In this document: positions 1 to 64,000 of the stretch, one piece after another
How the letters are laid out: each line of letters starts with the position of its first letter
Numbering within the stretch: position 1 is the stretch's first letter
Assembly (NCBI RefSeq): GCF_001550095.1
Contig: NZ_LRUC01000011.1
Coordinates: 62,001 to 126,000 of the forward strand
Source: Celeribacter ethanolicus
Lineage (GTDB): Bacteria > Pseudomonadota > Alphaproteobacteria > Rhodobacterales > Rhodobacteraceae
Direction of reading: 5' to 3'
DNA: 64,000 nucleotides
The notes under the pieces: generated by a model
What the model was told of the DNA's origin: nothing
Seen by the model: only the letters and a program-made list of their open reading frames with translations
Databases searched by the model: none
Position numbers and translations under genes: made by a program

Positions 1-106
1 ATTTGCAACAAAGCTCTCACGCAAGCGTGTCAAATCACCGCGAAATGTTTCACTTTATGACAAAGATCGCTACATCAGAGCCCTGACACGACAACGGACC
101 GCCGCC

Positions 107-1195
107 ATGAGCCTTGCCCCGACCCTCTCCGAGATCATCGCCCGCGCCCGCGCGGACATGCGCATGGGGGTGCCGGTGGTGCTCCGCTCCGAGGCAGGTC
201 ATGCGCTCGCCGTCGCCGCCGAAGACCTTTCGACCGAGCGTCTGGGCGATCTGCGCGGCCTTGGCGAGGCCTATCTCGCCATCACCGCCCGGCGCGCCGA
301 AACGCTCTCCGCCCGCGCCTATGATTCCGATCTCGCCCGCCTGATCCTGCCCGCCGACGCCGATGTCGACTGGATCAACGCGGTGGCCGATCCCGCCGAC
401 GATCTCACCCATCCGATGAAAGGCCCGTTCCGCTCTCTGCGCGGCGGCAATGCGATCTGCGCCCGCGCCGCGATTGCGCTGGCGAAATCCGCCCGCCTTC
501 TGCCCTCCGCCGTCATGGTCGATGTGAAAAACGGGTTTGAAATTGCCGCCACCAACGGGCTGACCGTCCTGCCGGTCGAGGCCGCTCTGCCGCTGATGGC
601 CGATCTCGCGCCGCTGCACGATATGATTCACGCCCGCGTGCCTTTGATCGCCTCCGAGAAATCCCGCGTCCATGTGTTCCGCCCCGAGGACGGCGGCGAA
701 GAGCATTACGTCGTCGAGGTCGGTCGCCCGGATCGCAGCAAACCTGTGTTGGCCCGTCTGCATTCCGCCTGTTTCACCGGCGACATCTTCGGCTCGCTGA
801 AATGCGATTGCGGCCCGCAGCTTCACGCCGCGCTCAACCAGATGGGCGAAGAGGGCGAAGGCATTCTGCTCTATCTCAACCAGGAAGGCCGCGGCATCGG
901 CCATGCCAACAAGATGCGCGCCTATTCCTTGCAGGATCAGGGATTCGACACGGTCGAGGCCAATCACCGCCTCGGCTTCGAGGACGACGAGCGCGATTTC
1001 CGCATCGGGGCGGCGATTCTCAAAGAGATGGGGTTCTCTGCCGTGCGGCTCCTGACCAACAACCCGAAAAAAATCGCCCGGATGGAAGATCAGGGCATCA
1101 CCGTCACCGAACGCGTGCCGCTCAAGGTCGGTGAGAATCGCTTCAACGAAGCGTACCTCGCCACCAAGGCGCACAAATCGGGGCATTTGCTGTGA
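107..1195 (+). CDS. ribA: GTP cyclohydrolase II (RibA) with N-terminal extension
   Basis: Catalyses the first step of riboflavin synthesis, opening GTP to 2,5-diamino-6-ribosylamino-pyrimidinone phosphate in the cytosol. The C-terminal ~200 residues carry the family signature: zinc ligands Cys222, Cys233 and Cys235, then the NQEGRGIG loop and the LLTNNPKK motif near the end. Residues 1-150 form an extra N-terminal domain not present in E. coli RibA but common in alphaproteobacterial versions; its function is not evident. The ATG at 107 is the first in-frame start after a short AT-rich leader. The stop overlaps the GTG of the next gene (GTGA), indicating translational coupling. No FMN riboswitch is recognisable in the 106 bases upstream. 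Confidence 0.93.
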
Positions 1196-1698
1196 GCAAC
1201 GGCCCGATGTTCAAAGCCACCGACATCGTCGTCACGCGCTGGGGCGCCCGCTTCATGGGTCGCCGCTTTCCCTGCTCCATCGGCAAGGGCGGCATCTCGG
1301 ACACCAAACGCGAAGGCGACGGCGCAAGCCCGCGTGGCAGTCACGCCCTTCCCGCACTCTATTATAGAGCCGACCGCATTCCCGCGCTGAACGGCGACAA
1401 GATTCGCGTCGGCGATCTCTGGTGCGATGCAGGCGATCATCCCGCCTACAACCATCTCGTGCGCGCGCCGTTCAAACCCAGCCACGAAAAAATGCGCCGC
1501 GCGGATCGTCTCTATGATCTGGTCATCATCACCGATTGGAACTGGCCGAATGCCACGCCGGGAAAAGGCTCCGCCATCTTTGTCCACCGCTGGCGCAAAC
1601 CGCGCCACCCGACAGAGGGCTGCGTGGCCTTCCGCGCAGATCATCTGCGCTGGATCGCCGAACGCATCACGCCCGCGACAAGATTGGTCATTCGCTAA
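1192..1698 (+). CDS. L,D-transpeptidase (YkuD-like) family protein
   Basis: A 168-residue protein resembling the stand-alone YkuD-type L,D-transpeptidase catalytic domain, which cross-links or modifies peptidoglycan through a cysteine nucleophile. Visible signs are an HRWRKP stretch followed by PTEGCVAF near residue 130-145, where the histidine and the Gly-Cys pair fit the H...(S/T)xGC active-site pattern. No signal peptide is obvious, which is common in this short subfamily but leaves its location open. Start taken as GTG overlapping the ribA stop (GTGA); an ATG at 1207 is the alternative. It is the last gene of the ribA unit and converges on yggS. Confidence 0.75.
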
Positions 1699-1712
1699 TC
1701 TAAGCGTTCAGG

Positions 1713-1752
1713 GTCCGACGGAAGTCCGACAAAAGTCCGACGTTTTGCCGAC
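1713..1752 (+). repeat. Four CCGAC units at 11-bp period (array 1)
   Basis: Units GTCCGAC, GTCCGAC, GTCCGAC and TGCCGAC begin at 1713, 1724, 1735 and 1746, exactly 11 bp apart. The array fills the gap between two convergent genes. An array with the same unit and period, in the opposite orientation, lies at 24727-24766 in another convergent gap. The two share the 16-mer TCCGACAAAAGTCCGA. Function unknown; one-helical-turn spacing suggests protein binding on one DNA face. Confidence 0.7.
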
Positions 1753-1763
1753 ACTGAAAATCG

Positions 1764-2417
1764 TCAGGAATAATCCCGCTCGCCAAAGATCGCGGACCCG
1801 ACCCGAACGTGAGTCGCGCCCTGTGCAATCGCGGTTTCGAAATCGCCGGACATGCCCATGGACAGGTCTGCAATCTGATTCCGGTCCGCGATTTTTTTCA
1901 AAAGCGCAAAATGCAGCGACGGCTCTTCTTCGGCGGGCGGAATACACATCAGCCCCTCGATCGACAGCCCTAGATCGCGACACTCTTGTATAAAGGCGTC
2001 CGCCTCGGCGGGTAAAACCCCCGCCTTTTGCGGCTCCTCACCGGTGTTCACCTGAATGAAAAGACGCGGGCAATGGCCCAGTTCTTCGGCGAGGCGGGCA
2101 ATGGTTTTCGCGAGTTTCAGACGATCCACCGTGTGAATCACATCGAACAATTCCATCGCCTGCCGCGCCTTGTTGGTCTGCAACGGTCCGATGAGATGCA
2201 GCTCGACGCCCTCGAAGCGGTCCTTGAATGCGGGCCACTTTCCGGCGGCCTCCTGCACCTTGTTTTCCCCGAAAACCCGCTGGCCTTCTTCAAGCACCGC
2301 CTCGACGCGTTCATTGGGCTGAACCTTGGAAACGGCAATCAAAGTGACGCTTTCCGGCGCACGCCCGACACGTTTTGCCTCGGTTTCGACCCGATACTTG
2401 ATCTCGGCAAGCCCCAT
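1764..2417 (-). CDS. yggS: YggS/PROSC family PLP homeostasis protein
   Basis: A 217-residue fold-type III pyridoxal-phosphate protein that buffers free PLP and balances vitamin B6 and amino-acid pools; it has no established catalytic reaction. The PLP lysine is in the LIAVSKVQP motif about 30 residues in, and the C-terminal GMSGDFETAIAQGATHVRVGSAIFG segment binds the cofactor phosphate. The start at 2417 is preferred over an upstream in-frame ATG (2447) because AAGGAGG lies 5 bases before it (2423-2429). Monocistronic, divergent from the porin gene and convergent with the L,D-transpeptidase gene. Confidence 0.92.
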   Translation of the reverse strand: MGLAEIKYRVETEAKRVGRAPESVTLIAVSKVQPNERVEAVLEEGQRVFGENKVQEAAGKWPAFKDRFEGVELHLIGPLQTNKARQAMELFDVIHTVDRLKLAKTIARLAEELGHCPRLFIQVNTGEEPQKAGVLPAEADAFIQECRDLGLSIEGLMCIPPAEEEPSLHFALLKKIADRNQIADLSMGMSGDFETAIAQGATHVRVGSAIFGERDYS

Positions 2418-2549
2418 ATCTGCCTCCTTGGACGATACAACCCACATTCCTTGGATTTCTTATGCCGCGGAGCGTAGCTCATGCAACAGGTGTGTGGCTA
2501 AGTTGCATCATTTTTCAGAGAGCTATGCCCACCGCCTCTCGTTTTCTTG

Positions 2550-2580
2550 ACCCAAAGCACGGTTCAGCGCATTTCTCTGG
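2550..2580 (+). promoter_or_regulatory. Candidate porin promoter
   Basis: TTGACC (about 2550-2555) and CATTTC are separated by about 17 bases upstream of the porin start, in the 217-base divergent gap with yggS. The match to sigma-70 is moderate and was found by eye. Confidence 0.35.
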
Positions 2581-2634
2581 CCATGTGTCGGGTAAGCCGG
2601 CATGCCTGATATTCAAAATTCCACGAGGGAAAAA

Positions 2635-3828
2635 ATGAAAAATATCCTTCTTTCTTCCGCAGCGATCGCCCTGCTTGCTGGCGCCGCTTCCGCTGAAGTG
2701 ACCTGGTCCGGTGACGCAGAAATCGGCTACAACGACGACTACGAAGACGGCTTCTACTGGGATGCCGGCCTCTACATCAACATGTCGCAAGAGCTCAACA
2801 ACGGCTGGACTGCGTCCGCCTCGCTCGACATCGACCTCGAAGACAGCTCGCAAGGCTCCACCTTCAAGCTTGGCGATGTGGACTCCTCTGACTGGGTCGT
2901 GTCCATCTCCAACGACATGTTCGGCCTGTCCTTCGGCGACGTCGACACCGCTTACGCGTCCTTCAAAGGCGTGTCCGCTCTGTACGACAACGATTTCTTC
3001 GCTCCGATGGACGAAGCCGCTGATCTTCAAGACTTCATCGACGAACAAGTCGACAACGGCACGCTCCCTGCCCTGGGCGTTCCCAGCGTTGATGGCGGCC
3101 TCCTGCTGACTGCGGAATATGGCAACTACTCCGCTGCTGCATCCGTTGTGTCTGTGGACGGCGACACTGATGAAACCGGCCAAATCGCCTTGGCTGCCGA
3201 TTTCGGCATGTTCACTGCTGGCCTGTTCTACGCTGAAAACGTGATTTTCTATGGCCTCCCTTACGATGACACCATCGTTGATGGCATCGACGACATGACC
3301 GTTCTGAGCCTCGGCGCTTCCTTCGGTGGCGCGGACTTCACCGCCTCCGTGATGGATTTCGCAGGTGAAACCGGCTATGGCCTTGAAGTTGCTTACCCGG
3401 TTGGCCCGGTGACCCTCGGCGCTTACTACGCCTCCTATGACATGCCGTTCTACGGCTCTGAAGAAGCTTACGGTGTTTCCGTCGATTACTCCGACGGCCC
3501 GCTCACCGTGGCTGCTTACTTCGAAGAGGACTTCGTTGGCGCTCAAGAATACGCCATTGAAGGTCAATACGACTTCGGCATGGGCCTGGTTGTGACCGCC
3601 GGTTACATCGACGGTGACGACGATGGCACCCTTGGCGCCCTCGACGGCGACGACGATTATGCAACCTACATCGTTGCTGAATACGACCTCGGCGGCGGCG
3701 CATCCTTCCTCGCTTCCTACGCAGATGCGAACTCGGTTGCTGCTGAATCCACCGACGACATCGACACCGGCATCGGCGGCTACGAGCTGTACTCCGGCGC
3801 CACCGTGTCCCTGTCCTTCTCCTTCTAA
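2635..3828 (+). CDS. Outer-membrane general porin
   Basis: A 397-residue secreted beta-barrel protein. The N-terminal signal peptide ends at AGAASA before EVTWSGDAEIGYN, the usual opening strand of Rhodobacter-type trimeric porins. The mature protein is acidic and rich in Gly, Asp, Tyr and alternating hydrophobic residues, and ends in SLSFSF, the terminal-phenylalanine signal recognised by the BAM complex. The start at 2635 follows GAGGGA at a good distance, whereas an in-frame ATG at 2602 lacks this and would bury the signal peptide. Codon use is strongly biased, consistent with high expression. A strong terminator follows, so it is probably monocistronic. Confidence 0.9.
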   Translation: MKNILLSSAAIALLAGAASAEVTWSGDAEIGYNDDYEDGFYWDAGLYINMSQELNNGWTASASLDIDLEDSSQGSTFKLGDVDSSDWVVSISNDMFGLSFGDVDTAYASFKGVSALYDNDFFAPMDEAADLQDFIDEQVDNGTLPALGVPSVDGGLLLTAEYGNYSAAASVVSVDGDTDETGQIALAADFGMFTAGLFYAENVIFYGLPYDDTIVDGIDDMTVLSLGASFGGADFTASVMDFAGETGYGLEVAYPVGPVTLGAYYASYDMPFYGSEEAYGVSVDYSDGPLTVAAYFEEDFVGAQEYAIEGQYDFGMGLVVTAGYIDGDDDGTLGALDGDDDYATYIVAEYDLGGGASFLASYADANSVAAESTDDIDTGIGGYELYSGATVSLSFSF

Positions 3829-3857
3829 TTCCTGGAAGTTCAGAAGAACAAAAGATT

Positions 3858-3888
3858 GGGCCGTCCTTCGGGGCGGCCCTTTTCTTTT
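3858..3888 (+). terminator. Rho-independent terminator after the porin gene
   Basis: A 9-bp GC-rich stem with one G-U pair (3858-3866 with 3871-3879) closes a UUCG tetraloop and is followed by an interrupted T tract. It lies 30 bases after the porin stop. Confidence 0.88.
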
Positions 3889-3973
3889 CCCTCCCACTTC
3901 CCTGCACTTGGGGCCTTGTCCCTTGGCGCGGCGGGCGATACGGTTGCCGCGATGTCTTGAGAGGGAGCGCCTG

Positions 3974-4543
3974 ATGTTTCGCCCAACCCATGTACTGGCC
4001 GCCTCAGTGGCCGCGATGCTGACGCTTTCGGGCTGTGGCGCATTCGATTCCGTCGGTTCTGTCGGCGACAGTTTCGGCTCCCTGCCGTTTTCCGGCGGCA
4101 AGAAAGAGACCGTGGTCACCACGGACGGCGCCACGCAGACCGTCGACACGAAATCCACCGGTCAGGTCGTCGAGATCCCGAACGGCGAGACCATCGTGAT
4201 CGAGAGCCCGAAACGGCGCACGATTTTCGGCGGCGGACGCGGGTCGGTCTCCGATAGTGTTCAGGTCAACAAATACATCTGGAACGCAGCGCTCGACGTG
4301 CTCTCCTTCCTGCCTGTGCAGGAGGCCGATCCTTTTACCGGCGTGATCATCACCGGCTACGGCACGCCGCCGGGTGGCGGACGCGCCTATCGCGCGGTGA
4401 TCCACGTGACGGACCCGGCGCTGGATGCCCGGACGTTGAACGTGTCGCTCTATACCAAGGGCGGGGCTGTCAGCCAGGACACCATTCAGGCCGTCGAGGA
4501 CGCAATCCTCACCCGCGCACGCCAGTTGCGCACCGGCAAGTGA
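3974..4543 (+). CDS. DUF3576 family lipoprotein
   Basis: A 189-residue predicted outer-envelope lipoprotein. A short signal sequence ends in the lipobox LSGC (Cys about residue 21). The C-terminal half (VNKYIWNAALDVLSFLPVQEADPFTG, then the ITGYGTPPGGGRAYR stretch) matches the alphaproteobacterial DUF3576 family, whose role is not known to me. The ATG at 3974 follows GAGGGAG; the frame is open for another 360 bases upstream, but that part overlaps the porin gene and terminator and has no protein-like composition. It precedes leuS, separated by a hairpin. Confidence 0.82.
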   Translation: MFRPTHVLAASVAAMLTLSGCGAFDSVGSVGDSFGSLPFSGGKKETVVTTDGATQTVDTKSTGQVVEIPNGETIVIESPKRRTIFGGGRGSVSDSVQVNKYIWNAALDVLSFLPVQEADPFTGVIITGYGTPPGGGRAYRAVIHVTDPALDARTLNVSLYTKGGAVSQDTIQAVEDAILTRARQLRTGK

Positions 4544-4594
4544 CGCCGGGATAAACAAGCCCTCTGGACCCCGGAGAGCCAAGGATTTATGACC

Positions 4595-4618
4595 ACGCCG
4601 GGCCTATCTGCCCGGCGT
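4595..4618 (+). terminator. Hairpin between the DUF3576 gene and leuS
   Basis: A perfect 9-bp inverted repeat, ACGCCGGGC and GCCCGGCGT, with a 6-base loop is followed only by TTTG. It may be a weak terminator or a leader structure of leuS, since it ends 24 bases before the leuS start. Confidence 0.6.
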
Positions 4619-4642
4619 TTGTCTGAGACGAAGGATGTGAAC

Positions 4643-7303
4643 ATGAGCCGCTACGCGCCCAGCGAGATCGAACCGAAATGGCAGTCTGCCTGGAATGAGG
4701 CGGATGTGTTCCTCGCCAAGCGCGACGAAAGCAAGCCGAAGTATTACGTGCTTGAGATGTTCCCCTATCCGTCGGGCCGCATCCATATCGGTCACGTGCG
4801 CAACTACACGATGGGCGATGTGGTGGCGCGCTACAAATCCTCAACCGGCTTCAACGTGTTGCACCCGATGGGATTTGACGCCTTTGGCATGCCGGCGGAA
4901 AACGCCGCGATGGCCTCTGGCGGGCACCCAAAGACCTGGACCTACAACAACATCGACACGATGGTCGATCAGATGAAGCCGCTGGGCCTCTCGATCGACT
5001 GGACCCGGATGTTTGCCACCTGCGACCCGGAATATTACGGACAACAGCAGTCGATGTTCCTCGACATGCTGGAAAAAGGTCTGGTCTATCGCAAGAACGC
5101 CACCGTGAACTGGGACCCGGTCGATATGACGGTTCTGGCCAACGAACAGGTGATCGACGGCTGCGGCTGGCGCTCCGGCGCGCCGGTCGAGCGCAAGGAA
5201 CTCACCCAGTGGTTCTTTAAAATCTCCGACTATTCCGAAGATCTTCTGCAAGCCATCGACCATCTGGACAACTGGCCGGACAAGGTCAAAACGATGCAGA
5301 AGAACTGGATCGGCAAATCGCGCGGCCTTCAGTTTGCTTTCTCCATCGTAGACGCCCCCGCGCATCACGACCGGATCGAGGTCTACACCACCCGCCCCGA
5401 CACGCTGATGGGCGCGTCTTTCGTGGGCATCTCCGCCGATCATCCGCTGGCCAAGGAACTGGCCGCCGAGAACCCGGAAATCGCTGCCTTCTGTGAGGAA
5501 TGCCGCAAAGGTGGCACCACGGAAGAAGCGATTGAGAAGGCCGAAAAACTGGGCCTCAACACCGGTCTGACCGTGCGCCATCCGTTCGACACGTCGTGGG
5601 AGCTGCCGGTCTATATTGCCAACTTCATCCTGATGGATTATGGCACCGGCGCGATTTTCGGCTGCCCGGCGCATGACCAGCGCGACTTTGATTTCGCGAC
5701 GAAATATGGCCTTCCGATCAACTATGTGTTTGCACCGGTTGAGGGCGAGTTGAACGAGGCCGAAGCCTTTGTTCCGACGAAATCCGAAAGCGTGAAATAC
5801 ATTCGCGGCTTTGCCGGTGAAGAGGTTCAGACTGGCGACGAGGGTGTGAACAGTGCCGTCGATTTCTGCGAAGCGAACGGTGTCGGCCATGGCGTGACCA
5901 AATTCCGCCTGCGCGATTGGGGTCTGTCCCGTCAGCGCTATTGGGGCTGTCCGATCCCGGTGGTGCACTGCGAAAGCTGCGGCGTGGTGCCGGAAAAGAA
6001 AGAGAACCTGCCGATCGAGCTGCCCTTCGATGAGGATGGCAAAGCGATTGATTTCTCGATCCCCGGCAACCCGCTCGACCGTCACCCGTCCTGGCGCAAC
6101 ACGACCTGTCCGAAATGCGGCGGCGCGGCGCTCCGCGAGACCGACACGATGGACACCTTTGTCGACAGCTCTTGGTACTACGCGCGTTTCACCGCACCGC
6201 ATGCCACGACCCCGACCGTGAAAGAAGACGCCGAGTATTGGATGAACGTCGACCAATATATCGGCGGCATCGAACACGCGATTCTGCACCTTCTCTATTC
6301 CCGTTTCTTCGCCCGTGCGATGAATGAAACCGGCCACCTGCCGGACAGCGCGCGCGAACCGTTCGATGCGCTCTTCACGCAGGGCATGGTGACTCACGCG
6401 ATCTACAGAACCATTAGCGAAGAGGGGCGCCCCGTTTATCACTATCCAGAAGAGGTCGAAACTTACTCCTTGGAAGGGAAGCAATTTGCGCTCCTAAAAT
6501 CCGAAGTCTCCGCTTTGGAAAATAATCCCCTCGTTGATACAAATGACGCTGCGCAGATGCACATGAGACATGTCGGGCTCCCGCTTGATAAACGGGTTGA
6601 AATAATTCCCTCCGCCAAGATGTCAAAATCCAAAAACAATGTGGTGGACCCGGTCGAGATCATCAAACAATTCGGCGCCGACACCGCGCGCTGGTTCGTG
6701 CTCTCCGATTCTCCGCCGGAGCGCGACGTGGAATGGACCGCCTCGGGCGCCGAAGCCGCCAGCAAACACCTAGGACGCGTCTGGCGCCTGGCCGCCGAAC
6801 TCGATGCCACGCCGGAGCAAGGCACGGGCGACGAGGAGCTTTTGCGCGCCACGCACAAGGCGATGTTCGAGGTCACTCAGGGCATCGAAAGCTTTGGTTT
6901 CAACGCCTCGATCGCCAAGCTCTATGGCTTCACCAACACAATCTCCAAGTCTCAGGCCGGTCGCGAGGCGAAACGCTTTGCGCTCAAGACCATGGCTCAG
7001 CTCATGTCCCCCATGACGCCGCACCTTGCGGAAGACATGTGGTCCATGCTCGGCGGAGAGGGCCTGATTGCAAAGGCCGCTTGGCCAGTGCCGGACGAGG
7101 CGATGCTGGTCGAGGATACGGTGACGCTGCCGATCCAGATCAACGGCAAACGCCGCGACGAAATCTCGGTTCCCAAGGATATGCCGAAGGAAGAGGTTGA
7201 AAAGCTGGTGCTGGAAAACGATGCTGTGAAAAAGGCGCTCGATGGCGGGTCGCCGAAGAAACTCATCGTCGTACCGGGCCGCATCGTCAATGTCGTCATT
7301 TGA
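4643..7303 (+). CDS. leuS: Leucyl-tRNA synthetase
   Basis: Class I synthetase of 886 residues that charges tRNA-Leu and edits mischarged products. HIGH occurs as HIGH at 48-51 in [11 protein letters not shown], and the KMSKS loop is at 659-663. The CP1 editing insertion and the C-terminal anticodon-binding domain are present. The start at 4643 follows AAGGA at 7 bases; an upstream in-frame ATG at 4589 would place a strong hairpin inside the gene. Bases about 6405-6640, encoding residues ~588-666 up to and including KMSKS, have unusually low GC and AT-ending codons and encode extra sequence between PEEV and [12 protein letters not shown]. Its stop overlaps the lptE start. Confidence 0.96.
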
Positions 7304-7781
7304 TCGCAGAACCTTCCTGATCTCGCTCGCAGCCCTCACGGGCTGCGGCTTTTCCCCGGCTTACGGGCCGGGAGGCGCCGGGGCTCTGCTCCGTGGCAAG
7401 GTCGATATCGACGCGCCGTGGGATCGCGAAAGCTACAACCTGAACAAACGACTGACCGAGCAATTCGGCCCCTCTGAGACGCCGCTTTACCGGCTCACCT
7501 ATAAGATCTCGACCTCCGAGTCGCAGGTTGGCATCACCCGTGATCAGGAAATTCTGCGGTATCATGTTGAGGGGCAGGTCAACTATACGCTTCTCAACAT
7601 CGCAACCGGCCAGCCCCTCATTGCGCGCTACGTGTCCAGCTTCACCAGCTATTCCGCCACCGGCTCGTCGGTCGACACGCTGACCGCGTCGCGCGACGCC
7701 TATGCCCGGCTCATGGTGCTCCTCGCCGATCAGATGGTCAGTCAGATCATCACCCTTGCAACGCCCACTCCCGCCGAATGA
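7290..7781 (+). CDS. lptE: LPS-assembly lipoprotein LptE
   Basis: A 163-residue outer-membrane lipoprotein that plugs the LptD barrel during lipopolysaccharide export. The lipobox is LTGC in [17 protein letters not shown], and the Gly-Phe-Pro-Ala-Tyr sequence after the cysteine is typical of alphaproteobacterial LptE. The start chosen at 7290 lies inside the end of leuS (14-base overlap) and places the signal peptide at the N terminus. leuS-lptE-holA is a common order in this group and implies one transcript. Confidence 0.88.
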
Positions 7782-8803
7782 AACTCGCCGCCCGAGACGC
7801 CCTGTCCTATTTCGCCAAACCCGATCCGGGCAAGGCCGGGGTCCTGCTTTACGGTCCCGACGCCATGCGCATCGCGCTCCGGCGTCAGGAGGTGATCGAG
7901 GGGCTGATCGGCAAACAGGGCGAAGAAGAAATGCGACTGACCCGGATCGCGGGCGGAGAGCTGCGCAAGGACAAGACTCTTCTGCTCGATGCCATCAAGG
8001 AACAGGGGTTCTTTCCCGGTCCCCGCGTTGCCTTTGTCGAAGACGCCACCGATCAGGTGAGCGACACGGTGAAGGACGCACTGTTCGACTGGCGCGAAGG
8101 CGATGCACAGATCGTCGTCACCGCCGGTCAGCTCAAGGCCACCTCGAAACTGCGCAAGCTGTTCGAAGGCCACCCAAGCGCCTACGCCATCGCGATCTAT
8201 GCCGATCCGCCTTCGCGTGCGGAGATCGAGACGACGCTCGGCAAGGCCGGGGTTGGCAATATTACGCGTGAGGCGATGACCGACATCGAAGCCCTCGCCC
8301 GCACGCTCGATCCCGGCGATTTTCGCCAGACACTCGACAAGCTCGCGCTCTACAAGATCGGCGACCAAAGCCCGGTCAGCAGCGAGGACGTCCAGAACTG
8401 CGCCCCCGCCACCACCGAGGCCGAGGTGGACGATGTGCTGAACGTGGTGGCCGAAGGGCGGGCGAACGAGCTTGGCCCGCTGATGGTCAAGATCGCGGGC
8501 CAGGGGATCGACCCGGTGGCGCTGTCGATCTTTACTATGCGGCATTTCCGCAGTCTCCATGCCGCCGCCTCGCATCCGAATGGGGCCTCCGCCGGTATCG
8601 CCGCAGCCCGTCCGCCGATCTTCGGGCCGCGGCGCGACCGGATGACCCGGCAGGCATCGAACTGGGGCATGTACAAACTCGAAACCGCACTCGGCATTCT
8701 GACCGACACGGACCTGACCCTGCGTTCGGCCTCGCGCGCTCCAACCATGGCGGTGATGGAGCGGGCGCTCATTCGGCTTGCCATGTTGGCGCAACGGCGC
8801 TGA
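7778..8803 (+). CDS. holA: DNA polymerase III subunit delta
   Basis: A 341-residue clamp-loader subunit that opens the beta sliding clamp. The N terminus has the degenerate AAA+ start (GVLLYGPDAMRIALRRQEV) seen in HolA, with TRIAGGEL and a FFPGPRVAFVEDA segment, and the C-terminal collar region continues to AMLAQRR. The length is normal for the family. It overlaps lptE by 4 bases (ATGA), so it is translationally coupled. Confidence 0.92.
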   Translation: MKLAARDALSYFAKPDPGKAGVLLYGPDAMRIALRRQEVIEGLIGKQGEEEMRLTRIAGGELRKDKTLLLDAIKEQGFFPGPRVAFVEDATDQVSDTVKDALFDWREGDAQIVVTAGQLKATSKLRKLFEGHPSAYAIAIYADPPSRAEIETTLGKAGVGNITREAMTDIEALARTLDPGDFRQTLDKLALYKIGDQSPVSSEDVQNCAPATTEAEVDDVLNVVAEGRANELGPLMVKIAGQGIDPVALSIFTMRHFRSLHAAASHPNGASAGIAAARPPIFGPRRDRMTRQASNWGMYKLETALGILTDTDLTLRSASRAPTMAVMERALIRLAMLAQRR

Positions 8804-8863
8804 GCGCAAACGCAGTTTGAACGGCGGCAAAAACATCCCAGATTGGAACAAAAGGAGCCGCAC

Positions 8864-9862
8864 ATGATCCCGTATTCCCTTCTCGATCTTTCCCCCGTCC
8901 CCGAAGGCGTTTCCACCGCACAGGCGCTGAAGAACTCCGTCGATCTGGCGCAACATGCCGAGGACTGGGGGTATAACCGCTACTGGCTGGCCGAGCATCA
9001 CAACATGCCGGGGATCGCTTCGGCAGCGACCGCCGTGGTGATCGGGCATATCGGGGCGCATACGACACGGATGCGGATCGGTGCGGGCGGGATCATGTTG
9101 CCGAACCACGCGCCTTTGCAGGTGGCCGAAGCCTTCGGCACCCTGCGCGAGCTTTACGGAGATCGGATCGACCTCGGCGTCGGGCGCGCACCAGGGACAG
9201 ATATGCCGACAGCCCGCGCGCTCAGGCGCAATCTCACGCCCGGCCACGCCAATGGCGAAACCTTCCCGCAGGACGTGCAGGAACTCATGGCCTATTTCGG
9301 CGACATGCCCGAGGACGCCCCCGTGCGCGCCTTTCCCGGCACGGGCACCCATGTGCCGGTCTGGATGCTGGGCTCCTCGACCTATGGTGCGGAACTGGCG
9401 GCACTTCTGGGCCTGCCCTATGCGTTTGCCTCGCATTTCGCACCTGCCGCACTGGATCAGGCGGTCAAGATCTATCGCGATCTCTTCCGCCCCTCCGAAT
9501 ATCTCGACAAGCCCTATTTTATGCTCGCCACCAATGTGTTTGCCGCAGAAACCGTCGAGGAAGCGGTCTATCTGCGCTCGTCCATGATGCAGACCTTCGC
9601 CAATCTGCGCATGGGCAGACCCGGCAAACTGCCGCGCCCGGTAGAGGATATTGCCTCCGTCGTGCCCGCCCGGTTCCTGCCCTCGCTCGATGCGATTTTT
9701 GCGGTTTCCGCCACCGGCACGAAGGAAATGGTCAAAGACAAGATCGGCGCGCTGATCGACCGCTATCGGCCGGAGGAAGTGATCTTCGCCGCCAATATCC
9801 ATGACCACGACAAACGGCTCCGATCCTTCGAGATCGCTTCCGAGGTCATGACAGGCGTGTAA
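8864..9862 (+). CDS. Luciferase-like (LLM class) flavin-dependent oxidoreductase
   Basis: A 332-residue bacterial-luciferase-fold protein that would use reduced flavin from a partner reductase; the substrate is unknown. Typical segments are [12 protein letters not shown] at the start, [34 protein letters not shown]-like residues around 75-100, and GRAPGTD. The start follows AAAGGAG at 7 bases. The gene resembles the widespread uncharacterised YhbW-type subfamily. Its 3' end overlaps the convergent flavoprotein gene by 17 bases. Confidence 0.88.
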
Positions 9863-11024
9863 GCGCACCCTCTCCGGCGAGGCGCCCGGTCGCGAGACAG
9901 GCGGTCAGAAGATAACCGCCTGTTGGCGCATCCCAGTCGAGCATCTCTCCGGCGAGGAATAAACCCGGCTTTCTCCGGGCTTCGAGCCTGTTCGTCAGAC
10001 TTTCGAACCGCGCGCCACCGGCGGTCGAAATGGCCTCGTCCATCGGGCGCAGCCCTGCGCCTTTGATCTCGAGAGCCTTCAAGGACCGCAAAAGATCATC
10101 GGGGCGCGGCCCCGCGAATTCCATCACCAGAGCGGTCTTTTCCGGCGCCAGACGGAGCGCACGTTTCAGGAATTTTGTCAGAGTTTCTTTCGATTTCCGC
10201 TGGATTAGAGCCTGTTTCAACTTCTCCGGCTCCCAATCGGGCAGGAGATCGAGGTGCAGTATCGCCCCCTCCCGCAGCCCGCGGGTCACTGCGTAAATCC
10301 CGCCGCCCTCAAGACCCCGTGCCGAAATCACGAATTCGCCACGGCTCTCATAGGTTCCCGCGGTGAGCTTCACGCCTTTCACAGGCCTGCCGAAATGCGC
10401 CGCCATATGGGGCGTCCAATCCATCAGGAGACCGACATTGGAGGGGGCGAAGGGGGCGCTCTCCACATAGGGGGCAAGCATCTCGACCCAGTCGCCATTC
10501 GACCCCAATCTGGCCCAACTGGCACCACCGAGGGCCAGAATGACGGTTTTTGCCTGCATATTGACCGGCCCGCCCGGCGTCTCGAATGCAACGCTCTCGC
10601 CCAGCCCCACCATGCGCCAGTTCCGCCGCAGAGTGACGCCCTGCGTCTCCAGTCGTGCGAGCCAAGCGCGCAGCAACGGAGAAGCTTTCATGACTTTCGG
10701 GAACACCCGCCCCGAAGACCCCGTGAACATCTCCTGACCCAGCCCTTCGGCCCAAGCCATCGCCTCTTGTGGACCGAAGGCCTGCAAAGCCGCGCTCACT
10801 GTCGGATGCAGTGGCTCATAGGCCTTGAGAAAACGTTCCATCGGTTCGTTCTTGGTCAGATTCAGACCCGATTTGCCCGCCATCAGGAATTTGCGCGCGG
10901 GCGAGGGTTTGGCCTCCGCCACCATGACGGAATGCCCGGCGGCAGAGATCACCTCCGCCGCCATCAGCCCCGCAGGTCCAGCGCCAACGACCAGAGCGTC
11001 GATCGGTTCGGCGGTCCTGCTCAC
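9846..11024 (-). CDS. BaiN/RdsA-like NAD(P)/FAD-dependent oxidoreductase
   Basis: A 392-residue flavoprotein of the HI0933-like family. It has the GAGPAG dinucleotide-binding motif near the N terminus, [16 protein letters not shown] and the C-terminal [25 protein letters not shown], a family hallmark for FAD contact. The start is taken as GTG at 11024, which overlaps the stop of the enoyl-CoA hydratase gene (GTGA); longer frames upstream run through that gene. The reaction is not established. It is the last gene of a three-gene minus-strand operon. Confidence 0.85.
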
Positions 11025-11635
11025 GGGTGGATCAGCGCCTTGATCCCGGCGATATGATCGGAGGAGGCGGCCAGCGGGGCTTCGGCCAGTTCTGCGATGG
11101 CGACCCCCTGCTCGGCGGCGGGCACCAGACGGTCCACCAGCCCCCAAGACAGGGCCTCATCGGCGGCAATCTTCTGCCCCGCCATCAGGATCATCTTGGC
11201 CCGCGCCGGTCCGATCAGCGTTGCCATACGTTTCGGGTCCGACGGCTGCGGCAGGAAGCCGAGCTTCATCACCGGGTAAAAGAACTTCGCCCCCGGATCG
11301 GACAGCCGCAGATCGCAGGCCAGAGCCATCCCGAAGGCCCCGCCCGCCAGCGTGCCGTTCAACGCCGCGATGGTGAGACAGGGCAACTCGGCAATCGCCC
11401 CGGACAGGTCCTCCCACAAGGGAGACGTGGCAAGCCCTGCGCGCGCCTCGTCGAGATCGGCGCCTGCGGAAAACACCTTACCCGCCCCCGTGAGGACGAA
11501 CACCTTCGCCGCGCTTCGCGCCTCCTGTGCAATCGCGATCAGATCGGACAACATGGCAGAGGTCAGGGAATTGGCCTTTTCGGGCCGGTTCAGGGTCACG
11601 GTCCAAAACGCGCCGTCACGGGTCAGGTCTATCAT
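11021..11635 (-). CDS. Enoyl-CoA hydratase/isomerase family protein
   Basis: A 204-residue crotonase-fold protein. The core SAGADLDEA and the oxyanion-hole region TLAGGAFGMALACDLRL are clear. It is shorter than the usual ~260 residues, lacking much of the C-terminal helical part, so substrate range and activity are uncertain. The ATG at 11635 overlaps the stop of the upstream SDR gene (ATGA), and its own stop overlaps the flavoprotein start. Confidence 0.85.
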   Translation of the reverse strand: MIDLTRDGAFWTVTLNRPEKANSLTSAMLSDLIAIAQEARSAAKVFVLTGAGKVFSAGADLDEARAGLATSPLWEDLSGAIAELPCLTIAALNGTLAGGAFGMALACDLRLSDPGAKFFYPVMKLGFLPQPSDPKRMATLIGPARAKMILMAGQKIAADEALSWGLVDRLVPAAEQGVAIAELAEAPLAASSDHIAGIKALIHP

Positions 11636-12387
11636 GCGATCAATCCAAGTTGGCGGCGGAAACTTTCGTCCCGCAGTTGCAATTCCTCGCCCAGATGGGC
11701 ATCGGCACCCTCTCCGCACAGCCACAGAAGCGCACGGGCAGGCCAGTCCGGCGGGACGTGATCGGACCAGTCGAGCTGGCTCACGGCGTTGATGCCCGAA
11801 GCCTTGATCTCCCGCTGCATCTGGGTCGCGACCGTGCCAGGCGAAAGACCCATGGCGCGAATGCCATGGCTGCGCTCTTCGAGATCGAGCATGGCAGTCA
11901 GCATTGCCGCCCCGGCTTTCGAACTGCAATAGGCGCTCCACCCCTCGACCGGGCGATGCGCTGCGCCGGAAGAGACAGTCAGAACGGTGCCGCCACCGCG
12001 TGCGACCATCTCCGGCACGATCCGGCGCATGGCATAGAACACACCTTTGATATTGATGTCGATGAGGCGCGACCAATCGTCCGGATCCACGGTGGACAGT
12101 GCGCCGATCGGGTCGATCACACCGGCGTTGTTGACCAGAATGTCAATCGGGCCGAGATGATCCTCGACCTTTGTCACCGCCTGATCAAGCTCGGCATAGG
12201 AGGAAATATCGCAAGGCACGGCCAGAGCTTGCGGACCGATTTCGCCCGCGATCCGCGCAATTTCCGTGGCGCTGCGTGCGATCAGGGCCACCTTGGCACC
12301 CTCTGCCGCGAAAAGCCGTGCGGTCGCCTCGCCGATCCCCCGGCTTGCCCCGGTAATCAAAGCGGTTTTCCCCATCAGTTGCGACAT
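11632..12387 (-). CDS. Short-chain dehydrogenase/reductase
   Basis: A 251-residue classical SDR. It has TGASRGIG for NAD(P) binding near residue 13, NNAG at about 90, a catalytic Ser in VSSGAAH and the Tyr-x3-Lys pair in YCSSK. GGGAGGT precedes the start at 12387. It is first in the operon with the hydratase and the flavoprotein, suggesting oxidation of an acyl or hydroxy compound. The C-terminal end EELQLRDESFRRQLGLIA is distinctive but does not identify the substrate. Confidence 0.9.
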   Translation of the reverse strand: MSQLMGKTALITGASRGIGEATARLFAAEGAKVALIARSATEIARIAGEIGPQALAVPCDISSYAELDQAVTKVEDHLGPIDILVNNAGVIDPIGALSTVDPDDWSRLIDINIKGVFYAMRRIVPEMVARGGGTVLTVSSGAAHRPVEGWSAYCSSKAGAAMLTAMLDLEERSHGIRAMGLSPGTVATQMQREIKASGINAVSQLDWSDHVPPDWPARALLWLCGEGADAHLGEELQLRDESFRRQLGLIA

Positions 12388-12501
12388 AATCCGACCTCCC
12401 TCGTTTCAGGGGGAGCTTATGCTGTGAACTCACCGGGTTCCAGTCTTGACCCTCCGGCCAAAGCACGAAAATGTGTGCGCGACTGTTTCAGGAGATTTAT
12501 C

Positions 12502-14046
12502 ATGCGTTCCATGTTCTGGGCCACCGCGCTCACCACCACCTGCCTCACCGCCGGTCCCGTTTTCGCAGATGTCACGCCGGAGGAGGTCTGGGCCTCTTAT
12601 CAGGACATGATGACCAACATGGGCATGACCCCCACGGCCGAAGTGAGCCGTGACGGCGACACTCTTGTCGTGCGCAACATGGTCTATAGCATGAACCTCG
12701 ACATGGGCGAGGCCTCGGTCTCGGACACCACCACCGTACCCGAGATCCGGTTCCAGGAACGTCGCCGCGGCACGGTCGCCATGTGGTTCCCCGAACCGCT
12801 GACTTCGGTCATGAGCGCACCGACCGAGCCCGGCACGGAGGAAGGCGACACCGTCGAGACCCGCTCCACCGTGACCTATATCGGCGAGGCCATCGTGTCC
12901 GGCTCCCCCGACGATATGCTCTACACCATCGAGGATGCCGCGATGACGATGTCCTCCGAACCGGTGGTGGTCGATGGCATGACGGTCCAGCCCGGGGTGA
13001 CCGGCAAATTCGCTGGTATTTCCGGCACCTCTACCGTGGTCCGCAAGGGCGACAGCCTGTTTTCCAACATGGACATGACGGCCGCGACGCTGACCTATGA
13101 GGTGGATGAGATCGAGGATGGCGAAGGCAGCACCGTGGAGGCGGGCTTCATCGGCAACACGCTTGCGATCAAGGGCTCCATCCTCCTGCCGCAGAGCGAC
13201 AGCGAAAACATGCTCGCAAATCTGCTGGGCCGGAGCACGATGGATGTCACCATGACCATGGCGGACAGCTCCTCTTTCATGACGATCAGCGGTGAAGACG
13301 CGTCCTCGAACATGGACATCCGCGCCGCGACCGGTGCGTCCAAGCTGGACGTGGCCTTCCAGGAGGGCACCATCGGCTATGATGTCACGGCGGGGGATCT
13401 CAATGTCACCGTCGCCGGTGCGCAAATCCCCGGCGGCCAGGTTGCCGTGTCCATGGCGGAATATTCCGCGGCCTTCCTGTTCCCGCTGGCGGCCTCCGAA
13501 GAGGATCAGCCGTTCAGCGCCAAGATCGGGCTCAAGGACCTCATCCTGCCGGAGATTGCCTGGATGATCGCCGATCCGACCGGCCAGCTGCCGCACGATC
13601 CGGCAAACCTGCGCCTGGCCTTCGAGGGCACCCTGAACAGCGACGTCGACCTGTTCGATTTCGAGACGCTGATGGCGCTCGAGGAAGAGAGTGCCGAAGA
13701 GATGCCCTTCGAGGTGAAAACCCTTGCCCTGCCCGAGATCTATCTTGCGCTGGCCGGTGCGACCGTGGCCGGGAATGGCGCGGGGCATTTCCTCGATCAG
13801 GAGTCCCAGGTGCCCGGCGGTATGCCGCCCTTTGCCGGCAAGCTGAACCTGACGCTGAACGGTGTGACCGATCTGATCACCAAACTGTCCTCCACCGGCA
13901 TCCTGCCGCCGGAGACCGCGATGTCGGCACAGATGATGCTCGGTCTGTTTGCCCGTCCGGGTGATGCGGAGGGCGAACTGGTCTCCGAGATCGAGATGAC
14001 CGAAGACGGTGCGATCATCGCCAACGGCCAGCCGCTGCCATTCTAA
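12502..14046 (+). CDS. DUF2125 family secreted protein
   Basis: A 514-residue exported protein with a signal peptide ending near PVFADVTPEE. It is methionine-, threonine- and acid-rich, with repeated beta-strand patterns reminiscent of beta-helix or AsmA-like lipid-transfer folds. It matches the alphaproteobacterial DUF2125 family, of unknown function and probably periplasmic. The frame stays open for 975 bases upstream, but the start at 12502 has AGGAG at 7 bases and opens directly with the signal peptide. A 13-bp hairpin follows the stop. Confidence 0.8.
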   Translation: MRSMFWATALTTTCLTAGPVFADVTPEEVWASYQDMMTNMGMTPTAEVSRDGDTLVVRNMVYSMNLDMGEASVSDTTTVPEIRFQERRRGTVAMWFPEPLTSVMSAPTEPGTEEGDTVETRSTVTYIGEAIVSGSPDDMLYTIEDAAMTMSSEPVVVDGMTVQPGVTGKFAGISGTSTVVRKGDSLFSNMDMTAATLTYEVDEIEDGEGSTVEAGFIGNTLAIKGSILLPQSDSENMLANLLGRSTMDVTMTMADSSSFMTISGEDASSNMDIRAATGASKLDVAFQEGTIGYDVTAGDLNVTVAGAQIPGGQVAVSMAEYSAAFLFPLAASEEDQPFSAKIGLKDLILPEIAWMIADPTGQLPHDPANLRLAFEGTLNSDVDLFDFETLMALEEESAEEMPFEVKTLALPEIYLALAGATVAGNGAGHFLDQESQVPGGMPPFAGKLNLTLNGVTDLITKLSSTGILPPETAMSAQMMLGLFARPGDAEGELVSEIEMTEDGAIIANGQPLPF

Positions 14047-14064
14047 GGCACCCGAAAGACAGCG

Positions 14065-14093
14065 GGCCGCTTGCGCGACGCGCGCAGGCGGCC
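14065..14093 (+). terminator. Strong hairpin downstream of the DUF2125 gene
   Basis: A 13-bp stem with one G-U pair (14065-14077 with 14081-14093) has a 3-base loop and lacks a clear T run. It probably terminates or stabilises the DUF2125 transcript. Confidence 0.55.
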
Positions 14094-14096
14094 TAA

Positions 14097-14117
14097 TTGC
14101 ATCTGCATGAGATGCAA
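14097..14117. promoter_or_regulatory. 8-bp dyad upstream of tldE
   Basis: TTGCATCT and AGATGCAA form a perfect inverted repeat with a 5-base spacer, centred 35 bases before the tldE start. It could be an operator or a leader hairpin; no regulator is assigned. Confidence 0.45.
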
Positions 14118-14141
14118 CAATGCGAGATATGGAGGCACACC

Positions 14142-15485
14142 ATGGCAGGAGATCTTTCAGAACTGACCGGGGCGCTTCTTGAAGCCGCGAAAAGGGCCGG
14201 GGCCGAGGCCGCAGATGCCTTGGCGATCGACGGCACCTCGCTGTCCATCGGCGTGCGTCAGGGCGCGCTCGAACAGGCGGAACGCTCCGAAGGCATCGAC
14301 ATCGGGCTGCGCGTGCTGATCGGGCGTCGTCAGGCCTGTGTTTCCGCCTCCGACACCCGCCCCGAAACGCTCGCGACCATGGCGGAGCGCGCGGTGACCA
14401 TGGCGCGACTGGCCCCCGAGGACCCGACCGCCGGGCTGGCCGATCCGTCGCAGATCGCCGCCAACACCGACATTTCCGCGCTCGAGATGTTCGACCCTTC
14501 CGACGAACCCTCGCCCGAAGCTCTGAAAGACGACGCTTTGCGCGCCGAGGCCGCGGCACTGGCGCAGAGCGGGATCACCAAGGTGGAAAGCTCCGCCGCC
14601 TATGGCAAGCGCCGTATTCATCTCGCCGCGACCAACGGGTTCTCGGGCGGCTACACCCGCACCGACCGGATGATCTCGACCGTCGCCATTACGGGCGAAG
14701 GCACCGGGATGGAACGCGATTACTATGGCGACAGCCGGATTTTCGGCGCGGATCTGCTCTCGCCCGAAGAGATCGGCGGTCTCGCTGCCGAACGCACTCT
14801 GGCGCGGATCGGCGCCAGGAAACCGAAGACCGGTTCCTATCCCGTGCTGTTCGACGAACGGATTTCCTCCTCGCTCGTGGGCCATCTTCTGGCCGCGATC
14901 AACGGCACGGCGATTGCCCGCGGCGCAAGCTGGCTGCGCGACGCCATGGGGGCGGATGTATTGCCCAAGGGGCTGTCGCTGATCGAGGACCCGCATCGCC
15001 CGCGCACCTCCGGGTCAAAGCTTTTCGATACTGAGGGTCTTGCGACCTCGAAACGCGCTCTGGTGCAAGATGGCGTCTTGCAAAGCTGGGTGCTCGATCT
15101 TGCCACTGCACGCAAACTTGGGCTTGAAAGCACGGCGAATGCGTCGCGCGGGGTGTCTTCTCCGCCCTCGCCCTCCTCCGGCAACGTGGCTCTGACGCAA
15201 GGCGAGAAGAACCGCGAAGAGTTGATTCGCGAGATGGGCACCGGGCTTTTGGTCACCGGTATGATCGGCGCCTCGATCAACCCGACCACCGGCGATTATT
15301 CGCGCGGCGCGAGCGGGTTCTGGGTCGAAAATGGTGAAATCGTCTATCCGGTCAACGAATGCACCATCGCGGGCAATCTGCGCGCGATGCTGATGACGCT
15401 GATCCCCGCCAACGATGCACGTCTGCATCTGAGCCGCGTCGTGCCCTCACTTCTGGTCGAAGGAATGACGCTTGCCGGTGACTGA
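14142..15485 (+). CDS. TldD/PmbA (TldE) family protein
   Basis: A 447-residue member of the TldD/TldE family, in which TldE pairs with the protease TldD to degrade peptides such as microcin precursors and CcdA. No HExxxH zinc motif is seen, which fits the non-catalytic PmbA/TldE branch; the C-terminal NPTTGDYSRGASGFWVENGEI segment is typical of it. The start at 14142 follows GGAGG; an in-frame ATG at 14097 lies within a dyad. The stop overlaps the cysQ start. Confidence 0.88.
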   Translation: MAGDLSELTGALLEAAKRAGAEAADALAIDGTSLSIGVRQGALEQAERSEGIDIGLRVLIGRRQACVSASDTRPETLATMAERAVTMARLAPEDPTAGLADPSQIAANTDISALEMFDPSDEPSPEALKDDALRAEAAALAQSGITKVESSAAYGKRRIHLAATNGFSGGYTRTDRMISTVAITGEGTGMERDYYGDSRIFGADLLSPEEIGGLAAERTLARIGARKPKTGSYPVLFDERISSSLVGHLLAAINGTAIARGASWLRDAMGADVLPKGLSLIEDPHRPRTSGSKLFDTEGLATSKRALVQDGVLQSWVLDLATARKLGLESTANASRGVSSPPSPSSGNVALTQGEKNREELIREMGTGLLVTGMIGASINPTTGDYSRGASGFWVENGEIVYPVNECTIAGNLRAMLMTLIPANDARLHLSRVVPSLLVEGMTLAGD

Positions 15486-16263
15486 CGACCTGACAGAGGA
15501 TCTGGAGCTTCTGATCGAGGCCGCGCGCAACGCGGGCGAGATCGCCAGCCCCTATTGGCAGGCGAATCCGCAGGTCTGGGACAAGGGCGGTGGACAAGGC
15601 CCCGTGACCGAGGCCGATCTGGCCGTGGACCGGATGCTGCACGAATACCTTTTGTCGGAGCGGCCCGACTATGGCTGGCTTTCGGAAGAGACCGTCGACA
15701 CCACCTCGGAGCGCCTCGGGCGCAAGCGCGTGTTCATCGTCGATCCGATCGACGGCACGCGCAGTTTCATCCATGGCGATCGTAATTGGGCGCATTCCCT
15801 GGCCATCGCGGAAGAGGGGCAGGTGATCGCCGCCGTGGTGTTCCTGCCACTTCGCGAGCGTCTCTTCGCGGCGATCAAGGGCGGCGGGGCCTGCCTGAAC
15901 GGCAATCCTTTGCGAGCAGGCAAAAGATGCGATCTCGACGGTGCGACGGTGCTTGCCCCGCGTCAGCATCTGAGCGACGAACACTGGCGCGGTGGCTCAC
16001 CGAAATTCATTCACAAGTTCCGCCCCTCCTTGGCCTACCGGCTCGCTTTGGTGGCGCAGGGGCGCTACGATGCGATGTTCACCTTTCGCAAGACCTGGGA
16101 ATGGGACGTGGCGGCTGGCACCCTGATCCTGTCGGAAGCCGGGGGCCAGGTGACGGACCTGCTCGGTCAGCGCCCGGTGTTCAACCAACCCGTGCCACAG
16201 CTCGACGGCATGGTGGCGGGGTGCCCGCAACTGGCACAGGCCATCCTCGCACGCCTCAAATAA
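15472..16263 (+). CDS. cysQ: 3'(2'),5'-bisphosphate nucleotidase CysQ / inositol monophosphatase family
   Basis: A 263-residue metal-dependent phosphatase. DPIDGT (about residue 93) supplies metal ligands, GPVTEADLAVD and SEET lie upstream, and WDVAAG comes late, as in the CysQ / inositol monophosphatase superfamily. CysQ recycles PAP from sulfate assimilation. The start is either TTG at 15472, which has AAGGA at 7 bases, or GTG at 15478; both overlap the tldE stop. This gene next to DUF4170, a GT30 protein and lpxK is a recurring Rhodobacterales neighbourhood. Confidence 0.85.
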   Translation: MPVTDDLTEDLELLIEAARNAGEIASPYWQANPQVWDKGGGQGPVTEADLAVDRMLHEYLLSERPDYGWLSEETVDTTSERLGRKRVFIVDPIDGTRSFIHGDRNWAHSLAIAEEGQVIAAVVFLPLRERLFAAIKGGGACLNGNPLRAGKRCDLDGATVLAPRQHLSDEHWRGGSPKFIHKFRPSLAYRLALVAQGRYDAMFTFRKTWEWDVAAGTLILSEAGGQVTDLLGQRPVFNQPVPQLDGMVAGCPQLAQAILARLK

Positions 16264-16270
16264 AGCATCA

Positions 16271-16301
16271 CGCCTTTAACCTGAGGCATCAGATAAAGGC
16301 G
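16271..16301. terminator. Inverted repeat between convergent cysQ and glucosylglycerate genes
   Basis: CGCCTTTA (16271-16278) and TAAAGGCG (16294-16301) are perfect 8-bp arms with a 15-base spacer, just after the cysQ stop. This is a weak bidirectional terminator candidate. Confidence 0.4.
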
Positions 16302-16377
16302 ACGCGCGTGCAACGCTTATATCTTGTACTGCGCTCCGCCCAAAGCTGTGTCTCAGTTTTTTGGCGAAAGGCTTTAG

Positions 16378-17598
16378 TTATTTATAGTCCTCCATATCCT
16401 CGGCCACGGCGCGCGCCATAGCGGCGATGATGTCCGGATCGGCGGCATGGACCCGCGACCAGTTCGGGATGAACGGCGTCTCCATCGGGTTTTCCAGAAA
16501 CACGTTGCCCGCCTGAATGATGTTGTTAGCAAACAGTTCGACCGCCTGTTCTTCGACATGGCGGTCGACATGCAGCCCGTTCATTCGCGCATCGTTGAAA
16601 TAGGTTTCGATGAGATCGAGTGCGCCGCGATAATAGGTAGCCTTGATCGAACGGAAGATCTCTTCGGAAAACACCGTGCCATCGGCGGCGAGCTTGCGAT
16701 AGAGCGCCTTGCAAATGTCGACCGACATGCGCGACAGTCCGGTTGAGGCATCCTCCTGCGACAGGTCCTGATGCTTGTGATCGTAACGGTCGGAAATCTC
16801 GACCTGACAGACCGCGCGCGGGCTGAGGTTGCGCCAAGCCTCCGACAAAAGTCCGATTTCAAGTCCCCAGTCGGAGGGGATACGCATATCGGGCAGGATT
16901 GAGGTCCGCATGGCGAATTCACCGGCGAGCGGGTAGCGGAAATCGGCGAGGAAATCGAGAAAATCCTGCGGCCCCAAAACCTTCGAGAGCGCATGGATCA
17001 TCGGCGTCACCAGAAGCCGCGTCACCCGGCCGTTCAGCTTGCCATCGGCGACACGGGGATAGAACCCCTTGGACATCTGATAGGGAAAGGTCGGGTTCGC
17101 CACCGGATAGACCAGCCGCGCCAGCATCCCTGCCGAATAGGTCACGACATCGCAGTCATGCACCGCGACCACGGCACTGTCGGCGCGCGAGATCGTATAG
17201 CCGAGACAGAACCAGACATTGCGCCCCTTGCCGGGCTCGGAGGGCGACAGTTCAAGCTCCTTGAGACGCGCATCCACCGCCCGAAGCCGCGGCCCGTCGT
17301 TCCAGAGCACAACATGATCGGCCTTGAGGCGGGAAAAGAATTTCCGTGCGTAGCGATATTGTTCCTCGGTGGCGCGATCGAGACCGATCACGATGCGATG
17401 GACGAAATCCACCTTGTTCAGCTCGTCGATGATATTCGGCAGCGCCTCCCCTTCGAGTTCGGAAAACAGCGAGGGCAGGATCAGCGTGATCTTGCGCGAG
17501 GAAGCAAAGGCATTGAGATCCCGGCTCAGATCCTCTTCGGAATTGATGCGCAGGTTGTGCAGCGTCGCCACATGCCCGCCCTGATGAAAATCCGCCAT
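16378..17598 (-). CDS. gpgS: Glucosyl-3-phosphoglycerate synthase (GT81)
   Basis: A 406-residue retaining glycosyltransferase that would move glucose from an NDP-glucose to 3-phosphoglycerate, giving glucosyl-3-phosphoglycerate, precursor of the compatible solute glucosylglycerate. The GKGRNVW segment (124-130) and the metal-binding HDCD (Asp148, Asp150) fit GT81. A mannosyl donor (MPG synthase) cannot be excluded from sequence alone. AAAGG lies 8 bases before the start, inside the end of the phosphatase gene, whose stop is 3 bases upstream. The pair is an operon likely responding to salt or nitrogen limitation. Confidence 0.85.
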   Translation of the reverse strand: MADFHQGGHVATLHNLRINSEEDLSRDLNAFASSRKITLILPSLFSELEGEALPNIIDELNKVDFVHRIVIGLDRATEEQYRYARKFFSRLKADHVVLWNDGPRLRAVDARLKELELSPSEPGKGRNVWFCLGYTISRADSAVVAVHDCDVVTYSAGMLARLVYPVANPTFPYQMSKGFYPRVADGKLNGRVTRLLVTPMIHALSKVLGPQDFLDFLADFRYPLAGEFAMRTSILPDMRIPSDWGLEIGLLSEAWRNLSPRAVCQVEISDRYDHKHQDLSQEDASTGLSRMSVDICKALYRKLAADGTVFSEEIFRSIKATYYRGALDLIETYFNDARMNGLHVDRHVEEQAVELFANNIIQAGNVFLENPMETPFIPNWSRVHAADPDIIAAMARAVAEDMEDYK

Positions 17599-17601
17599 TT
17601 G

Positions 17602-18405
17602 TCAGCCTTTCTCTTTGTAGTCTTGTGCAATGCGTTCAAGCACCGCAATGTTCCAACCTTCAGGCCCCGGCGCATGCGTGCGCGTGATCCGGCCCGTGGC
17701 CTCTCCCGCAAGGGTCGGGATACCCGGCCCGTGTGAATTCATGACGACAGTGCCGAAATCGGCGGTCTCGATCATCTCGACATCGTTGGGCGCATCGCCC
17801 AGAGCCATGGTGACCGGACGGGGATCATAGCGCGCGACGATGTCGGCCATGCGGTCCGCTTTGGTCGCGCCGAAGGACAGGGTTAGATAGCGCCCGCCCT
17901 GCCGCGCGGTGATGCCTTTTGCCGCCAGAGCCGCCTCAAAGGCCTTTTGATCCTCCGGTGTACCGGACCAAAGCCCCGGTTCGGAAAACTGTCGCTGCGC
18001 CGCAAGCCTTGCCTGGGCCAGAGGCAAGCCGGTGTTCTCGGCAACCTGCTCCACGCTCCAGTCGGAAAATCCGCTGAAACAGGCGCGCAGGTCGGCGGGC
18101 AGTTCCGTAAGCGCGAACAAGAGCGCGGCATGCGCGCTGCGATCCGCCTGCATCGCCTCCCCCGGGGGCAGAATCCCGGCTCCGTTCTCGACAATGGCCG
18201 GGCAATCGGAAAACCCCATCTCACGCCGAAGATCCGCGATCTCGAAAGCGGTCTTGGAGCTTGCCAGAACCAGCGGGACACCCAATTCACGCATCCGGCG
18301 CAATGCCGGTTTCGCAGGGGCCCAGGAATAGCTGCCATGATCGAGCAGCGTGCCGTCCAGATCGGAAAACACGATCAGGCGGGGAGCATTGTGATCCGTC
18401 CTCAT
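17602..18405 (-). CDS. Mannosyl/glucosyl-3-phosphoglycerate phosphatase (HAD-IIB)
   Basis: A 267-residue HAD-superfamily phosphatase that would dephosphorylate the GT81 product to free glucosylglycerate. The nucleophile and acid aspartates are Asp15 and Asp17 in FSDLDGTLLD, and the C-terminal metal site is LGDAPNDVEMIE. The start at 18405 puts the nucleophile at the usual distance; upstream in-frame sequence is promoter-like. It is the first gene of the two-gene solute operon and divergent from the DUF4170 gene. Confidence 0.85.
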   Translation of the reverse strand: MRTDHNAPRLIVFSDLDGTLLDHGSYSWAPAKPALRRMRELGVPLVLASSKTAFEIADLRREMGFSDCPAIVENGAGILPPGEAMQADRSAHAALLFALTELPADLRACFSGFSDWSVEQVAENTGLPLAQARLAAQRQFSEPGLWSGTPEDQKAFEAALAAKGITARQGGRYLTLSFGATKADRMADIVARYDPRPVTMALGDAPNDVEMIETADFGTVVMNSHGPGIPTLAGEATGRITRTHAPGPEGWNIAVLERIAQDYKEKG

Positions 18406-18522
18406 GGCTCCATGATGGCCTTTGAGGCAGGAGAGGGAAACCGCCAATGCGGAAAATCTCCCGATCCCGCAAGAAAGCGCCCAGAAATTAGGCATACCCC
18501 GATGGCCGCTTGACCCCCATTC

Positions 18523-18551
18523 TGATTGGACTAGGGTGCGCCACATATAAT
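18523..18551 (+). promoter_or_regulatory. Candidate promoter for the DUF4170 - lpxK operon
   Basis: In the 160-base divergent gap there is TTGACC followed after 16 bases by TAGGGT, with a TATAAT further down just before the ribosome-binding site. Either could serve as the -10 element. Assigned by eye. Confidence 0.35.
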
Positions 18552-18566
18552 CCCAGGAGACGTTCC

Positions 18567-18812
18567 ATGGCACAAAGACTGCACCTCGTGTTCGGCGGCG
18601 AACTCATCGACCCGTCCAAAACCGTATTTCGCAATGTGGATGATATTCACATCGTTGGGATTTTTCCGAATTACGAAACCGCGCATTCCGCCTGGAAAGC
18701 CGAGGCCCAACGCACCGTGGACAACGCCCATATGCGCTATTTCATCGCTCATCTGCATCGCCTGCGGGATGAGGAGCAACTGGCCTCGCCGACCGAAGAG
18801 CTCGGAGCATAA
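18567..18812 (+). CDS. DUF4170 family protein
   Basis: An 81-residue cytosolic protein of the DUF4170 family (HLVFGGELIDPS, then WKAEAQRTVDNAHMRYFIAHLHRL). Function unknown. The family typically sits before Kdo transferase and lpxK in Rhodobacterales, suggesting a link to lipid A core assembly. AGGAGA precedes the ATG at 18567. The next gene starts 13 bases after its stop. Confidence 0.85.
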   Translation: MAQRLHLVFGGELIDPSKTVFRNVDDIHIVGIFPNYETAHSAWKAEAQRTVDNAHMRYFIAHLHRLRDEEQLASPTEELGA

Positions 18813-18824
18813 CGGCAGGCCCAG

Positions 18825-20120
18825 ATGGCCCGACCCCTCGCCTTCCTGCTTTACTCCGGCCTGAACGGACGGTCCGAAAGACGTCACACCGAACGTCTGG
18901 ACCGTCTGTTGTCCGAAGGCACACTGACGCAACAGGCGCGTGACGCCCGGCTGGCCCTCGATTTGCCGCCCCGCCCGCGCGGAGAGGTTCTCTGGTTGCA
19001 TGCCGCGACCCAGTTCGCGCTCAGACCGGCGGTCGAGCTGTTTGCCCGGATCGCCGAGGACCGACCCGATCTGGTCGGGGTGATCACCATGAGCCCCGGC
19101 GTGCATCCCCCGAACGGTCAGAGGCCGGACGGGGCGATCTTTACCGAAGCGCCCGAGGATGAAAACACCATCGTGCGGCGGTTCCTGTCCCATTGGCGCC
19201 CCGATGGGCTGATCTGGATCGGTGGCCGGTTTCGACCGACATTGTTGCGCGCCGCGCATGACGACGGCGTCCCCTGCCTCTCGATCGAGGCACCGCACAG
19301 CCCAAGCACGCTTGACCTGCCCACGCCGGTTCCAGGCCTGCGCAACGCGGTGCTGAACTGTTTCGATCATGCAATCACCGCCAGCTCCGACAGTCACGGG
19401 CTGTGGCGGAGAGCCGGGCTCGATCCGGCTCAGATCGAACGTCTCGGCTATCTCGAAGAGGGCGGCATCGCCCCGATCATCGACGATGACGAACTGTCTC
19501 ACCGGTCCGGAGACATCGGCACGCGCCCCTGCTGGTTCGCCGCGCAAGTCGAGCTGTCCGAGTTGAGCAACGTGCTTCGGGCACACAAAAGCGCATTGCG
19601 ACGTGCCCACCGGTTGCTCCTTGTGATGTCTCTCTCCGATCCTGCGACGTTGGATGGCGTTCTTGCGCAATGTGAGGATGCCGGGCTGACTGCCATGGCC
19701 CTTGGCCCTGCGGAGAACATTTCCGAAGCCCAGCAAATCGCCGTTTTGACCGGAGATTCCCCGGATCGGGACGGGCTATGGCACCGGCTTGCCCCGGTGA
19801 GCTTTCTCGGGCGCTCCCTCGGCCCCTTCGGCGGCGTCGATCCCTATCCGGCCGCAGCCATGGGGTCGGCCATCCTGCATGGCCCACATGTCGACAATCA
19901 CGCCACCGCCTATGCCCGCCTCGCCGCAGGCAACGCCACGCGTCAGGTCCGCGACGGGCATGAACTTGGCGAGGAACTTGGCCGGTTGATGTCCCCGGAT
20001 CAGGCGGCGCTGATGGCGTCAGCCGCCTGGGAAATCGCCTCGACCGGCGCGGAGGTCACAGACCGGGTCTCTGCCCTTGTGCAGGACATTCTCGATCTTC
20101 ACGAAAGGCGGCCGCGATGA
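18825..20120 (+). CDS. GT30 Kdo-transferase-like protein lacking catalytic glutamates
   Basis: A 431-residue protein with the two-domain layout of WaaA/KdtA, which adds Kdo to lipid A. Recognisable segments are GEVLWLHAA (53-61), DPATLDGV and FLGRSLGPFGGVDPYPAAAMGSAILHGPHVDN. However the SVGE catalytic-base motif is TQFA here (Ala65), the ETELWPN region is GGRFRPT (133-139), and the NPLE glutamate in the donor site is Pro. No N-terminal membrane helix is seen. It overlaps lpxK by 4 bases. It is therefore either a diverged transferase or a non-catalytic paralogue. Confidence 0.72.
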   Translation: MARPLAFLLYSGLNGRSERRHTERLDRLLSEGTLTQQARDARLALDLPPRPRGEVLWLHAATQFALRPAVELFARIAEDRPDLVGVITMSPGVHPPNGQRPDGAIFTEAPEDENTIVRRFLSHWRPDGLIWIGGRFRPTLLRAAHDDGVPCLSIEAPHSPSTLDLPTPVPGLRNAVLNCFDHAITASSDSHGLWRRAGLDPAQIERLGYLEEGGIAPIIDDDELSHRSGDIGTRPCWFAAQVELSELSNVLRAHKSALRRAHRLLLVMSLSDPATLDGVLAQCEDAGLTAMALGPAENISEAQQIAVLTGDSPDRDGLWHRLAPVSFLGRSLGPFGGVDPYPAAAMGSAILHGPHVDNHATAYARLAAGNATRQVRDGHELGEELGRLMSPDQAALMASAAWEIASTGAEVTDRVSALVQDILDLHERRPR

Positions 20121-21109
20121 AAGCACCGCTGTTCTGGTCGAATTCGCAAGACACTCCGGGCTGGCAAGCCCATCTGCTTGCACCGCTGTCGGCCCTTTAT
20201 GCCCGCGCGACCGCCAGACGCGTCGCCCGCTCGGGCTACAAGGCCGGCGTTCCGGTGATCTGTATCGGCAACATCAACGCGGGCGGCACCGGCAAGACGC
20301 CGACCACCATCGCCCTTGTGCAACGCCTGATCGAACGCGGGCACACCCCCCACGTCGTCTCGCGCGGTTACGGCGGGCGGCTCGAAGGCCCCGTGCGTGT
20401 CGATGAACGCCAGCATAGTGCCGATGACGTCGGGGACGAACCGCTCCTGATCGCGGCCTTCACCCCGGTCTGGGTCGCCAAGAATCGCGCCGCCGGAGTG
20501 CGTCAGGCCGAAGCTGCGGGCGCGGATGTCATCCTGCTCGATGACGGCATGCAGAACCCTTCGGTCGCAAAGGACCTGACCGTCATCGTGGTCGATGCCT
20601 GGCGCGGCTTTGGCAACGGGCGGGTGATCCCTGGCGGCCCGCTTCGCGAACCCGTGGCTGCGGGTATGGCCCGCGGCGATATTTTGATCTCGATCGGAGA
20701 TCGCCGCGGTCAGGATCGTTTTGAGTCGAATTGGGCCGGATTGGTCTCTGTTCCGCGCGTGGAGGCGACGTTGAAACCTCTGCCGACAGGGCTCGAATGG
20801 CGGGGCCAGAAGGTCATGGCCTTTGCCGGGATCGGCCATCCGGAGAAGTTCTTCCAGACCCTCTCCGGGCTCGGCGCCGATCTGCTGCGCACCGAAGCCT
20901 TGAAGGATCATCAGCCGCTTTCCATCCCGCTGATGAAACGGCTGGAGGTCGAGGCTCTCGCCCTCGGCGCCCAGATGGTCACCACGGAAAAAGACGCGGT
21001 GCGTTTGCCCCGCGCCTTTCGCATGAAGGTGGTGACCCTGCCCGTGCGCCTCGAGATCACCGACTGGTCGCCTATTGACGACCGGCTCGGCCGATTGGGG
21101 CTGGATTAA
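20117..21109 (+). CDS. lpxK: Tetraacyldisaccharide 4'-kinase
   Basis: A 330-residue inner-membrane-associated kinase that phosphorylates the 4' position of the lipid A precursor. The P-loop is GNINAGGTGKTP (about 52-63), and LLDDGMQNPSVAKDLTVIVVD carries the conserved Asp pair. VIPGGPLREP is also typical. The start overlaps the GT30 gene (ATGA). Its 3' end converges on dsbA with only 4 bases between. Confidence 0.94.
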   Translation: MKAPLFWSNSQDTPGWQAHLLAPLSALYARATARRVARSGYKAGVPVICIGNINAGGTGKTPTTIALVQRLIERGHTPHVVSRGYGGRLEGPVRVDERQHSADDVGDEPLLIAAFTPVWVAKNRAAGVRQAEAAGADVILLDDGMQNPSVAKDLTVIVVDAWRGFGNGRVIPGGPLREPVAAGMARGDILISIGDRRGQDRFESNWAGLVSVPRVEATLKPLPTGLEWRGQKVMAFAGIGHPEKFFQTLSGLGADLLRTEALKDHQPLSIPLMKRLEVEALALGAQMVTTEKDAVRLPRAFRMKVVTLPVRLEITDWSPIDDRLGRLGLD

Positions 21110-21113
21110 GGTC

Positions 21114-21764
21114 TTATTCGGCGAGTTTCGCGTCGAGGATCTTCTTCAGATCGGCGTAGCTCATATTGGAATGTTTCTCACCGTCGATCACCAGAGAAGG
21201 CGTCGCGTCGATGTCATATTCCTCCATTTCAGCCGTGAACTTCGCATAGAGCTTCTCGGCCATGTCGCCGTCGTTCAGACAGACATCGAGGTTTTCCTCG
21301 GTAAGCCCGGCCCGCTTGCCGATCTTGCGCAGGTTCTCGACGATCTGCATCGTGTCGCGACCACCGGCGATCCAGTCGCTCTGTTCGTCATAGAGCATCT
21401 TCTGGACACCGAAATAGCGCATCTCACCGCCACAACGTGCGACCATGGAGGCCCAGAGACCAAACTTGTCGAAATACACTTCGCGATAGACGAACCGCAC
21501 CTTGCCGGTGTCGATGTACTCCTTCTTGAGCGGCTCGAACACGGTCTTGTGGAAGGTCGCGCAATGCGGACAGGTGTAGGAGGCGTATTCGATCATCTCG
21601 ACCGGTGCGTCCTTGTCGCCAAGCGTCAACTCGAAGATGTCGGAGGTATCCGGCATGTCCTCGGCCTGCGCCGGTGTCACCAGAAAGGAGGTAACGGCAG
21701 AGGGCATGAGCCCCGCGCCCAGGGTCGCGAGTGCGGTCGTGATCATGAATGTGCGGCGGTTCAT
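21114..21764 (-). CDS. DsbA-family thiol-disulfide oxidoreductase
   Basis: A 216-residue periplasmic protein with a Tat-like or Sec signal (MNRRTFMITTALATLG, cleaved near AQAED). The thioredoxin-fold active site is Cys65-Pro-His-Cys68, and the cis-proline segment is DATPSLVIDG. It would oxidise or isomerise secreted cysteines, of which the window offers several candidates (TTQ dehydrogenase light chain, cytochromes). It overlaps the DUF721 gene by 4 bases. Confidence 0.92.
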   Translation of the reverse strand: MNRRTFMITTALATLGAGLMPSAVTSFLVTPAQAEDMPDTSDIFELTLGDKDAPVEMIEYASYTCPHCATFHKTVFEPLKKEYIDTGKVRFVYREVYFDKFGLWASMVARCGGEMRYFGVQKMLYDEQSDWIAGGRDTMQIVENLRKIGKRAGLTEENLDVCLNDGDMAEKLYAKFTAEMEEYDIDATPSLVIDGEKHSNMSYADLKKILDAKLAE

Positions 21765-22297
21765 TTCTCTTCCTTCGGTTTGCAGTGTTGCCGGGTCAGG
21801 AATGTTCCGGCGAATTTTTCGAGCGCCTGACGTAAGGCCTGATCATGTACACCCTCCGAGAGGGCGCGGGCTTCGGCCCTGGTTTCCGGCGTGATGTCGG
21901 GGGCGGGTTCGGGCCTCGGAGCATGAAACGCCACGCGCCCTTCCGAGAACCCAGAGGGCGCGGTTTGCGTCACATGAATGCGGCTGATCGCATTGTACCC
22001 GTAAACTGCATTCACCCGGTCGCGGATTTTCGGCACTTCGGCCTGCACCATCGGAGCAAAGGCCCCGGTGGTCAGAAGCGTGAGCGTCGCCCCGAAACCG
22101 CCCTTGGCATAGGAGACTTTCACCGGGCGCGACATGGCTGCGGTGGCCTCTCCGACAATCTCTTCCCAATGGGTCAGCAGACGGGATTCGGAAAACCCGC
22201 GCGCCTCGGAGGCTTCGCGAATGCGCGTCTGCAAAAGACCGGAGGTGCGTTCGAACCCCCGTTTGCGTCTTTTGGCCTCTGTCTGCGCGCTCGTCAT
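21761..22297 (-). CDS. DUF721 (DciA-like) family protein
   Basis: A 178-residue basic protein. The core SRLLTHWEEIVGEATAAMSRPVKVSY and the ISRIHVTQTA segment match DUF721; family member DciA loads replicative helicase in bacteria without DnaC, but alphaproteobacterial members are diverse. The start at 22297 has AGGA at 7 bases; the longer frame upstream overlaps mutY antisense. It is coupled to dsbA and divergent from mutY, a conserved arrangement in the order. Confidence 0.82.
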   Translation of the reverse strand: MTSAQTEAKRRKRGFERTSGLLQTRIREASEARGFSESRLLTHWEEIVGEATAAMSRPVKVSYAKGGFGATLTLLTTGAFAPMVQAEVPKIRDRVNAVYGYNAISRIHVTQTAPSGFSEGRVAFHAPRPEPAPDITPETRAEARALSEGVHDQALRQALEKFAGTFLTRQHCKPKEEK

Positions 22298-22411
22298 GCT
22301 TGTCCTGTGATTTGCCGGGCTGGTGTCTGCCTGTCTTCCGTCTATTTTAGAGGTGCGCGCGCAGGGCGCCAGAAGAAAGCGGATGACAGGACCTAAAGAT
22401 TGCGTGACGGG

Positions 22412-23461
22412 ATGAAACACGGAGACGTCGCAACGGCGCTTCTCGATTGGTATGATGGTCACGCCCGGGAGTTGCCATGGCGCGTGTCCCCAGCGGATCG
22501 TGCGGCTGGCATTGAGCCGGATCCCTATCGGGTCTGGATGTCTGAGATCATGCTGCAACAGACCACGGTTGCGGCGGTGAAAGCCTATTTCCTGCGCTTC
22601 ACCACGCTCTGGCCGACGGTGGTGGATCTCGCCGATGCCGAGGACGAACGTGTGATGGGTGAATGGGCCGGGCTCGGATATTACGCTCGCGCCCGTAATC
22701 TGTTGAAATGCGCACGGGTGATCCGGGACGAGTTCAATGGCATTTTCCCCCGGACGAGGGCTCAATTACAGGCGCTGCCCGGTGTTGGGCCTTATACTTC
22801 CGCCGCGATTGCCTCCATCGCCTTTGACCGACCGGAGACGGTGGTGGACGGCAATGTCGAACGGGTCGTGTCGCGCCTGTTTCGGGTCGAAACGCCGTTG
22901 CCCACCGCCAAAGGCGCGCTGACAGAGCTGGCGGAGACGCTCACGCCGCAAAGCCGTCCCGGCGATTACGCCCAGGCGATGATGGATCTGGGCGCGACGA
23001 TCTGCACACCGAAATCACCGGCCTGTGGCACTTGCCCTCTGACGGTCGATTGTGCGGCCCGTCGCGCCGGGGATCAGTCTCGATTCCCGCTGAAAATGCC
23101 TAAGAAACCGAAACCAACGCGCCATGGGCACGCCTATGTCGGGCGCACCGCAGCAGGCGAATGGGTGTTGGAAAAGCGGCCCGAAAAGGGGCTTCTGGGC
23201 GGCATGATGGGCTGGCCCGGCACGGAATGGCAAGAGGCGCATCCGCCCGAACCTCCCTTTCCCGGCAACTGGCAAGACCTCGGCGAGGTACGGCACACCT
23301 TCACGCATTTTCATCTGATCCTGACGGTGCATGCCTCCTCCCATGTGACAAATCCGCCCAAAACCAGCGTTTTAAAGGGGAATAACGCCTTTCAGCCCTC
23401 CGATCTGCCGACCGTGATGCGAAAGGCGTTTGACCTGGCGCGCAGCAGTCTAGAAACTTAA
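22412..23461 (+). CDS. mutY: A/G-specific adenine glycosylase
   Basis: A 349-residue base-excision repair enzyme that removes adenine opposite 8-oxoguanine. Glu45 in SEIMLQQT is the catalytic acid, the helix-hairpin-helix LPGVGPYTSAAIA leads to Asp146, and Cys198, 205, 208 and 214 form the 4Fe-4S loop (CX6CX2CX5C). The C-terminal Nudix-like domain that reads 8-oxoG includes EVRHTFTHFHL. The start is ATG 22412; a TTG at 22400 is an alternative, and neither has a strong ribosome-binding site. Confidence 0.94.
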   Translation: MKHGDVATALLDWYDGHARELPWRVSPADRAAGIEPDPYRVWMSEIMLQQTTVAAVKAYFLRFTTLWPTVVDLADAEDERVMGEWAGLGYYARARNLLKCARVIRDEFNGIFPRTRAQLQALPGVGPYTSAAIASIAFDRPETVVDGNVERVVSRLFRVETPLPTAKGALTELAETLTPQSRPGDYAQAMMDLGATICTPKSPACGTCPLTVDCAARRAGDQSRFPLKMPKKPKPTRHGHAYVGRTAAGEWVLEKRPEKGLLGGMMGWPGTEWQEAHPPEPPFPGNWQDLGEVRHTFTHFHLILTVHASSHVTNPPKTSVLKGNNAFQPSDLPTVMRKAFDLARSSLET

Positions 23462-23488
23462 CCGCATCCCCTGCGGAGGTGCCCCACC

Positions 23489-24622
23489 ATGGCTCAGATC
23501 AGTTTTCGCAACGCCCTGCCGTTCTGGCTGTCGCTGACCCTGTTGCCGTTCCTTTGGCTCGGAGCATTCGTCGGCGGCTGGGCCGTGATCATCGTGCCGC
23601 TTTATGCGTGGTACATGTTCGGATTCCTCGACGGGATTCTAGGGCTGAACACTGAGAATGCAGACCCGAACACGGCGGAAAGCGAGCTTTTCTGGTATCG
23701 CGCCATTACGATCATCTGGTTCCCGGTGCAATTCGTGAACATTTTTGCGCTGATCTGGTTCGTGACCCATACGGATCATCTCTCGACGCTCGAAACCATC
23801 GTGCTGTTCTTTGGGCTTGGCGTGTCTTCCGGCACGACCGGCATGGTTTATGCCCATGAGCTTTGCCACCAACGCAACAATATGGAGCGATGGCTTGGGG
23901 ATTTGCTTTTGGCTTCAGTTCTTTACTCGCATTTCCGGACCGAACATCTGCTCGTCCACCACAAGCACGTTGGCACCCGGCGCGATGCGGTCACGGCGCT
24001 CTATAACGAAGGGTTCCATCGCTATTTCCTCCGCGTGCTTCGAGAGTGCCCACGCTCGGCCTGGGAGGCGGAAAAGGCCCTGCTGGCGCGTAAGGGATTG
24101 TCCGAATGGAACCCGAAAAACCCGCATTTCCGCTACTGGACCTTGCAGATCCTGATGCTGATCCTTGCCACTCTGATCGGTGGCACAACTGGATTTTTTC
24201 TCTTTATCTGTCAGGCTTTAGTGGCGATATGGCAGCTCGAGCTGACCAATTACGTCGAACATTACGGCCTCACCCGGCGGCATCTGGGGGATGGTAAGTA
24301 TGAGCATGTCAAGCCGCATCATAGTTGGAATGCGGCGCATATGGCCACCAACTGGTTGCTGATCAATTTGCAACGCCATTCGGATCACCACTACAAACCC
24401 GACCGCCGGTTTCCGCTTTTGCAGACTTACGACGAGACCGAGGCCCCGCAATTGCCCTATGGCTACACTGTCATGGGGGTGGTCGCGATGGTGCCGCCGC
24501 TGTGGCGACGGATGATGAATCCCAAGGTGAAACAATGGCGTAGCCAGTATTACCCGGACCTCGAAACCTTCGAGGACTGGGAGCCTTACAAGAACGGCAC
24601 CAACCCTCTGCCCCGGCTCTAA
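23489..24622 (+). CDS. alkB: Alkane 1-monooxygenase (AlkB family)
   Basis: A 377-residue integral membrane di-iron hydroxylase that oxidises the terminal carbon of n-alkanes using rubredoxin electrons. The eight-histidine scaffold is visible: HELCH (123-127), EHLLVHHKH (152-160), NYVEHYGL and LQRHSDHH (His297, 300, 301). Several membrane helices precede and separate these. No rubredoxin, rubredoxin reductase or AlkS-type regulator is adjacent. The gene appears single, 27 bases after mutY. Confidence 0.93.
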   Translation: MAQISFRNALPFWLSLTLLPFLWLGAFVGGWAVIIVPLYAWYMFGFLDGILGLNTENADPNTAESELFWYRAITIIWFPVQFVNIFALIWFVTHTDHLSTLETIVLFFGLGVSSGTTGMVYAHELCHQRNNMERWLGDLLLASVLYSHFRTEHLLVHHKHVGTRRDAVTALYNEGFHRYFLRVLRECPRSAWEAEKALLARKGLSEWNPKNPHFRYWTLQILMLILATLIGGTTGFFLFICQALVAIWQLELTNYVEHYGLTRRHLGDGKYEHVKPHHSWNAAHMATNWLLINLQRHSDHHYKPDRRFPLLQTYDETEAPQLPYGYTVMGVVAMVPPLWRRMMNPKVKQWRSQYYPDLETFEDWEPYKNGTNPLPRL

Positions 24623-24626
24623 GCGC

Positions 24627-24659
24627 AAAAAAAGCCCCGCTGCGCAGACACAGCGGGGC
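24627..24659 (-). terminator. Terminator hairpin in the alkB - ccrM gap
   Basis: GCCCCGCTG (24634-24642) pairs with CAGCGGGGC (24651-24659). A run of seven A on the plus strand just before it gives a U tract for leftward transcripts, so it best serves ccrM, though it may also stop alkB. Confidence 0.7.
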
Positions 24660-24726
24660 CAAGGTGGTGCCGCGAAGTCAGGCCGCAGGCACCAGGCGGT
24701 AACTCTGAATTTCGGGAATTTCCCCT

Positions 24727-24766
24727 GTCGGATTTGCGTCGGATAAGTGTCGGACTTTTGTCGGAC
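24727..24766 (-). repeat. Four CCGAC units at 11-bp period (array 2)
   Basis: Plus-strand units GTCGGAT, GTCGGAT, GTCGGAC and GTCGGAC begin at 24727, 24738, 24749 and 24760, exactly 11 bp apart; the motif reads CCGAC on the minus strand. The outer flanks also pair (GGATAAGTGTC with GACACTTATCC, about 24741-24774). It is the counterpart of the array at 1713-1752 and likewise sits between convergent genes. Confidence 0.7.
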
Positions 24767-24785
24767 ACTTATCCCGCTCTGTCGC

Positions 24786-25922
<1,137 letters not shown>

Positions 25923-25957
25923 TTAACGCGCCATTTTTGGCGTCATTTATGGGTCCC

Positions 25958-25986
25958 AAAATGAGTCATCCGGGATTCCAGGTCAA
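25958..25986 (-). promoter_or_regulatory. ccrM promoter with embedded GANTC sites
   Basis: On the minus strand TTGACC (25981-25986) and CATTTT (25958-25963) are 17 bases apart. GANTC sites lie at 25963-25967 (GAGTC) and 25974-25978 (GATTC), that is at the -10 edge and in the spacer, with a third at 25997-26001. This is the layout expected for methylation feedback on ccrM. Confidence 0.55.
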
Positions 25987-25999
25987 TTTCTTTTTCGAA

Positions 26000-26638
26000 T
26001 CAGTCACTTATGTTTTTATCTTGATACAAGATGTTGTGGACCGGTTTGAACGAACGTCTATGGTGTGGTGTCACACCAAGATTTCGGAGCCCTTCCATGT
26101 GGGTTTTGGTGCCGTAACCGGCGTTCTTTTCCCAGCCATAGCCGGGGTAGTGTTGCGCCAAATCCACCATCAGCCGATCGCGCCAGATTTTCGCAACGAT
26201 CGAGGCCGCCGAAATCGACAGAGACCGGGCATCGCCTTTGACAATGGCCTCCGCATCGAGACCGAAAGCGGAGGGCAATTTGTTGCCGTCGACCAGAATG
26301 TAATCCGCCTTGCGCGACAGCCCCGCCACGGCGCGCTCCATGGCGCGCAACGAGGCCTGAAGAATATTGATCTCGTCGATCTCCTCAACCGTACAGGAGG
26401 CGATAGACACATCGGCCACGGCGAGGATTTCGTCATAAAGGACTTCGCGACGTTTGGCGGTCAGCGCCTTGGAGTCATTGAGGCCCAAGGGGATGCGGGC
26501 CGGATCGAGCCAGACGGCGGCGGCGACCACGGGACCGGCCAGCGGACCACGGCCGACCTCGTCGACCCCGACAATGCGGGTGTAACCGCGACGGGTGGCG
26601 GCCTCTTCGAAACTGTAATCGGGCGTTGTCTTTGTCAT
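26000..26638 (-). CDS. rnhB: Ribonuclease HII
   Basis: A 212-residue nuclease that cleaves RNA in RNA-DNA hybrids and removes misincorporated ribonucleotides. GVDEVGRGPLAGPVV holds the first catalytic Asp-Glu pair, NDSKALTAKRRE and the HPGYGW-like QHYPGYGWEKNAGYGT segment are typical, and the late Asp-rich positions are in place. The ATG at 26638 is preceded by GGGGGT; an upstream ATG at 26698 would overlap the neighbouring terminator. The rnhB-ccrM pairing is common in Rhodobacterales. Confidence 0.94.
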   Translation of the reverse strand: MTKTTPDYSFEEAATRRGYTRIVGVDEVGRGPLAGPVVAAAVWLDPARIPLGLNDSKALTAKRREVLYDEILAVADVSIASCTVEEIDEINILQASLRAMERAVAGLSRKADYILVDGNKLPSAFGLDAEAIVKGDARSLSISAASIVAKIWRDRLMVDLAQHYPGYGWEKNAGYGTKTHMEGLRNLGVTPHHRRSFKPVHNILYQDKNISD

Positions 26639-26674
26639 ACCCCCTGTGAAGCCGAAGCCCGACAACGGCGCAAG

Positions 26675-26702
26675 AAAAAAGCGGGTGAGAGATCTCACCC
26701 GC
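26675..26702 (-). terminator. Rho-independent terminator of the small secreted protein gene
   Basis: GCGGGTGAG and CTCACCCGC form a 9-bp stem with a 4-base loop, and the leftward transcript continues into U6. It lies 56 bases after the stop of the minus-strand gene at 26758. Confidence 0.85.
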
Positions 26703-26757
26703 CAAGTGGCGCGGCCATGGGAACATGAGAACCGCGCGATTCTGCTCGTTATGGAAC

Positions 26758-27252
26758 TCAGTTGCGGCGGGTATCGCGATCCGTGGTGCGGCGCGCATCG
26801 CGGTTGCGTTCGACGCGATAGCCGAAATTGGTGAGGCAGCCGACATCGTAGGCGTCAACCTTGCCCTGACGGGTCTTGACCCGCGTTTCGCAGGCGCGCG
26901 GCAAGTGGACCTGAGCACGGCGGTCCCGCTCGATACAGTTCTCGAAGGCGACGAGGCGCTGTTTGGCGCCCTGCCCCGCGCTGGCGACACATTGGTTCGG
27001 AATGCCGAAATCCCGGCCACGATTTCGGTCCTGCCAGGGCTCATTGCGATGACCATCGCGATAGCGCGAAGTGCTCACGGCGACCTTGTCCTTGTTCTTG
27101 TCGTCGAGCGCCTTGCCGAGCACGAAGAGCGTCGCAAGCCCGCCCAGAACCAGAGCGGCGTCATTGTCACCGGCGCGCGCAGGGGCGGCGGCGAAACCGG
27201 CGGTGGCGATGGAAAGCGCGACCAGCCCTGCGGTGAATTTCGTGAGTTTCAT
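26758..27252 (-). CDS. Hypothetical secreted protein
   Basis: A 164-residue protein with a signal peptide (MKLTKFTAGLVALSIATAG, cleaved near ARAGDN) and a second hydrophobic stretch, AALVLGGLATLFVLGKAL. The remainder is very basic and Arg/Asp-rich with four cysteines, ending in RRTTDRDTRRN. No family is recognised with confidence. The start follows AAAGGA at 8 bases. It is monocistronic with its own terminator. Confidence 0.72.
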   Translation of the reverse strand: MKLTKFTAGLVALSIATAGFAAAPARAGDNDAALVLGGLATLFVLGKALDDKNKDKVAVSTSRYRDGHRNEPWQDRNRGRDFGIPNQCVASAGQGAKQRLVAFENCIERDRRAQVHLPRACETRVKTRQGKVDAYDVGCLTNFGYRVERNRDARRTTDRDTRRN

Positions 27253-27423
27253 CGGGTGTCCTTTCAGATCCTGTGCCCTGTGGAGCGGGCTTGCGAAGGT
27301 GATGGGACGGTGATGGCCGGTTTTTCGAAAATCGCTCAATAACAGCGGGATGTCATTGGATAACAGGGCCGGAAAACGGCTTTGCTATTGAATAACATCG
27401 CGCTTACTCACAGGATCGCGAGC

Positions 27424-27711
27424 ATGAAAAAGCACCTTTTCCCCCTTCTCGTCGCGCTTGTGGTCCTTCCGGGACTGGCGAACGCGTCCTGTTACGCCAG
27501 CTACAAGGCCAAGCGTGACAACCCGCTCAAGCTGCATTTCGGCGTGGCCGAGGTGGGCGATTCTCAATGCACGAAACAGGCGGCGGCCAAGGCTCTGGCA
27601 CCGCGTCTGGAAAAAGAGGGCTGGCACCTTTTGTCCATCGTCGCGATGATCCCGGAAGAGAAACTGGGCGAGGTGAAGGCCGATGCTGGCGACTATTTCC
27701 TCCGATACTGA
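27424..27711 (+). CDS. Small secreted hypothetical protein
   Basis: A 95-residue protein with a signal peptide (MKKHLFPLLVALVVLPGLANA) and two cysteines in the mature part, which could form a disulfide. No family is recognised. Its end overlaps the next gene by 29 bases in another frame, suggesting co-expression with the membrane winged-helix protein. Three ATAACA-like motifs lie in the 170-base gap upstream (about 27339, 27360 and 27391). Confidence 0.7.
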   Translation: MKKHLFPLLVALVVLPGLANASCYASYKAKRDNPLKLHFGVAEVGDSQCTKQAAAKALAPRLEKEGWHLLSIVAMIPEEKLGEVKADAGDYFLRY

Positions 27712-28381
27712 CAGCCGCAAGGTATCGCGCGTGGCGATTTATGGCGTCGTGGCGATTGTCGCGATTCTGTTGATTGCGGCGGTGTTGCTCTTCGTGAACC
27801 TGCCGGATGCGAATGCGTTCAACGCGCGGGTGGAGCGGATCTTTGTCGAAAACGACCTGACCACACAGGCGGAAATCAAACTGCTGGAGATTCTGGCGCA
27901 ATCGGGCACGGCGTTTTCCGGTGTGCTGAATTCCTACCGCATGGTGATTTTCGTGCTCTTGGTGTTCGCGACGGCTCTGCTGATCGCGGCACTGGTGTTT
28001 CTCGTGATGATCGTCGCGCTGAGCCGGCGGATGAGCGAGATCGAGAAGCGGGGAATCGAGGTGTCGTCCTTGTTGATCTCGCGGGCGGAGAACACGGTGT
28101 ATCTGAACAATATGGAGTTCAAACTGACCCCTGCGGCGATCGAGACGCTGTCGGTACTGGCGGAAGCGCGGCTGGACGACGATGTTCTCTCGGGCGCAGA
28201 GATCGAAGCGGTGATTTCAGGCCGGAATGCGGTGGATTGCGAAGAGGCGGCGGGGGCGACGCGGATCAAGCGGCTGCGCGATACGCTCGGCAATCAGATG
28301 GTGAGCGAGTTGTTGGTCAAAAACATCGCGCGGAAGGGCTATATGCTGGCCTGTCCGCGCGATGTGATCAAGATGGTGTAG
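27683..28381 (+). CDS. Membrane-anchored winged-helix (OmpR-type) protein
   Basis: A 232-residue protein with two predicted membrane helices (about 17-39 and 87-113) around a ~45-residue periplasmic loop. Its C-terminal cytosolic domain (about 140-224) reads like a Trans_reg_C winged helix: LTPAAIETLSVLAEA, an SGAEIEAVISG segment, IKRLRDTLGNQ and NIARKGYMLAC align with the recognition-helix and wing pattern of OmpR regulators. No receiver or kinase domain is present. The topology mirrors ToxR/CadC but with the DNA-binding domain at the C terminus. Targets are unknown; it overlaps a gene for a small secreted protein. Confidence 0.65.
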   Translation: MLATISSDTDSRKVSRVAIYGVVAIVAILLIAAVLLFVNLPDANAFNARVERIFVENDLTTQAEIKLLEILAQSGTAFSGVLNSYRMVIFVLLVFATALLIAALVFLVMIVALSRRMSEIEKRGIEVSSLLISRAENTVYLNNMEFKLTPAAIETLSVLAEARLDDDVLSGAEIEAVISGRNAVDCEEAAGATRIKRLRDTLGNQMVSELLVKNIARKGYMLACPRDVIKMV

Positions 28382-28396
28382 CCGTCAGGGCCCCGT

Positions 28397-28852
28397 TTAA
28401 GGCCAGGGATAGTCCGCGACGGTGATGCCCATCGCGGTCAACTCATCGACGGCAAGACGACGATAGGCGACCACGTCGGGGACGGGTTCGGCGCGACGCC
28501 GGGTGACTTCTTCCTCGGTGAAATGCACCGGAGCCTCGCCGCTGTCGGTTTCACCCCAGACGTCGAGGATATAGTTCATCACCTCGGCGATCTCGCGATT
28601 GTTGAGCGAGGCGCTCACCACGCCCGGCACATGCATCATATAGGTGCGGCCCAGCTCGGTGCCCGCGATATAACCGACACTGTCCGGAAAGGCCGGAATG
28701 CCGCCCTCGGGCGTGCCGCCGCCTTCGAACCCGTGACAGCCAGCGCAGCGCAAAATGTAATTCGTATGCGCGGTGCGCGAGGGCTGGTCCGCCGCCATCA
28801 GGGAAGCCGGGACAAGCGCAAGCGCGAAGCTCAGGGGTTTCAACAGAGACAT
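28397..28852 (-). CDS. Periplasmic c-type cytochrome of the amine dehydrogenase operon
   Basis: A 151-residue exported protein with a signal peptide ending at MAADQP and one haem site, CAGCH, near residue 36-40. The mid-region TYMMHVPGVVSASLNNREIAEVMNYIL supplies the likely distal methionine. It is the last gene of the TTQ dehydrogenase operon and probably carries electrons from it toward the oxidase chain. GAAAGGAAGAG precedes the start. Confidence 0.88.
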   Translation of the reverse strand: MSLLKPLSFALALVPASLMAADQPSRTAHTNYILRCAGCHGFEGGGTPEGGIPAFPDSVGYIAGTELGRTYMMHVPGVVSASLNNREIAEVMNYILDVWGETDSGEAPVHFTEEEVTRRRAEPVPDVVAYRRLAVDELTAMGITVADYPWP

Positions 28853-28876
28853 GTCTCTTCCTTTCTGTCTACCGGC

Positions 28877-29326
28877 TCAGTCGACCGCGGGGCGCATCGC
28901 CCGCAGATCGGCATGGGTCGGACGGGTCTCGCGCGCGGCCTCGAGAAGCTCCTGGATCATCACAGCTTCGGTCTCGCCAAGGGTCTGGAGCACCCATGTG
29001 CCGATCTCGACCAGTTCCTCGTCCGTGGTGCTGGCCACCGGCGGCATGATCAGGCCGATGTACATCTGGCCCTGAATGTCGAGTTTTCCAGCCATGCCCG
29101 AGATCACCACTCCGGCGAGATATTCGGGCGCGGTGTCACCCAGCGCCTGCCAGAACACGGGACGGTTGAGCGGCGGGGCAAGACCCGGATTGCCGATCCC
29201 GCCGGTGTTGTGACAAGCGGCGCAATGAATCTCGAAAAGCTCCTCCGGGGTCTCGGCAGAGACCGGGAGGGGGAGGAGGGCCATGGCGCATGCCACAGCC
29301 CCCGTGAGTGTCGTCAAAAGGCGCAA
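28877..29326 (-). CDS. Second c-type cytochrome of the amine dehydrogenase operon
   Basis: About 149 residues with a signal peptide ending near PVSAETPEE and a haem-binding CAACH. MPPVASTTDEELVEIGTWVL resembles the methionine-ligand region of small class I cytochromes. The start is uncertain: no ATG precedes the signal peptide, and a TTG at 29326, 9 bases past the light-chain stop with GGAG upstream, fits best. It probably accepts electrons from the TTQ enzyme in place of amicyanin or azurin, neither of which is encoded nearby. Confidence 0.82.
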   Translation of the reverse strand: MRLLTTLTGAVACAMALLPLPVSAETPEELFEIHCAACHNTGGIGNPGLAPPLNRPVFWQALGDTAPEYLAGVVISGMAGKLDIQGQMYIGLIMPPVASTTDEELVEIGTWVLQTLGETEAVMIQELLEAARETRPTHADLRAMRPAVD

Positions 29327-29333
29327 TTCGGGA

Positions 29334-29855
29334 TCACTCCGCCAGGCCCACAACCACGGACACCGTGCAGTGGTAACCTTTGTCGGTGTTCGCCATGCAC
29401 CAGTTGATGTCGTTGTAGAGACCCATGCGGTAGCCCGGACGCTCACCCTCGGAGGTGTAGCAGAAAGTCGCGGAGGCGACCGACGGTTTGCCGCAGCAGT
29501 CGTTATAAGACACGAGGTAATCCTTGCCGTCGTCCGGGTTGGTGCAGGTGCCGACCCAGGACACGGAGGAGGCGGACGAGCCCGGAGGACATTGCGTCAG
29601 CGACCCGCCGGAGGTGGAGCAGAGGTTGCCGTCGAGGGCGCAGTGACGCCAGTAGGAGCATTCGTCCTCCGGCAGTTCGGAAGCGTTGGCGCGACGGTCG
29701 AAAGGCAGGATCGGGGTCGCCACGGCGGCGCCCAGAACCGAGGCCCCGGCCTTCGCCATGAAGCTGCGGCGGCCAAGGTTACGTGCGGCGGTGCGGGCAC
29801 CGGTTTCGACGCTTTTGTCGAGGGTCTTGAGAAGTTTGTCGATCAGTCTGGTCAT
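29334..29855 (-). CDS. aauA: TTQ amine dehydrogenase light chain (aromatic amine / methylamine dehydrogenase beta)
   Basis: A 173-residue periplasmic subunit that carries the tryptophan tryptophylquinone cofactor and oxidises primary amines to aldehydes. The Tat signal is LGRRSFMAKAG. Trp100 and Trp152 are the TTQ pair, and Asp75 and Asp119 align with the two aspartates needed for TTQ formation and catalysis in methylamine dehydrogenase. The DGKDYLVSYNDCCGK segment looks closer to aromatic amine dehydrogenase than to MauA. Ten cysteines remain instead of twelve, with Thr81 and Thr130 at the two lost positions. The gene begins 2 bases after mauD. Confidence 0.88.
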   Translation of the reverse strand: MTRLIDKLLKTLDKSVETGARTAARNLGRRSFMAKAGASVLGAAVATPILPFDRRANASELPEDECSYWRHCALDGNLCSTSGGSLTQCPPGSSASSVSWVGTCTNPDDGKDYLVSYNDCCGKPSVASATFCYTSEGERPGYRMGLYNDINWCMANTDKGYHCTVSVVVGLAE

Positions 29856-29857
29856 AA

Positions 29858-30475
29858 TCAGATCCTTTCGGAGGAAAATTGAGTGGCGCCCATCTGTTGG
29901 GCGACCGCAGCCTGGTAGGAGGGAATGCCGGTCTCGGAGGCGTTGAACAGGCTTTCGAGCTGTTCGCGGGAATTCACGAGACCCTTGGCGCGCACCTTGC
30001 CGTCCGGCCCGATGAGCACGGCAAAGGGCAGTTTCGCGACCTTGAAGGTCATGCCGAGATCGGAGGACAGCGCATAGGGGAAGGCCCCGAGGTCTTCCGC
30101 CTCGATGAGCCGCCGGTGCGCCGCTTCGCGCCCGTCGGAGGCCAGCGCGACATCGAGCCAGCCTTTTTCATCGTCCCGGATCGACTTGATCGCGGGCAGG
30201 AGCGCCTTGCAGATCGGACAGGTGGTGGAGAGGAAGAACACGAGCTGCGCCCGCCCTTCCGGTCCGCCCAGTGCAAATTCCGGCCCGTTGAGATTGGGCA
30301 GGGTCATTTGCGGCACGGTTTCGCCAATGTCCGGCCCGCTGTCCGAAATCATCGCGCCCACCGGGGACACCCGTTCGAAGAGGATGCCGATCTGGCGGGC
30401 GAGCGCGAAGATGATCGCGATCTGGACCAGCACGACAACCCAGAGGGCGATGTTGGAAAAGATGAGTATGGTCAT
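29858..30475 (-). CDS. mauD: MauD-like thioredoxin-fold maturation protein
   Basis: A 205-residue membrane-anchored thioredoxin-like protein with one N-terminal helix and the active site Cys86-Pro-Ile-Cys89. MauD is required to form the many disulfides of the TTQ light chain in the periplasm. The start at 30475 follows AGGA at 9 bases; upstream codons in the frame overlap mauE. The operon order B-E-D-A is that of both mau and aau clusters. Confidence 0.88.
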   Translation of the reverse strand: MTILIFSNIALWVVVLVQIAIIFALARQIGILFERVSPVGAMISDSGPDIGETVPQMTLPNLNGPEFALGGPEGRAQLVFFLSTTCPICKALLPAIKSIRDDEKGWLDVALASDGREAAHRRLIEAEDLGAFPYALSSDLGMTFKVAKLPFAVLIGPDGKVRAKGLVNSREQLESLFNASETGIPSYQAAVAQQMGATQFSSERI

Positions 30476-30491
30476 ATCGTTCTGTCCTCTC

Positions 30492-31019
30492 TCATCCGGC
30501 CTGCCGGATGTGGGGGAGATGGGAGGCGAGTTTTTCCGCCACGCCGTAGATCGCGAAAAGCGTGATCCCGGCAGTGATCGCCATGATCGCCCCCATCGCG
30601 CCAAGCGGCCCGACAGAGATCATCGCGACGGCCAGCGCCATGACGGTCAACACGGCATTGCGCCCGAGGGTCAGGCCGGAGACGATCTGCGGCGTGCCAC
30701 CGCAGCCACAATCGATCTCCGTCTGTCCCCGAAGCAAAGCCGCCGCCATCAGCACGCCGTAGCCCGCGAACAGCCCCGCCGCCATCAGCCCGCCGAAGGG
30801 ACGGGTGACGGGAAGGAGGAGTGCGAGGACCGTGAGGGCCTCGGCCCCCGTCAGTCCGCGCACGATCGCGGGCACCATGTGACGGGGCACAAGCCCATAG
30901 CCCTGCGCAAACCCCACCGTCTCATAGAAGGCCTGCCACTTGTGCCAGGCCGCGCGCGCCAACACGAGCACGAGAAAGCTCGTCAGGGTTGCCGAGGTGA
31001 GCTGCGACAGGTCTCCCAT
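30492..31019 (-). CDS. mauE: MauE-like membrane protein
   Basis: A 175-residue integral membrane protein with about four to five helices of the MauE/DoxX-like methylamine-utilisation family, thought to act with MauD in light-chain disulfide formation or export. The TEIDCGCGG motif supplies a conserved cysteine pair. The start overlaps the stop of the heavy-chain gene by one base (TGATG), indicating translational coupling. Confidence 0.85.
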   Translation of the reverse strand: MGDLSQLTSATLTSFLVLVLARAAWHKWQAFYETVGFAQGYGLVPRHMVPAIVRGLTGAEALTVLALLLPVTRPFGGLMAAGLFAGYGVLMAAALLRGQTEIDCGCGGTPQIVSGLTLGRNAVLTVMALAVAMISVGPLGAMGAIMAITAGITLFAIYGVAEKLASHLPHIRQAG

Positions 31020-32158
31020 CAGCGATCCAGCTCCATGATGGTCGGCCAGCCACCGATATTGAACTCTTCGGTCATCTCGAGGAAGACCTCATCGCCCATC
31101 TCGACGGAGTAGAGGTAGACATCGCCTTCCTCATTGGCACCATAGAGCATCGGCTCTTCGGTCTGCGTCACGATGAGCCCGTTTTCATGATGCGCGGTGG
31201 AGCGACCGACGACGGTCTTGCTGTCCATGTCCACGGCCCAGATCTGCTCCGCACCGTTTTTGTGCGAACCGTTGTAGGCCCCGGAGTGCATCAGCACGAA
31301 AGCGGTGTTGGTCGGGGCGTTATAAGCGATCAGCTCGGAGCCGGACGGCGCCCATTTGCCCAGAACGCCTTCGGTCAGCGCGATGGTCTCGGACAGGACC
31401 GGCACCTCACCGCTGTCGTCCACGACATAGAGATTGCCGTTATAGGACACATAGACGAGGGTGTCGCCGACCCGCACGCCATTGGTGAAGAGCGCGTCGT
31501 CATCGACGTCGAAGATTTTCTCAGACTTGCCCGGATCGCCGAAGGTGCCATCGGCGGCGTAAGAATAGGTCTGGAAGGTGCCGTCACCGCAGATCGTGGT
31601 GAATTTCATACCGGAGGTGGAGGGAAAGATGCCCCAGCAACCCGGCGTCGGAATTTCGGCGATGGCGGCGCCAGCGGCGATGTCGATCACCGAGACGGAG
31701 GTCGCGGGCGTGGCGTTCTGGGCCAGCGCATAGGCCTCGTCGGAGGAGAGCGTCAGCAGCGCCGGCTGGCTTTCGACATGGGCCATTTTCACGCCGAATT
31801 CGAATTCGCTTTTGATCTTGAGCGTGTCGACGTCCCAGGTGTGGAACACGTTGGTGATCGGGCCGTAGGTGTAGCGCTCGAAATAGACCGAGGTGGTGTA
31901 CATGGTCTTGCCGTCGGCGGAGAGCACCATCTGCGCGGTGGTGCCCGGGCCCATGTTGCCCTTCATCGCGAAATCTTCGGCGCCCAGCACGTTGATCGAG
32001 GACGGGCCTTTCCAGGCCTGATCGAGTACGAAGAGGTTCGGGCCTTCGTCGATGGTTTCCTTGACGGAGAGGGTTTCGGGTTCGATGGCGTCTTGTGCGA
32101 AAGCCGGTCCGGTCAGCGCGGCAAGCACCACGAAAGCGGCGGTTGTGGATTTCATCAT
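31019..32158 (-). CDS. aauB: TTQ amine dehydrogenase heavy chain
   Basis: A 379-residue periplasmic seven-bladed beta-propeller subunit that forms an alpha2-beta2 enzyme with the light chain and lines the substrate channel. A signal peptide ends at AFAQD. Blade-type repeats are seen throughout (MVLSADGKTMYTTSVYFERYTYG, GCWGIFPSTSGMKFTTICGDGT), and HENGLIVTQTEEPMLYG is characteristic of MauB/AauB. AGGAG precedes the start. It is first in the operon and divergent from the AraC regulator. Confidence 0.9.
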   Translation of the reverse strand: MMKSTTAAFVVLAALTGPAFAQDAIEPETLSVKETIDEGPNLFVLDQAWKGPSSINVLGAEDFAMKGNMGPGTTAQMVLSADGKTMYTTSVYFERYTYGPITNVFHTWDVDTLKIKSEFEFGVKMAHVESQPALLTLSSDEAYALAQNATPATSVSVIDIAAGAAIAEIPTPGCWGIFPSTSGMKFTTICGDGTFQTYSYAADGTFGDPGKSEKIFDVDDDALFTNGVRVGDTLVYVSYNGNLYVVDDSGEVPVLSETIALTEGVLGKWAPSGSELIAYNAPTNTAFVLMHSGAYNGSHKNGAEQIWAVDMDSKTVVGRSTAHHENGLIVTQTEEPMLYGANEEGDVYLYSVEMGDEVFLEMTEEFNIGGWPTIMELDR

Positions 32159-32350
32159 CTGTCTCCTGGTGATGGTCTCGTGATCAGCATAGGGGCTGGT
32201 TTTCAGCCCGCGCTATCCGCCCCGGAGGGATAATTTCGCACATAAAATATGCAGCGCGTGAATCTTACCGTTTTGCGCACTGCAATTCTTGACACCTGCT
32301 GCCAAGCGGCATCTCACAATGGGAAAACTAAAATATTCCGGTTACTTATC

Positions 32351-33274
32351 ATGCACACAGAGATCAAACCCCGAACCCGGGTACGCGAGGTCCGGTTCGA
32401 CAGTTTCGTCGATCAGGAACGGGGGCTGGACGGCTGGAACCAGCTTTACCGGCAATTGTCGCCGGGGGCGTTCGAGGGGCATATCGCGGCGCTGGAGTGG
32501 GAGGACATCACGCTCTATCGAGAGACCGTGAACCAGAAGATGGAGAACATCTACCGGGTGCCCGATGGCTATGTCTGTGTCGGATTTTCGCTTGGCCGAC
32601 GCCTGACAATGGCCGGAGTGTCCAATGCGATCGGAACAGGCACCGGCATGATCCATGTCGCCGGAGAGGATTATCACATCTTCACCGACAGCGACGCGGA
32701 TTACATCATGCTGACCCTGCCGCAGGACTGTCTGCCGGAGGACATCATCCGTGGCGCCCGCGCGGTGACGCCGCAGGAAAGCCATGGCATCGCGGAGTGG
32801 ATGCTCACCCTGATGGAAAGTGCGCGCCAGGGCATCGCGCAACAGGCGGTGCTGGATCTGGCGCCGGATCTTCTGCTCGACCGGATCTCGCTTTGGGCGC
32901 GACAGGCCAGCCGGGTCCGGTCGCGGAAACTGCCGCGTGGCCTGATGGCGGATATTCTCGCAGCCTGCGACAGCCTTCCGTTCGACAAGATGAGCGTCAG
33001 CCATCTGGCGAAACATCTCGACCGGGATCGCGCGATGCTGCGCGCGGCCTGCCTTGAGCGCACCGGCATGACGCTCGACGACATGCTCAAGGGGCGTCGG
33101 CTGAGCGAGGTACACCGCCGGTTGCGGTTCTCGGATCCGCGCAGCACGAAAGTGTCGGATGTCAGCATGGAATTCGGCTATTACCACTGGGGCCGGTTCT
33201 CACAAGGCTATCGCGCCATGTTCGGCGAACGCCCCTCCGACACCCTGCGCCGGGCCACGCCGCAGCCCCACTGA
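32351..33274 (+). CDS. AraC-family transcriptional regulator
   Basis: A 307-residue regulator. The C-terminal ~100 residues contain two helix-turn-helix motifs (MSVSHLAKHLDRDRAMLRAACLERTG and VSDVSMEFGYYHWGRFSQGYRAMFGERPSD). The N-terminal ~200 residues resemble a sensor domain and include LPQDCLPEDIIRGA. Its divergence from aauB makes it the likely amine-responsive activator, analogous in role to FeaR of E. coli tyramine metabolism. No clear ribosome-binding site precedes ATG 32351, so the start is moderately certain. Confidence 0.87.
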   Translation: MHTEIKPRTRVREVRFDSFVDQERGLDGWNQLYRQLSPGAFEGHIAALEWEDITLYRETVNQKMENIYRVPDGYVCVGFSLGRRLTMAGVSNAIGTGTGMIHVAGEDYHIFTDSDADYIMLTLPQDCLPEDIIRGARAVTPQESHGIAEWMLTLMESARQGIAQQAVLDLAPDLLLDRISLWARQASRVRSRKLPRGLMADILAACDSLPFDKMSVSHLAKHLDRDRAMLRAACLERTGMTLDDMLKGRRLSEVHRRLRFSDPRSTKVSDVSMEFGYYHWGRFSQGYRAMFGERPSDTLRRATPQPH

Positions 33275-33298
33275 TCCCGTCCGGACCGGTCATCGTCC

Positions 33299-34045
33299 TC
33301 AGGTCTCTTCGATCATATAGCCCATCGCCTCGGAAATACGCTGCGCGGCGTCCATCGTGATGGTGCGAAAGGCGCGCGGCTGAATTTCATGTCGGGTGCG
33401 CGGCACGGAGATCGACAGAACCGCGACGGGAATATCGGCATGATTTCGGATTTGCGCGGCACAACAGGTGATGTCCCGGTCGTTCAGAAGCGGCCCGCTG
33501 GCATATCCGGCCTGTAACACGTCCGAAAGCTGCTGCGTCCAACGGTCTTTCGGCAAGAGCGGGAAACGCGAATCGGCATGGGTCGCCACATAGGCCGCCA
33601 AGCGCTCCGGCCCTGCGGTGGAGAGATGCAGCATCCCCGCCGGGCTGAAATGCGGCGCCAGTTCCGGCCCAAGAACGGCGCGGGACACCCGCAGGGTCTG
33701 GGTGCCGACCAACGCATCCGCGACCACGATCCGCAACTGATCAAGCACCGTAAGATGAACGGTTTCACCGTAATCCTCGACGAGCTTGACCATGACGGGA
33801 CGCGCGGCCTCGATCAGGGCCGAACTGTCCACGAGGATGTGATAGAGCGAGGCGACCGTCGGCCCGAGACGGTATCGCCCCCGGTCGACCTTTTGCAGCA
33901 GGCCGATTTTCGCAAGCCCATCGACAAGGTCATGCGCGCCGCTGGTGGACACGCCCAAACTGCGCGAAATCTCCGACACGCCATGCTCCGGCGCGGCGGC
34001 GGAATAGAGACTCAGGATTTGGCCGATTTTTCGAATTGATTTCAT
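33299..34045 (-). CDS. IclR-family transcriptional regulator
   Basis: A 248-residue IclR regulator: an N-terminal winged helix (GVSEISRSLGVSTSGAHDLVDGLAKIGLLQ) followed by an effector domain with AAQIRNHADIPVAVLSISVP. It faces the hpaB operon, and a dyad in the shared 138-base gap is its probable site. The expected ligand is a hydroxylated aromatic acid, but the sequence does not show which. Confidence 0.9.
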   Translation of the reverse strand: MKSIRKIGQILSLYSAAAPEHGVSEISRSLGVSTSGAHDLVDGLAKIGLLQKVDRGRYRLGPTVASLYHILVDSSALIEAARPVMVKLVEDYGETVHLTVLDQLRIVVADALVGTQTLRVSRAVLGPELAPHFSPAGMLHLSTAGPERLAAYVATHADSRFPLLPKDRWTQQLSDVLQAGYASGPLLNDRDITCCAAQIRNHADIPVAVLSISVPRTRHEIQPRAFRTITMDAAQRISEAMGYMIEET

Positions 34046-34069
34046 TCACTTGGCCTCCAGCCGATCAAG

Positions 34070-34088
34070 TTTCCGGTATTATCGGAAA
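34070..34088. promoter_or_regulatory. Dyad in the iclR - hpaB divergent gap
   Basis: TTTCCG and CGGAAA are perfect 6-bp arms with a 7-base spacer, 25 bases upstream of iclR and 96 upstream of hpaB. GTATTAT is repeated just downstream. The size and symmetry fit an IclR operator. Confidence 0.5.
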
Positions 34089-34183
34089 ATATGCGAGTAT
34101 TATTCGATACCTTCCAATATTTTTTACGCAAGCCATGGTGATCGCGGGACGCAGGAGGAGCTGTGTCAGCCAGGGAGGAATAT

Positions 34184-35737
34184 ATGAAAGACCAAGTCAC
34201 ACAGGGAACTGTGCCCTATACCGGTGCCGAATTTCTGGAGAGCATTCAGGACGGGCGCGAAATCTACGTCCATGGCGAGCGTGTCAAGGACGTCACGAAA
34301 CACCCCGCGTTCCGCAACTCGTCCCGCATGGTCGCGCGCTGGTATGATCGGCTTCATGAGAAAAAAGACATCCTCGGGCGCGCCACGGACACCGGTTCGG
34401 GCGGCTGGACCCACCCGTATTTCCAGGGCCCGAAGACCTCGGAACATCTCGTGGCCGGACGCGATGCGATTGCCGAGCTGCAACGGGTGTCGAACGGGTT
34501 CATGGGGCGCTCGCCGGATTACAAGGCGGCGTTCCTCGGCACGCTGGGCGCCAATGCGGGCTTCTACGGCGAATATGCCGAGAATGCGAAGACCTGGTAT
34601 GCCCGCACGCAGGAGCGCGTCGACTACTGGAACCACGCCATCGTCAACCCTCCCATCGACCGGCACCTGCCGGTGGAGGAGACCGGCGACGTCTATATGC
34701 AGGTCGAGAAGGAGACCGATGCGGGTGTCGTGGTGTCGGGCGCGAAAGTGGTCGCCACCGGATCGGCGCTGACGCATTACAACTTCATCGCGCATTACGG
34801 CATTCCGATCAAAGAGAAGAAATTCGCCCTGATCTTTACCGCTCCGATGGGCAGCCCGGGCGTCAAACTGATTTCGCGGGCGAGCTACGAGCTGAACGCC
34901 ACGGTCATGGGGACGCCCTTCGATTATCCGATGTCCTCGCGGCTGGACGAGAACGACGCGATTCTGGTGTTCGACAAGGTGCTCGTGCCCTGGGAGAACA
35001 TTTTCGTCTATGGCGATGTCGAAAAGATCAACACCTTCTTCCCGGCCTCGGGCTTTGTGCCGCGTTTCACCCTGCATGGTGCGACGCGCCTGGCGGTCAA
35101 GTTGGACTTCATCGCAGGTCTGTTCTCCAAGGCGCTGGAGGCGACCGGATCGCGTGTGTTCCGTGGGCCGCAGACGGCGGTGGGCGAGGTTCTGGCCTGG
35201 CGCAACCTGTTCTGGGGCATTTCGGACGCCATGGTGAAATCGCCGGTGCCGTGGGAGGGGACAGACGGTTATGTTCTGCCCAACATCAACTACGGGCTCG
35301 CAAGCCGGGTGTTCGCGCCAATGGCCTACACCCGGATCAAGGAACTGATCGAGCGCAACGTCGCCTCCGGTCTGATCTACCTGCCATCCTCGACGCTGGA
35401 TTTCGCCTCCGACGATGTGCGGCCCTATCTCGACCGTTTCGTGCGCGGTTCGAACGGGATGGTGGCAATCGACCGGGTGAAGCTTCTGAAACTGCTCTGG
35501 GATGCGATCGGCTCCGAATTCGGCGGACGGCATGAGCTTTACGAGGCCAATTATGCCGGGAATTACGAGAACATCCGGATCGAGACCATGCTGACGGCGC
35601 AGGCCACCGGCGAGATGGACATGCTGCACCAACTGGTGGACGATTACATGTCTGAATACGACCTCGACGGCTGGCGGGCACCGGACATGATCAACCCTTG
35701 GGACATCAACCGTCTGAAAGCCGGGTTCAACGGCTGA
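34184..35737 (+). CDS. hpaB: 4-hydroxyphenylacetate 3-monooxygenase oxygenase component (HpaB family)
   Basis: A 517-residue FADH2-dependent phenol hydroxylase that would ortho-hydroxylate 4-hydroxyphenylacetate or a related phenol. Family segments include [23 protein letters not shown] at the start, [19 protein letters not shown] for flavin contact, [11 protein letters not shown], and the C-terminal [15 protein letters not shown]. The start follows GGGAGG; an in-frame start at 34163 is less well placed. It is first in an operon with an FAD synthetase and a flavin reductase. No homoprotocatechuate ring-cleavage genes are in the window. Confidence 0.9.
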
Positions 35738-35800
35738 TCCTGATGGGCTGTCCCCGACCGGTATCGGGGGCAGCCTGCAAGCCTGAAAGAGGAAATGCTC

Positions 35801-36430
35801 ATGTTCAGCTACGATGGCGCACAGACAGTCATTCTGACCGACCGGCAGGTCAGCCTGCCGCGCAGCCTCGTGACCATCGGGGCCTTCGACGGGGTGCATC
35901 GGGGACACCAGACCCTCGTGCGCGGCGCGATCCGAGACGCGCAAGAGCTGGGGGTGCCCAGTGTCGTCTGGACCTTCGACCCACCGCCCAAGGTGTTCTT
36001 TGGCCGCGCCCGTCCGCTCTGCACACTGGAGGAAAAACTGGTGCGGCTCGCCCGGATGGGGCCGGACGTCATCGTGGTCAGCCGGTTTTCCGAGACCTAT
36101 TGCCGTCGTTCCGCCGAAGCGTTCCTTGGCGATCTGGGACGTGTGAACCCGATGCGCATCCATGTCGGGGCCGATTTCCGGTTCGGCAGCAAACAGGCGG
36201 GAACGGTGGCACTTCTGGCGCAGCATTTCGACGTCGCGATCGCACCGGAGGTGCGCTGCGATGGTGGCGAGGTGATTTCCTCGACCCGGATCCGGGCGCT
36301 GCGCGCCGATGGGGACAGTGCAACTGCAAAACATCTGCTTGGAGCCGACAGTGACGCGTTGCGCCTGTCGGGTGCCATGGCCAAGCATGATTTACGACTG
36401 GGAGAAGAATACCATGTCTCATCCGATTGA
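35801..36430 (+). CDS. Stand-alone FAD synthetase (RibF N-terminal domain only)
   Basis: A 209-residue FMN adenylyltransferase-like protein. It keeps the nucleotidyltransferase motifs GAFDGVHRGH (HxGH at 33-36), TFDPPP, VGADFRFGSKQAG and ISSTRIRAL. It stops where the riboflavin kinase beta-barrel should begin, leaving only LRLSGAMAKHDL as a trace of that domain. Between hpaB and hpaC it could make FAD for the FADH2-using oxygenase. The start at 35801 is preferred, with GAGG 8 bases before. Its last 17 bases overlap hpaC. Degeneration of a full RibF is the alternative. Confidence 0.82.
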   Translation: MFSYDGAQTVILTDRQVSLPRSLVTIGAFDGVHRGHQTLVRGAIRDAQELGVPSVVWTFDPPPKVFFGRARPLCTLEEKLVRLARMGPDVIVVSRFSETYCRRSAEAFLGDLGRVNPMRIHVGADFRFGSKQAGTVALLAQHFDVAIAPEVRCDGGEVISSTRIRALRADGDSATAKHLLGADSDALRLSGAMAKHDLRLGEEYHVSSD

Positions 36431-36893
36431 CCCGCGCAGCCTGCGCGATTGCTGCGGCAGCTTTGCCACCGGCGTCACCGTCATCACCACCCGGACAGAA
36501 GACGGTGATCATGGTATGACCGCGAATGCTTTCATGTCCGTCTCTCTGGACCCGCCGCTCATTTCAATCTCGCTCGATCGCGGCACGAAAATGCTGGACA
36601 AGATCCGCGCCTCGGGAGCTTACGCGGTGAGTATCCTGGCACAGGACATGCATCCCCATGCGATGCATTTCGCGGGACGGCCGGACGCCAGCCTCGAAGA
36701 CTTGCTCGAAGAGCGCGGCGGCATGCCCGTGCTGCGCGGCGCAGCGGCCCATATCGTGGCCGAGGTTGCCCAGGAGGTCGAGGCCGGGGATCACATCCTG
36801 TTCATCGGGCGGGTGGTCGATCTGGACCGGAACGCGCAGGCACAGCCCCTGCTGTTTCATTCCGGCAAATTCGGTCGGCTGGCCGAGGCTTAG
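36414..36893 (+). CDS. hpaC: Flavin reductase (HpaC-like)
   Basis: A 159-residue NAD(P)H:flavin oxidoreductase that supplies reduced flavin to HpaB. CCGSFATGVTVITT near residue 11-25, MTANAFMSVSLDPPLISISL, and the C-terminal PLLFHSGKFGRL are typical of the flavin reductase-like domain. GGAGAAG precedes the start, which lies inside the FAD synthetase gene. The operon ends here, followed by a strong hairpin. Confidence 0.9.
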   Translation: MSHPIDPRSLRDCCGSFATGVTVITTRTEDGDHGMTANAFMSVSLDPPLISISLDRGTKMLDKIRASGAYAVSILAQDMHPHAMHFAGRPDASLEDLLEERGGMPVLRGAAAHIVAEVAQEVEAGDHILFIGRVVDLDRNAQAQPLLFHSGKFGRLAEA

Positions 36894-36938
36894 GCACGCC
36901 CCCAACCGGGTTCAACCCGCTGAAACCACTCGAACAGC

Positions 36939-36982
36939 CCGGGAAGGACGGAGCCGGAACGTCCCCCCTCCGTTCTTCCCGG
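36939..36982. terminator. 15-bp hairpin between hpaC and the MarR gene
   Basis: Bases 36939-36953 pair with 36968-36982 over 15 bp with one G-U. There is no T tract on either side. It lies between convergent genes and likely blocks read-through both ways. Confidence 0.6.
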
Positions 36983-37008
36983 AGGCAAATCTATGCGACG
37001 CCCCCGCA

Positions 37009-37479
37009 TCAAGAAGTCGGTGTCTCCTCTTCCGGGGGAAGGCTGTTGAACTCCTCCAGCAGATCGAGCAAGAGCCGATACTTCTCTGCCCCGAACCGCT
37101 GTTCGAAGCGGTCCGTGATTCCCCGGCTCATCGCACTGTACTCCGACAGCAGTCTGAGCCCCTCCGGGCAGATCGACACAACCTGCCGACGCCGATTGAG
37201 CGGGTTCTGAACCCGGGCGATAAGCTTTCTTTCCAGCATGGACTGGAGAATTCGCGATACGGAGGCCGGTTGCAGACAGGCGGCGCGGGCCAGTCCCTGC
37301 CCGGACATCGGTCCGGCCTCCGCAAGAACCCTCAGGATGCGCCATTGCGGTTCGCTGACCCCGGCCTCCGCCAGCATGCGACGAAGCGGCACGAGAAGTG
37401 CCTCCCGCGCCCGGATCAGGGCAAAAGGCAAGGCCCGTGTCGTGCGGGCCAATTCCACCTGCGGGAGACCGTCATCCAT
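37009..37479 (-). CDS. MarR-family regulator (HpaR-like)
   Basis: A 156-residue MarR regulator resembling homoprotocatechuate regulator HpaR. LPFALIRAREALLVPLRRMLAEAGVSEPQWRILRVL at the start and the winged helix QGLARAACLQPASVSRILQSMLERKLI are typical. AAGGA precedes ATG 37479; the frame is open further up but into the TRAP gap. It is downstream of the TRAP genes and convergent with hpaC, so it may control either unit. Confidence 0.85.
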   Translation of the reverse strand: MDDGLPQVELARTTRALPFALIRAREALLVPLRRMLAEAGVSEPQWRILRVLAEAGPMSGQGLARAACLQPASVSRILQSMLERKLIARVQNPLNRRRQVVSICPEGLRLLSEYSAMSRGITDRFEQRFGAEKYRLLLDLLEEFNSLPPEEETPTS

Positions 37480-37547
37480 AATGCATCGTCCTTCTCTCAC
37501 CCGTTCCAGCCCTTGCATACGGCCATATTTCGCATGGCCTGCATAGC

Positions 37548-38855
37548 TCATAGCAGCATAAGCGACAGTGCCGGCACGCTGACCAGCAGCAAAAGCCGCA
37601 GGATGTCCGCAATCCAGAATGGCACGATGCCGCGAAAGATCACGCCCAGAGGAATATCCGGCAAAGTGGCTCGCAGGATGAACACATTCATGCCCACCGG
37701 CGGGGTGATCAGGCTGATTTCCGTCACAACGACCACGACCACGGCAAACCAGATCAGGACGTTCTCCGGATCGGACAGCAGCCCCGTTCCGAAATCGAGT
37801 TGATAGATGATCGGATAGAACACCGGCACGGTCAAAAGGATCATCGACAGGCTTTCAAAGACACAGCCCATCATCAGATAGATCAGCACCATCATCGCGA
37901 TCACCGCCCAGGGGCTGATGTCCATCTCGTAGATCAGGTCCACCAGAGCGTCCGGCAGTCCGGCAAAATTCACGAAGGCAGAAAAGATTTCGGCCCCGAT
38001 GACAATCGCAAAGATCATGGCGGAGGAAATGACCGTTTCCCGGCAGGCCATCCAGAACCCCGCACGGCTGAGGCTGCGCATCATCAGCGCCAGCAGCAAT
38101 GCAAAGATCGCCCCCATGCCCGCCGCTTCGATAGGGGTGAAGAACCCGCCGTAAATCCCGATCATAATGAAGGCGAAAAGCGCCAGCGTGCCGAACACCC
38201 CCATCTTGTCCGTCCGCGACATCGGTTCGGGATCGGTCACGGGCGGCGCCAGATCGGGTTTGATCCGCACCGCGATCATCACTGCGAGCAGATAGAACAC
38301 CACCCCAAGGGCGCCGGGGATCAGCCCTGCGATGAACAGCTTGCCGATGTCGCTTTCGGTCAGGAGCCCGTAGATGATCATGATCACCGAGGGCGGAATG
38401 AGAATGCCAAGCGTGCCACCCGCCGCAATCGAGCCCGCCGCGAGACTGTCGGAATAGCCGAAGCGCCGCATCGGCGGCATCGCCACCCGGCTCATCGTCG
38501 CCGCCGTCGCCAGAGACGAGCCCGACACCGCGGAAAACCCGCCACAGGACAGCACCGCAGCGAGCGCAAGCCCGCCCCGCATGCGTCCGAACAGTCGGTC
38601 CGCCCCGGCAAAGAGCCCGTGCGCGATGCCCGAATGCGCGAGGATATTGCCCATGAAAATGAACAGGGGCACGACGGACAGCGAATAGGAAAAGCCGGTT
38701 TCGAACACGGCGCTGCCAACCATGGCACCCGCGGCATCGAGCCCGCGCATCCAGGCAAAGCCCACCGCGCCGACCACAGCCATGGCAAAGGCGATCGGCA
38801 CGCGGGAAAAGACCAGAAACAGCAGAACGACCAGGGCAATCAGCGATTCGATCAT
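37548..38855 (-). CDS. dctM: TRAP transporter large permease (DctM)
   Basis: A 435-residue membrane protein with about 12-14 helices that couples sodium gradients to uptake of the solute delivered by DctP. Typical stretches are SGSSLATAATMSRVAMPPM and GGTLGILIPPSVIMIIYGLLTESDIGKLFIAGLIPG. Gene overlap with dctQ (ATGA) places it in the hmg operon, so the cargo is probably an arylacetate or related acid. Confidence 0.92.
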   Translation of the reverse strand: MIESLIALVVLLFLVFSRVPIAFAMAVVGAVGFAWMRGLDAAGAMVGSAVFETGFSYSLSVVPLFIFMGNILAHSGIAHGLFAGADRLFGRMRGGLALAAVLSCGGFSAVSGSSLATAATMSRVAMPPMRRFGYSDSLAAGSIAAGGTLGILIPPSVIMIIYGLLTESDIGKLFIAGLIPGALGVVFYLLAVMIAVRIKPDLAPPVTDPEPMSRTDKMGVFGTLALFAFIMIGIYGGFFTPIEAAGMGAIFALLLALMMRSLSRAGFWMACRETVISSAMIFAIVIGAEIFSAFVNFAGLPDALVDLIYEMDISPWAVIAMMVLIYLMMGCVFESLSMILLTVPVFYPIIYQLDFGTGLLSDPENVLIWFAVVVVVVTEISLITPPVGMNVFILRATLPDIPLGVIFRGIVPFWIADILRLLLLVSVPALSLMLL

Positions 38856-39304
38856 GGGCGCATCTCCCGCATCAGACCAAAGAGCGCCGCGACGAGACAG
38901 GTCAGCGCGCCCAGAAAAGCAAACGGTGCCAGAGGAACGCCCATCGATACGGAACGGGCCCCGTCCGTGACCTGAGTGATCCCGAGCACCGCGAGACGCC
39001 AGGCGAAAAAGGCCAGCACAACCGCCGAGACGATCGCTGCCATACGCCCCATCACACGGGAAACGGCACGCGGCACAACGCTCACCAGCAGATCGACCTC
39101 AACATGCGCGCCCGCGCGGCTCACCAGAGGCAGGGCGACGAACACCAGCGCCCCGAGCAGAAGCTCCGTCAGCTCGAACGCCCCGGACAGCGGTGCGTTG
39201 AACAGGTATCGACCGATGACATCAATCCCCGTCACGGCCATGAGGGCCAGCAGCAAGAAAGCTGCCAGCCCCATCAGACCGTTTTCGATCCGTTTCGCGG
39301 TCAT
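38852..39304 (-). CDS. dctQ: TRAP transporter small permease (DctQ)
   Basis: A 150-residue protein with four membrane helices, opening with ALMAVTGIDVIGRYLFNAPLSGAFELTELLLGALVFVALPL, the usual DctQ signature. It pairs with DctM. It overlaps both neighbours by 4 bases. Confidence 0.9.
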   Translation of the reverse strand: MTAKRIENGLMGLAAFLLLALMAVTGIDVIGRYLFNAPLSGAFELTELLLGALVFVALPLVSRAGAHVEVDLLVSVVPRAVSRVMGRMAAIVSAVVLAFFAWRLAVLGITQVTDGARSVSMGVPLAPFAFLGALTCLVAALFGLMREMRP

Positions 39305-40326
39305 TGCGGCACCGTGACCCCGGTCATCGCGCGCAACCGGGTCAGGGCCGCCAGACCGTCTTCGTCCTCGGGCAAGGATTCAGCCCAGGTTTCCTCCTGC
39401 CGCTGTGCGGAGGCTTGCAGAGCCGTGAGAACCGGCTCGGGCGCCGGGTAGAATTCGATGTCGCTGTCCGCAAGCTCCTCGCGCGCGACCGCATCCGCAT
39501 CGTTCCAAGCCTGTCCGACGCGTTCGGCGAAGGCGAGACCGGAGATGGCGTCGATGGCGGCCCGGTCCTCGGGCGAGATACTGTTCCACTGGTCCTCGTT
39601 GACCACGAGGAACCATGTGGTGTTATACACGCCGCCGGGCACGGTCATCGAATATTTCACATCGTCCGCCAGGTTGAACGCGGTCAGCGCCTCATAGGTG
39701 AACGCCACCCCGTCGATCACCCCGCGCGACAGCTTTTCATACACTTCCGTCGAAGACATGAAGAGAGAGGTTCCTCCCAAATCGTCCACCAGAGTGCCGA
39801 CGTAACTGCTGGGCACCCGGATCTTGAGCCCCTCGACATCTGCGGGGGTTTCCAGCCGATGCTTGTTGTTGTGCAACAGTCCCGGACCATGGGTGAACAA
39901 GCCCAGAAGATGCGTGCCCTCATGTTCTTCGCGGGCATTCAGGTCTTCGGTGTAGACTGTCCAGAAGGCTTTGGAACTGGTGACGGCATCGTCGCCGATA
40001 AAGGAGAACTGACCCAGCAAACTGCCCTTGAACCGATCGTCCTGCGTGAAGCTGTGCAGGCCATAGGTGATGTCCGCGACCCCGTCCCTCGCCATGTCGA
40101 AATGCGCGGGCGGCGAGCCAAGGGGTTTGCCGAGCACCCGGATCGACACGCGACCCTCGGTGACCTGTTCGACGTCCTTGGCCCAGGGCTTGATCGCGTT
40201 GACCACGATCGGATGGCGCGGCGGCAGCCAGCTCGACAGCGCGAGTGTCACATCGGCGGCCTGAGCCGCCAGAGGCGTGAGCAGGGTTGTGATGGCCAAC
40301 AGGCCAGCTTGTGTCAGACGTTTCAT
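39301..40326 (-). CDS. dctP: TRAP transporter substrate-binding protein (DctP)
   Basis: A 341-residue periplasmic binding protein with a signal peptide ending near AAQAADVTL. LALSSWLPPRHP, GKPLGSPPAHFDMARDGVADITYG and the central LKIRVPSSYVGTLVDDLGG match the DctP fold, in which a conserved arginine pairs with the substrate carboxylate. GGGAGG precedes the start. It sits 80 bases after maiA, so it is probably co-transcribed with the homogentisate genes. Confidence 0.9.
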   Translation of the reverse strand: MKRLTQAGLLAITTLLTPLAAQAADVTLALSSWLPPRHPIVVNAIKPWAKDVEQVTEGRVSIRVLGKPLGSPPAHFDMARDGVADITYGLHSFTQDDRFKGSLLGQFSFIGDDAVTSSKAFWTVYTEDLNAREEHEGTHLLGLFTHGPGLLHNNKHRLETPADVEGLKIRVPSSYVGTLVDDLGGTSLFMSSTEVYEKLSRGVIDGVAFTYEALTAFNLADDVKYSMTVPGGVYNTTWFLVVNEDQWNSISPEDRAAIDAISGLAFAERVGQAWNDADAVAREELADSDIEFYPAPEPVLTALQASAQRQEETWAESLPEDEDGLAALTRLRAMTGVTVPQ

Positions 40327-40406
40327 ATGTTGTTTCCTCCCAGTTGAAGTCGGCCCCGCAGGCGGTCTCCTTCCCCCCGCGCGCCAGTGTTGAAGTACGG
40401 TTTTCG

Positions 40407-41048
40407 TCAGGCTCCCCGATCCGGGTGAACCCGGTCCGGATGGGCCGCCGCAAAGGCCGGCAGTCCGGCACAGGTTTCGGCGACCCGGGTGAGACGCGGC
40501 AGATCTTCTGTCGGCACCCCCCAACGCTCTGCATTGTACAATTGCGGGATCAGCACCAGATCGGCCTGGCTGAGACGCTCTCCCATCGCATAGGGCCCCA
40601 CGGCATCGAGCATCGCCTCGACAGCGACCAACCCGGGCCGGATGAAATGGCGCATCCATTCCGCACGATCCGTCCCACGACCGGTCAACTCCACCACATG
40701 CGCCGCGACGCGCTGATTGCAGACCGGGTGCAGGTCGCAGGCAATCGCCTGCACCACGCCCCGCATCTTCACCGCGACCGCCGGATCGGCGGGGCGCAGG
40801 TTGAGCCGCCCGGTGTCCTCAAGATAATCGAGGATCGCCATGGATTGCGTGAGCCGCAGCCCGTCGATGTCGAGCACCGGCACCAGGCCCTGCGGATTGC
40901 GCGTCAGATGCGGCGCGGTGCGTTGTTCCCCCGCCACGAGATCCACCGGCACCGCCCGGTAGGCGACCCCCGCCAGATTGAGAGCGATACGCAAACGGTA
41001 ACTTGCCGTCGAACGCCAGTAATCGAAGAGCACGGTCTCTGCGGACAT
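40407..41048 (-). CDS. maiA: Maleylacetoacetate isomerase (zeta-class GST)
   Basis: A 213-residue glutathione-dependent isomerase that converts maleylacetoacetate to fumarylacetoacetate. The active-site loop STASYRLRIAL replaces the common SSCSWRVRIAL; the catalytic serine is retained. NPQGLVPVLDIDG and LTQSMAILDYLED bind glutathione. AAGGA precedes ATG 41048. It lies between the MhaB-like gene and the TRAP genes. Confidence 0.92.
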   Translation of the reverse strand: MSAETVLFDYWRSTASYRLRIALNLAGVAYRAVPVDLVAGEQRTAPHLTRNPQGLVPVLDIDGLRLTQSMAILDYLEDTGRLNLRPADPAVAVKMRGVVQAIACDLHPVCNQRVAAHVVELTGRGTDRAEWMRHFIRPGLVAVEAMLDAVGPYAMGERLSQADLVLIPQLYNAERWGVPTEDLPRLTRVAETCAGLPAFAAAHPDRVHPDRGA

Positions 41049-41058
41049 TCTGTGTCCT

Positions 41059-41256
41059 TCAGCTTTCAACCGTGCCCCGGGCTGCGCGCAGCGCCTCGGA
41101 CAGGGTTTCGGCATTGCCGATCTGGTTCATCAGGATCAGGATCAGCCGGGCATTGAGCGCTTCGCTCGCCTCCCGGTCCAGCCCCTCGTGCGCGGCAATC
41201 AGCCCGGCATAGATATCATCCGGCGCCTCGACATTCGGTGTCAAAATCAGGCTCAT
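41059..41256 (-). CDS. DUF2783 small protein (MhaB-like coupling protein)
   Basis: A 65-residue acidic cytosolic protein of the DUF2783 family, paired 3' to a class A flavoprotein hydroxylase with a 4-base overlap. Size and context match MhaB, the small partner described for Pseudomonas putida 3-hydroxyphenylacetate 6-hydroxylase (MhaAB). The identification rests on size, context and my recollection of that system, not on alignment. A second copy is at 49689-49883. GGGAGG precedes the start. Confidence 0.75.
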   Translation of the reverse strand: MSLILTPNVEAPDDIYAGLIAAHEGLDREASEALNARLILILMNQIGNAETLSEALRAARGTVES

Positions 41257-42878
41257 GCTCGGCCCCTCCCCGTGGCCTTTCGCAGCGCGGCGCGCAGCTC
41301 GGTTTCCTCCCAGGCGGACCACCGCCCGGCGATATGCTGATCCGGGCGGATCAGGTAGACGGCATGAGAGCAGGTCCCGAGATAACGCGCGCGCAGCTCC
41401 GGGCCGATCTCCTCCGCTGACAGGCTCAGAACCTGTGCCGTGATGCCGTCTTCGGTCACCGGTTCCGGTGCCTCTGTTCCGAGCGCGAGAATCGTGAACC
41501 CTCCGCCCAACTGCTCCAGAAGAAAGCCGTTGTTCAGCGGCGCATCGGAACAGGGTGCTCCCGGACGGCTCCGCGCCGGGGCTTCGAGCAGGCCATCGAC
41601 GCTGTTGAGCGTCGAACCGTCATAGACGCAGGGCACCGACAAACGCCCGGAATTCACGAAGGGCCGGGCAAATTCATACCGCCCGGACAGGTCCAGAACC
41701 GCGTCCCGGAACATCCGGCTCACACCGGATTTCGGCGTGATGAAATCCGTCGAGCGGGTCGAATTGAGAATGTTCTCGTCGGCGCCGTGAATACGTTCCT
41801 GATCGTAACTGTCGAGCAGGCTCTCCGGTGCCTCGCCCCGCACCACCAGCCCAAGCTTCCAGCCGAGGTTGTCCACATCCTGAAGCCCGGAATTGGCGCC
41901 GCGCGCGCCGAAAGGCGACACCTGATGCGCCGCATCGCCCGCAAAGATCACCCGGCCATGGCGAAACCGCTCCATCCGTTTGCATTGAAACGTGTAGATC
42001 GACGACCAGACGATTTCATACTCCACATCCGCCCCCAGCATCGCGTCGAGGCGACGGCGGATGTTTTCCTCTTTCATCTCTTCCTTGCGGTCCACGTCCC
42101 AGCCGATCTGGAAATCCACCCGCCAGGTGTCGTCCGGCTGTTTGTGCAGCAAGGTCGAGGCACCGCCCACATGGGTCGGCTCGAACCAGAACCAGCGTTC
42201 GGTCGGGAAATCCGCCGTCATGCGAATGTCGGCGATCAGGAAACTGTCCTTGAACACCTTGCCCGAGAATTCATGGCCCAGCATAGCGCGCAGGGGCGAA
42301 TTGGCCCCGTCCGCCCCGATCAGCCAATCGGCGGCGATGCGATACGGCCCGTCCGGTGTCGTGATGTCGAGCAGCACATGATCGTCCCGCACCTCGACCG
42401 CATCGACCCGGTTCTTGCCCCGGATCTCGATCGGTGCGCCCGCCGCCTGCGCCTCGCGTACCCGCTCCACCAGAAAGCGTTCGAAATAGGGTTGCTGAAG
42501 ATTGATGAAGGCCGGGTATTTATGGCCTTCTTCCGGCAGGAGATTGAACTCGAACACCTGACTGTCGCGGTGGAACACCTTGCCGACATTCCACACCACG
42601 CCCTTGTCCAACATCGGCTGACCGCACCCGTAGCGGTCCGCGATCTCGAGACTGCGTTTGGAAAAACAGATCGCACGCGAGCCCATGCCGATGCCCTCGT
42701 GATCGTCGAGCACCACCACCGGTATCCCCTGCAACCCGAGATCGAGCGCGGTGGCGATCCCGATGGGTCCGCCCCCCATCACCACGACCGGGTGGCGCAC
42801 GATCTCCTCACTGTCCTGGTCGGCACAGCGCGCATAAGGATAAAGCCGGAAAGCCAGCGAATAGCGGTCCTGAAACAT
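41253..42878 (-). CDS. Class A FAD monooxygenase, MhaA-like (copy 1)
   Basis: A 541-residue flavoprotein hydroxylase. It has GGGPIGIATALDLG for FAD binding (about residue 34), the DG-type motif IGADGANSPLR, and RVIFAGDAAHQVSPFGARGANSGLQD. It probably hydroxylates 3-hydroxyphenylacetate to homogentisate for the adjacent ring-cleavage genes; an MhpA-like activity on hydroxyphenylpropionate is the alternative. GGGAGGAGGA precedes the start. It overlaps the DUF2783 gene. A paralogue of identical length (541 residues) is at 48062. Confidence 0.85.
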   Translation of the reverse strand: MFQDRYSLAFRLYPYARCADQDSEEIVRHPVVVMGGGPIGIATALDLGLQGIPVVVLDDHEGIGMGSRAICFSKRSLEIADRYGCGQPMLDKGVVWNVGKVFHRDSQVFEFNLLPEEGHKYPAFINLQQPYFERFLVERVREAQAAGAPIEIRGKNRVDAVEVRDDHVLLDITTPDGPYRIAADWLIGADGANSPLRAMLGHEFSGKVFKDSFLIADIRMTADFPTERWFWFEPTHVGGASTLLHKQPDDTWRVDFQIGWDVDRKEEMKEENIRRRLDAMLGADVEYEIVWSSIYTFQCKRMERFRHGRVIFAGDAAHQVSPFGARGANSGLQDVDNLGWKLGLVVRGEAPESLLDSYDQERIHGADENILNSTRSTDFITPKSGVSRMFRDAVLDLSGRYEFARPFVNSGRLSVPCVYDGSTLNSVDGLLEAPARSRPGAPCSDAPLNNGFLLEQLGGGFTILALGTEAPEPVTEDGITAQVLSLSAEEIGPELRARYLGTCSHAVYLIRPDQHIAGRWSAWEETELRAALRKATGRGRA

Positions 42879-42905
42879 GTTGTCCTCCTCCCTGAACCCC
42901 AGGCG

Positions 42906-43856
42906 TCAGCCCTGAAGGGCCTCCCACATTTCTCGGTCGCGTTCTGCGGTCCAGACGCGCGGCGTGTCGATGCCGCGGGCTTCGTCATAGGCACGCGCCA
43001 CGTTGAACGGCAGGCAGTGTTCGTAGATCGCGTAGTCGCCGAATTTGGCGTCACAAGATGCCCGCACCGCGTCCCAGGCCTCTTTCAGAGAGCCGCCACG
43101 GGCCACGATCCGCGCCACCGGCGCATAGGTGCTGTCGACAAAATCGCGGGTTGCGGCGATGGCTTTGCCGACCATCTCTTCACCCACAAGCGCGTCGCCC
43201 CGGCCCGGTGCGATGGACTTCGGCTTATAACCCGCGATGGCGTCGAGCGTGCCGCCCCAGTCGCCGAAATGCCCGTCGCCGCAGTAGCAGGCGGAGTGGT
43301 ATTCGACGATGTCGCCGGTGAACATCACCTCCTGATCCGGCACCCAGATCACCGCATCACCTGCGGTATGCGCGCGGCCGAGCGTCATGATGTCGACCCG
43401 GCGCTTGCCGAGGTAGACGGTCATCTTGTCACGGAAGGTCGTGGTCGGACGGGTCAGGCCGGGGATTTCCTCATGGCCCTGGAACAGGCGCGGGAAGCGA
43501 CCGAATTCGCTGTCCCAGTCCTCCTGACCGCGCTCTTCGACCATCGCGGCGGCTTTCTCCGACATGATGATCTCACGCGCTCCGTAAGCACTCGCGCCCA
43601 GCACGCGGACGGCGTGATAATGGGTCAGCACGACGTGGGAAATCGGCTTGTCGGTGACGGTGCGCACGCAGTCGATCACCTTGCGCGCCAGCCGCGGCGT
43701 CGCCTGCGCCTCAACGATCATCACGCTCTCGTCGCCGATGATGACGCCGGTGTTCGGATCGCCCTCGGCGGTGAAGGCATACAGCCCCTCGCCCACTTCG
43801 GTGAAGCTCACCGTCTTCTCTTCCAGGTCCCCCTGGCTCGCGAATGCTTTCGCCAT
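42906..43856 (-). CDS. MBL-fold hydrolase with altered metal motif
   Basis: A 316-residue metallo-beta-lactamase-fold protein. The first metal motif reads LTHYHAVRVLGA, so the two leading histidines of HxHxDH are kept but the Asp-His pair is Val-Arg. Later metal-type positions are present (GRAHTAGDAVIWVPDQEVMFTGDIVE). The motif variant seems to be a property of the subfamily rather than damage. The role in the hmg operon is unknown; thioester or lactone hydrolysis is possible. The start follows AAGGACAACGC. Confidence 0.82.
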   Translation of the reverse strand: MAKAFASQGDLEEKTVSFTEVGEGLYAFTAEGDPNTGVIIGDESVMIVEAQATPRLARKVIDCVRTVTDKPISHVVLTHYHAVRVLGASAYGAREIIMSEKAAAMVEERGQEDWDSEFGRFPRLFQGHEEIPGLTRPTTTFRDKMTVYLGKRRVDIMTLGRAHTAGDAVIWVPDQEVMFTGDIVEYHSACYCGDGHFGDWGGTLDAIAGYKPKSIAPGRGDALVGEEMVGKAIAATRDFVDSTYAPVARIVARGGSLKEAWDAVRASCDAKFGDYAIYEHCLPFNVARAYDEARGIDTPRVWTAERDREMWEALQG

Positions 43857-43930
43857 GTGCGTTGTCCTTTTTCTTCCGCCTGACGGAGCGCGCAGCATGG
43901 CGCCCCTGCGGGTTATCTGTTTTCAGAACC

Positions 43931-43957
43931 ATGGCCTCCGGACCATCCGGAGCGCCA
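43931..43957 (-). terminator. Hairpin between fahA and the MBL-fold gene
   Basis: The arms ATGGC-CTCCGGA and TCCGGAG-CGCCAT pair in the 116-base gap, with a short loop. No T tract follows, so partial attenuation or processing within the operon is more likely than full termination. Confidence 0.45.
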
Positions 43958-43972
43958 TGAGGAAATCGGTCG

Positions 43973-45211
43973 TCAGGCCGTCGGCAATTCGACCGCTGCG
44001 GCCGGACGCACCGTGCCGGAACAGGCCCCGAAGCCGATGCGATAGCCGTCGCCTTTTGCCGCGCCATAGAGCGTCAGCCTGTCGCCATCTTCCAGAAAGC
44101 TCCGGGGTTCGCCCGTGTCGAGCGTCAGAGGCTCCTTGCCGCCCCAGCTCAACTCCAGAAGCGAGCCGCGGCTATCCGGCGTGGTTCCCGAAATCGTGCC
44201 CGACCCCAAGAGATCACCCACCCGCATCGGACAGCCCGAGGTGGTGTGATGACAAAGCTGTTGCGCCGCCGAATAATACATATGGGTGTAATTGGTCCGG
44301 GCGATCACAGTCTCGGCCTTGCCCTCGGGGGCGAGCCCCACAGAGAGGTCGATGTCGTAAAGCATCGGCCCCGGTTCGGCGAGATAGGGCAACAACGGGC
44401 GTTCGCGTTCCGGCGTCGGGCGGCGGAACGGCTCCAGCGCGGCTTTCGTGACGATCCAGGGGCTGATCGTGGTCGCGGTGGCCTTGGCCTGGAACGGCCC
44501 CAGAGGTTGGTATTCCCAGGCCTGAATGTCGCGCGCCGACCAGTCGTTCAAAAGGACATAGCCAAAAATCATGTCGTCGGCCTCGGCGACGGAGACCATG
44601 CCGGAAGACGGTTGACCGACGATGGCCCCCATTTCCAGTTCCAGATCGAAACGTTGGCAGGGCGCGAAGACCGGCAGGTCCTGATCCGGTGCCTTGAGCT
44701 GGCCCAGCGGGCGCTGCACCGGCGTGCCCGAAACCACGACCGAAGACGCCCGCCCATTGTAGCCGATCGGGATCGACAGCCAGTTCGGCGGCAGGGCGTT
44801 TTCCGCGCCGCGGAACATGGTGCCGACATTCACCGCATGGTTTTTCGAGGCGTAGAAATCGGTGTACTCGGTCACGGCAAAGGGCATACGCATTTGCACC
44901 GTCTCCAACGGCACGAGATGCGGCTCCACGGCGGTGCGATGGGCTTCACCGGCCAGAAGCTCCGTCAAACGGGCCCTGAGTGCAGCCCAGACCTCGGGAC
45001 CGGCGGCCATGACCGCGTTCCAGGACGGTGCCGCAAACAAGGACGGGTCGAGCCCGTGATCCACCTGCACCACATCGAGCACGAAGGCCCCGATGGCCAC
45101 GCCCATACGCGGGCCCTGCCCGGCATCGAACACGCCATAGGGCAGATTGTTCAGCGGAAAATCGCATTCCGGGTCGTTTGCGCTCTCGACCCAGCTTCTG
45201 ATGAGACTCAT
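43973..45211 (-). CDS. fahA: Fumarylacetoacetase
   Basis: A 412-residue hydrolase that splits fumarylacetoacetate to fumarate and acetoacetate, the last step of the homogentisate route. Metal-binding FTDFYASKNHA-like residues (YTDFYASKNHAVNVG), DLELEMGAIVG and the VLLNDWSARDIQAWEYQPLGPF stretch are family signatures. GGGAGGAGA precedes the start, 57 bases after hmgA. Confidence 0.95.
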   Translation of the reverse strand: MSLIRSWVESANDPECDFPLNNLPYGVFDAGQGPRMGVAIGAFVLDVVQVDHGLDPSLFAAPSWNAVMAAGPEVWAALRARLTELLAGEAHRTAVEPHLVPLETVQMRMPFAVTEYTDFYASKNHAVNVGTMFRGAENALPPNWLSIPIGYNGRASSVVVSGTPVQRPLGQLKAPDQDLPVFAPCQRFDLELEMGAIVGQPSSGMVSVAEADDMIFGYVLLNDWSARDIQAWEYQPLGPFQAKATATTISPWIVTKAALEPFRRPTPERERPLLPYLAEPGPMLYDIDLSVGLAPEGKAETVIARTNYTHMYYSAAQQLCHHTTSGCPMRVGDLLGSGTISGTTPDSRGSLLELSWGGKEPLTLDTGEPRSFLEDGDRLTLYGAAKGDGYRIGFGACSGTVRPAAAVELPTA

Positions 45212-45268
45212 GTCTCCTCCCTTCCTTCTTGTGGTCAGGACGCCGGCAAACCGCCGCCGCCCTCCGCT

Positions 45269-46639
45269 TCATTTCTCCCAGTTGCCTTCCGGCGTCCCGT
45301 CAAAGCGTTTCTTCAGGCTGTCCCAGCAGTCGATGTAATCGTCCTGAAGCGGGGCCTCTGTCGCGGCGAACCGTGTCAGGTGCTGCGGGAAACGGGTCTC
45401 GAACATGAAGGACATGGTGTTGTCGAGCTTCTCGGGTTCGAGATCGGCGAATGTCGCCTTCTCGAAGGCATCGTTGTCCGGCCCATGCGGCAGCATCATG
45501 TTGTGGAGGCTCAGCCCGCCCGGCACGAAACCCTGCGGCTTGGCATCATATTCGCCGTAGATGTTGCCCATCAGTTCGGACATCACGTTCTTGTGGTACC
45601 ACGGCGGACGGAAGGTGTTTTCCATCGTCATCCAGCGCTCGCGGAACAGCACGAAGTCGATGTTCGCGGTCCCCGGCACGCCAGACGGCGCGGTCAGCAC
45701 GGTGAAAATCGACGGGTCGGGGTGATCGAACAGGATCGAGCCGACCGGGCAATAGGTCCGCAGATCGTATTTCACCGGCGCATAATTGCCGTGCCAGGCC
45801 ACCACATCGAGCGGCGAATGCCCGATCCTGGTCTCATGGAACTGGCCCTGCCATTTGATCGTCACGGTCGAGGGCGTCTCGCGGTCCTCGAAGGCGGCCA
45901 CCGGCGTCTTGAAATCGCGGCGGTTGGCCATGCAATTGGCCCCGATCGGCCCGCGCCCCGGCAGTTCGAATTTCTGGCCGTAATTCTCACAGACAAAGCC
46001 CCGCGCCGGACCGTCGAGAAGCTCGACACGATAGACAAGACCGCGCGGCAGAATCGCGATTTCCTTGGGTTCGAGGTCGATGACCCCCAGCTCGGTGCAG
46101 AACCGCAGACGCCCTTCCTGCGGCACCACCAGAAGCTCGCTGTCGGCGGAGTAGAAATAGGCATCCACCATGGATTCGGTCACCAGGTAGATATGCGTCG
46201 CCATGCCGACCTGAGTGTAGATATCCCCCGCCGTGGTCATCGTGCGCATGCCTGTCAACCAGGTCAGCGGCGCGTCCGAATGCGGCACCGGGTCCCAGCG
46301 GTACTGACCCAGGCTGATCACATCGGGATCGACACAGGGTGCGGACGCCCAAAGCGGCAGGTCGATCTTTTCATAGCGGTGCGAGTGTTTGACCGAAGGC
46401 CGGATGCGATAACACCACGTCCGTTCGTTCTGATGACTCGGCGCCGTAAAGGCCGTACCGGACAATTGTTCGCCGTAAAGGCCGTAGGCACATTTCTGCG
46501 GGCTGTTCATCCCCTGAGGCAGAGCCCCGGGAAGCGCCTCGGTTTCGAAATCATTGCCAAAGCCAGGCATGTAGCCTTCGTGCGCTGTGGAAATCCCAAC
46601 GGCGCGGGTCAGCCCCGAGATCGTGCTCATATCGTTCAT
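45269..46639 (-). CDS. hmgA: Homogentisate 1,2-dioxygenase
   Basis: A 456-residue iron-dependent ring-cleaving dioxygenase that converts homogentisate to maleylacetoacetate. [23 protein letters not shown] at the N terminus and [18 protein letters not shown] near the C terminus, where the iron-ligand histidines lie, identify it clearly. GGGAGGG lies 9 bases before the start. It is the first gene of the long minus-strand operon and faces a MarR gene across a dyad. Confidence 0.97.
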
Positions 46640-46690
46640 TCAGAAAGCCCTCCCAGTCTGATCTGTCCTGTCTGATTATTGACATGTTGA

Positions 46691-46708
46691 TAGTTGCTTT
46701 TGTAACTA
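46691..46708. promoter_or_regulatory. MarR-type operator between hmgA and marR
   Basis: TAGTTGCTTTTGTAACTA is an 18-bp near-perfect dyad (TAGTT(G/A)C half-sites) centred 61 bases upstream of hmgA and 40 upstream of the MarR start. A TTGACA-like box overlaps it on the plus strand. Its position would let one MarR dimer control both promoters. Confidence 0.6.
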
Positions 46709-46739
46709 ACAAGGGTGTTTTTTGTATCGGGAGAGAAAA

Positions 46740-47165
46740 GTGAACCGCGAGGATTTCGAGCTTTCAGTCTTTACGCCCTATCTGCTCAACCAAGCAGCAG
46801 AACAGCAAAGTCGTGTTTTTTCAAATACCTACAAAAACCTCTACGGCATGCTGCAAACCGAATGGCGGGTGCTGTTTCATCTCGGGCGCTACGGCGCAAT
46901 GACAGCGAAAGAAATTTCCATACGCGCCAGCATTCACAAAACCAAGGTTTCTCGCGCCGTGCGCGCGCTTGAACAAAAGCGTTTTCTCGGACGTGAGGTC
47001 AGCCATGAAGACCGGCGCATGGAACGGCTGACCCTGCGCCCGGCAGGTCAGGACGCGTTCAACGTCCTGACCGCTGCCGCCGCAGATTACGAAACCGCAT
47101 TGGCCACCCGGCTCGGCCCGGAGGACATGAAGCACTTAAAGCGTCTGCTCATGGCGCTCGCATGA
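46740..47165 (+). CDS. MarR-family regulator of the homogentisate operon
   Basis: A 141-residue MarR protein. LQTEWRVLFHLGRYGAMTAKEISIRASIHKTKVSRAVRALEQKRFL is the winged helix and recognition region, followed by the DRRMERLTLRPAGQ wing. The GTG at 46740 has GGGAGAG 6 bases upstream; a TTG at 46722 is weaker. Divergence from hmgA suggests repression relieved by homogentisate or a precursor. The 3' end overlaps the LuxR gene by 30 bases, convergently. Confidence 0.88.
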   Translation: MNREDFELSVFTPYLLNQAAEQQSRVFSNTYKNLYGMLQTEWRVLFHLGRYGAMTAKEISIRASIHKTKVSRAVRALEQKRFLGREVSHEDRRMERLTLRPAGQDAFNVLTAAAADYETALATRLGPEDMKHLKRLLMALA

Positions 47166-47879
47166 GCCGCGCACCGCAGCCCCCTGCCGACAGAGTGCGA
47201 ACAGGGCACCTTTCGACGAAATCCCCAGCTTGGCATAGGCGCGCTTGCGATAGGTCGCGATCGTCTCCGGCGACACGGACAGTTCGAGCGCGATCAGCTC
47301 CGCCTTTTTGCCGTCGAGCATCCCGAGACAGACCTGACGCTCGCGGGCGCTGAGCACATCGAGGGCCGGTGGCGGACCGGTGCGTGACAGCCCTTCGAAA
47401 TGCATCAGCGCGATTTTTGCGGCCAAAGATGCCAGAGCCGCCTCCGGCCCGCCGCCCTCCCCCTGCGCAGCAAGGTAGAAATTGACGATGATCCGACGCT
47501 CCTCACCGACGGCGAGAACCGCCAGCTTGCCGGACAGGCCCGGTGTGCTGAAAAACCTCTGACGATAGCTTTCGGACATATCGCTGTCCCGCACCCGAAC
47601 ATGCACCAGTTTGCGCTGGCCCGGCGACAGTGCGGTCAGCACTGGCAACAAGGGATCCTCCCGGAACCCGCCCTCCAGATAAGCCTCGGCCAGCACCTCG
47701 CCCAAGCGTTCGCGGGAAAAATTGCGGGACAACAGGCAACAGGCCTGCGACCCGCTCAGATCGAAAATCATAACCTGTCGAGCACCGCTTTGCTCCGCCA
47801 GTTCTGAAAACACCTGTCCGAAACGGTCCGAGCCACAGGCGTCGAGACAGGCCTCGACCATGGTCAACACATTGCTCAC
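47136..47879 (-). CDS. LuxR-family regulator
   Basis: A 247-residue protein with an N-terminal sensor-like region and a C-terminal LuxR helix-turn-helix (LDVLSARERQVCLGMLDGKKAELIALELSVSPETIATYRKRAYAKLGISSKGALFAL). No phosphoacceptor domain is present. The GTG at 47879 follows GGAGGGC. It is divergent from the second MhaA/MhaB pair and probably activates it; the autoinducer-type domain is not convincing, so an aromatic ligand is possible. Confidence 0.85.
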   Translation of the reverse strand: MSNVLTMVEACLDACGSDRFGQVFSELAEQSGARQVMIFDLSGSQACCLLSRNFSRERLGEVLAEAYLEGGFREDPLLPVLTALSPGQRKLVHVRVRDSDMSESYRQRFFSTPGLSGKLAVLAVGEERRIIVNFYLAAQGEGGGPEAALASLAAKIALMHFEGLSRTGPPPALDVLSARERQVCLGMLDGKKAELIALELSVSPETIATYRKRAYAKLGISSKGALFALCRQGAAVRGSCERHEQTL

Positions 47880-48061
47880 CTGTGCGCCCTCCGTGTCCTC
47901 GTGCGATCCCTGCCCCAAGGGATGCCCCGGATCTGCCCTTATGTCCAGAATGTCCCGGGAACACCCGCATTGTGCCTGGTGTCCCTTGTTGCGGGGGACA
48001 GACCCGTCCCCCCGCTCCCCCTATCCTGCCCGTTCCACTTCGAACCATGGGAGGAGCCGTA

Positions 48062-49687
48062 GTGAGACCTCAGGGACGGGCCGAGACCGACTCGCTTTAT
48101 TTCAGCTATCCACATTTTGACGCCCCGCAAGCGCGTCAGACGTTGAGTGACCCCGCCCGGGTGGCCATCGTCGGTGCGGGCCCGGTTGGCATGACGGCCG
48201 CGCTGGCGCTGGCGCATGAAGGCGTGGCATCCGTGCTGTTCGACAACAAGGCGACGTTCAACGACGGCAGCCGCGCCATCTGCATCGCCCGACCGAGCTT
48301 TGCCATTCTCGACCGTCTGGGCGTGGTGGCGCCGTTTTTGGAAAAATCGCTGGGCTGGACCACCGGACGGTCTTTCTACCAAGGGCGGCAAATCCTCGAA
48401 TTCGAGATGCCGGACAGCGCGGAAGAGAAGTTCCGCCCGATGTACAACCTGCAACAGCAATATATCGAGGCCTATCTCTGGCAGGCGGTCGCAGCCAGCC
48501 CTCTGATCGACATCCGCTGGCAGAGCGAAGTGACCGGCCTGCGCGACACCGCCACCGGATTGCGTCTTGCAATCACCGACCCCAACGGCAGTTACGAGAT
48601 CGACACCGACTGGTGTCTGGCCTGTGATGGTGCCCGCAGCCCGGTGCGCAAACTGCGTGGCAAACGGCTTCAGGGGCAGAATTTCGAAGGCCGCTATGTA
48701 ATCGCGGATGTGCAGATGGAGCACGATTATCCGACGATCCGGCGCGCCCTGTTCGACCCGGAGAGCCGCCCCGGCGGCACGGTACTCATTCACCGCCAGC
48801 CGGATAATATCTGGCGCATTGATTACCAGTTGCGCGATGACGAAGACGAAAGCGAGGCGATCCGGGAGGACAATGTCCGCATCAGTGTCCAGGCCGTGCT
48901 CGACGACATCGGCCACAAGGGGCCTTGGGAGCTTGAATGGTGGAGCGTCTATTCTGCCAACACGCTGGCGCTCGACGATTATCGTGACGGGCGGGTGTTC
49001 TTTGTCGGGGACAGCGCGCATATCGTGCCGATCTTCGGCGTGCGCGGCCTCAACAACGGGCTCGCAGATGCCGCCAATATCGGCTGGAAACTGGGTTGGG
49101 TGCTGACGGGGCGCGCGGGAGAGGCGCTGCTCGACAGTTATTCGCCGGAACGCCGCGGCGCGACACTCGACGTTTTTGACAATGCTGCGAAAAGCGCGCG
49201 GTTCATGACACCCTCCACGCATGGCTGGCGGCTCATGCGCGATGCCGCCCTGTCTCTGGCCCTCGACCACCCGTTTGCGGGCAACCTTGCCAATCCCCGG
49301 CAAATGACGGCCTACAGCTATCACGACAGCCCCGCGACCCTGCCGGACGACCCGCGCTTTTCCGACGGCCCGCTCCCCGGTGCCCATGTGCCGGAGATGC
49401 GGATGGAGAGCGGGTTTCTCTCCGACCGTTTCGGGGCGGGTTTCACCCTGTTGTGTTTCGAGGACACACAGGAGGATTTGTCCAAACAGGTCCGCACACA
49501 GGCGCCCGAGGGGATATCGGTGGTGACCTTGCCCTATCCGTCCACGCTCGCCTCCCGTTTCGGCGCCACGTCCGGATCGGCCTATCTGATCCGGCCCGAC
49601 CTGCATATCGCGGCCCGCTGGTACACTGCCGAGGCGCAAAATGTTTGCGACGCCTTTTCCCGCCTCACCGAGACACAGGAGCGCTGA
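48062..49687 (+). CDS. Class A FAD monooxygenase, MhaA-like (copy 2)
   Basis: A 541-residue paralogue of the flavoprotein at 41253. It has VAIVGAGPVGMTAALALAHEG for FAD, a CDGARSPVRKLRG segment, and GRVFFVGDSAHIVPIFGVRGLNNGLADAANIGWKLGW. The His after GD is shifted by a Ser-Ala pair, otherwise as in the family. The GTG at 48062 follows GGAGGAG at 5 bases; ATG 48047 is possible. It is followed 1 base later by a DUF2783 gene, so both flavoproteins keep the small partner. Confidence 0.85.
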   Translation: MRPQGRAETDSLYFSYPHFDAPQARQTLSDPARVAIVGAGPVGMTAALALAHEGVASVLFDNKATFNDGSRAICIARPSFAILDRLGVVAPFLEKSLGWTTGRSFYQGRQILEFEMPDSAEEKFRPMYNLQQQYIEAYLWQAVAASPLIDIRWQSEVTGLRDTATGLRLAITDPNGSYEIDTDWCLACDGARSPVRKLRGKRLQGQNFEGRYVIADVQMEHDYPTIRRALFDPESRPGGTVLIHRQPDNIWRIDYQLRDDEDESEAIREDNVRISVQAVLDDIGHKGPWELEWWSVYSANTLALDDYRDGRVFFVGDSAHIVPIFGVRGLNNGLADAANIGWKLGWVLTGRAGEALLDSYSPERRGATLDVFDNAAKSARFMTPSTHGWRLMRDAALSLALDHPFAGNLANPRQMTAYSYHDSPATLPDDPRFSDGPLPGAHVPEMRMESGFLSDRFGAGFTLLCFEDTQEDLSKQVRTQAPEGISVVTLPYPSTLASRFGATSGSAYLIRPDLHIAARWYTAEAQNVCDAFSRLTETQER

Positions 49688-49688
49688 G

Positions 49689-49883
49689 ATGACCCCCGCA
49701 GATCTGGAAACCGTTTACGAAGCTCTCGCGGAGGACATCGACCGCGTCGGCCCGGAGAAAAGCGCGCTGTTTCTCTCGAAGCTCGCGCTGCTTCTCGCTC
49801 AGGACATCGGGACGGCAGCGCCGGTTCTGGCCCGCATCAAGGAAGCCTCGGCGCATCTGACGGTTGAAACGCTGAAACCGTGA
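49689..49883 (+). CDS. DUF2783 small protein (MhaB-like), copy 2
   Basis: A 64-residue protein of the same family as that at 41059, with LYxxLAEDIDRVG-type opening residues (VYEALAEDIDRVGPEKSALFLSKLALLLAQDIG). It starts one base after the MhaA-like stop (TGAGATG). It is likely the coupling partner of copy 2. Confidence 0.75.
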   Translation: MTPADLETVYEALAEDIDRVGPEKSALFLSKLALLLAQDIGTAAPVLARIKEASAHLTVETLKP

Positions 49884-49972
49884 TTGCCTAATATACCTAA
49901 TATATATCTCGCTCTTTGCCCGGGAAACGATCCCCGGGACAACAGGCCGAAAACGTCAAACCAAAATGCCTG

Positions 49973-49996
49973 CTGGCCGATGCTTTGCTCGGCCAG
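49973..49996 (-). terminator. Inverted repeat downstream of the aldo/keto reductase gene
   Basis: CTGGCCGA and TCGGCCAG are perfect arms with an 8-base loop in the 186-base convergent gap. A second short GC dyad (CCCGGGAAACGATCCCCGGG) is at about 49918. Either could terminate both genes; no T tracts are seen. Confidence 0.45.
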
Positions 49997-50069
49997 AAGG
50001 CGCTGAAGGATCGACGTCCGCAAAATGTCACGTCCGCTGAATATTCACGGCGAAACGGATCCTATCCGC

Positions 50070-50930
50070 TTACACGCCGGCGTAGACCGGGAACATGCTG
50101 GCGTCGCCGTAGTCCTTGATTTTCTCCATGGCTTTGAGGGCGTCCATGTCCTCGGCGGAGATTTCGAAATCGACGGCGGCGTTGCTTTCCATGTGGGCAG
50201 GCGTCGCGGTTTTCGGCAGCGGCAGCAGACCCAGTTGCAGACAGTAACGGATCGCCAACTGCGGCAGGCTCACACCGTATTTATCGGCCATCGCCTGAAC
50301 TTCGGTGTTTTTCATCAGTTCGCCGTGGCCCATCGGGGAATAGGCTTCGACGAGGATATTTTTGCTCTGACAATAGTTGATCAGTTCGAAAGGCGTGTTG
50401 GTGATGTGGGCGAGGATCTGGTTGACCATCGGTCCCACGGTGCCGTTGTCGATCAGGTTGTCGAGATCGGCCTTCTCATGGTTGGACACGCCAATGGCGC
50501 GGATTTTGCCCGCTTTATAGGCCTCTTCCAGCGCAGTCCAGGCGGCCAGGTTGCCTTCGAAATAGCGGTCTTCGCCCCCGAAGTTTTCCCAAGGCGTCGG
50601 GCTGTGGATGATCATCAGGTCGATGTAGTCGACGCCCAGAAGATCGAGCGAGCCCTGGATCGCGGCTTTCGCGCCCTCGTAATCCTTGATGCCCGCATCC
50701 AGTTTGGTTTGCAGGAACAGCTCTTCGCGGGCCACGCCGCAATCGCGCAGGCCCTCGCCCACGCCGCGTTCGTTGCCATAGGCCTGTGCGGTGTCGATGT
50801 GGCGGTAGCCGAGTTTGACGGCGGTCTTGACAGCCTCCGCCACTTTGTCGTCGTCAATCATCCAGGTGCCGAGACCGAGTTTCGGAACTTCGACGCCATT
50901 GGAGAGGGTGAATGTCTCTTGAAGGATCAT
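50070..50930 (-). CDS. Aldo/keto reductase
   Basis: A 286-residue NADPH-dependent TIM-barrel reductase. The catalytic tetrad is seen in DTAQAYGNE (Asp, Tyr), QTKL (Lys) and IHSP (His). IGVSNHEKADLDNLI and PLPKTATPAHMESN bind the cofactor. The likely role is reduction of reactive aldehydes or dicarbonyls. AAAGGAAG precedes the start. Its promoter region carries the LysR-type dyad at 51078. Confidence 0.92.
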   Translation of the reverse strand: MILQETFTLSNGVEVPKLGLGTWMIDDDKVAEAVKTAVKLGYRHIDTAQAYGNERGVGEGLRDCGVAREELFLQTKLDAGIKDYEGAKAAIQGSLDLLGVDYIDLMIIHSPTPWENFGGEDRYFEGNLAAWTALEEAYKAGKIRAIGVSNHEKADLDNLIDNGTVGPMVNQILAHITNTPFELINYCQSKNILVEAYSPMGHGELMKNTEVQAMADKYGVSLPQLAIRYCLQLGLLPLPKTATPAHMESNAAVDFEISAEDMDALKAMEKIKDYGDASMFPVYAGV

Positions 50931-51077
50931 GGGATCTTCCTTTCTTTTGCGTTTGGCCGTTTGCGCAACAAAGGCGCTAAGGGAACGGCGCGGCCCCCAG
51001 CCAAAGCAGGGAACCTCTGTCTTGGTGGGCGCAATCTAGGCCAGAGCGTGAGCTATGATAATCCGGGCAAAACAGAT

Positions 51078-51106
51078 GCCACTCATGAAAATAAATCATG
51101 AGTGGC
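51078..51106. promoter_or_regulatory. LysR-type dyad A (upstream of the aldo/keto reductase gene)
   Basis: GCCACTCATGA and TCATGAGTGGC are perfect 11-bp arms with a 7-base spacer, 148 bases upstream of the reductase start. The inner bases give T-N11-A. The same CAYTCATGA-N7-TCATGARTG dyad occurs at 54352 and, less perfectly, at 53082. Confidence 0.68.
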
Positions 51107-51128
51107 CCTATTCAGCTCAAATCAGAGA

Positions 51129-51524
51129 TCAGCCATTGTAATCCTCGTCTGCGACTTTCTCCATCCAGGTCACGGCGGAGCCATCGACGGTCTCTTGGAT
51201 CGCATAGTGGCTCATGGCGGTCTCGGGTGCGGCCCCATGCCAATGTTTCTCGCCAGCCGGGAACCAGACGACATCACCGGCGCTGACCTCTTCGACCGCC
51301 CCGCCTTCGCGCTGAACGCGACCTCGACCGAATGTGATGATGATGGTCTGCCCTGCGGGGTGCGTGTGCCATGCGGTGCGCGCCCCCGGCTCGAAGGTCA
51401 CATGCGAGCCACCGACGCGGCCCGGGTCTTCGGCCTGAAACATCGGATCGACACGCACGGTGCCGGTGAACCAATCTTCGGGACCGGGCATAGAGGGATT
51501 GCTGCCGGAACGGATGATTTTCAT
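51129..51524 (-). CDS. Cupin-domain protein
   Basis: A 131-residue single-domain cupin. [18 protein letters not shown] supplies two of the metal histidines, and [20 protein letters not shown] is the second cupin motif. It resembles the quercetin-dioxygenase-like cupins that accompany carboxymuconolactone decarboxylase-like proteins. GAAAGGAG precedes the start. It lies 28 bases after the F420-type reductase gene in one operon. Confidence 0.88.
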
Positions 51525-51552
51525 GGGGATACTCCTTTCAGAAACGCGAGGC

Positions 51553-52191
51553 TCAGCCGCGCAATTTGTCAAAACGATAGGTCAGCGCCGGGCCGCCGGG
51601 CTGGACATAGGCCAATTCCACGGTCGCCATGGCGAAGGGTTCGATGAAGCGGGCGTTGTGCAGGCCGCCGCAGTCCAACGGCTCAAAACCGACATCGCGG
51701 ATCAGCCCGAACGCGATCTCCTTGGCACCCGCGTCGTTGCCATAGGCCATGACCTGCGGTGCAGGCCCCTGCCCCTTTTGGGTAAAGACCGGATAAAAAC
51801 TTTCCGACGGGTTGGTGTTGAAACAGGACACCCAGCGGGCGTGAGGCCGCAGTTTCGCAAGTTCTTCGGCGCCAGAGGAGGTGGTGCCGACGACCAACGC
51901 GGTGTTGCTGTCGTTCAAAGGCAAAGAGCAGTTCAGCACAACCTTGCCCGCCAGATCGCCCGCCTGCTCCAAAACATCGGCGCGGCGCGACCAATGCACC
52001 GCCAAAAGCACCGCATCGGCACCTTCGACGGCCTCGGCTACGGAGCCCGATGAGGCGCCAACCGCGTTTGCAAGCCGATCGAGCTTGGCACGATCCCTAG
52101 CGTAGGAAAAGGTCACGTCATGACCAGCCTCGGCCCAGATGCGGCCCAGTTTGCCGCCCATGAGACCCGATCCCAGAATGCCGATCTTCAT
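51553..52191 (-). CDS. NADP oxidoreductase, coenzyme F420-dependent-type fold
   Basis: A 212-residue Rossmann protein ([30 protein letters not shown]). The family is named for F420-dependent reductases, but this organism group does not use F420 widely, so NADPH-dependent reduction is more likely. The VVLNCSLPL and [12 protein letters not shown] segments fit the family. GAGGAGAG precedes the start. It is the middle gene of the decarboxylase-reductase-cupin operon. Confidence 0.85.
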
Positions 52192-52218
52192 GCCAAACTC
52201 TCCTCTCATCGCCTCAGT

Positions 52219-53004
52219 TTACTCTGCGCGGCTCTCGAACACCTCTTTCGCCACAGGCAGCGCCGAAAAGACTTTCGGCCAGCCCGCGTAAAAGGCGAGA
52301 TGCGACAGCATGGCGCCGGCTTCCTCTTGGGTCAAACCATTGTCCATGGCGCGATTGAGGTGGAATGTCATCTGCTCCGGCTGACCGGCGGCGATGAGGG
52401 CCGCGACGGTGACGAGGCTCCGGTCACGCGGCGCGAGGTCCGGGCGCAGCCAGAGATCACGGAACAGCACGTCGCGGGTGTTGTCCACCACGCCGATGCT
52501 GACATCGCTGTAAAGCCCGCTGACAAGCTCTTCGCGCGCGTCCTCGGCCTCTTGGTTCAAGGGCAGAAAGTCGACCTCGGCTCCCGGCAGGCTGTCTGCG
52601 GTAATGCCACGGGCCTCGAACACGGGCGCGGCAGCCTCGGCGGCGGCGGTGGCGTTGCCAAGACCGGTGTAGAAGGCCAGATGGGTGATCGTCTCCGACA
52701 GTTCCGCAGGCGTCACACCGGCGTCCAGCGCCAGCGTCACATAGCGGTCGAGGTTTTCGGTCTCATGGCGGGTCATCAGGGCGGCAAAGGTCACAAGCGC
52801 ACGATCGCGTACGGACATCGCCTCATTTTCCCACTCGGCCCCGAGGATCGTCTCTCTGGTGTAGGCCTCAAGCGCCGGGGCGACTTGCGCCACAGAGGAC
52901 GGCACGGTGTCGCGCACATCCTGCGCGAGTGCAGCACTGGTCATGAGGGCAAAGGCGGAGGCGGCAATCGGGGTCTTTCTCAGGGAGGTCTTCGGCGAGG
53001 TCAT
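52219..53004 (-). CDS. Secreted carboxymuconolactone decarboxylase family protein
   Basis: A 261-residue protein with a signal peptide (cleaved near ALAQDV) and two CMD/AhpD-like domains: RALVTFAALMTRHETENLDRYVTLALDAGVTPAELSETITHLAFYTG and RSLVTVAALIAAGQPEQMTFHLNRAMDNGLTQEEAGAMLSHLAFYAGWP. No CxxC pair of AhpD is present. The substrate is unknown. AGGAG precedes the start, and dyad B lies 78 bases upstream. Export distinguishes it from ordinary cytosolic CMD proteins. Confidence 0.86.
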   Translation of the reverse strand: MTSPKTSLRKTPIAASAFALMTSAALAQDVRDTVPSSVAQVAPALEAYTRETILGAEWENEAMSVRDRALVTFAALMTRHETENLDRYVTLALDAGVTPAELSETITHLAFYTGLGNATAAAEAAAPVFEARGITADSLPGAEVDFLPLNQEAEDAREELVSGLYSDVSIGVVDNTRDVLFRDLWLRPDLAPRDRSLVTVAALIAAGQPEQMTFHLNRAMDNGLTQEEAGAMLSHLAFYAGWPKVFSALPVAKEVFESRAE

Positions 53005-53081
53005 GGGGGAACTCCTGTTGTCTGTGTCTCCCATAGATTTGGCGCCTTTCCCGGAGAGATTAATGCCGCCTCACATCACCC

Positions 53082-53106
53082 CACTCATGAGCCGTTTTCA
53101 TCAATC
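53082..53106. promoter_or_regulatory. LysR-type dyad B (upstream of the CMD operon)
   Basis: CACTCATGA and TCATCAATC are separated by 7 bases. The left arm is identical to dyad A and the right differs at two positions from TCATGARTG. It lies between the CMD start (53004) and the lysR stop (53122). Confidence 0.55.
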
Positions 53107-53121
53107 TCTTTCAGGCCGATT

Positions 53122-54018
53122 TCAGGCCCGCTCCCTGAGCGCGTCCAAGACCACGGTGAAGGCCGTGGACGGCCTCTGGCGGCTTGGGTAATAGAGGTGA
53201 AACCCCGGGAAATACGGGCAATAGTCCTCAAGGCACATGCGGAGCGCGCCACTGTCGAGATGCGGCTGCGCCAGACGTTCCGGGATGAGCGCCAGCCCAT
53301 GCCCGTCAATCGCCGCCTGAAGCACCGGGTTGACGGTGTTGAAACAGGCCTGCCCCTTGACCTTGACGTTGATCTCCTGCCCGTCCTTGTCCTCGAACTC
53401 CCAGGCATAAAGCGCGCCATGGGTCGAAAGCCGCAGGTTGATGCAGCGGTGATCGACCAGATCCTGCGGCACCTCCGGCGTGCCCAACGCCTCGAAATAC
53501 TCCGGCGCACCGACGCAGATCATCCGCTCATCCGGCCCGATCCGCATAGCGATCATCCCATCGCTGACCTGATCGCCATAGCGCACACCGGCGTCACATT
53601 GCGAGGCGGCCAGATCGGTGTAGCCGTAATCCATGACGAACTCGACATTGACCGACGGGTATTGCTTGAGCACCGGCGAGAGTTTCGGCCAGAGAATGCT
53701 CTCGATGGCATATTCCACGGCCACGATCCGCACGGTGCCGGTGGGCGTGTCCTGAGAATCGTTGAGCGCCTGCAACCGGCTTTCGATCTTCTCGAAACAG
53801 GGATTGAGGGTGGCCAGCAAATCCTCCCCTTCCAGCGTCGGCGCCACAGTGCGGGTCGTGCGGGTCAAGAGCCTGAGCCCGAGGCGTTGTTCCAGCCCCT
53901 TGATGGTATGGCTCAACGCCGATTGAGACACGTTGAGACGAGCCGCTGCCTTGGTAAAACTGCGTTCTTCGGCCACGGCGGCGAAGGCGATGAGGTCGTT
54001 GATATTCTCGCGTATCAT
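53122..54018 (-). CDS. LysR-family transcriptional regulator
   Basis: A 298-residue LysR regulator. The winged helix is LIAFAAVAEERSFTKAAARLNVSQSALSHTIKGLEQRLGLRLLTRTTRTVAPT, followed by a periplasmic-binding-like effector domain. It sits within the redox cluster and divergent from the Tat-ADH gene, and is the candidate that reads the three T-N11-A dyads. The start at 54018 fits the family length; ATG 54051 is an alternative. TCATGA half-sites also occur in its own promoter (about 54044 and 54070). Confidence 0.9.
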   Translation of the reverse strand: MIRENINDLIAFAAVAEERSFTKAAARLNVSQSALSHTIKGLEQRLGLRLLTRTTRTVAPTLEGEDLLATLNPCFEKIESRLQALNDSQDTPTGTVRIVAVEYAIESILWPKLSPVLKQYPSVNVEFVMDYGYTDLAASQCDAGVRYGDQVSDGMIAMRIGPDERMICVGAPEYFEALGTPEVPQDLVDHRCINLRLSTHGALYAWEFEDKDGQEINVKVKGQACFNTVNPVLQAAIDGHGLALIPERLAQPHLDSGALRMCLEDYCPYFPGFHLYYPSRQRPSTAFTVVLDALRERA

Positions 54019-54467
54019 GAGGGAAGCCGGAGGTTGGAACTGTATGATCAAACGGTTTCCCTCATGATATATGGCCCTGCTTCATGAAGTCGAAGGGTTT
54101 GCGGCGCATGTGGCGCATATTTCATGGCCCGCGTTTCACGCGACGATCCTCCAACGCGCATGAGGCTCTCGCCCTGGAAGGCCGCTGGCACACCGGATCG
54201 CCCGCCACACGGAGAAGGCAGGGCCAGCGTCATTCCCGGAACCAACTTTTCAATCAGAAAACGACGTGGAATCATGTCTTTGCCTTCCCTGAAAGAACAC
54301 CTGTCATGCTAGACGGGCAGGTCATCGGGATCATGCCCCGTTCTCTCAGACCATTCATGATGAGCCCTCATGAATGCATTGCATGGAATGGCGATTATCC
54401 TCGCCACATTTTGCGCCATCATATCTGCAGATGTTTGCCCCTTCCCAAAGAGGATGCCAAAGAGACC
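54019..54467. other. Divergent intergenic region lysR - Tat alcohol dehydrogenase
   Basis: This 449-base stretch contains an open frame in phase with the dehydrogenase, but it is Arg/His-rich, has no family resemblance and crosses dyad C, so it is read as non-coding. It holds promoter DNA, TCATGA half-sites near lysR and dyad C. Confidence 0.6.
54352..54376. promoter_or_regulatory. LysR-type dyad C (upstream of the Tat-ADH gene)
   Basis: CATTCATGA and TCATGAATG are perfect 9-bp arms with a 7-base spacer, 91 bases upstream of the dehydrogenase start. It matches dyad A in arm core and spacer length. Confidence 0.66.
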
Positions 54468-55670
54468 ATGTGCGACGCCTGTAACACCTCCCCCGAATTC
54501 CTGACACGCGAGGGCGAAAGCCGTCGCGGCTTTCTGACCGCCGGTGCGGCCGCCGCCGTGGCCGCACCGCTGGCTGCAGCCGGGCTTGCCGGGACTGCCC
54601 GGGCCCAAGACGTCAACGCGCTCGCTGAGAGCCAGGTGCAATCCTGGGCCTCCTTCGACACCGATGGCGCCTTTGCGCCCCACACCATCACCCGTCGCGC
54701 CGCAGGGCCGAAGGACGTGGTGGTCGAGATCATGTACAGCTCGATCTGTCACTCCGACATTCACACCTACAAGGGCGACTGGGGCCCGCAGGTCTATCCG
54801 CTGGTGCCGGGCCATGAGATGGTCGGTCGCGTTGTGGCCGTCGGTGCAGATGTGATCAAGTTCCGCGAGGGCGATTACGCCGGTGTCGGCACCATGGTGG
54901 ATAGCTGTGGCACCTGCGCCAACTGTGTCGCCGACCGGGAACAGAACTGTCTCAACGGCACGACCTTCACCTATGGCTCCGAGGATAAAATCTCCGGTGG
55001 TCTGACCCAGGGCGGTTACTCCAAGAAGATCGTTGTCAAGGAAGAGTTCGCCCTGCGCATCCCGCCGGGGGTGGACCTCGCAGGGTTTGCGCCGCTCCTC
55101 TGTGCCGGCATCACCACGTTTTCGCCGATCAACCACTGGAATCTGAAACCGGGTCAGCGCTATGGCGTGATCGGTATGGGCGGTCTGGGCCACCTCGCCG
55201 TGAAACTCGCCGTCGCGAAAGGCGCCGAAGTTGTGGTCTTCACCACCTCCGAGGACAAGATCGCCGATGCCAAGGCTTTCGGTGCCGCCGAGGCCTATCT
55301 CTGGTCCGACGAAGAGGCGCTTGCGAAACAGGCGATGAGCTTTGATCTGATGATCTCCACCGTGCCTGTGGCCTATGAGATGCAGCCCTTCCTCAACATG
55401 CTGAAACTCGACAAGACGCTGGTCAACGTCGGTGCGCTGTTCGAAGTCCAAGGCGCTCAGGGCATGATGATGGCCTTCAACCGCCAGAGCCTTGCCGGCT
55501 CCATGACCGGTGGCATTGCGGAAACGCAGGCGGTGATCGACTTTGCCGCCGCCCATGGCGTGGCCGCGTCTTATGAGATGATCACCCCGGATCAGATCGG
55601 CGAGGCCTGTGAAAAGGTCGTCAACAAAGAGGCCCGCTACCGCTATGTCATCGACATGACCGCGGCCTGA
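54468..55670 (+). CDS. Tat-exported zinc-dependent alcohol dehydrogenase (CAD family)
   Basis: A 400-residue medium-chain dehydrogenase with a Tat signal: ESRRGFLTAGAAAAVAAPLAAAG, cleaved near ARAQDV. The enzyme part is intact. It has a catalytic-zinc Cys in SSICHSDIH, GHEMVGRV, four structural-zinc cysteines in DSCGTCANCVADREQNC, and NADP-binding GMGGLGHLAVKLA. Close cytosolic relatives (YahK, cinnamyl alcohol dehydrogenase) reduce aldehydes with NADPH. Export of a nicotinamide-dependent enzyme is unusual. The ATG at 54468 has only a modest ribosome-binding site (AAGAG). Confidence 0.85.
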   Translation: MCDACNTSPEFLTREGESRRGFLTAGAAAAVAAPLAAAGLAGTARAQDVNALAESQVQSWASFDTDGAFAPHTITRRAAGPKDVVVEIMYSSICHSDIHTYKGDWGPQVYPLVPGHEMVGRVVAVGADVIKFREGDYAGVGTMVDSCGTCANCVADREQNCLNGTTFTYGSEDKISGGLTQGGYSKKIVVKEEFALRIPPGVDLAGFAPLLCAGITTFSPINHWNLKPGQRYGVIGMGGLGHLAVKLAVAKGAEVVVFTTSEDKIADAKAFGAAEAYLWSDEEALAKQAMSFDLMISTVPVAYEMQPFLNMLKLDKTLVNVGALFEVQGAQGMMMAFNRQSLAGSMTGGIAETQAVIDFAAAHGVAASYEMITPDQIGEACEKVVNKEARYRYVIDMTAA

Positions 55671-55736
55671 TGCCATCCTGTCGGGACGGGTCTAAGCTGC
55701 CCGTCCTGATCCCTCTACGGATATGGAGCCAGAGAG

Positions 55737-56189
55737 ATGTTCGCCCCCCTCCTCCGCACCGCTTTATTCAGCCTCGCTTTGACCGCTCCAGCGGTCGCGG
55801 ACAGCTCCGAGACGCTACACCAGAAAGACAGCATGATGACAAAAATCCAGTTCACCTTCGGCTCAGAGGTTCTCACCGCCACGCTCGATGACACCACCGC
55901 CGGGCGGGATTTCGCCGCCATGCTGCCGCTTGAGCTGGAACTGACGGATTACCACGACACCGAAAAGATCGCCGACCTGCCACGCAAGCTCGATACCACC
56001 GGCGCGCCAGCCGCCTATAAACCCGAGACCGGGGACATCACGCTTTATGCGCCCTGGGGCAATCTTGCGATCTTTTACAAACCGTTTCGAAAATCGAACG
56101 GGCTTGTGCGGCTTGGGGCGTTTGACGGATCGCTTGCGCCGCTTCTGAAGGCCGGCGACACACCGGTGCGAATCGAAATCGCCGAATGA
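55737..56189 (+). CDS. Secreted cyclophilin-like-fold protein
   Basis: A 150-residue protein with a signal peptide (MFAPLLRTALFSLALTAPAVADS) and a cyclophilin-like domain (IQFTFGSEVLTATLDDTTAGRDFAAMLPLELELTDYHDTEKIADLP ... ITLYAPWGNLAIFYKP). Cytosolic homologues are uncharacterised and often near reductases regulated by LysR. It follows the Tat-ADH by 66 bases and may be co-transcribed. An internal ATG at 55833 would give a cytosolic form. Confidence 0.82.
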   Translation: MFAPLLRTALFSLALTAPAVADSSETLHQKDSMMTKIQFTFGSEVLTATLDDTTAGRDFAAMLPLELELTDYHDTEKIADLPRKLDTTGAPAAYKPETGDITLYAPWGNLAIFYKPFRKSNGLVRLGAFDGSLAPLLKAGDTPVRIEIAE

Positions 56190-56622
56190 GGACCCATCGC
56201 GACGGTATCCGCCGGACACGGCGGTGACCGGCAAGCCCATCTCAACACGCGCTCTGAGCGGAGAGGCAGAGACTTGCCCCTGAAACAACGGGCAGCGCAT
56301 GGCACCAGATCACTGTTCCCCTTAGAGCGCCCGGATCTACGCCGCGATCGAGGTAAAATCGGCCGCGACAATATCGAAACGCTTCTCAATCAGATTGAGC
56401 ACCTGTTACAGGCGCTCGACAGATGCGCGGAGTGACGATGCGGAGGCTTGCCGGCATGCCGATGCTGCGCAGGCCTAAGTATCGGCCGGTGTGAAGGTGT
56501 GAAACCGGCCCGGCCATTCCTGTGGTGTTGCTACGTGTCTGGAGCGCCTTCGCTCCGACGCCGTGACGCAAACTTCGGCGAGTTTCCGACATTCGGCGCC
56601 GATGTTCACCCCATGTGGACCC
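56190..56622. other. Gene-free region between the cyclophilin-like gene and the DAO gene
   Basis: The 433 bases between convergent genes show no convincing gene. One short frame near 56309-56435 ends in ETLLNQIEHLLQALDRCAE, which may be a gene remnant but matches nothing I recognise. A small perfect hairpin, GGAGCGCCTTCGCTCC, lies near 56541. Confidence 0.5.
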
Positions 56623-57879
56623 TCATCGGTCGAGGTGGTCGCGCATACGGTAATAGTGGATCGCGAGTGTCCCGTAGAGCGGATGCAGGGCATGAAATGG
56701 CATTGCCTTCACCGAGCGGGAAACCGGAACCGGCATGTCGGTGCCCAGCGCAAGATGCGCCGCGAAAGCTTTTCCCAGAGCCGTTGCGAGCGCCACGCCG
56801 CGCCCGTTGAACCCCGTCGCAAGCATCAATCTAGGCGCGGGTTCGCACACACGGATGCGGTGATCCGCCGTCATGCCCACGCGACCGAACCAACGGTATT
56901 CAATATCGAACCCCGTGCCAAAGATCGCATTCAGTTCCGCAACGATCCGGCGGAAATCTTCCGCGTGGGTCGGATCGGAAAACTGCCCCCGCCCTCCGAG
57001 CATGAGACGATTGCCCGGTCCAATTCGGAAATAGGTCCCGACCCGACGGGCCTCTGACACCACGACGCCGTTCGGCAGGATACGATCGAGTTGTGCACGG
57101 CTGAGCGGTTTGGTCGCGATCTGAAAACTGTTGGCAGGCACCGTTGCACGTTTGACATCGCGGCTCAGGCCGCGCGGCGTGTAGACATTGGTGGCAAGCA
57201 CCACGCGCTCGGCACTCACAACGGCCCCTGACGGCAAAGTCGCCCGCCACTTTCCGTCTGCGCGCTTGAGCCCTACCACCGGGGTTTGCGCAAAAATCTT
57301 GGCCCCCGCCGCCTCGGCCGCCCGCGCCAGTGCGCGCGCGTATTTCAGCGGATGGACCTTGCCCGCGCGCCGGTCGATCCAGCCGCCTGCGAATATGTCG
57401 GACCCGGTCTCGCGCAGCATCGCCGCAGGGTCGAGCCAGGCCACAGGCGCACCGCGCGCCTCCCACTGGCGCATGCGGGACTGCAACCCGGCAAGATGCA
57501 CCTGTTTCGCTCCAGCCTGAATCCAACCCGAGCGCGAGGCCTCACAGTCCAACCCCAGCCGCTCGACCAGATCGAACAACACATCCGCAGTGCTTCCCGC
57601 GAAGTCGGTCGCCGCTTCCCCCCAGAGACGGTCCATCGCGTCGGGATCGTCCTTGAGCCCCGGAATCACCTGCCCACCATTGCGCCCGGAGGCGCCGAAG
57701 CCGGGCTCCTGTGCCTCAAGAAGTGCAACATCTACCCCCGCTTCAGCGAGGTGTAGTGCGGTCGACAGCCCCTGAAACCCGCCACCGATCACCAGAACAT
57801 CGGTTTGAAGGCTGTCGGACAGCGACGGAAACTCAGGGACCTCCGGGGCGGTTGCGGCCCAGATGGATTGAAAGCGCAT
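56623..57879 (-). CDS. FAD-dependent amine/amino-acid oxidase (DAO family, PuuB-like)
   Basis: A 418-residue flavoprotein of the D-amino-acid oxidase family similar to gamma-glutamylputrescine oxidase. VLVIGGGFQGLSTALHLAEAG is the FAD motif, FGASGRNGGQVIPGLK is typical of PuuB-like oxidases, and RWFGRVGMTADHRIRVCEPAPRLMLATGFNGRGVALATALGKAFA closes the fold. It probably oxidises the amine or amino acid imported by the adjacent ABC transporter. It is the last gene of that operon. Confidence 0.87.
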   Translation of the reverse strand: MRFQSIWAATAPEVPEFPSLSDSLQTDVLVIGGGFQGLSTALHLAEAGVDVALLEAQEPGFGASGRNGGQVIPGLKDDPDAMDRLWGEAATDFAGSTADVLFDLVERLGLDCEASRSGWIQAGAKQVHLAGLQSRMRQWEARGAPVAWLDPAAMLRETGSDIFAGGWIDRRAGKVHPLKYARALARAAEAAGAKIFAQTPVVGLKRADGKWRATLPSGAVVSAERVVLATNVYTPRGLSRDVKRATVPANSFQIATKPLSRAQLDRILPNGVVVSEARRVGTYFRIGPGNRLMLGGRGQFSDPTHAEDFRRIVAELNAIFGTGFDIEYRWFGRVGMTADHRIRVCEPAPRLMLATGFNGRGVALATALGKAFAAHLALGTDMPVPVSRSVKAMPFHALHPLYGTLAIHYYRMRDHLDR

Positions 57880-57891
57880 GATCTTCTCCGA

Positions 57892-58623
57892 TCACATGAG
57901 ATGGCTGACACGACGCAGGAATTCCTGTGTTCGTTCGTTTTGGGGCCGGGTCAGGACCTCTTCTGCCGTGCCCTGCTCCGCGATCCGTCCGCTGTCGAGA
58001 AAGAAAACGTTGTTGGCCACTTCACGCGCGAACTGGATCTCGTGGGTGACGATCAGCATGGTCATGTGCTCTTCCGCCAGATCGCGCAGAACGGTCAGAA
58101 CCTCACCGACCATTTCAGGGTCGAGCGCGGAGGTCGGTTCATCCAAGAGGATCGCCTCGGGCCGCATCGCGAGCGCACGTGCGATGGCGACACGTTGTTG
58201 CTGACCCCCGGAAAGCGCCGAGGGGTAGAAATCCATCTTGTCGGCGAGCCCAACGCGGCGCAGGTGTTCTTCAGCACGCACGCGCACCTCGTCCTTGTTT
58301 TCGCGCAGCACCTGAACCGGGCCCTCCATGACATTTTCAAGCGCGGTCATATGTGGAAACAGGTTGAAGCGCTGAAACACCATCGCCACGCGGGTGCGAA
58401 TGTCGTGAATGGAACGCGCATGGGCGTCGACCTTTTGCTCGTCCACGAAAATCCCGCCGGACTGATAATCCTCCAGCCCGTTCACACAGCGCAGGAGTGT
58501 GGATTTTCCGGACCCGGAGGCCCCGATCAGGCAGACGACCTGGCCCTTTTCGACCTCGGCATCAATGCCCTTGAGCACCTCGTGATGACCGTAGGATTTA
58601 TGGATGTTCTCGAAACGGATCAT
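57892..58623 (-). CDS. Polar amino acid ABC transporter ATP-binding protein
   Basis: A 243-residue GlnQ/HisP-type ATPase. Walker A is GASGSGKST, the signature is LSGGQQQRVAIARAL, Walker B is AILLDEPTSALDPE, and the H-loop His is in THEIQFA. GGGGAG precedes the start, which overlaps the permease stop (ATGA). The cargo is inferred to be an amino acid or a diamine. Confidence 0.94.
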   Translation of the reverse strand: MIRFENIHKSYGHHEVLKGIDAEVEKGQVVCLIGASGSGKSTLLRCVNGLEDYQSGGIFVDEQKVDAHARSIHDIRTRVAMVFQRFNLFPHMTALENVMEGPVQVLRENKDEVRVRAEEHLRRVGLADKMDFYPSALSGGQQQRVAIARALAMRPEAILLDEPTSALDPEMVGEVLTVLRDLAEEHMTMLIVTHEIQFAREVANNVFFLDSGRIAEQGTAEEVLTRPQNERTQEFLRRVSHLM

Positions 58624-59276
58624 CGCGATCTCCCCATTTTCAACTCGACGCGGCGCATCACGATGTTGAGCGGAATGGTCAGGCACAGATAAAGCGCTGC
58701 AACCATGGTAAAAACGGTCATGTTGTCAAAGGTCGAAGACGCGAGCATTTTGCCCTGCATCGTCAGCTCAGCGACCGAAATCACCGAGACCTGCGAGCTG
58801 TCCTTGAGCAGCATCACCATGTTGTTGCCATAGGGCGGCAGCGAAATCCGCACGGCCTGCGGCAGGATGATCCGCCGCATCATTTTGCCATGGCGCATGC
58901 CGATGGATTTCGCGGCTTCGACCTGCCCGCGGTCCACCGCCTCGATCCCGCCGCGAAAGGTTTCGCCGATGTAGCACGAATAGATCAGCCCGAGGCCGAT
59001 GATCCCGGCCTGAAAAGCGGTCAGGTCGATGCCCATGTCCGGCATCACGAAATAGATATAGAAGAGCACCACAAGGATCGGAATGCCACGCAGGAATTCA
59101 ACGATATAGCGCGCAGGACGTTCAAGCCAGATATTGCGCGACGTGCGCATCATGGCCCAGAGAAGCCCGAGGGCCGTGGCGAGGAAAAGCGCAAGCAGAG
59201 AGACCGCGACCGTGCGCCAGAGACCGGTCAGCAAAAGCGGCAGGTACTCCTGAATCCGCTCGGAAAGGGGCGACAT
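58620..59276 (-). CDS. Polar amino acid ABC transporter permease
   Basis: A 218-residue HisM/GlnP-type permease with about five helices and the EAA loop EAAKSIGMRHGKMMRRIILPQAVRISLPPYGNN that docks the ATPase. Only one permease gene is present, implying a homodimer. It overlaps the ATPase gene by 4 bases. Confidence 0.93.
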   Translation of the reverse strand: MSPLSERIQEYLPLLLTGLWRTVAVSLLALFLATALGLLWAMMRTSRNIWLERPARYIVEFLRGIPILVVLFYIYFVMPDMGIDLTAFQAGIIGLGLIYSCYIGETFRGGIEAVDRGQVEAAKSIGMRHGKMMRRIILPQAVRISLPPYGNNMVMLLKDSSQVSVISVAELTMQGKMLASSTFDNMTVFTMVAALYLCLTIPLNIVMRRVELKMGRSR

Positions 59277-59333
59277 GATTGCCTCCTGTCGATGGGGGAC
59301 GCCCGGCGGTTCGAGCGCCGGGCCAATTTCGGA

Positions 59334-60071
59334 TCAGAGGCCGTATTTGGCAAAAATCTCGGCAAGCTCACCGCTTTCCTTCATCGCGGCAATCGAGGCA
59401 TTGACCTCGGCCAGAAGCTCCGGGTTTTCCTTGGACACAGCCAGTGCGACATCGCCGATCCCCATCGGCTCATAGCCCTCGACCAGCTTCACACCGAGCG
59501 CCGGATTTTGGCCCACCTGATAGGCGATGATCGGCAGATCGCCAAAACCCGCCTTGATCCGACCCAGCTTCACGTCTCGCATGATGTCGACGAGGCTGTC
59601 ATAGAGCTTGACCTCTTTGAAAATACCTTTGGCCTGAAGCTTGTCGGCAAAGGTCGTACCGATCTGGGCGCCGACGATTTCGCCGGCCAGATCGTCGAGT
59701 TGATAGGCGGTATCGTCATCGGCGGCCACGAACATGCCGTCGCCATAGCTGTAAACCGTATCCGAGAAATCCACGACTTCCTTGCGCTTGTCGGTGGCGA
59801 GCATGCCCGCCGAAATCACGTCGATCTTTCCGGTTTCGAGCGCCGGGATCAGGGCCGAAAACTGGTTGATCGCGAATTCGGGCGTATCTCCGAGATCCTC
59901 TGCGATCGCGGCGGCCAGATCAACCATGGCACCGGTCGGCTTCTGGGTCGCCGTATCAACGAAGGTGAAAGGCACGCCGGTGGTGGTCACCCCAACGGTC
60001 AGCTCATCCGCCTGAGCGGACAGCGCGGAAAGGGCCAGAGTGCTGGCGAGAGCAAGCGAGCGAAGTTTCAT
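59334..60071 (-). CDS. Polar amino acid ABC transporter substrate-binding protein
   Basis: A 245-residue periplasmic binding protein of the family 3 (SBP_bac_3) type. A signal peptide ends near LSAQADEL. The core GVPFTFVDTATQKPTGAMVDLAAAIAEDLG and ALIPALETGKIDVISAGMLATDKRKEVVDFSD are diagnostic. The start at 60071 follows AGGGA; upstream in-frame codons are AT-rich promoter. It is first in the operon and divergent from the XRE-cupin regulator. Confidence 0.92.
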   Translation of the reverse strand: MKLRSLALASTLALSALSAQADELTVGVTTTGVPFTFVDTATQKPTGAMVDLAAAIAEDLGDTPEFAINQFSALIPALETGKIDVISAGMLATDKRKEVVDFSDTVYSYGDGMFVAADDDTAYQLDDLAGEIVGAQIGTTFADKLQAKGIFKEVKLYDSLVDIMRDVKLGRIKAGFGDLPIIAYQVGQNPALGVKLVEGYEPMGIGDVALAVSKENPELLAEVNASIAAMKESGELAEIFAKYGL

Positions 60072-60150
60072 CAGATTTATCCCTGTTATTAAGCGCGCCT
60101 TCAGACGCATTTGAACTTTCTTCACCATATTGAAGAAAATATCATTCTCA

Positions 60151-60174
60151 ATGAAAAATCTTCATGATTTTCAT
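60151..60174. promoter_or_regulatory. AT-rich dyad in the transporter - regulator gap
   Basis: ATGAAAAATC and GATTTTCAT form an inverted repeat with one bulged base in a strikingly AT-rich 233-base divergent gap. Further GAAAATATC and AATGAA half-sites lie just left of it. It is a likely operator for the adjacent XRE-cupin regulator. Confidence 0.45.
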
Positions 60175-60284
60175 ATTTTTGAAAAAATTTGCCAAATACT
60201 TAGATTTATCTTCTTATTTCATCACGATGCATTTAGAATAATGAAGAATATCTACCAACAACCCACAACAATATCCACTTCAAG

Positions 60285-60294
60285 CCCCCCCCCC
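60285..60294 (+). repeat. C10 homopolymer tract before the XRE-cupin gene
   Basis: Ten consecutive C bases lie 10 bases before the ATG at 60305, where the ribosome-binding site would be. Such tracts can change length by strand slippage; see findings. Confidence 0.8.
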
Positions 60295-60304
60295 TGAAAG
60301 CGCC

Positions 60305-60916
60305 ATGTCCATCGCAGATTCGGAAGCCAAATTGAAAACTGACCCGCTGAGCGGTCATGATGATGTCTCGCTGGGCGACGCCGTGCGCCGGGCGCGTCGG
60401 GATCAGCGCCTGTCGCTTCAGACCGTCGCCGATGGTGTCGGCATCTCAACCGGGCTTCTGAGCCAGATCGAACGCGGGATTTCCTCTCCCTCGATCCGCA
60501 ATCTGCGCGCCATCTGCGATGTGATCGGCATCCCCTTCCTCTCGCTCTTCGACACGGATGGCGAAGCCGATCAGGAGCAAGGGCTGATCGTCCGGGCCGC
60601 TTCTCGACGGACCGTCGACTTCGGCGATCGCGGCATGGTGAAATCGTTCCTGACAGCTCATGACGACGGCACACTTCAGGTGATGGAGATCATCATGGCA
60701 CCGGGCGGCGGATCGGGAGAAGACGCCTATGCCCATGAGGGCGAAGAATGCGGTGTCATCCTCTGCGGCGAGGCCGAGCTTTTCGTCGAGGACAAAGCCT
60801 ATCATCTCAGCGAAGGCGACTCCTTTCACTTTGAAAGCAAACGTCCGCACCGATTTCGCAACATTGGTGACGAGACATGTCGCATCATGTGGGTCACGAC
60901 GCCGCCGGTTTGGTAA
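60305..60916 (+). CDS. XRE-family regulator with C-terminal cupin (PuuR-like)
   Basis: A 203-residue regulator with an N-terminal helix-turn-helix (LSLQTVADGVGISTGLLSQIERGISSPSIRNLRAICDVIG) and a C-terminal cupin (HEGEECGVILCGEAELFVEDKAYHLSEGDSFHFESKRPHRFRNIG). The architecture is that of PuuR, which represses putrescine catabolism. Its divergence from the ABC-DAO operon supports control of that system. No good ribosome-binding site is visible because of the C tract. Confidence 0.9.
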   Translation: MSIADSEAKLKTDPLSGHDDVSLGDAVRRARRDQRLSLQTVADGVGISTGLLSQIERGISSPSIRNLRAICDVIGIPFLSLFDTDGEADQEQGLIVRAASRRTVDFGDRGMVKSFLTAHDDGTLQVMEIIMAPGGGSGEDAYAHEGEECGVILCGEAELFVEDKAYHLSEGDSFHFESKRPHRFRNIGDETCRIMWVTTPPVW

Positions 60917-61014
60917 GGCATTCGCCGGAAGCGCAAGCTGGTTCACTTCTCTGGATGATCGTAAAAATCACAAAGATACTTTGTGCTCACGAAACCGTAA
61001 CCGCACCGATCTAC

Positions 61015-61251
61015 ATGGATGGGAGAGGACGGTTCCTTGGCAACATCTTCATAGAGCGGCTGTGACCGACGCTGAAATATGAATGCGTCTACCTACATGC
61101 CTGGGAAACCGGCTCGGAGGCAAAGGCAGGCATCTGGAAATGGATGACCTTTCACAACAACCAACGCCCACACTCAGCCCTCGGCGACAGACCACCCGTC
61201 GTGATCTACGGGCTGAGAAACGAAACAACCAACCTTGATCAGCAGGTGCAG
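61015..61251 (+). pseudogene. IS3-family transposase OrfB C-terminal fragment
   Basis: The translated stretch YMDGRGRFLGNIFIERL, stop, PTLKYECVYLHAWETG, then WMTFHNNQRPHSALGDRPP matches the end of IS3 OrfB integrase domains; a Trp codon has become TGA (61063-61065). Everything upstream of the last third of the gene is gone. Codons continue open beyond the homology to 61401. Confidence 0.8.
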
Positions 61252-61418
61252 GGGGTAGGTGATGACCGTCGGACGGAACAGACCCATTCGAGCTCGACTT
61301 CTATGACCCTCAAAGCCTCTGGCAGCGCGACAGCAATGTCTGCAAAAATTCACACTATTGAGCAGCCCGTTTCCAAGGGCCTGAGCGCGCAACGCTATTA
61401 ACATTGCGCGCCTGATGG

Positions 61419-61577
61419 CTACCGCATCGACTTACCCTCCAGATGCAGGAGGTGCACACGGTTTCGGATCCGGTCCATGAATGCATCTGCGAGCAAGGGG
61501 GCGTTGATGTAATCATACCATTCCTTTGGCAAGCACTGCGCGATCATGATGGTCGAACTATGTGCGGAACGGTCATC
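61419..61577 (-). pseudogene. IS21 IstB C-terminal fragment
   Basis: About 50 codons ending SSTIMIAQCLPKEWYDYINAPLLADAFMDRIRN and then HLLHLEGKSMR resemble the C-terminal end of the IS21 helper ATPase IstB. It is fused in frame behind an IS3 orfA fragment, creating a chimeric 116-codon open frame with no expected function. Confidence 0.72.
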
Positions 61578-61606
61578 GCGCGTTTCTTCTCGGGATTCAC
61601 TTCTTG

Positions 61607-61876
61607 AGCCCTTCGGATAAAAATCGTTCTCAATCACCAACCTCCCGATCTTCGTGTGAAATTCCTTCACCTCCGCCTCGGACGGGCCGCTCTGTTTGCC
61701 GCCGGAAAACACATCCGCCATGCCTTCCAGGGCTTGACGCTCCCAAGTGCTCATCTGGTTCGGATGCAAATGATGTTTCGATGCGATCTCCTTAATCGCC
61801 TTATCGCCCGCAGCGCTTCCAATGCCACCTCGGACTTAAATTGATCTGTAAAATATCGGCGCTTCGCCTTTCTCAT
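61607..61876 (-). pseudogene. IS3-family transposase OrfA, frameshifted fragment
   Basis: The start reads MRKAKRRYFTDQFKSEVALEAL; then a one-base shift moves to the frame AIKEIASKHHLHPNQMSTWERQALEGMADVF, followed by FHTKIGRLVIENDFYPKG, the typical OrfA helix-turn-helix and leucine-zipper region. It is truncated at about residue 85 by the IstB fragment. Confidence 0.78.
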
Positions 61877-62120
61877 CCCCCTTCAAAGGTCCGGGATACA
61901 CCTTAGCTCATTGTTTGATTTCCTGAGACCACTTCAAAACGGCTTATTCTGTCTCATAAGCGAGACATATTTTCTCCGACTTAAGTCTTATTTTGAGGCA
62001 GGGTGTGGCAATTTGTTACATGCAGGCTAAATCAAGCCCCTCAAAAGACTAAGATGTTCCCAAGCTATATCTCGTCGTCACACAGCCATAACATCAGACA
62101 CCCAAAGGTTCTTCAGCCCC

Positions 62121-63422
62121 ATGATCAAACGCATATTCACCGGTGGTGTCGCCCTCGCGGCATTGGGCATCGCCGGTTTCGCGATCTACGCATGGCATCC
62201 GGCAATCGACCCGGTTGCAACGCCCCCCGCAGACAGCTTTGCGCCAGCTCAGATCGAACAAGGGCGTATTCTGGCCGCCGCCGGATATTGCGCCACCTGC
62301 CACACCGCCGCGGACGGCGCGCCCTATGCGGGCAACTATCCGATGAAGACGGATTTCGGCACCATCTATTCCACCAACATCACGCCCGACCGGGACACCG
62401 GGATCGGGGCATGGTCGGAAGAGGCCTTTGAACGCGCGATGCGCGAAGGGCTTGATCGCAGCGGCGCACATCTTTTCCCCGCCCTGCCCTTCGATCACTT
62501 CACCAAAATGTCCGACGAAGACATCTCGGCGCTTTACGCCTATATCATGTCCTCCGTGCCCGCCGTGGCGCAGGAGCATCGCGACAACGACCTGCCCTTC
62601 CCGCTCGACCAGCGGTTTTTGCAGGCCGGTTGGAAAATGCTCTTTTTCGATGAGGGCCGCTATGAGCCAGACCCCGCGAAATCCGATGAGTGGAACCGGG
62701 GCGCTTATCTGGTCGAGGGCGTGACCCACTGTGGTGCCTGCCATACGCCGCGCAATGCGCTCGGTGCCGAGGAAACCGACGAGATGTACGCCGGCGCCGC
62801 GATCGACGACTGGATCGCACCGCCTCTGACCGCCGCGAACCCGTCGGGCGTGGCCTGGACCTCCTCCGCTTTCTTCGACTATCTCAAAACCGGCTCGTCG
62901 CGCTATCATGGCGGGGCCTCCGGCCCGATGGCGCCGGTGGTCCACGCCGGTCTCCGCGAACTGCCGGACAGCGATCTGCACGCGATTGCGGTCTATCTCG
63001 GCGACATGGTCGGCGCGCCCGAGGAAGACCCGGCCACCAATCCGGCCGTGATCAAATCGCTTGAGGCCGGTATCCCGCGACAGGACTATCGCGCCGATCA
63101 GGGCGAACGCCTCTATGCCACCGCCTGTGCGTCCTGCCACTACAACAGCCAACAGATTGCCGCGGGTCGCCCCGATCTGGGCATCAACTCCGCCATGCGC
63201 CTCGACGATCCGACCAACCTCATCCATGTGATGCTTGAAGGCGTCAAAGCCGATCAGGGCATGGAAGGCGTGGTCATGCCAGCTTTCGGGTCTACCATGT
63301 CGGACGAACAAATCGCCGCCATCGCTGCTTATCTGCGGTCCACCCGCACCGACAAGGCACCCTGGGCGGATCTGGAACAGAAAGTCGCCGACATCCGCGC
63401 CCTTGGCGCAGCGGCGCATTGA
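62121..63422 (+). CDS. Membrane-anchored tri-haem cytochrome c subunit
   Basis: A 433-residue protein with one N-terminal membrane anchor ([20 protein letters not shown]) and three haem sites: CATCH (57-61), CGACH (204-208) and CASCH (336-340). This is the electron-transfer subunit seen with acetic-acid-bacterial alcohol and aldehyde dehydrogenases and isoquinoline-oxidoreductase-like enzymes. The next genes encode the Fe-S and Mo subunits, so it probably passes electrons from a periplasmic molybdenum hydroxylase to ubiquinone. The ribosome-binding site is weak. Confidence 0.9.
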
Positions 63423-63441
63423 ACGGATCGGGAGAAAGAGA

Positions 63442-63915
63442 ATGACTCGTTTTACGATCAACGGAAAAGCGATTGAGGTCGATGTCGAAGAGGATACGCC
63501 CCTTCTGTGGGTGATCCGCGATGAGATCGGCCTGACCGGCACCAAATTCGGCTGTGGCGTTGGCATGTGCGGCGCCTGTACCGTCCATGTCGGCGGGCGC
63601 GCGACGCGCTCCTGCGTCACCCCCGTCTCCGCCGTCGATGGCGCGGAGATTACCACCATCGAGGGCCTCTCCGCCGAAGGCAATCACCCGGTGCAGACCG
63701 CGTGGCGTGATCTGAAAGTGCCGCAATGCGGCTACTGCCAATCCGGTCAGATCATGCAGGCCGCTGCCCTTTTGCAGGACATCCCCGAGCCGTCCGACGA
63801 CGACATCGACGCGGTGATGACCGGCAACCTGTGCCGCTGCATGACCTATTCGCGCATTCGCGATGCCGTGCGCGAGGCCGCAACCGCAATGAAAGAGGAG
63901 CGGTCCAATGGCTAA
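63442..63915 (+). CDS. 2Fe-2S subunit of a molybdenum hydroxylase (IorA-like)
   Basis: A 157-residue protein with a plant-type 2Fe-2S domain ([16 protein letters not shown]) and a helical second domain ([34 protein letters not shown]), the alpha-subunit pattern of isoquinoline 1-oxidoreductase and related aldehyde oxidoreductases. The start follows GGGAGAAAG. It overlaps the next gene by 8 bases. It has no signal, so co-export with the Tat-bearing Mo subunit is expected. Confidence 0.93.
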
Positions 63916-64000
63916 GCTCAAACTTCCGCCGCGTGGTGAAGCTACGGCTGAACTGACCCGTCGCGGCTTTCTGATCTCCATGACTGCCGCCGGGGCCGCC
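63908..64000 (+). CDS. Molybdopterin-binding subunit (IorB-like), cut by the window end
   Basis: Only the first 31 codons are present. They encode a Tat signal, [16 protein letters not shown], as in periplasmic molybdopterin subunits of the isoquinoline oxidoreductase / aldehyde dehydrogenase family. Identification rests mainly on gene order after the Fe-S subunit. Confidence 0.75.

Follow-up and report, generated by a model that had tools for sequence, protein, structure and literature searches.

Helically phased four-unit CCGAC arrays dispersed in Celeribacter and other roseobacter genomes: candidate operators of a head-to-tail DNA-binding protein

The Celeribacter genome analysed here (designated G000), of which a stretch of 64,000 nucleotides formed the starting point (the window), carries a dispersed set of short arrays, each composed of four CCGAC-centred units at a strict 11-bp period. 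The cores of these units hardly change while the spacers vary freely, the arrays keep their positions between species, dialects with altered cores are found in other genera of the family, and whole sets are absent from relatives within the genus. We consider it moderately probable that the arrays are the operators of a single protein which binds DNA cooperatively and head to tail, coevolves with its site and is frequently lost.

The window contains two such arrays on opposite strands, both between convergent genes, precisely as an earlier sequence-only reading of this DNA had described them. The arrays and their surroundings are as follows.

1192..1698, plus strand: gene with a YkuD-type L,D-transpeptidase domain, flanking array 1 and stopping 15 bp short of the first TCCGAC
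1713..1752, plus strand: array 1, with units TCCGAC, TCCGAC, TCCGAC and GCCGAC starting at 1714, 1725, 1736 and 1747 (11-bp period)
1753..1760, plus strand: AT-rich tract 3' of the last unit of array 1, letters ACTGAAAA, recurrent in the base-frequency profiles of five sets
1764..2447, minus strand: gene with an Ala_racemase_N domain, flanking array 1, with 11 bp between the array and the 3' end of the gene
23489..24622, plus strand: gene with a fatty acid desaturase domain, flanking array 2
24727..24766, minus strand: array 2, with four TCCGAC units (at 24727-24765) at an 11-bp period
24786..25898, minus strand: gene with N6_N4_Mtase and RAMA domains, flanking array 2

The gene at 1764..2447 we take to be YggS-like and that at 24786..25898 to be CcrM-like, and array 2 is placed between the stop codon of the latter and a terminator-like hairpin at 24660-24633. 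When the window was scanned for pentamers of any sequence that recur four times at 11-bp steps, exactly two places were recovered, namely these arrays, against none in 60 simulated 64-kb sequences (first-order Markov), and the comparison with shuffled sequence proposed in the earlier reading has thus come out in favour of the arrays. The same reading noted that a 16-mer shared by the two arrays recurs at 16841. This copy does lie within coding sequence, but it is a two-unit match from which units 3 and 4 are absent, and it was therefore left out of the array count. Downstream of the CcrM-like gene, a minus-strand stretch with GTTACCGCCTGGTGCCTGCGG (24633-24720) is kept in many congeners and continues into the terminator-like hairpin; it is perhaps a small RNA or an ORF. 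Rfam models at gathering score gave no match in the 64-kb window, this stretch included.

Across the 4.2-Mb genome the two-unit pattern TCCGAC-N5-TCCGAC occurs at 61 places and its reversed control at none, so that the genome-wide count for which the earlier reading had called yields far more than the two copies of the window. With one mismatch allowed, the same pattern gives 157 places against 21 for the reversed control, and the four-unit pattern with up to three mismatches gives 80 overlapping match windows against 0; by our own count from the list of four-unit matches, 37 places are exact. The loci that were read hold 43 distinct dispersed arrays, all with four CCGAC units, a strict 11-bp period and AT-rich variable spacers. 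When periods from 4 to 30 were scanned in these loci, period 11 accounted for 51 matches (the loci overlap, and some arrays are counted more than once) and any other period for at most one. Two places, G000:C10:95965 and G000:C48:207682, are identical in the array and its near flanks and were counted as one; they perhaps represent a duplicated locus.

Base-frequency profiles show that the arrays of G000 consist of four units, with little information at the position of a would-be fifth, a version from which genome G035 differs in having runs of five units and more. The flanks in Celeribacter are low in information, except for a TG or GG directly ahead of the first unit and the 3' AT-rich tract, which lies about 5-9 bp past the last core and is present in all five sets profiled. 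In 24 hand-chosen pairs of arrays the cores changed at 8 of 480 positions and the spacers at 128 of 432. Per position, the rate of change was 0.00-0.03 for the five core positions, 0.24-0.54 for the following five and 0.11 for the last. The unit can accordingly be described as about 7 conserved followed by 4 AT-rich positions, where the figure of 7 is approximate because the purine after the core may be A or G. The invariance of the cores is in part ascertained, since the arrays were found through them, and genome G304, discussed below, has looser cores.

Conservation of position was assessed with arrays sampled from six congeners, 40 of 65 of which match an array of G000 in nearest gene, side and strand, with a single one flipped. 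Conversely, 24 of the 43 arrays of G000, including both in the window, have such a partner in a congener. The gene end beside array 1 is also occupied by arrays in G299, G300 and G306, by one in the opposite orientation in G298, and by a decayed one in G307, and the gene end beside array 2 by arrays in G298, G299, G301 and G306 and by a mixed-core array in G304. As a check free of ascertainment, the two gaps were also fetched via their genes and not via arrays. Of the 5 other set-bearing genomes, 4 carry a CCGAC array in the gap at the YggS-like gene (the one in G298 again in opposite orientation), and 4 of the 5 likewise carry one in that at the CcrM-like gene. Neither gap contained a CCGAC array in any of the 13 genomes that lack CCGAC matches (0/13 and 0/13).

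The phyletic pattern within the genus is patchy. Among 20 congeneric genomes, CCGAC matches were found in 7 (44, 37, 18, 16, 15, 11 and 3 match windows) and none in 13; six, including G000, carry a CCGAC set, one has the three matches, G304 carries a mixed-core set, and 12 gave none. In G304 the gap at the CcrM-like gene reads CCGAC, CATAC, CATAC, CATAT and then CAGAC at 11-bp steps, and four arrays were found in 376 kb, against 0-1 at other periods. As a mixed-core set is present, G304 represents a dialect and not a loss, and the lack of a CCGAC match does not equate to the lack of an array. Scans for any exact core and for C[AC][GT]AC in 8 of the remaining 12 genomes (1.1 Mb in all: 331 kb of G260, 160 of G302, 156 of G303, 100 each of G297, G305, G311 and G312, and 60 of G308; G295, G296, G309 and G310 lay outside this looser scan) recovered no arrays of that kind, whereas 360 kb of G269, used as a positive control, gave 6 arrays (exact, three units) or 8 (loose). 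The 60-160 kb from a single genome cannot exclude a set, and the evidence is the pooled 1.1 Mb. In the blind scan, locus L439 of G312 (around 11976-12020) showed TTTATCC three times at exactly 11 bp with a fourth nearby; this cluster, which we take to resemble a cluster of DnaA boxes, was not counted as an array of the phased kind. A two-gene tree shows set-bearing genomes intermingled with set-less ones and places G307, in which the first window array is decayed and the second missing, as the sister of G000. Several losses of sets within the genus would be the simplest reading, with their number depending on the rooting and on two genes, and the disappearance of entire sets appears better explained by loss of a common reader than by loss array by array.

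Beyond the genus, the scan covered 295 genomes that belong to the family and were selected from a larger group; 73 of them gave some match. Since the reversed control also matches a few times in many genomes, only those with at least 8 match windows were counted, which leaves 21, including G000. G132 was dropped as a bearer of a set and is excluded from this number; its listed matches include plain identical repeats and its control gave 5. The dialects are TCCGACAAAAG-like in G000, ACCGACGTGAT-like in G151, G269 and G282, GCCGACGTTTT-like in G142 and CCCGACACTTG-like in G035. A core of another kind is found in G211, with no CCGAC match and 51 matches on the reversed control, the set of which has GCAGCC with the same period, four units and similar spacers (28 + 23 match windows, control 0). 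Two of these GCAGCC arrays share their neighbouring gene with CCGAC arrays of other genera: the distance from the start of chorismate mutase to the array is 29, 29 and 29 bp in G211, G269 and L074, and that from the 3' end of a gltD-like gene is 16, 14 and 12 bp in G211, L058 and L130. By a rough estimate about six neighbours shared between G211 and the rest are expected by chance, so that the evidence for the correspondence is the match of distance and orientation and not adjacency as such. The suggestion of the sequence-only reading that this might be a genus-specific intergenic repeat is therefore half right: only a part of the genus has sets, and the dialects spread through the family contradict restriction to one genus.

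Among the matches listed in a named scan, roseobacters were represented by Shimia, Celeribacter, Salinihabitans, Roseovarius, Pseudooceanicola, Sulfitobacter, Marivita and others, and unrelated bacteria were found as well, mostly with plain tandem repeats. In some of the latter, namely L097 (Dehalococcoidia), L126 (Spirochaetales), L091, L134, L154 and L177, there are single arrays of CCGAC units at an 11-bp period whose spacers are partly unlike, and these singletons were excluded from the counts. Many of the arrays in G282 (L244-L273), together with L094, L113, L150, L166 and L186, are embedded in a composite spanning roughly 110 bp, in which GTTAAC occurs on either side, about 28 bp ahead of the array and about 25 bp past it, and TGATTCG follows downstream; no such composite was seen in the flanks in Celeribacter. 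Two consensus queries of a plasmid collection returned no Rhodobacteraceae record among the matches and one consensus query of a phage collection no match, although array-bearing species may be absent from both. IMG/VR gave 18 matches with one pattern, one of which resembles the element, and none with the other. This viral contig, L465, has a roseobacter-type array with unlike spacers and is perhaps a prophage or a stretch of host DNA; the remaining viral-contig matches are plain or nearly plain repeats. A literature search, with most subscription papers outside its reach, brought up no description of the element in the group.

The genomic context of the arrays was examined for 148 intergenic arrays from five sets (the 13 from G269, L202-L213, being drawn from a plus-strand-only listing), of which 47 lie in convergent gaps, 50 are codirectional-sense, 43 codirectional-antisense and 8 divergent. 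The background comprised the 501 gaps in these loci that measure 50 bp or more, those with arrays counted in (103 convergent, 301 codirectional and 97 divergent); gene calls were made with our own codon-based caller on what are mostly draft genomes, and the P values are exploratory. Divergent gaps are depleted (8/148 versus 97/501, P 2e-5) and convergent ones in excess (P 0.0055; 13 of 34 intergenic arrays in G000). The emphasis that the earlier reading had placed on convergent gaps thus holds as over-representation and not as a rule, 101 of the 148 arrays lying in other gaps. Sense and antisense arrays are about equally frequent (50:43, P 0.53), the codirectional ones are nearer the gene end in 56 cases versus 37 (P 0.06), and these 93 could include promoter sites. 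That both orientations are equally common over all arrays, though orientation is conserved at orthologous places (40 to 1), fits recognition as DNA better than as RNA.

Along the 3.6-Mb contig of G269 the 69 arrays listed are spaced slightly more evenly than random (CV 0.79 versus 0.98, P 0.027), with 2 to 12 per 400-kb bin and one sparse bin (2). The strand bias relative to replication that the earlier reading had suggested examining is at most weak (44 of the 69 arrays listed, P 0.03), the arms having been set by eye from sampled GC skew. KOPS- and Chi-like polar sequences differ from the arrays in their strong replichore strand bias. An apparent restriction of the arrays of G269 to the plus strand, considered as replichore polarity, was rejected as an effect of listing order, a longer listing having both strands.

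Under the interpretation favoured here, each array of about 40 bp would be an operator in which every 11-bp unit is bound by one small DNA-binding domain, reading about 7 bp (NCCGACR) in the major groove and then about 4 AT-rich bp in the minor groove. Four protomers would bind cooperatively, lined up head to tail along the same helical face, and a single trans-acting protein per genome would read all arrays. Drift in the specificity of this reader would cause the arrays to drift together, as may have happened in the CCGAC/CAGAC/CATAC mix of G304 and the GCAGCC set of G211, and its loss would leave them to decay. The earlier proposal of a dispersed element bound on one face of the DNA is supported, if not proven, by the fixed period and number of units, the near-invariant cores and the free spacers, and further by the conservation of position and the absence of whole sets in relatives. 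We infer the reader protein, its fold, its being single and its chromosome-architectural role, the last in keeping with the nucleoid or chromosome-organising protein that the earlier reading had offered as an example. Given sites that number from about ten to over a hundred per genome, lie scattered along the chromosome in either orientation and are rare in divergent gaps, the complex is more likely to mark or structure the chromosome than to switch single promoters, a role to which the slightly even spacing in G269 lends indirect support. The main reading has its limits in some arrays at conserved places just ahead of genes (an lpd-like gene, chorismate mutase), 25-38 bp before the start codon, which may regulate these neighbours, and in two set-bearing congeners with just 11 and 16 match windows. 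A more far-reaching version, which we offer tentatively as a possibility that falls short of being probable, is that of an undescribed address system of roseobacters, in which one dispensable, fast-evolving reader would use four-unit arrays as marks at tens of transcription-neutral places, in the service of nucleoid organisation or segregation, with the code being rewritten (from CCGAC to mixed CCGAC/CAGAC/CATAC, or to CAGCC) when the reader changes and erased when it is lost.

Several candidates for the reader or for the function of the arrays were tried and gained no support. Counts of HTH_17 (PF12728) in 20 genomes (1-15 matches in 19 of them) show no pattern with the arrays, and these family counts, in which orthologues are pooled, do not favour BldC-like HTH_17 proteins as readers. 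Clustering of the genes beside 207 arrays did not bring out a recurrent regulator, as might stand out under autoregulation from the same gene. MmeI-type methylation has the site TCCRAC, and an origin of the arrays as such sites was dropped because the core changes while the architecture stays.

Of the other explanations, the most credible, albeit unlikely, is that of a REP/MITE-like mobile repeat, in which the array would be the core of a small non-autonomous element, copied and tolerated outside promoters, with a periodicity that serves the copying machinery and not the host. Such an element would account for the dispersed, mostly intergenic placement and the rarity in divergent gaps, and it could point to the longer composite, with its GTTAAC and TGATTCG words, that many arrays share in G282 and some other genera, to the gap at ccrM, which by eye differs by about 60 bp with and without the array in the manner of an insertion or deletion, and to the one gap with an opposite orientation in G298. 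Against this, positions are conserved between species (40/65) and in a few cases between genera, the copies vary in their spacers and hardly in their cores, the flanks in Celeribacter are low in information, sequence beyond the core is shared in only a part of the genera, and G211 and G304 carry a different core at the same places. A classical regulon, with the arrays as operators of an OmpR/PhoB-type response regulator controlling the adjacent genes, seems somewhat more doubtful still. The 7+4 geometry and tetramer binding match those given for Mycobacterium tuberculosis PhoP in the accessible part of its description (PMC4832192), and some arrays do lie just upstream of conserved genes, but 8 of 148 are in divergent gaps and 47 in convergent ones, where promoters are unexpected, the neighbouring genes by eye share no pathway, and the cores shift between genera faster than we would expect for such regulators.

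The result most against the main reading is that of folding, which was compared with recombined controls in which spacers and flanks were exchanged between arrays. The 65 congener arrays, pooled from six genomes, fold better than these controls (z -4.8 and -5.9), a clear excess that is weak in single congeners (G298 -2.6/-2.9, G300 -2.1/-1.9, G306 -0.9/-2.8), and it is for this reason that a folded element, be it a transcript hairpin, a DNA cruciform or a Rho-type loading site in the 3' UTR, is kept as a rival, though an improbable one. Its favourable points include the frequent position of arrays no more than tens of bases from a stop codon, the capacity of GAC-N4-GTC to pair in Celeribacter, the z of about -3 for array 2 of the window (-1.6 for array 1), long inverted repeats around the L026 array (around 1501) and at 24717-24772 of the window, and, by eye, a complementarity of flank and second spacer at the ccrM gap that is present in G000, G298 and G306 in different letters. 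On the other side, no pairing excess over the recombined controls is seen in G000, G282 or G269 and the signal in G211 is weak (-1.2/-1.6), the ACCGAC and GCAGCC dialects are without GAC/GTC pairing, no Rfam family is found in the window at gathering score, and sense and antisense arrays are equally common, though hairpins are strand-neutral. Chance or plain tandem-repeat slippage, finally, has a negligible probability and for Celeribacter is already refuted: plain 11-bp tandem repeats with the same core do occur in unrelated bacteria and phage contigs, but 61 places against 0 in the control, the empty simulations, the unlike spacers within one array and the conservation all speak against it.

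If one protein indeed reads all arrays, the relatives constitute a natural experiment in which dozens of operators per genome switch or vanish together. A change of specificity in protein and site, in step, would then become directly testable, and the arrays would point to a chromosome-wide factor in an abundant marine group.

Parallels to the proposed mode of binding are provided by several known systems. PhoP of M. tuberculosis, of the OmpR/PhoB family, binds 7-bp motifs that are arranged as direct repeats and separated by 4-bp spacers (11-bp period), with a helix in the major groove, the wing in the adjacent minor groove and stacking to tetramers, according to the available portion of the report (PMC4832192). 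The arrays share this geometry in their 11-bp direct repeats of about 7 conserved and 4 AT-rich positions, with a further 3' AT tract. OmpR/PhoB sites, however, serve promoters, whereas the arrays reach up to about a hundred copies, are rare in divergent gaps and change their core between relatives. BldC of Streptomyces, a small winged-helix protein, forms asymmetric head-to-tail multimers on direct repeats, 4:1 on four repeats, with 9-bp units and an AATT-type motif at promoters, as the accessible text states (PMC5859096). The four direct repeats are alike in the two systems, but the units are of 11 bp and not 9, and HTH_17 counts do not track the arrays. RdfS of Mesorhizobium, an alphaproteobacterial winged-helix protein and excision factor of a mobile element, forms head-to-tail oligomers on DNA, with no consensus motif apparent in the available part of its description (PMC11963761). 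It resembles the putative array reader in these oligomers and differs in that the arrays have a consensus.

Among chromosome-binding proteins, the alphaproteobacterial ZapT of Caulobacter occupies 10 positions, mostly inside ORFs and biased towards the terminus, for which the part of the report at hand gives no consensus motif (PMC7188993). The arrays, in contrast, are mostly intergenic and have a consensus. The sites of matS/MatP, SlmA and Noc number tens of copies over one chromosome, are palindromic and are read by one protein; the arrays are comparable in copy number, but are polar direct repeats of four units with drifting specificity. REP/BIME elements are dispersed, intergenic, outside promoters and in either orientation, and the arrays are placed likewise, but the former are palindromic and the latter direct repeats with near-invariant cores and free spacers. 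A likeness to the dialects is offered by the DNA uptake sequences of Neisseriaceae, of which related genera have different versions of one word in thousands of single copies, where the arrays have tens of four-unit copies.
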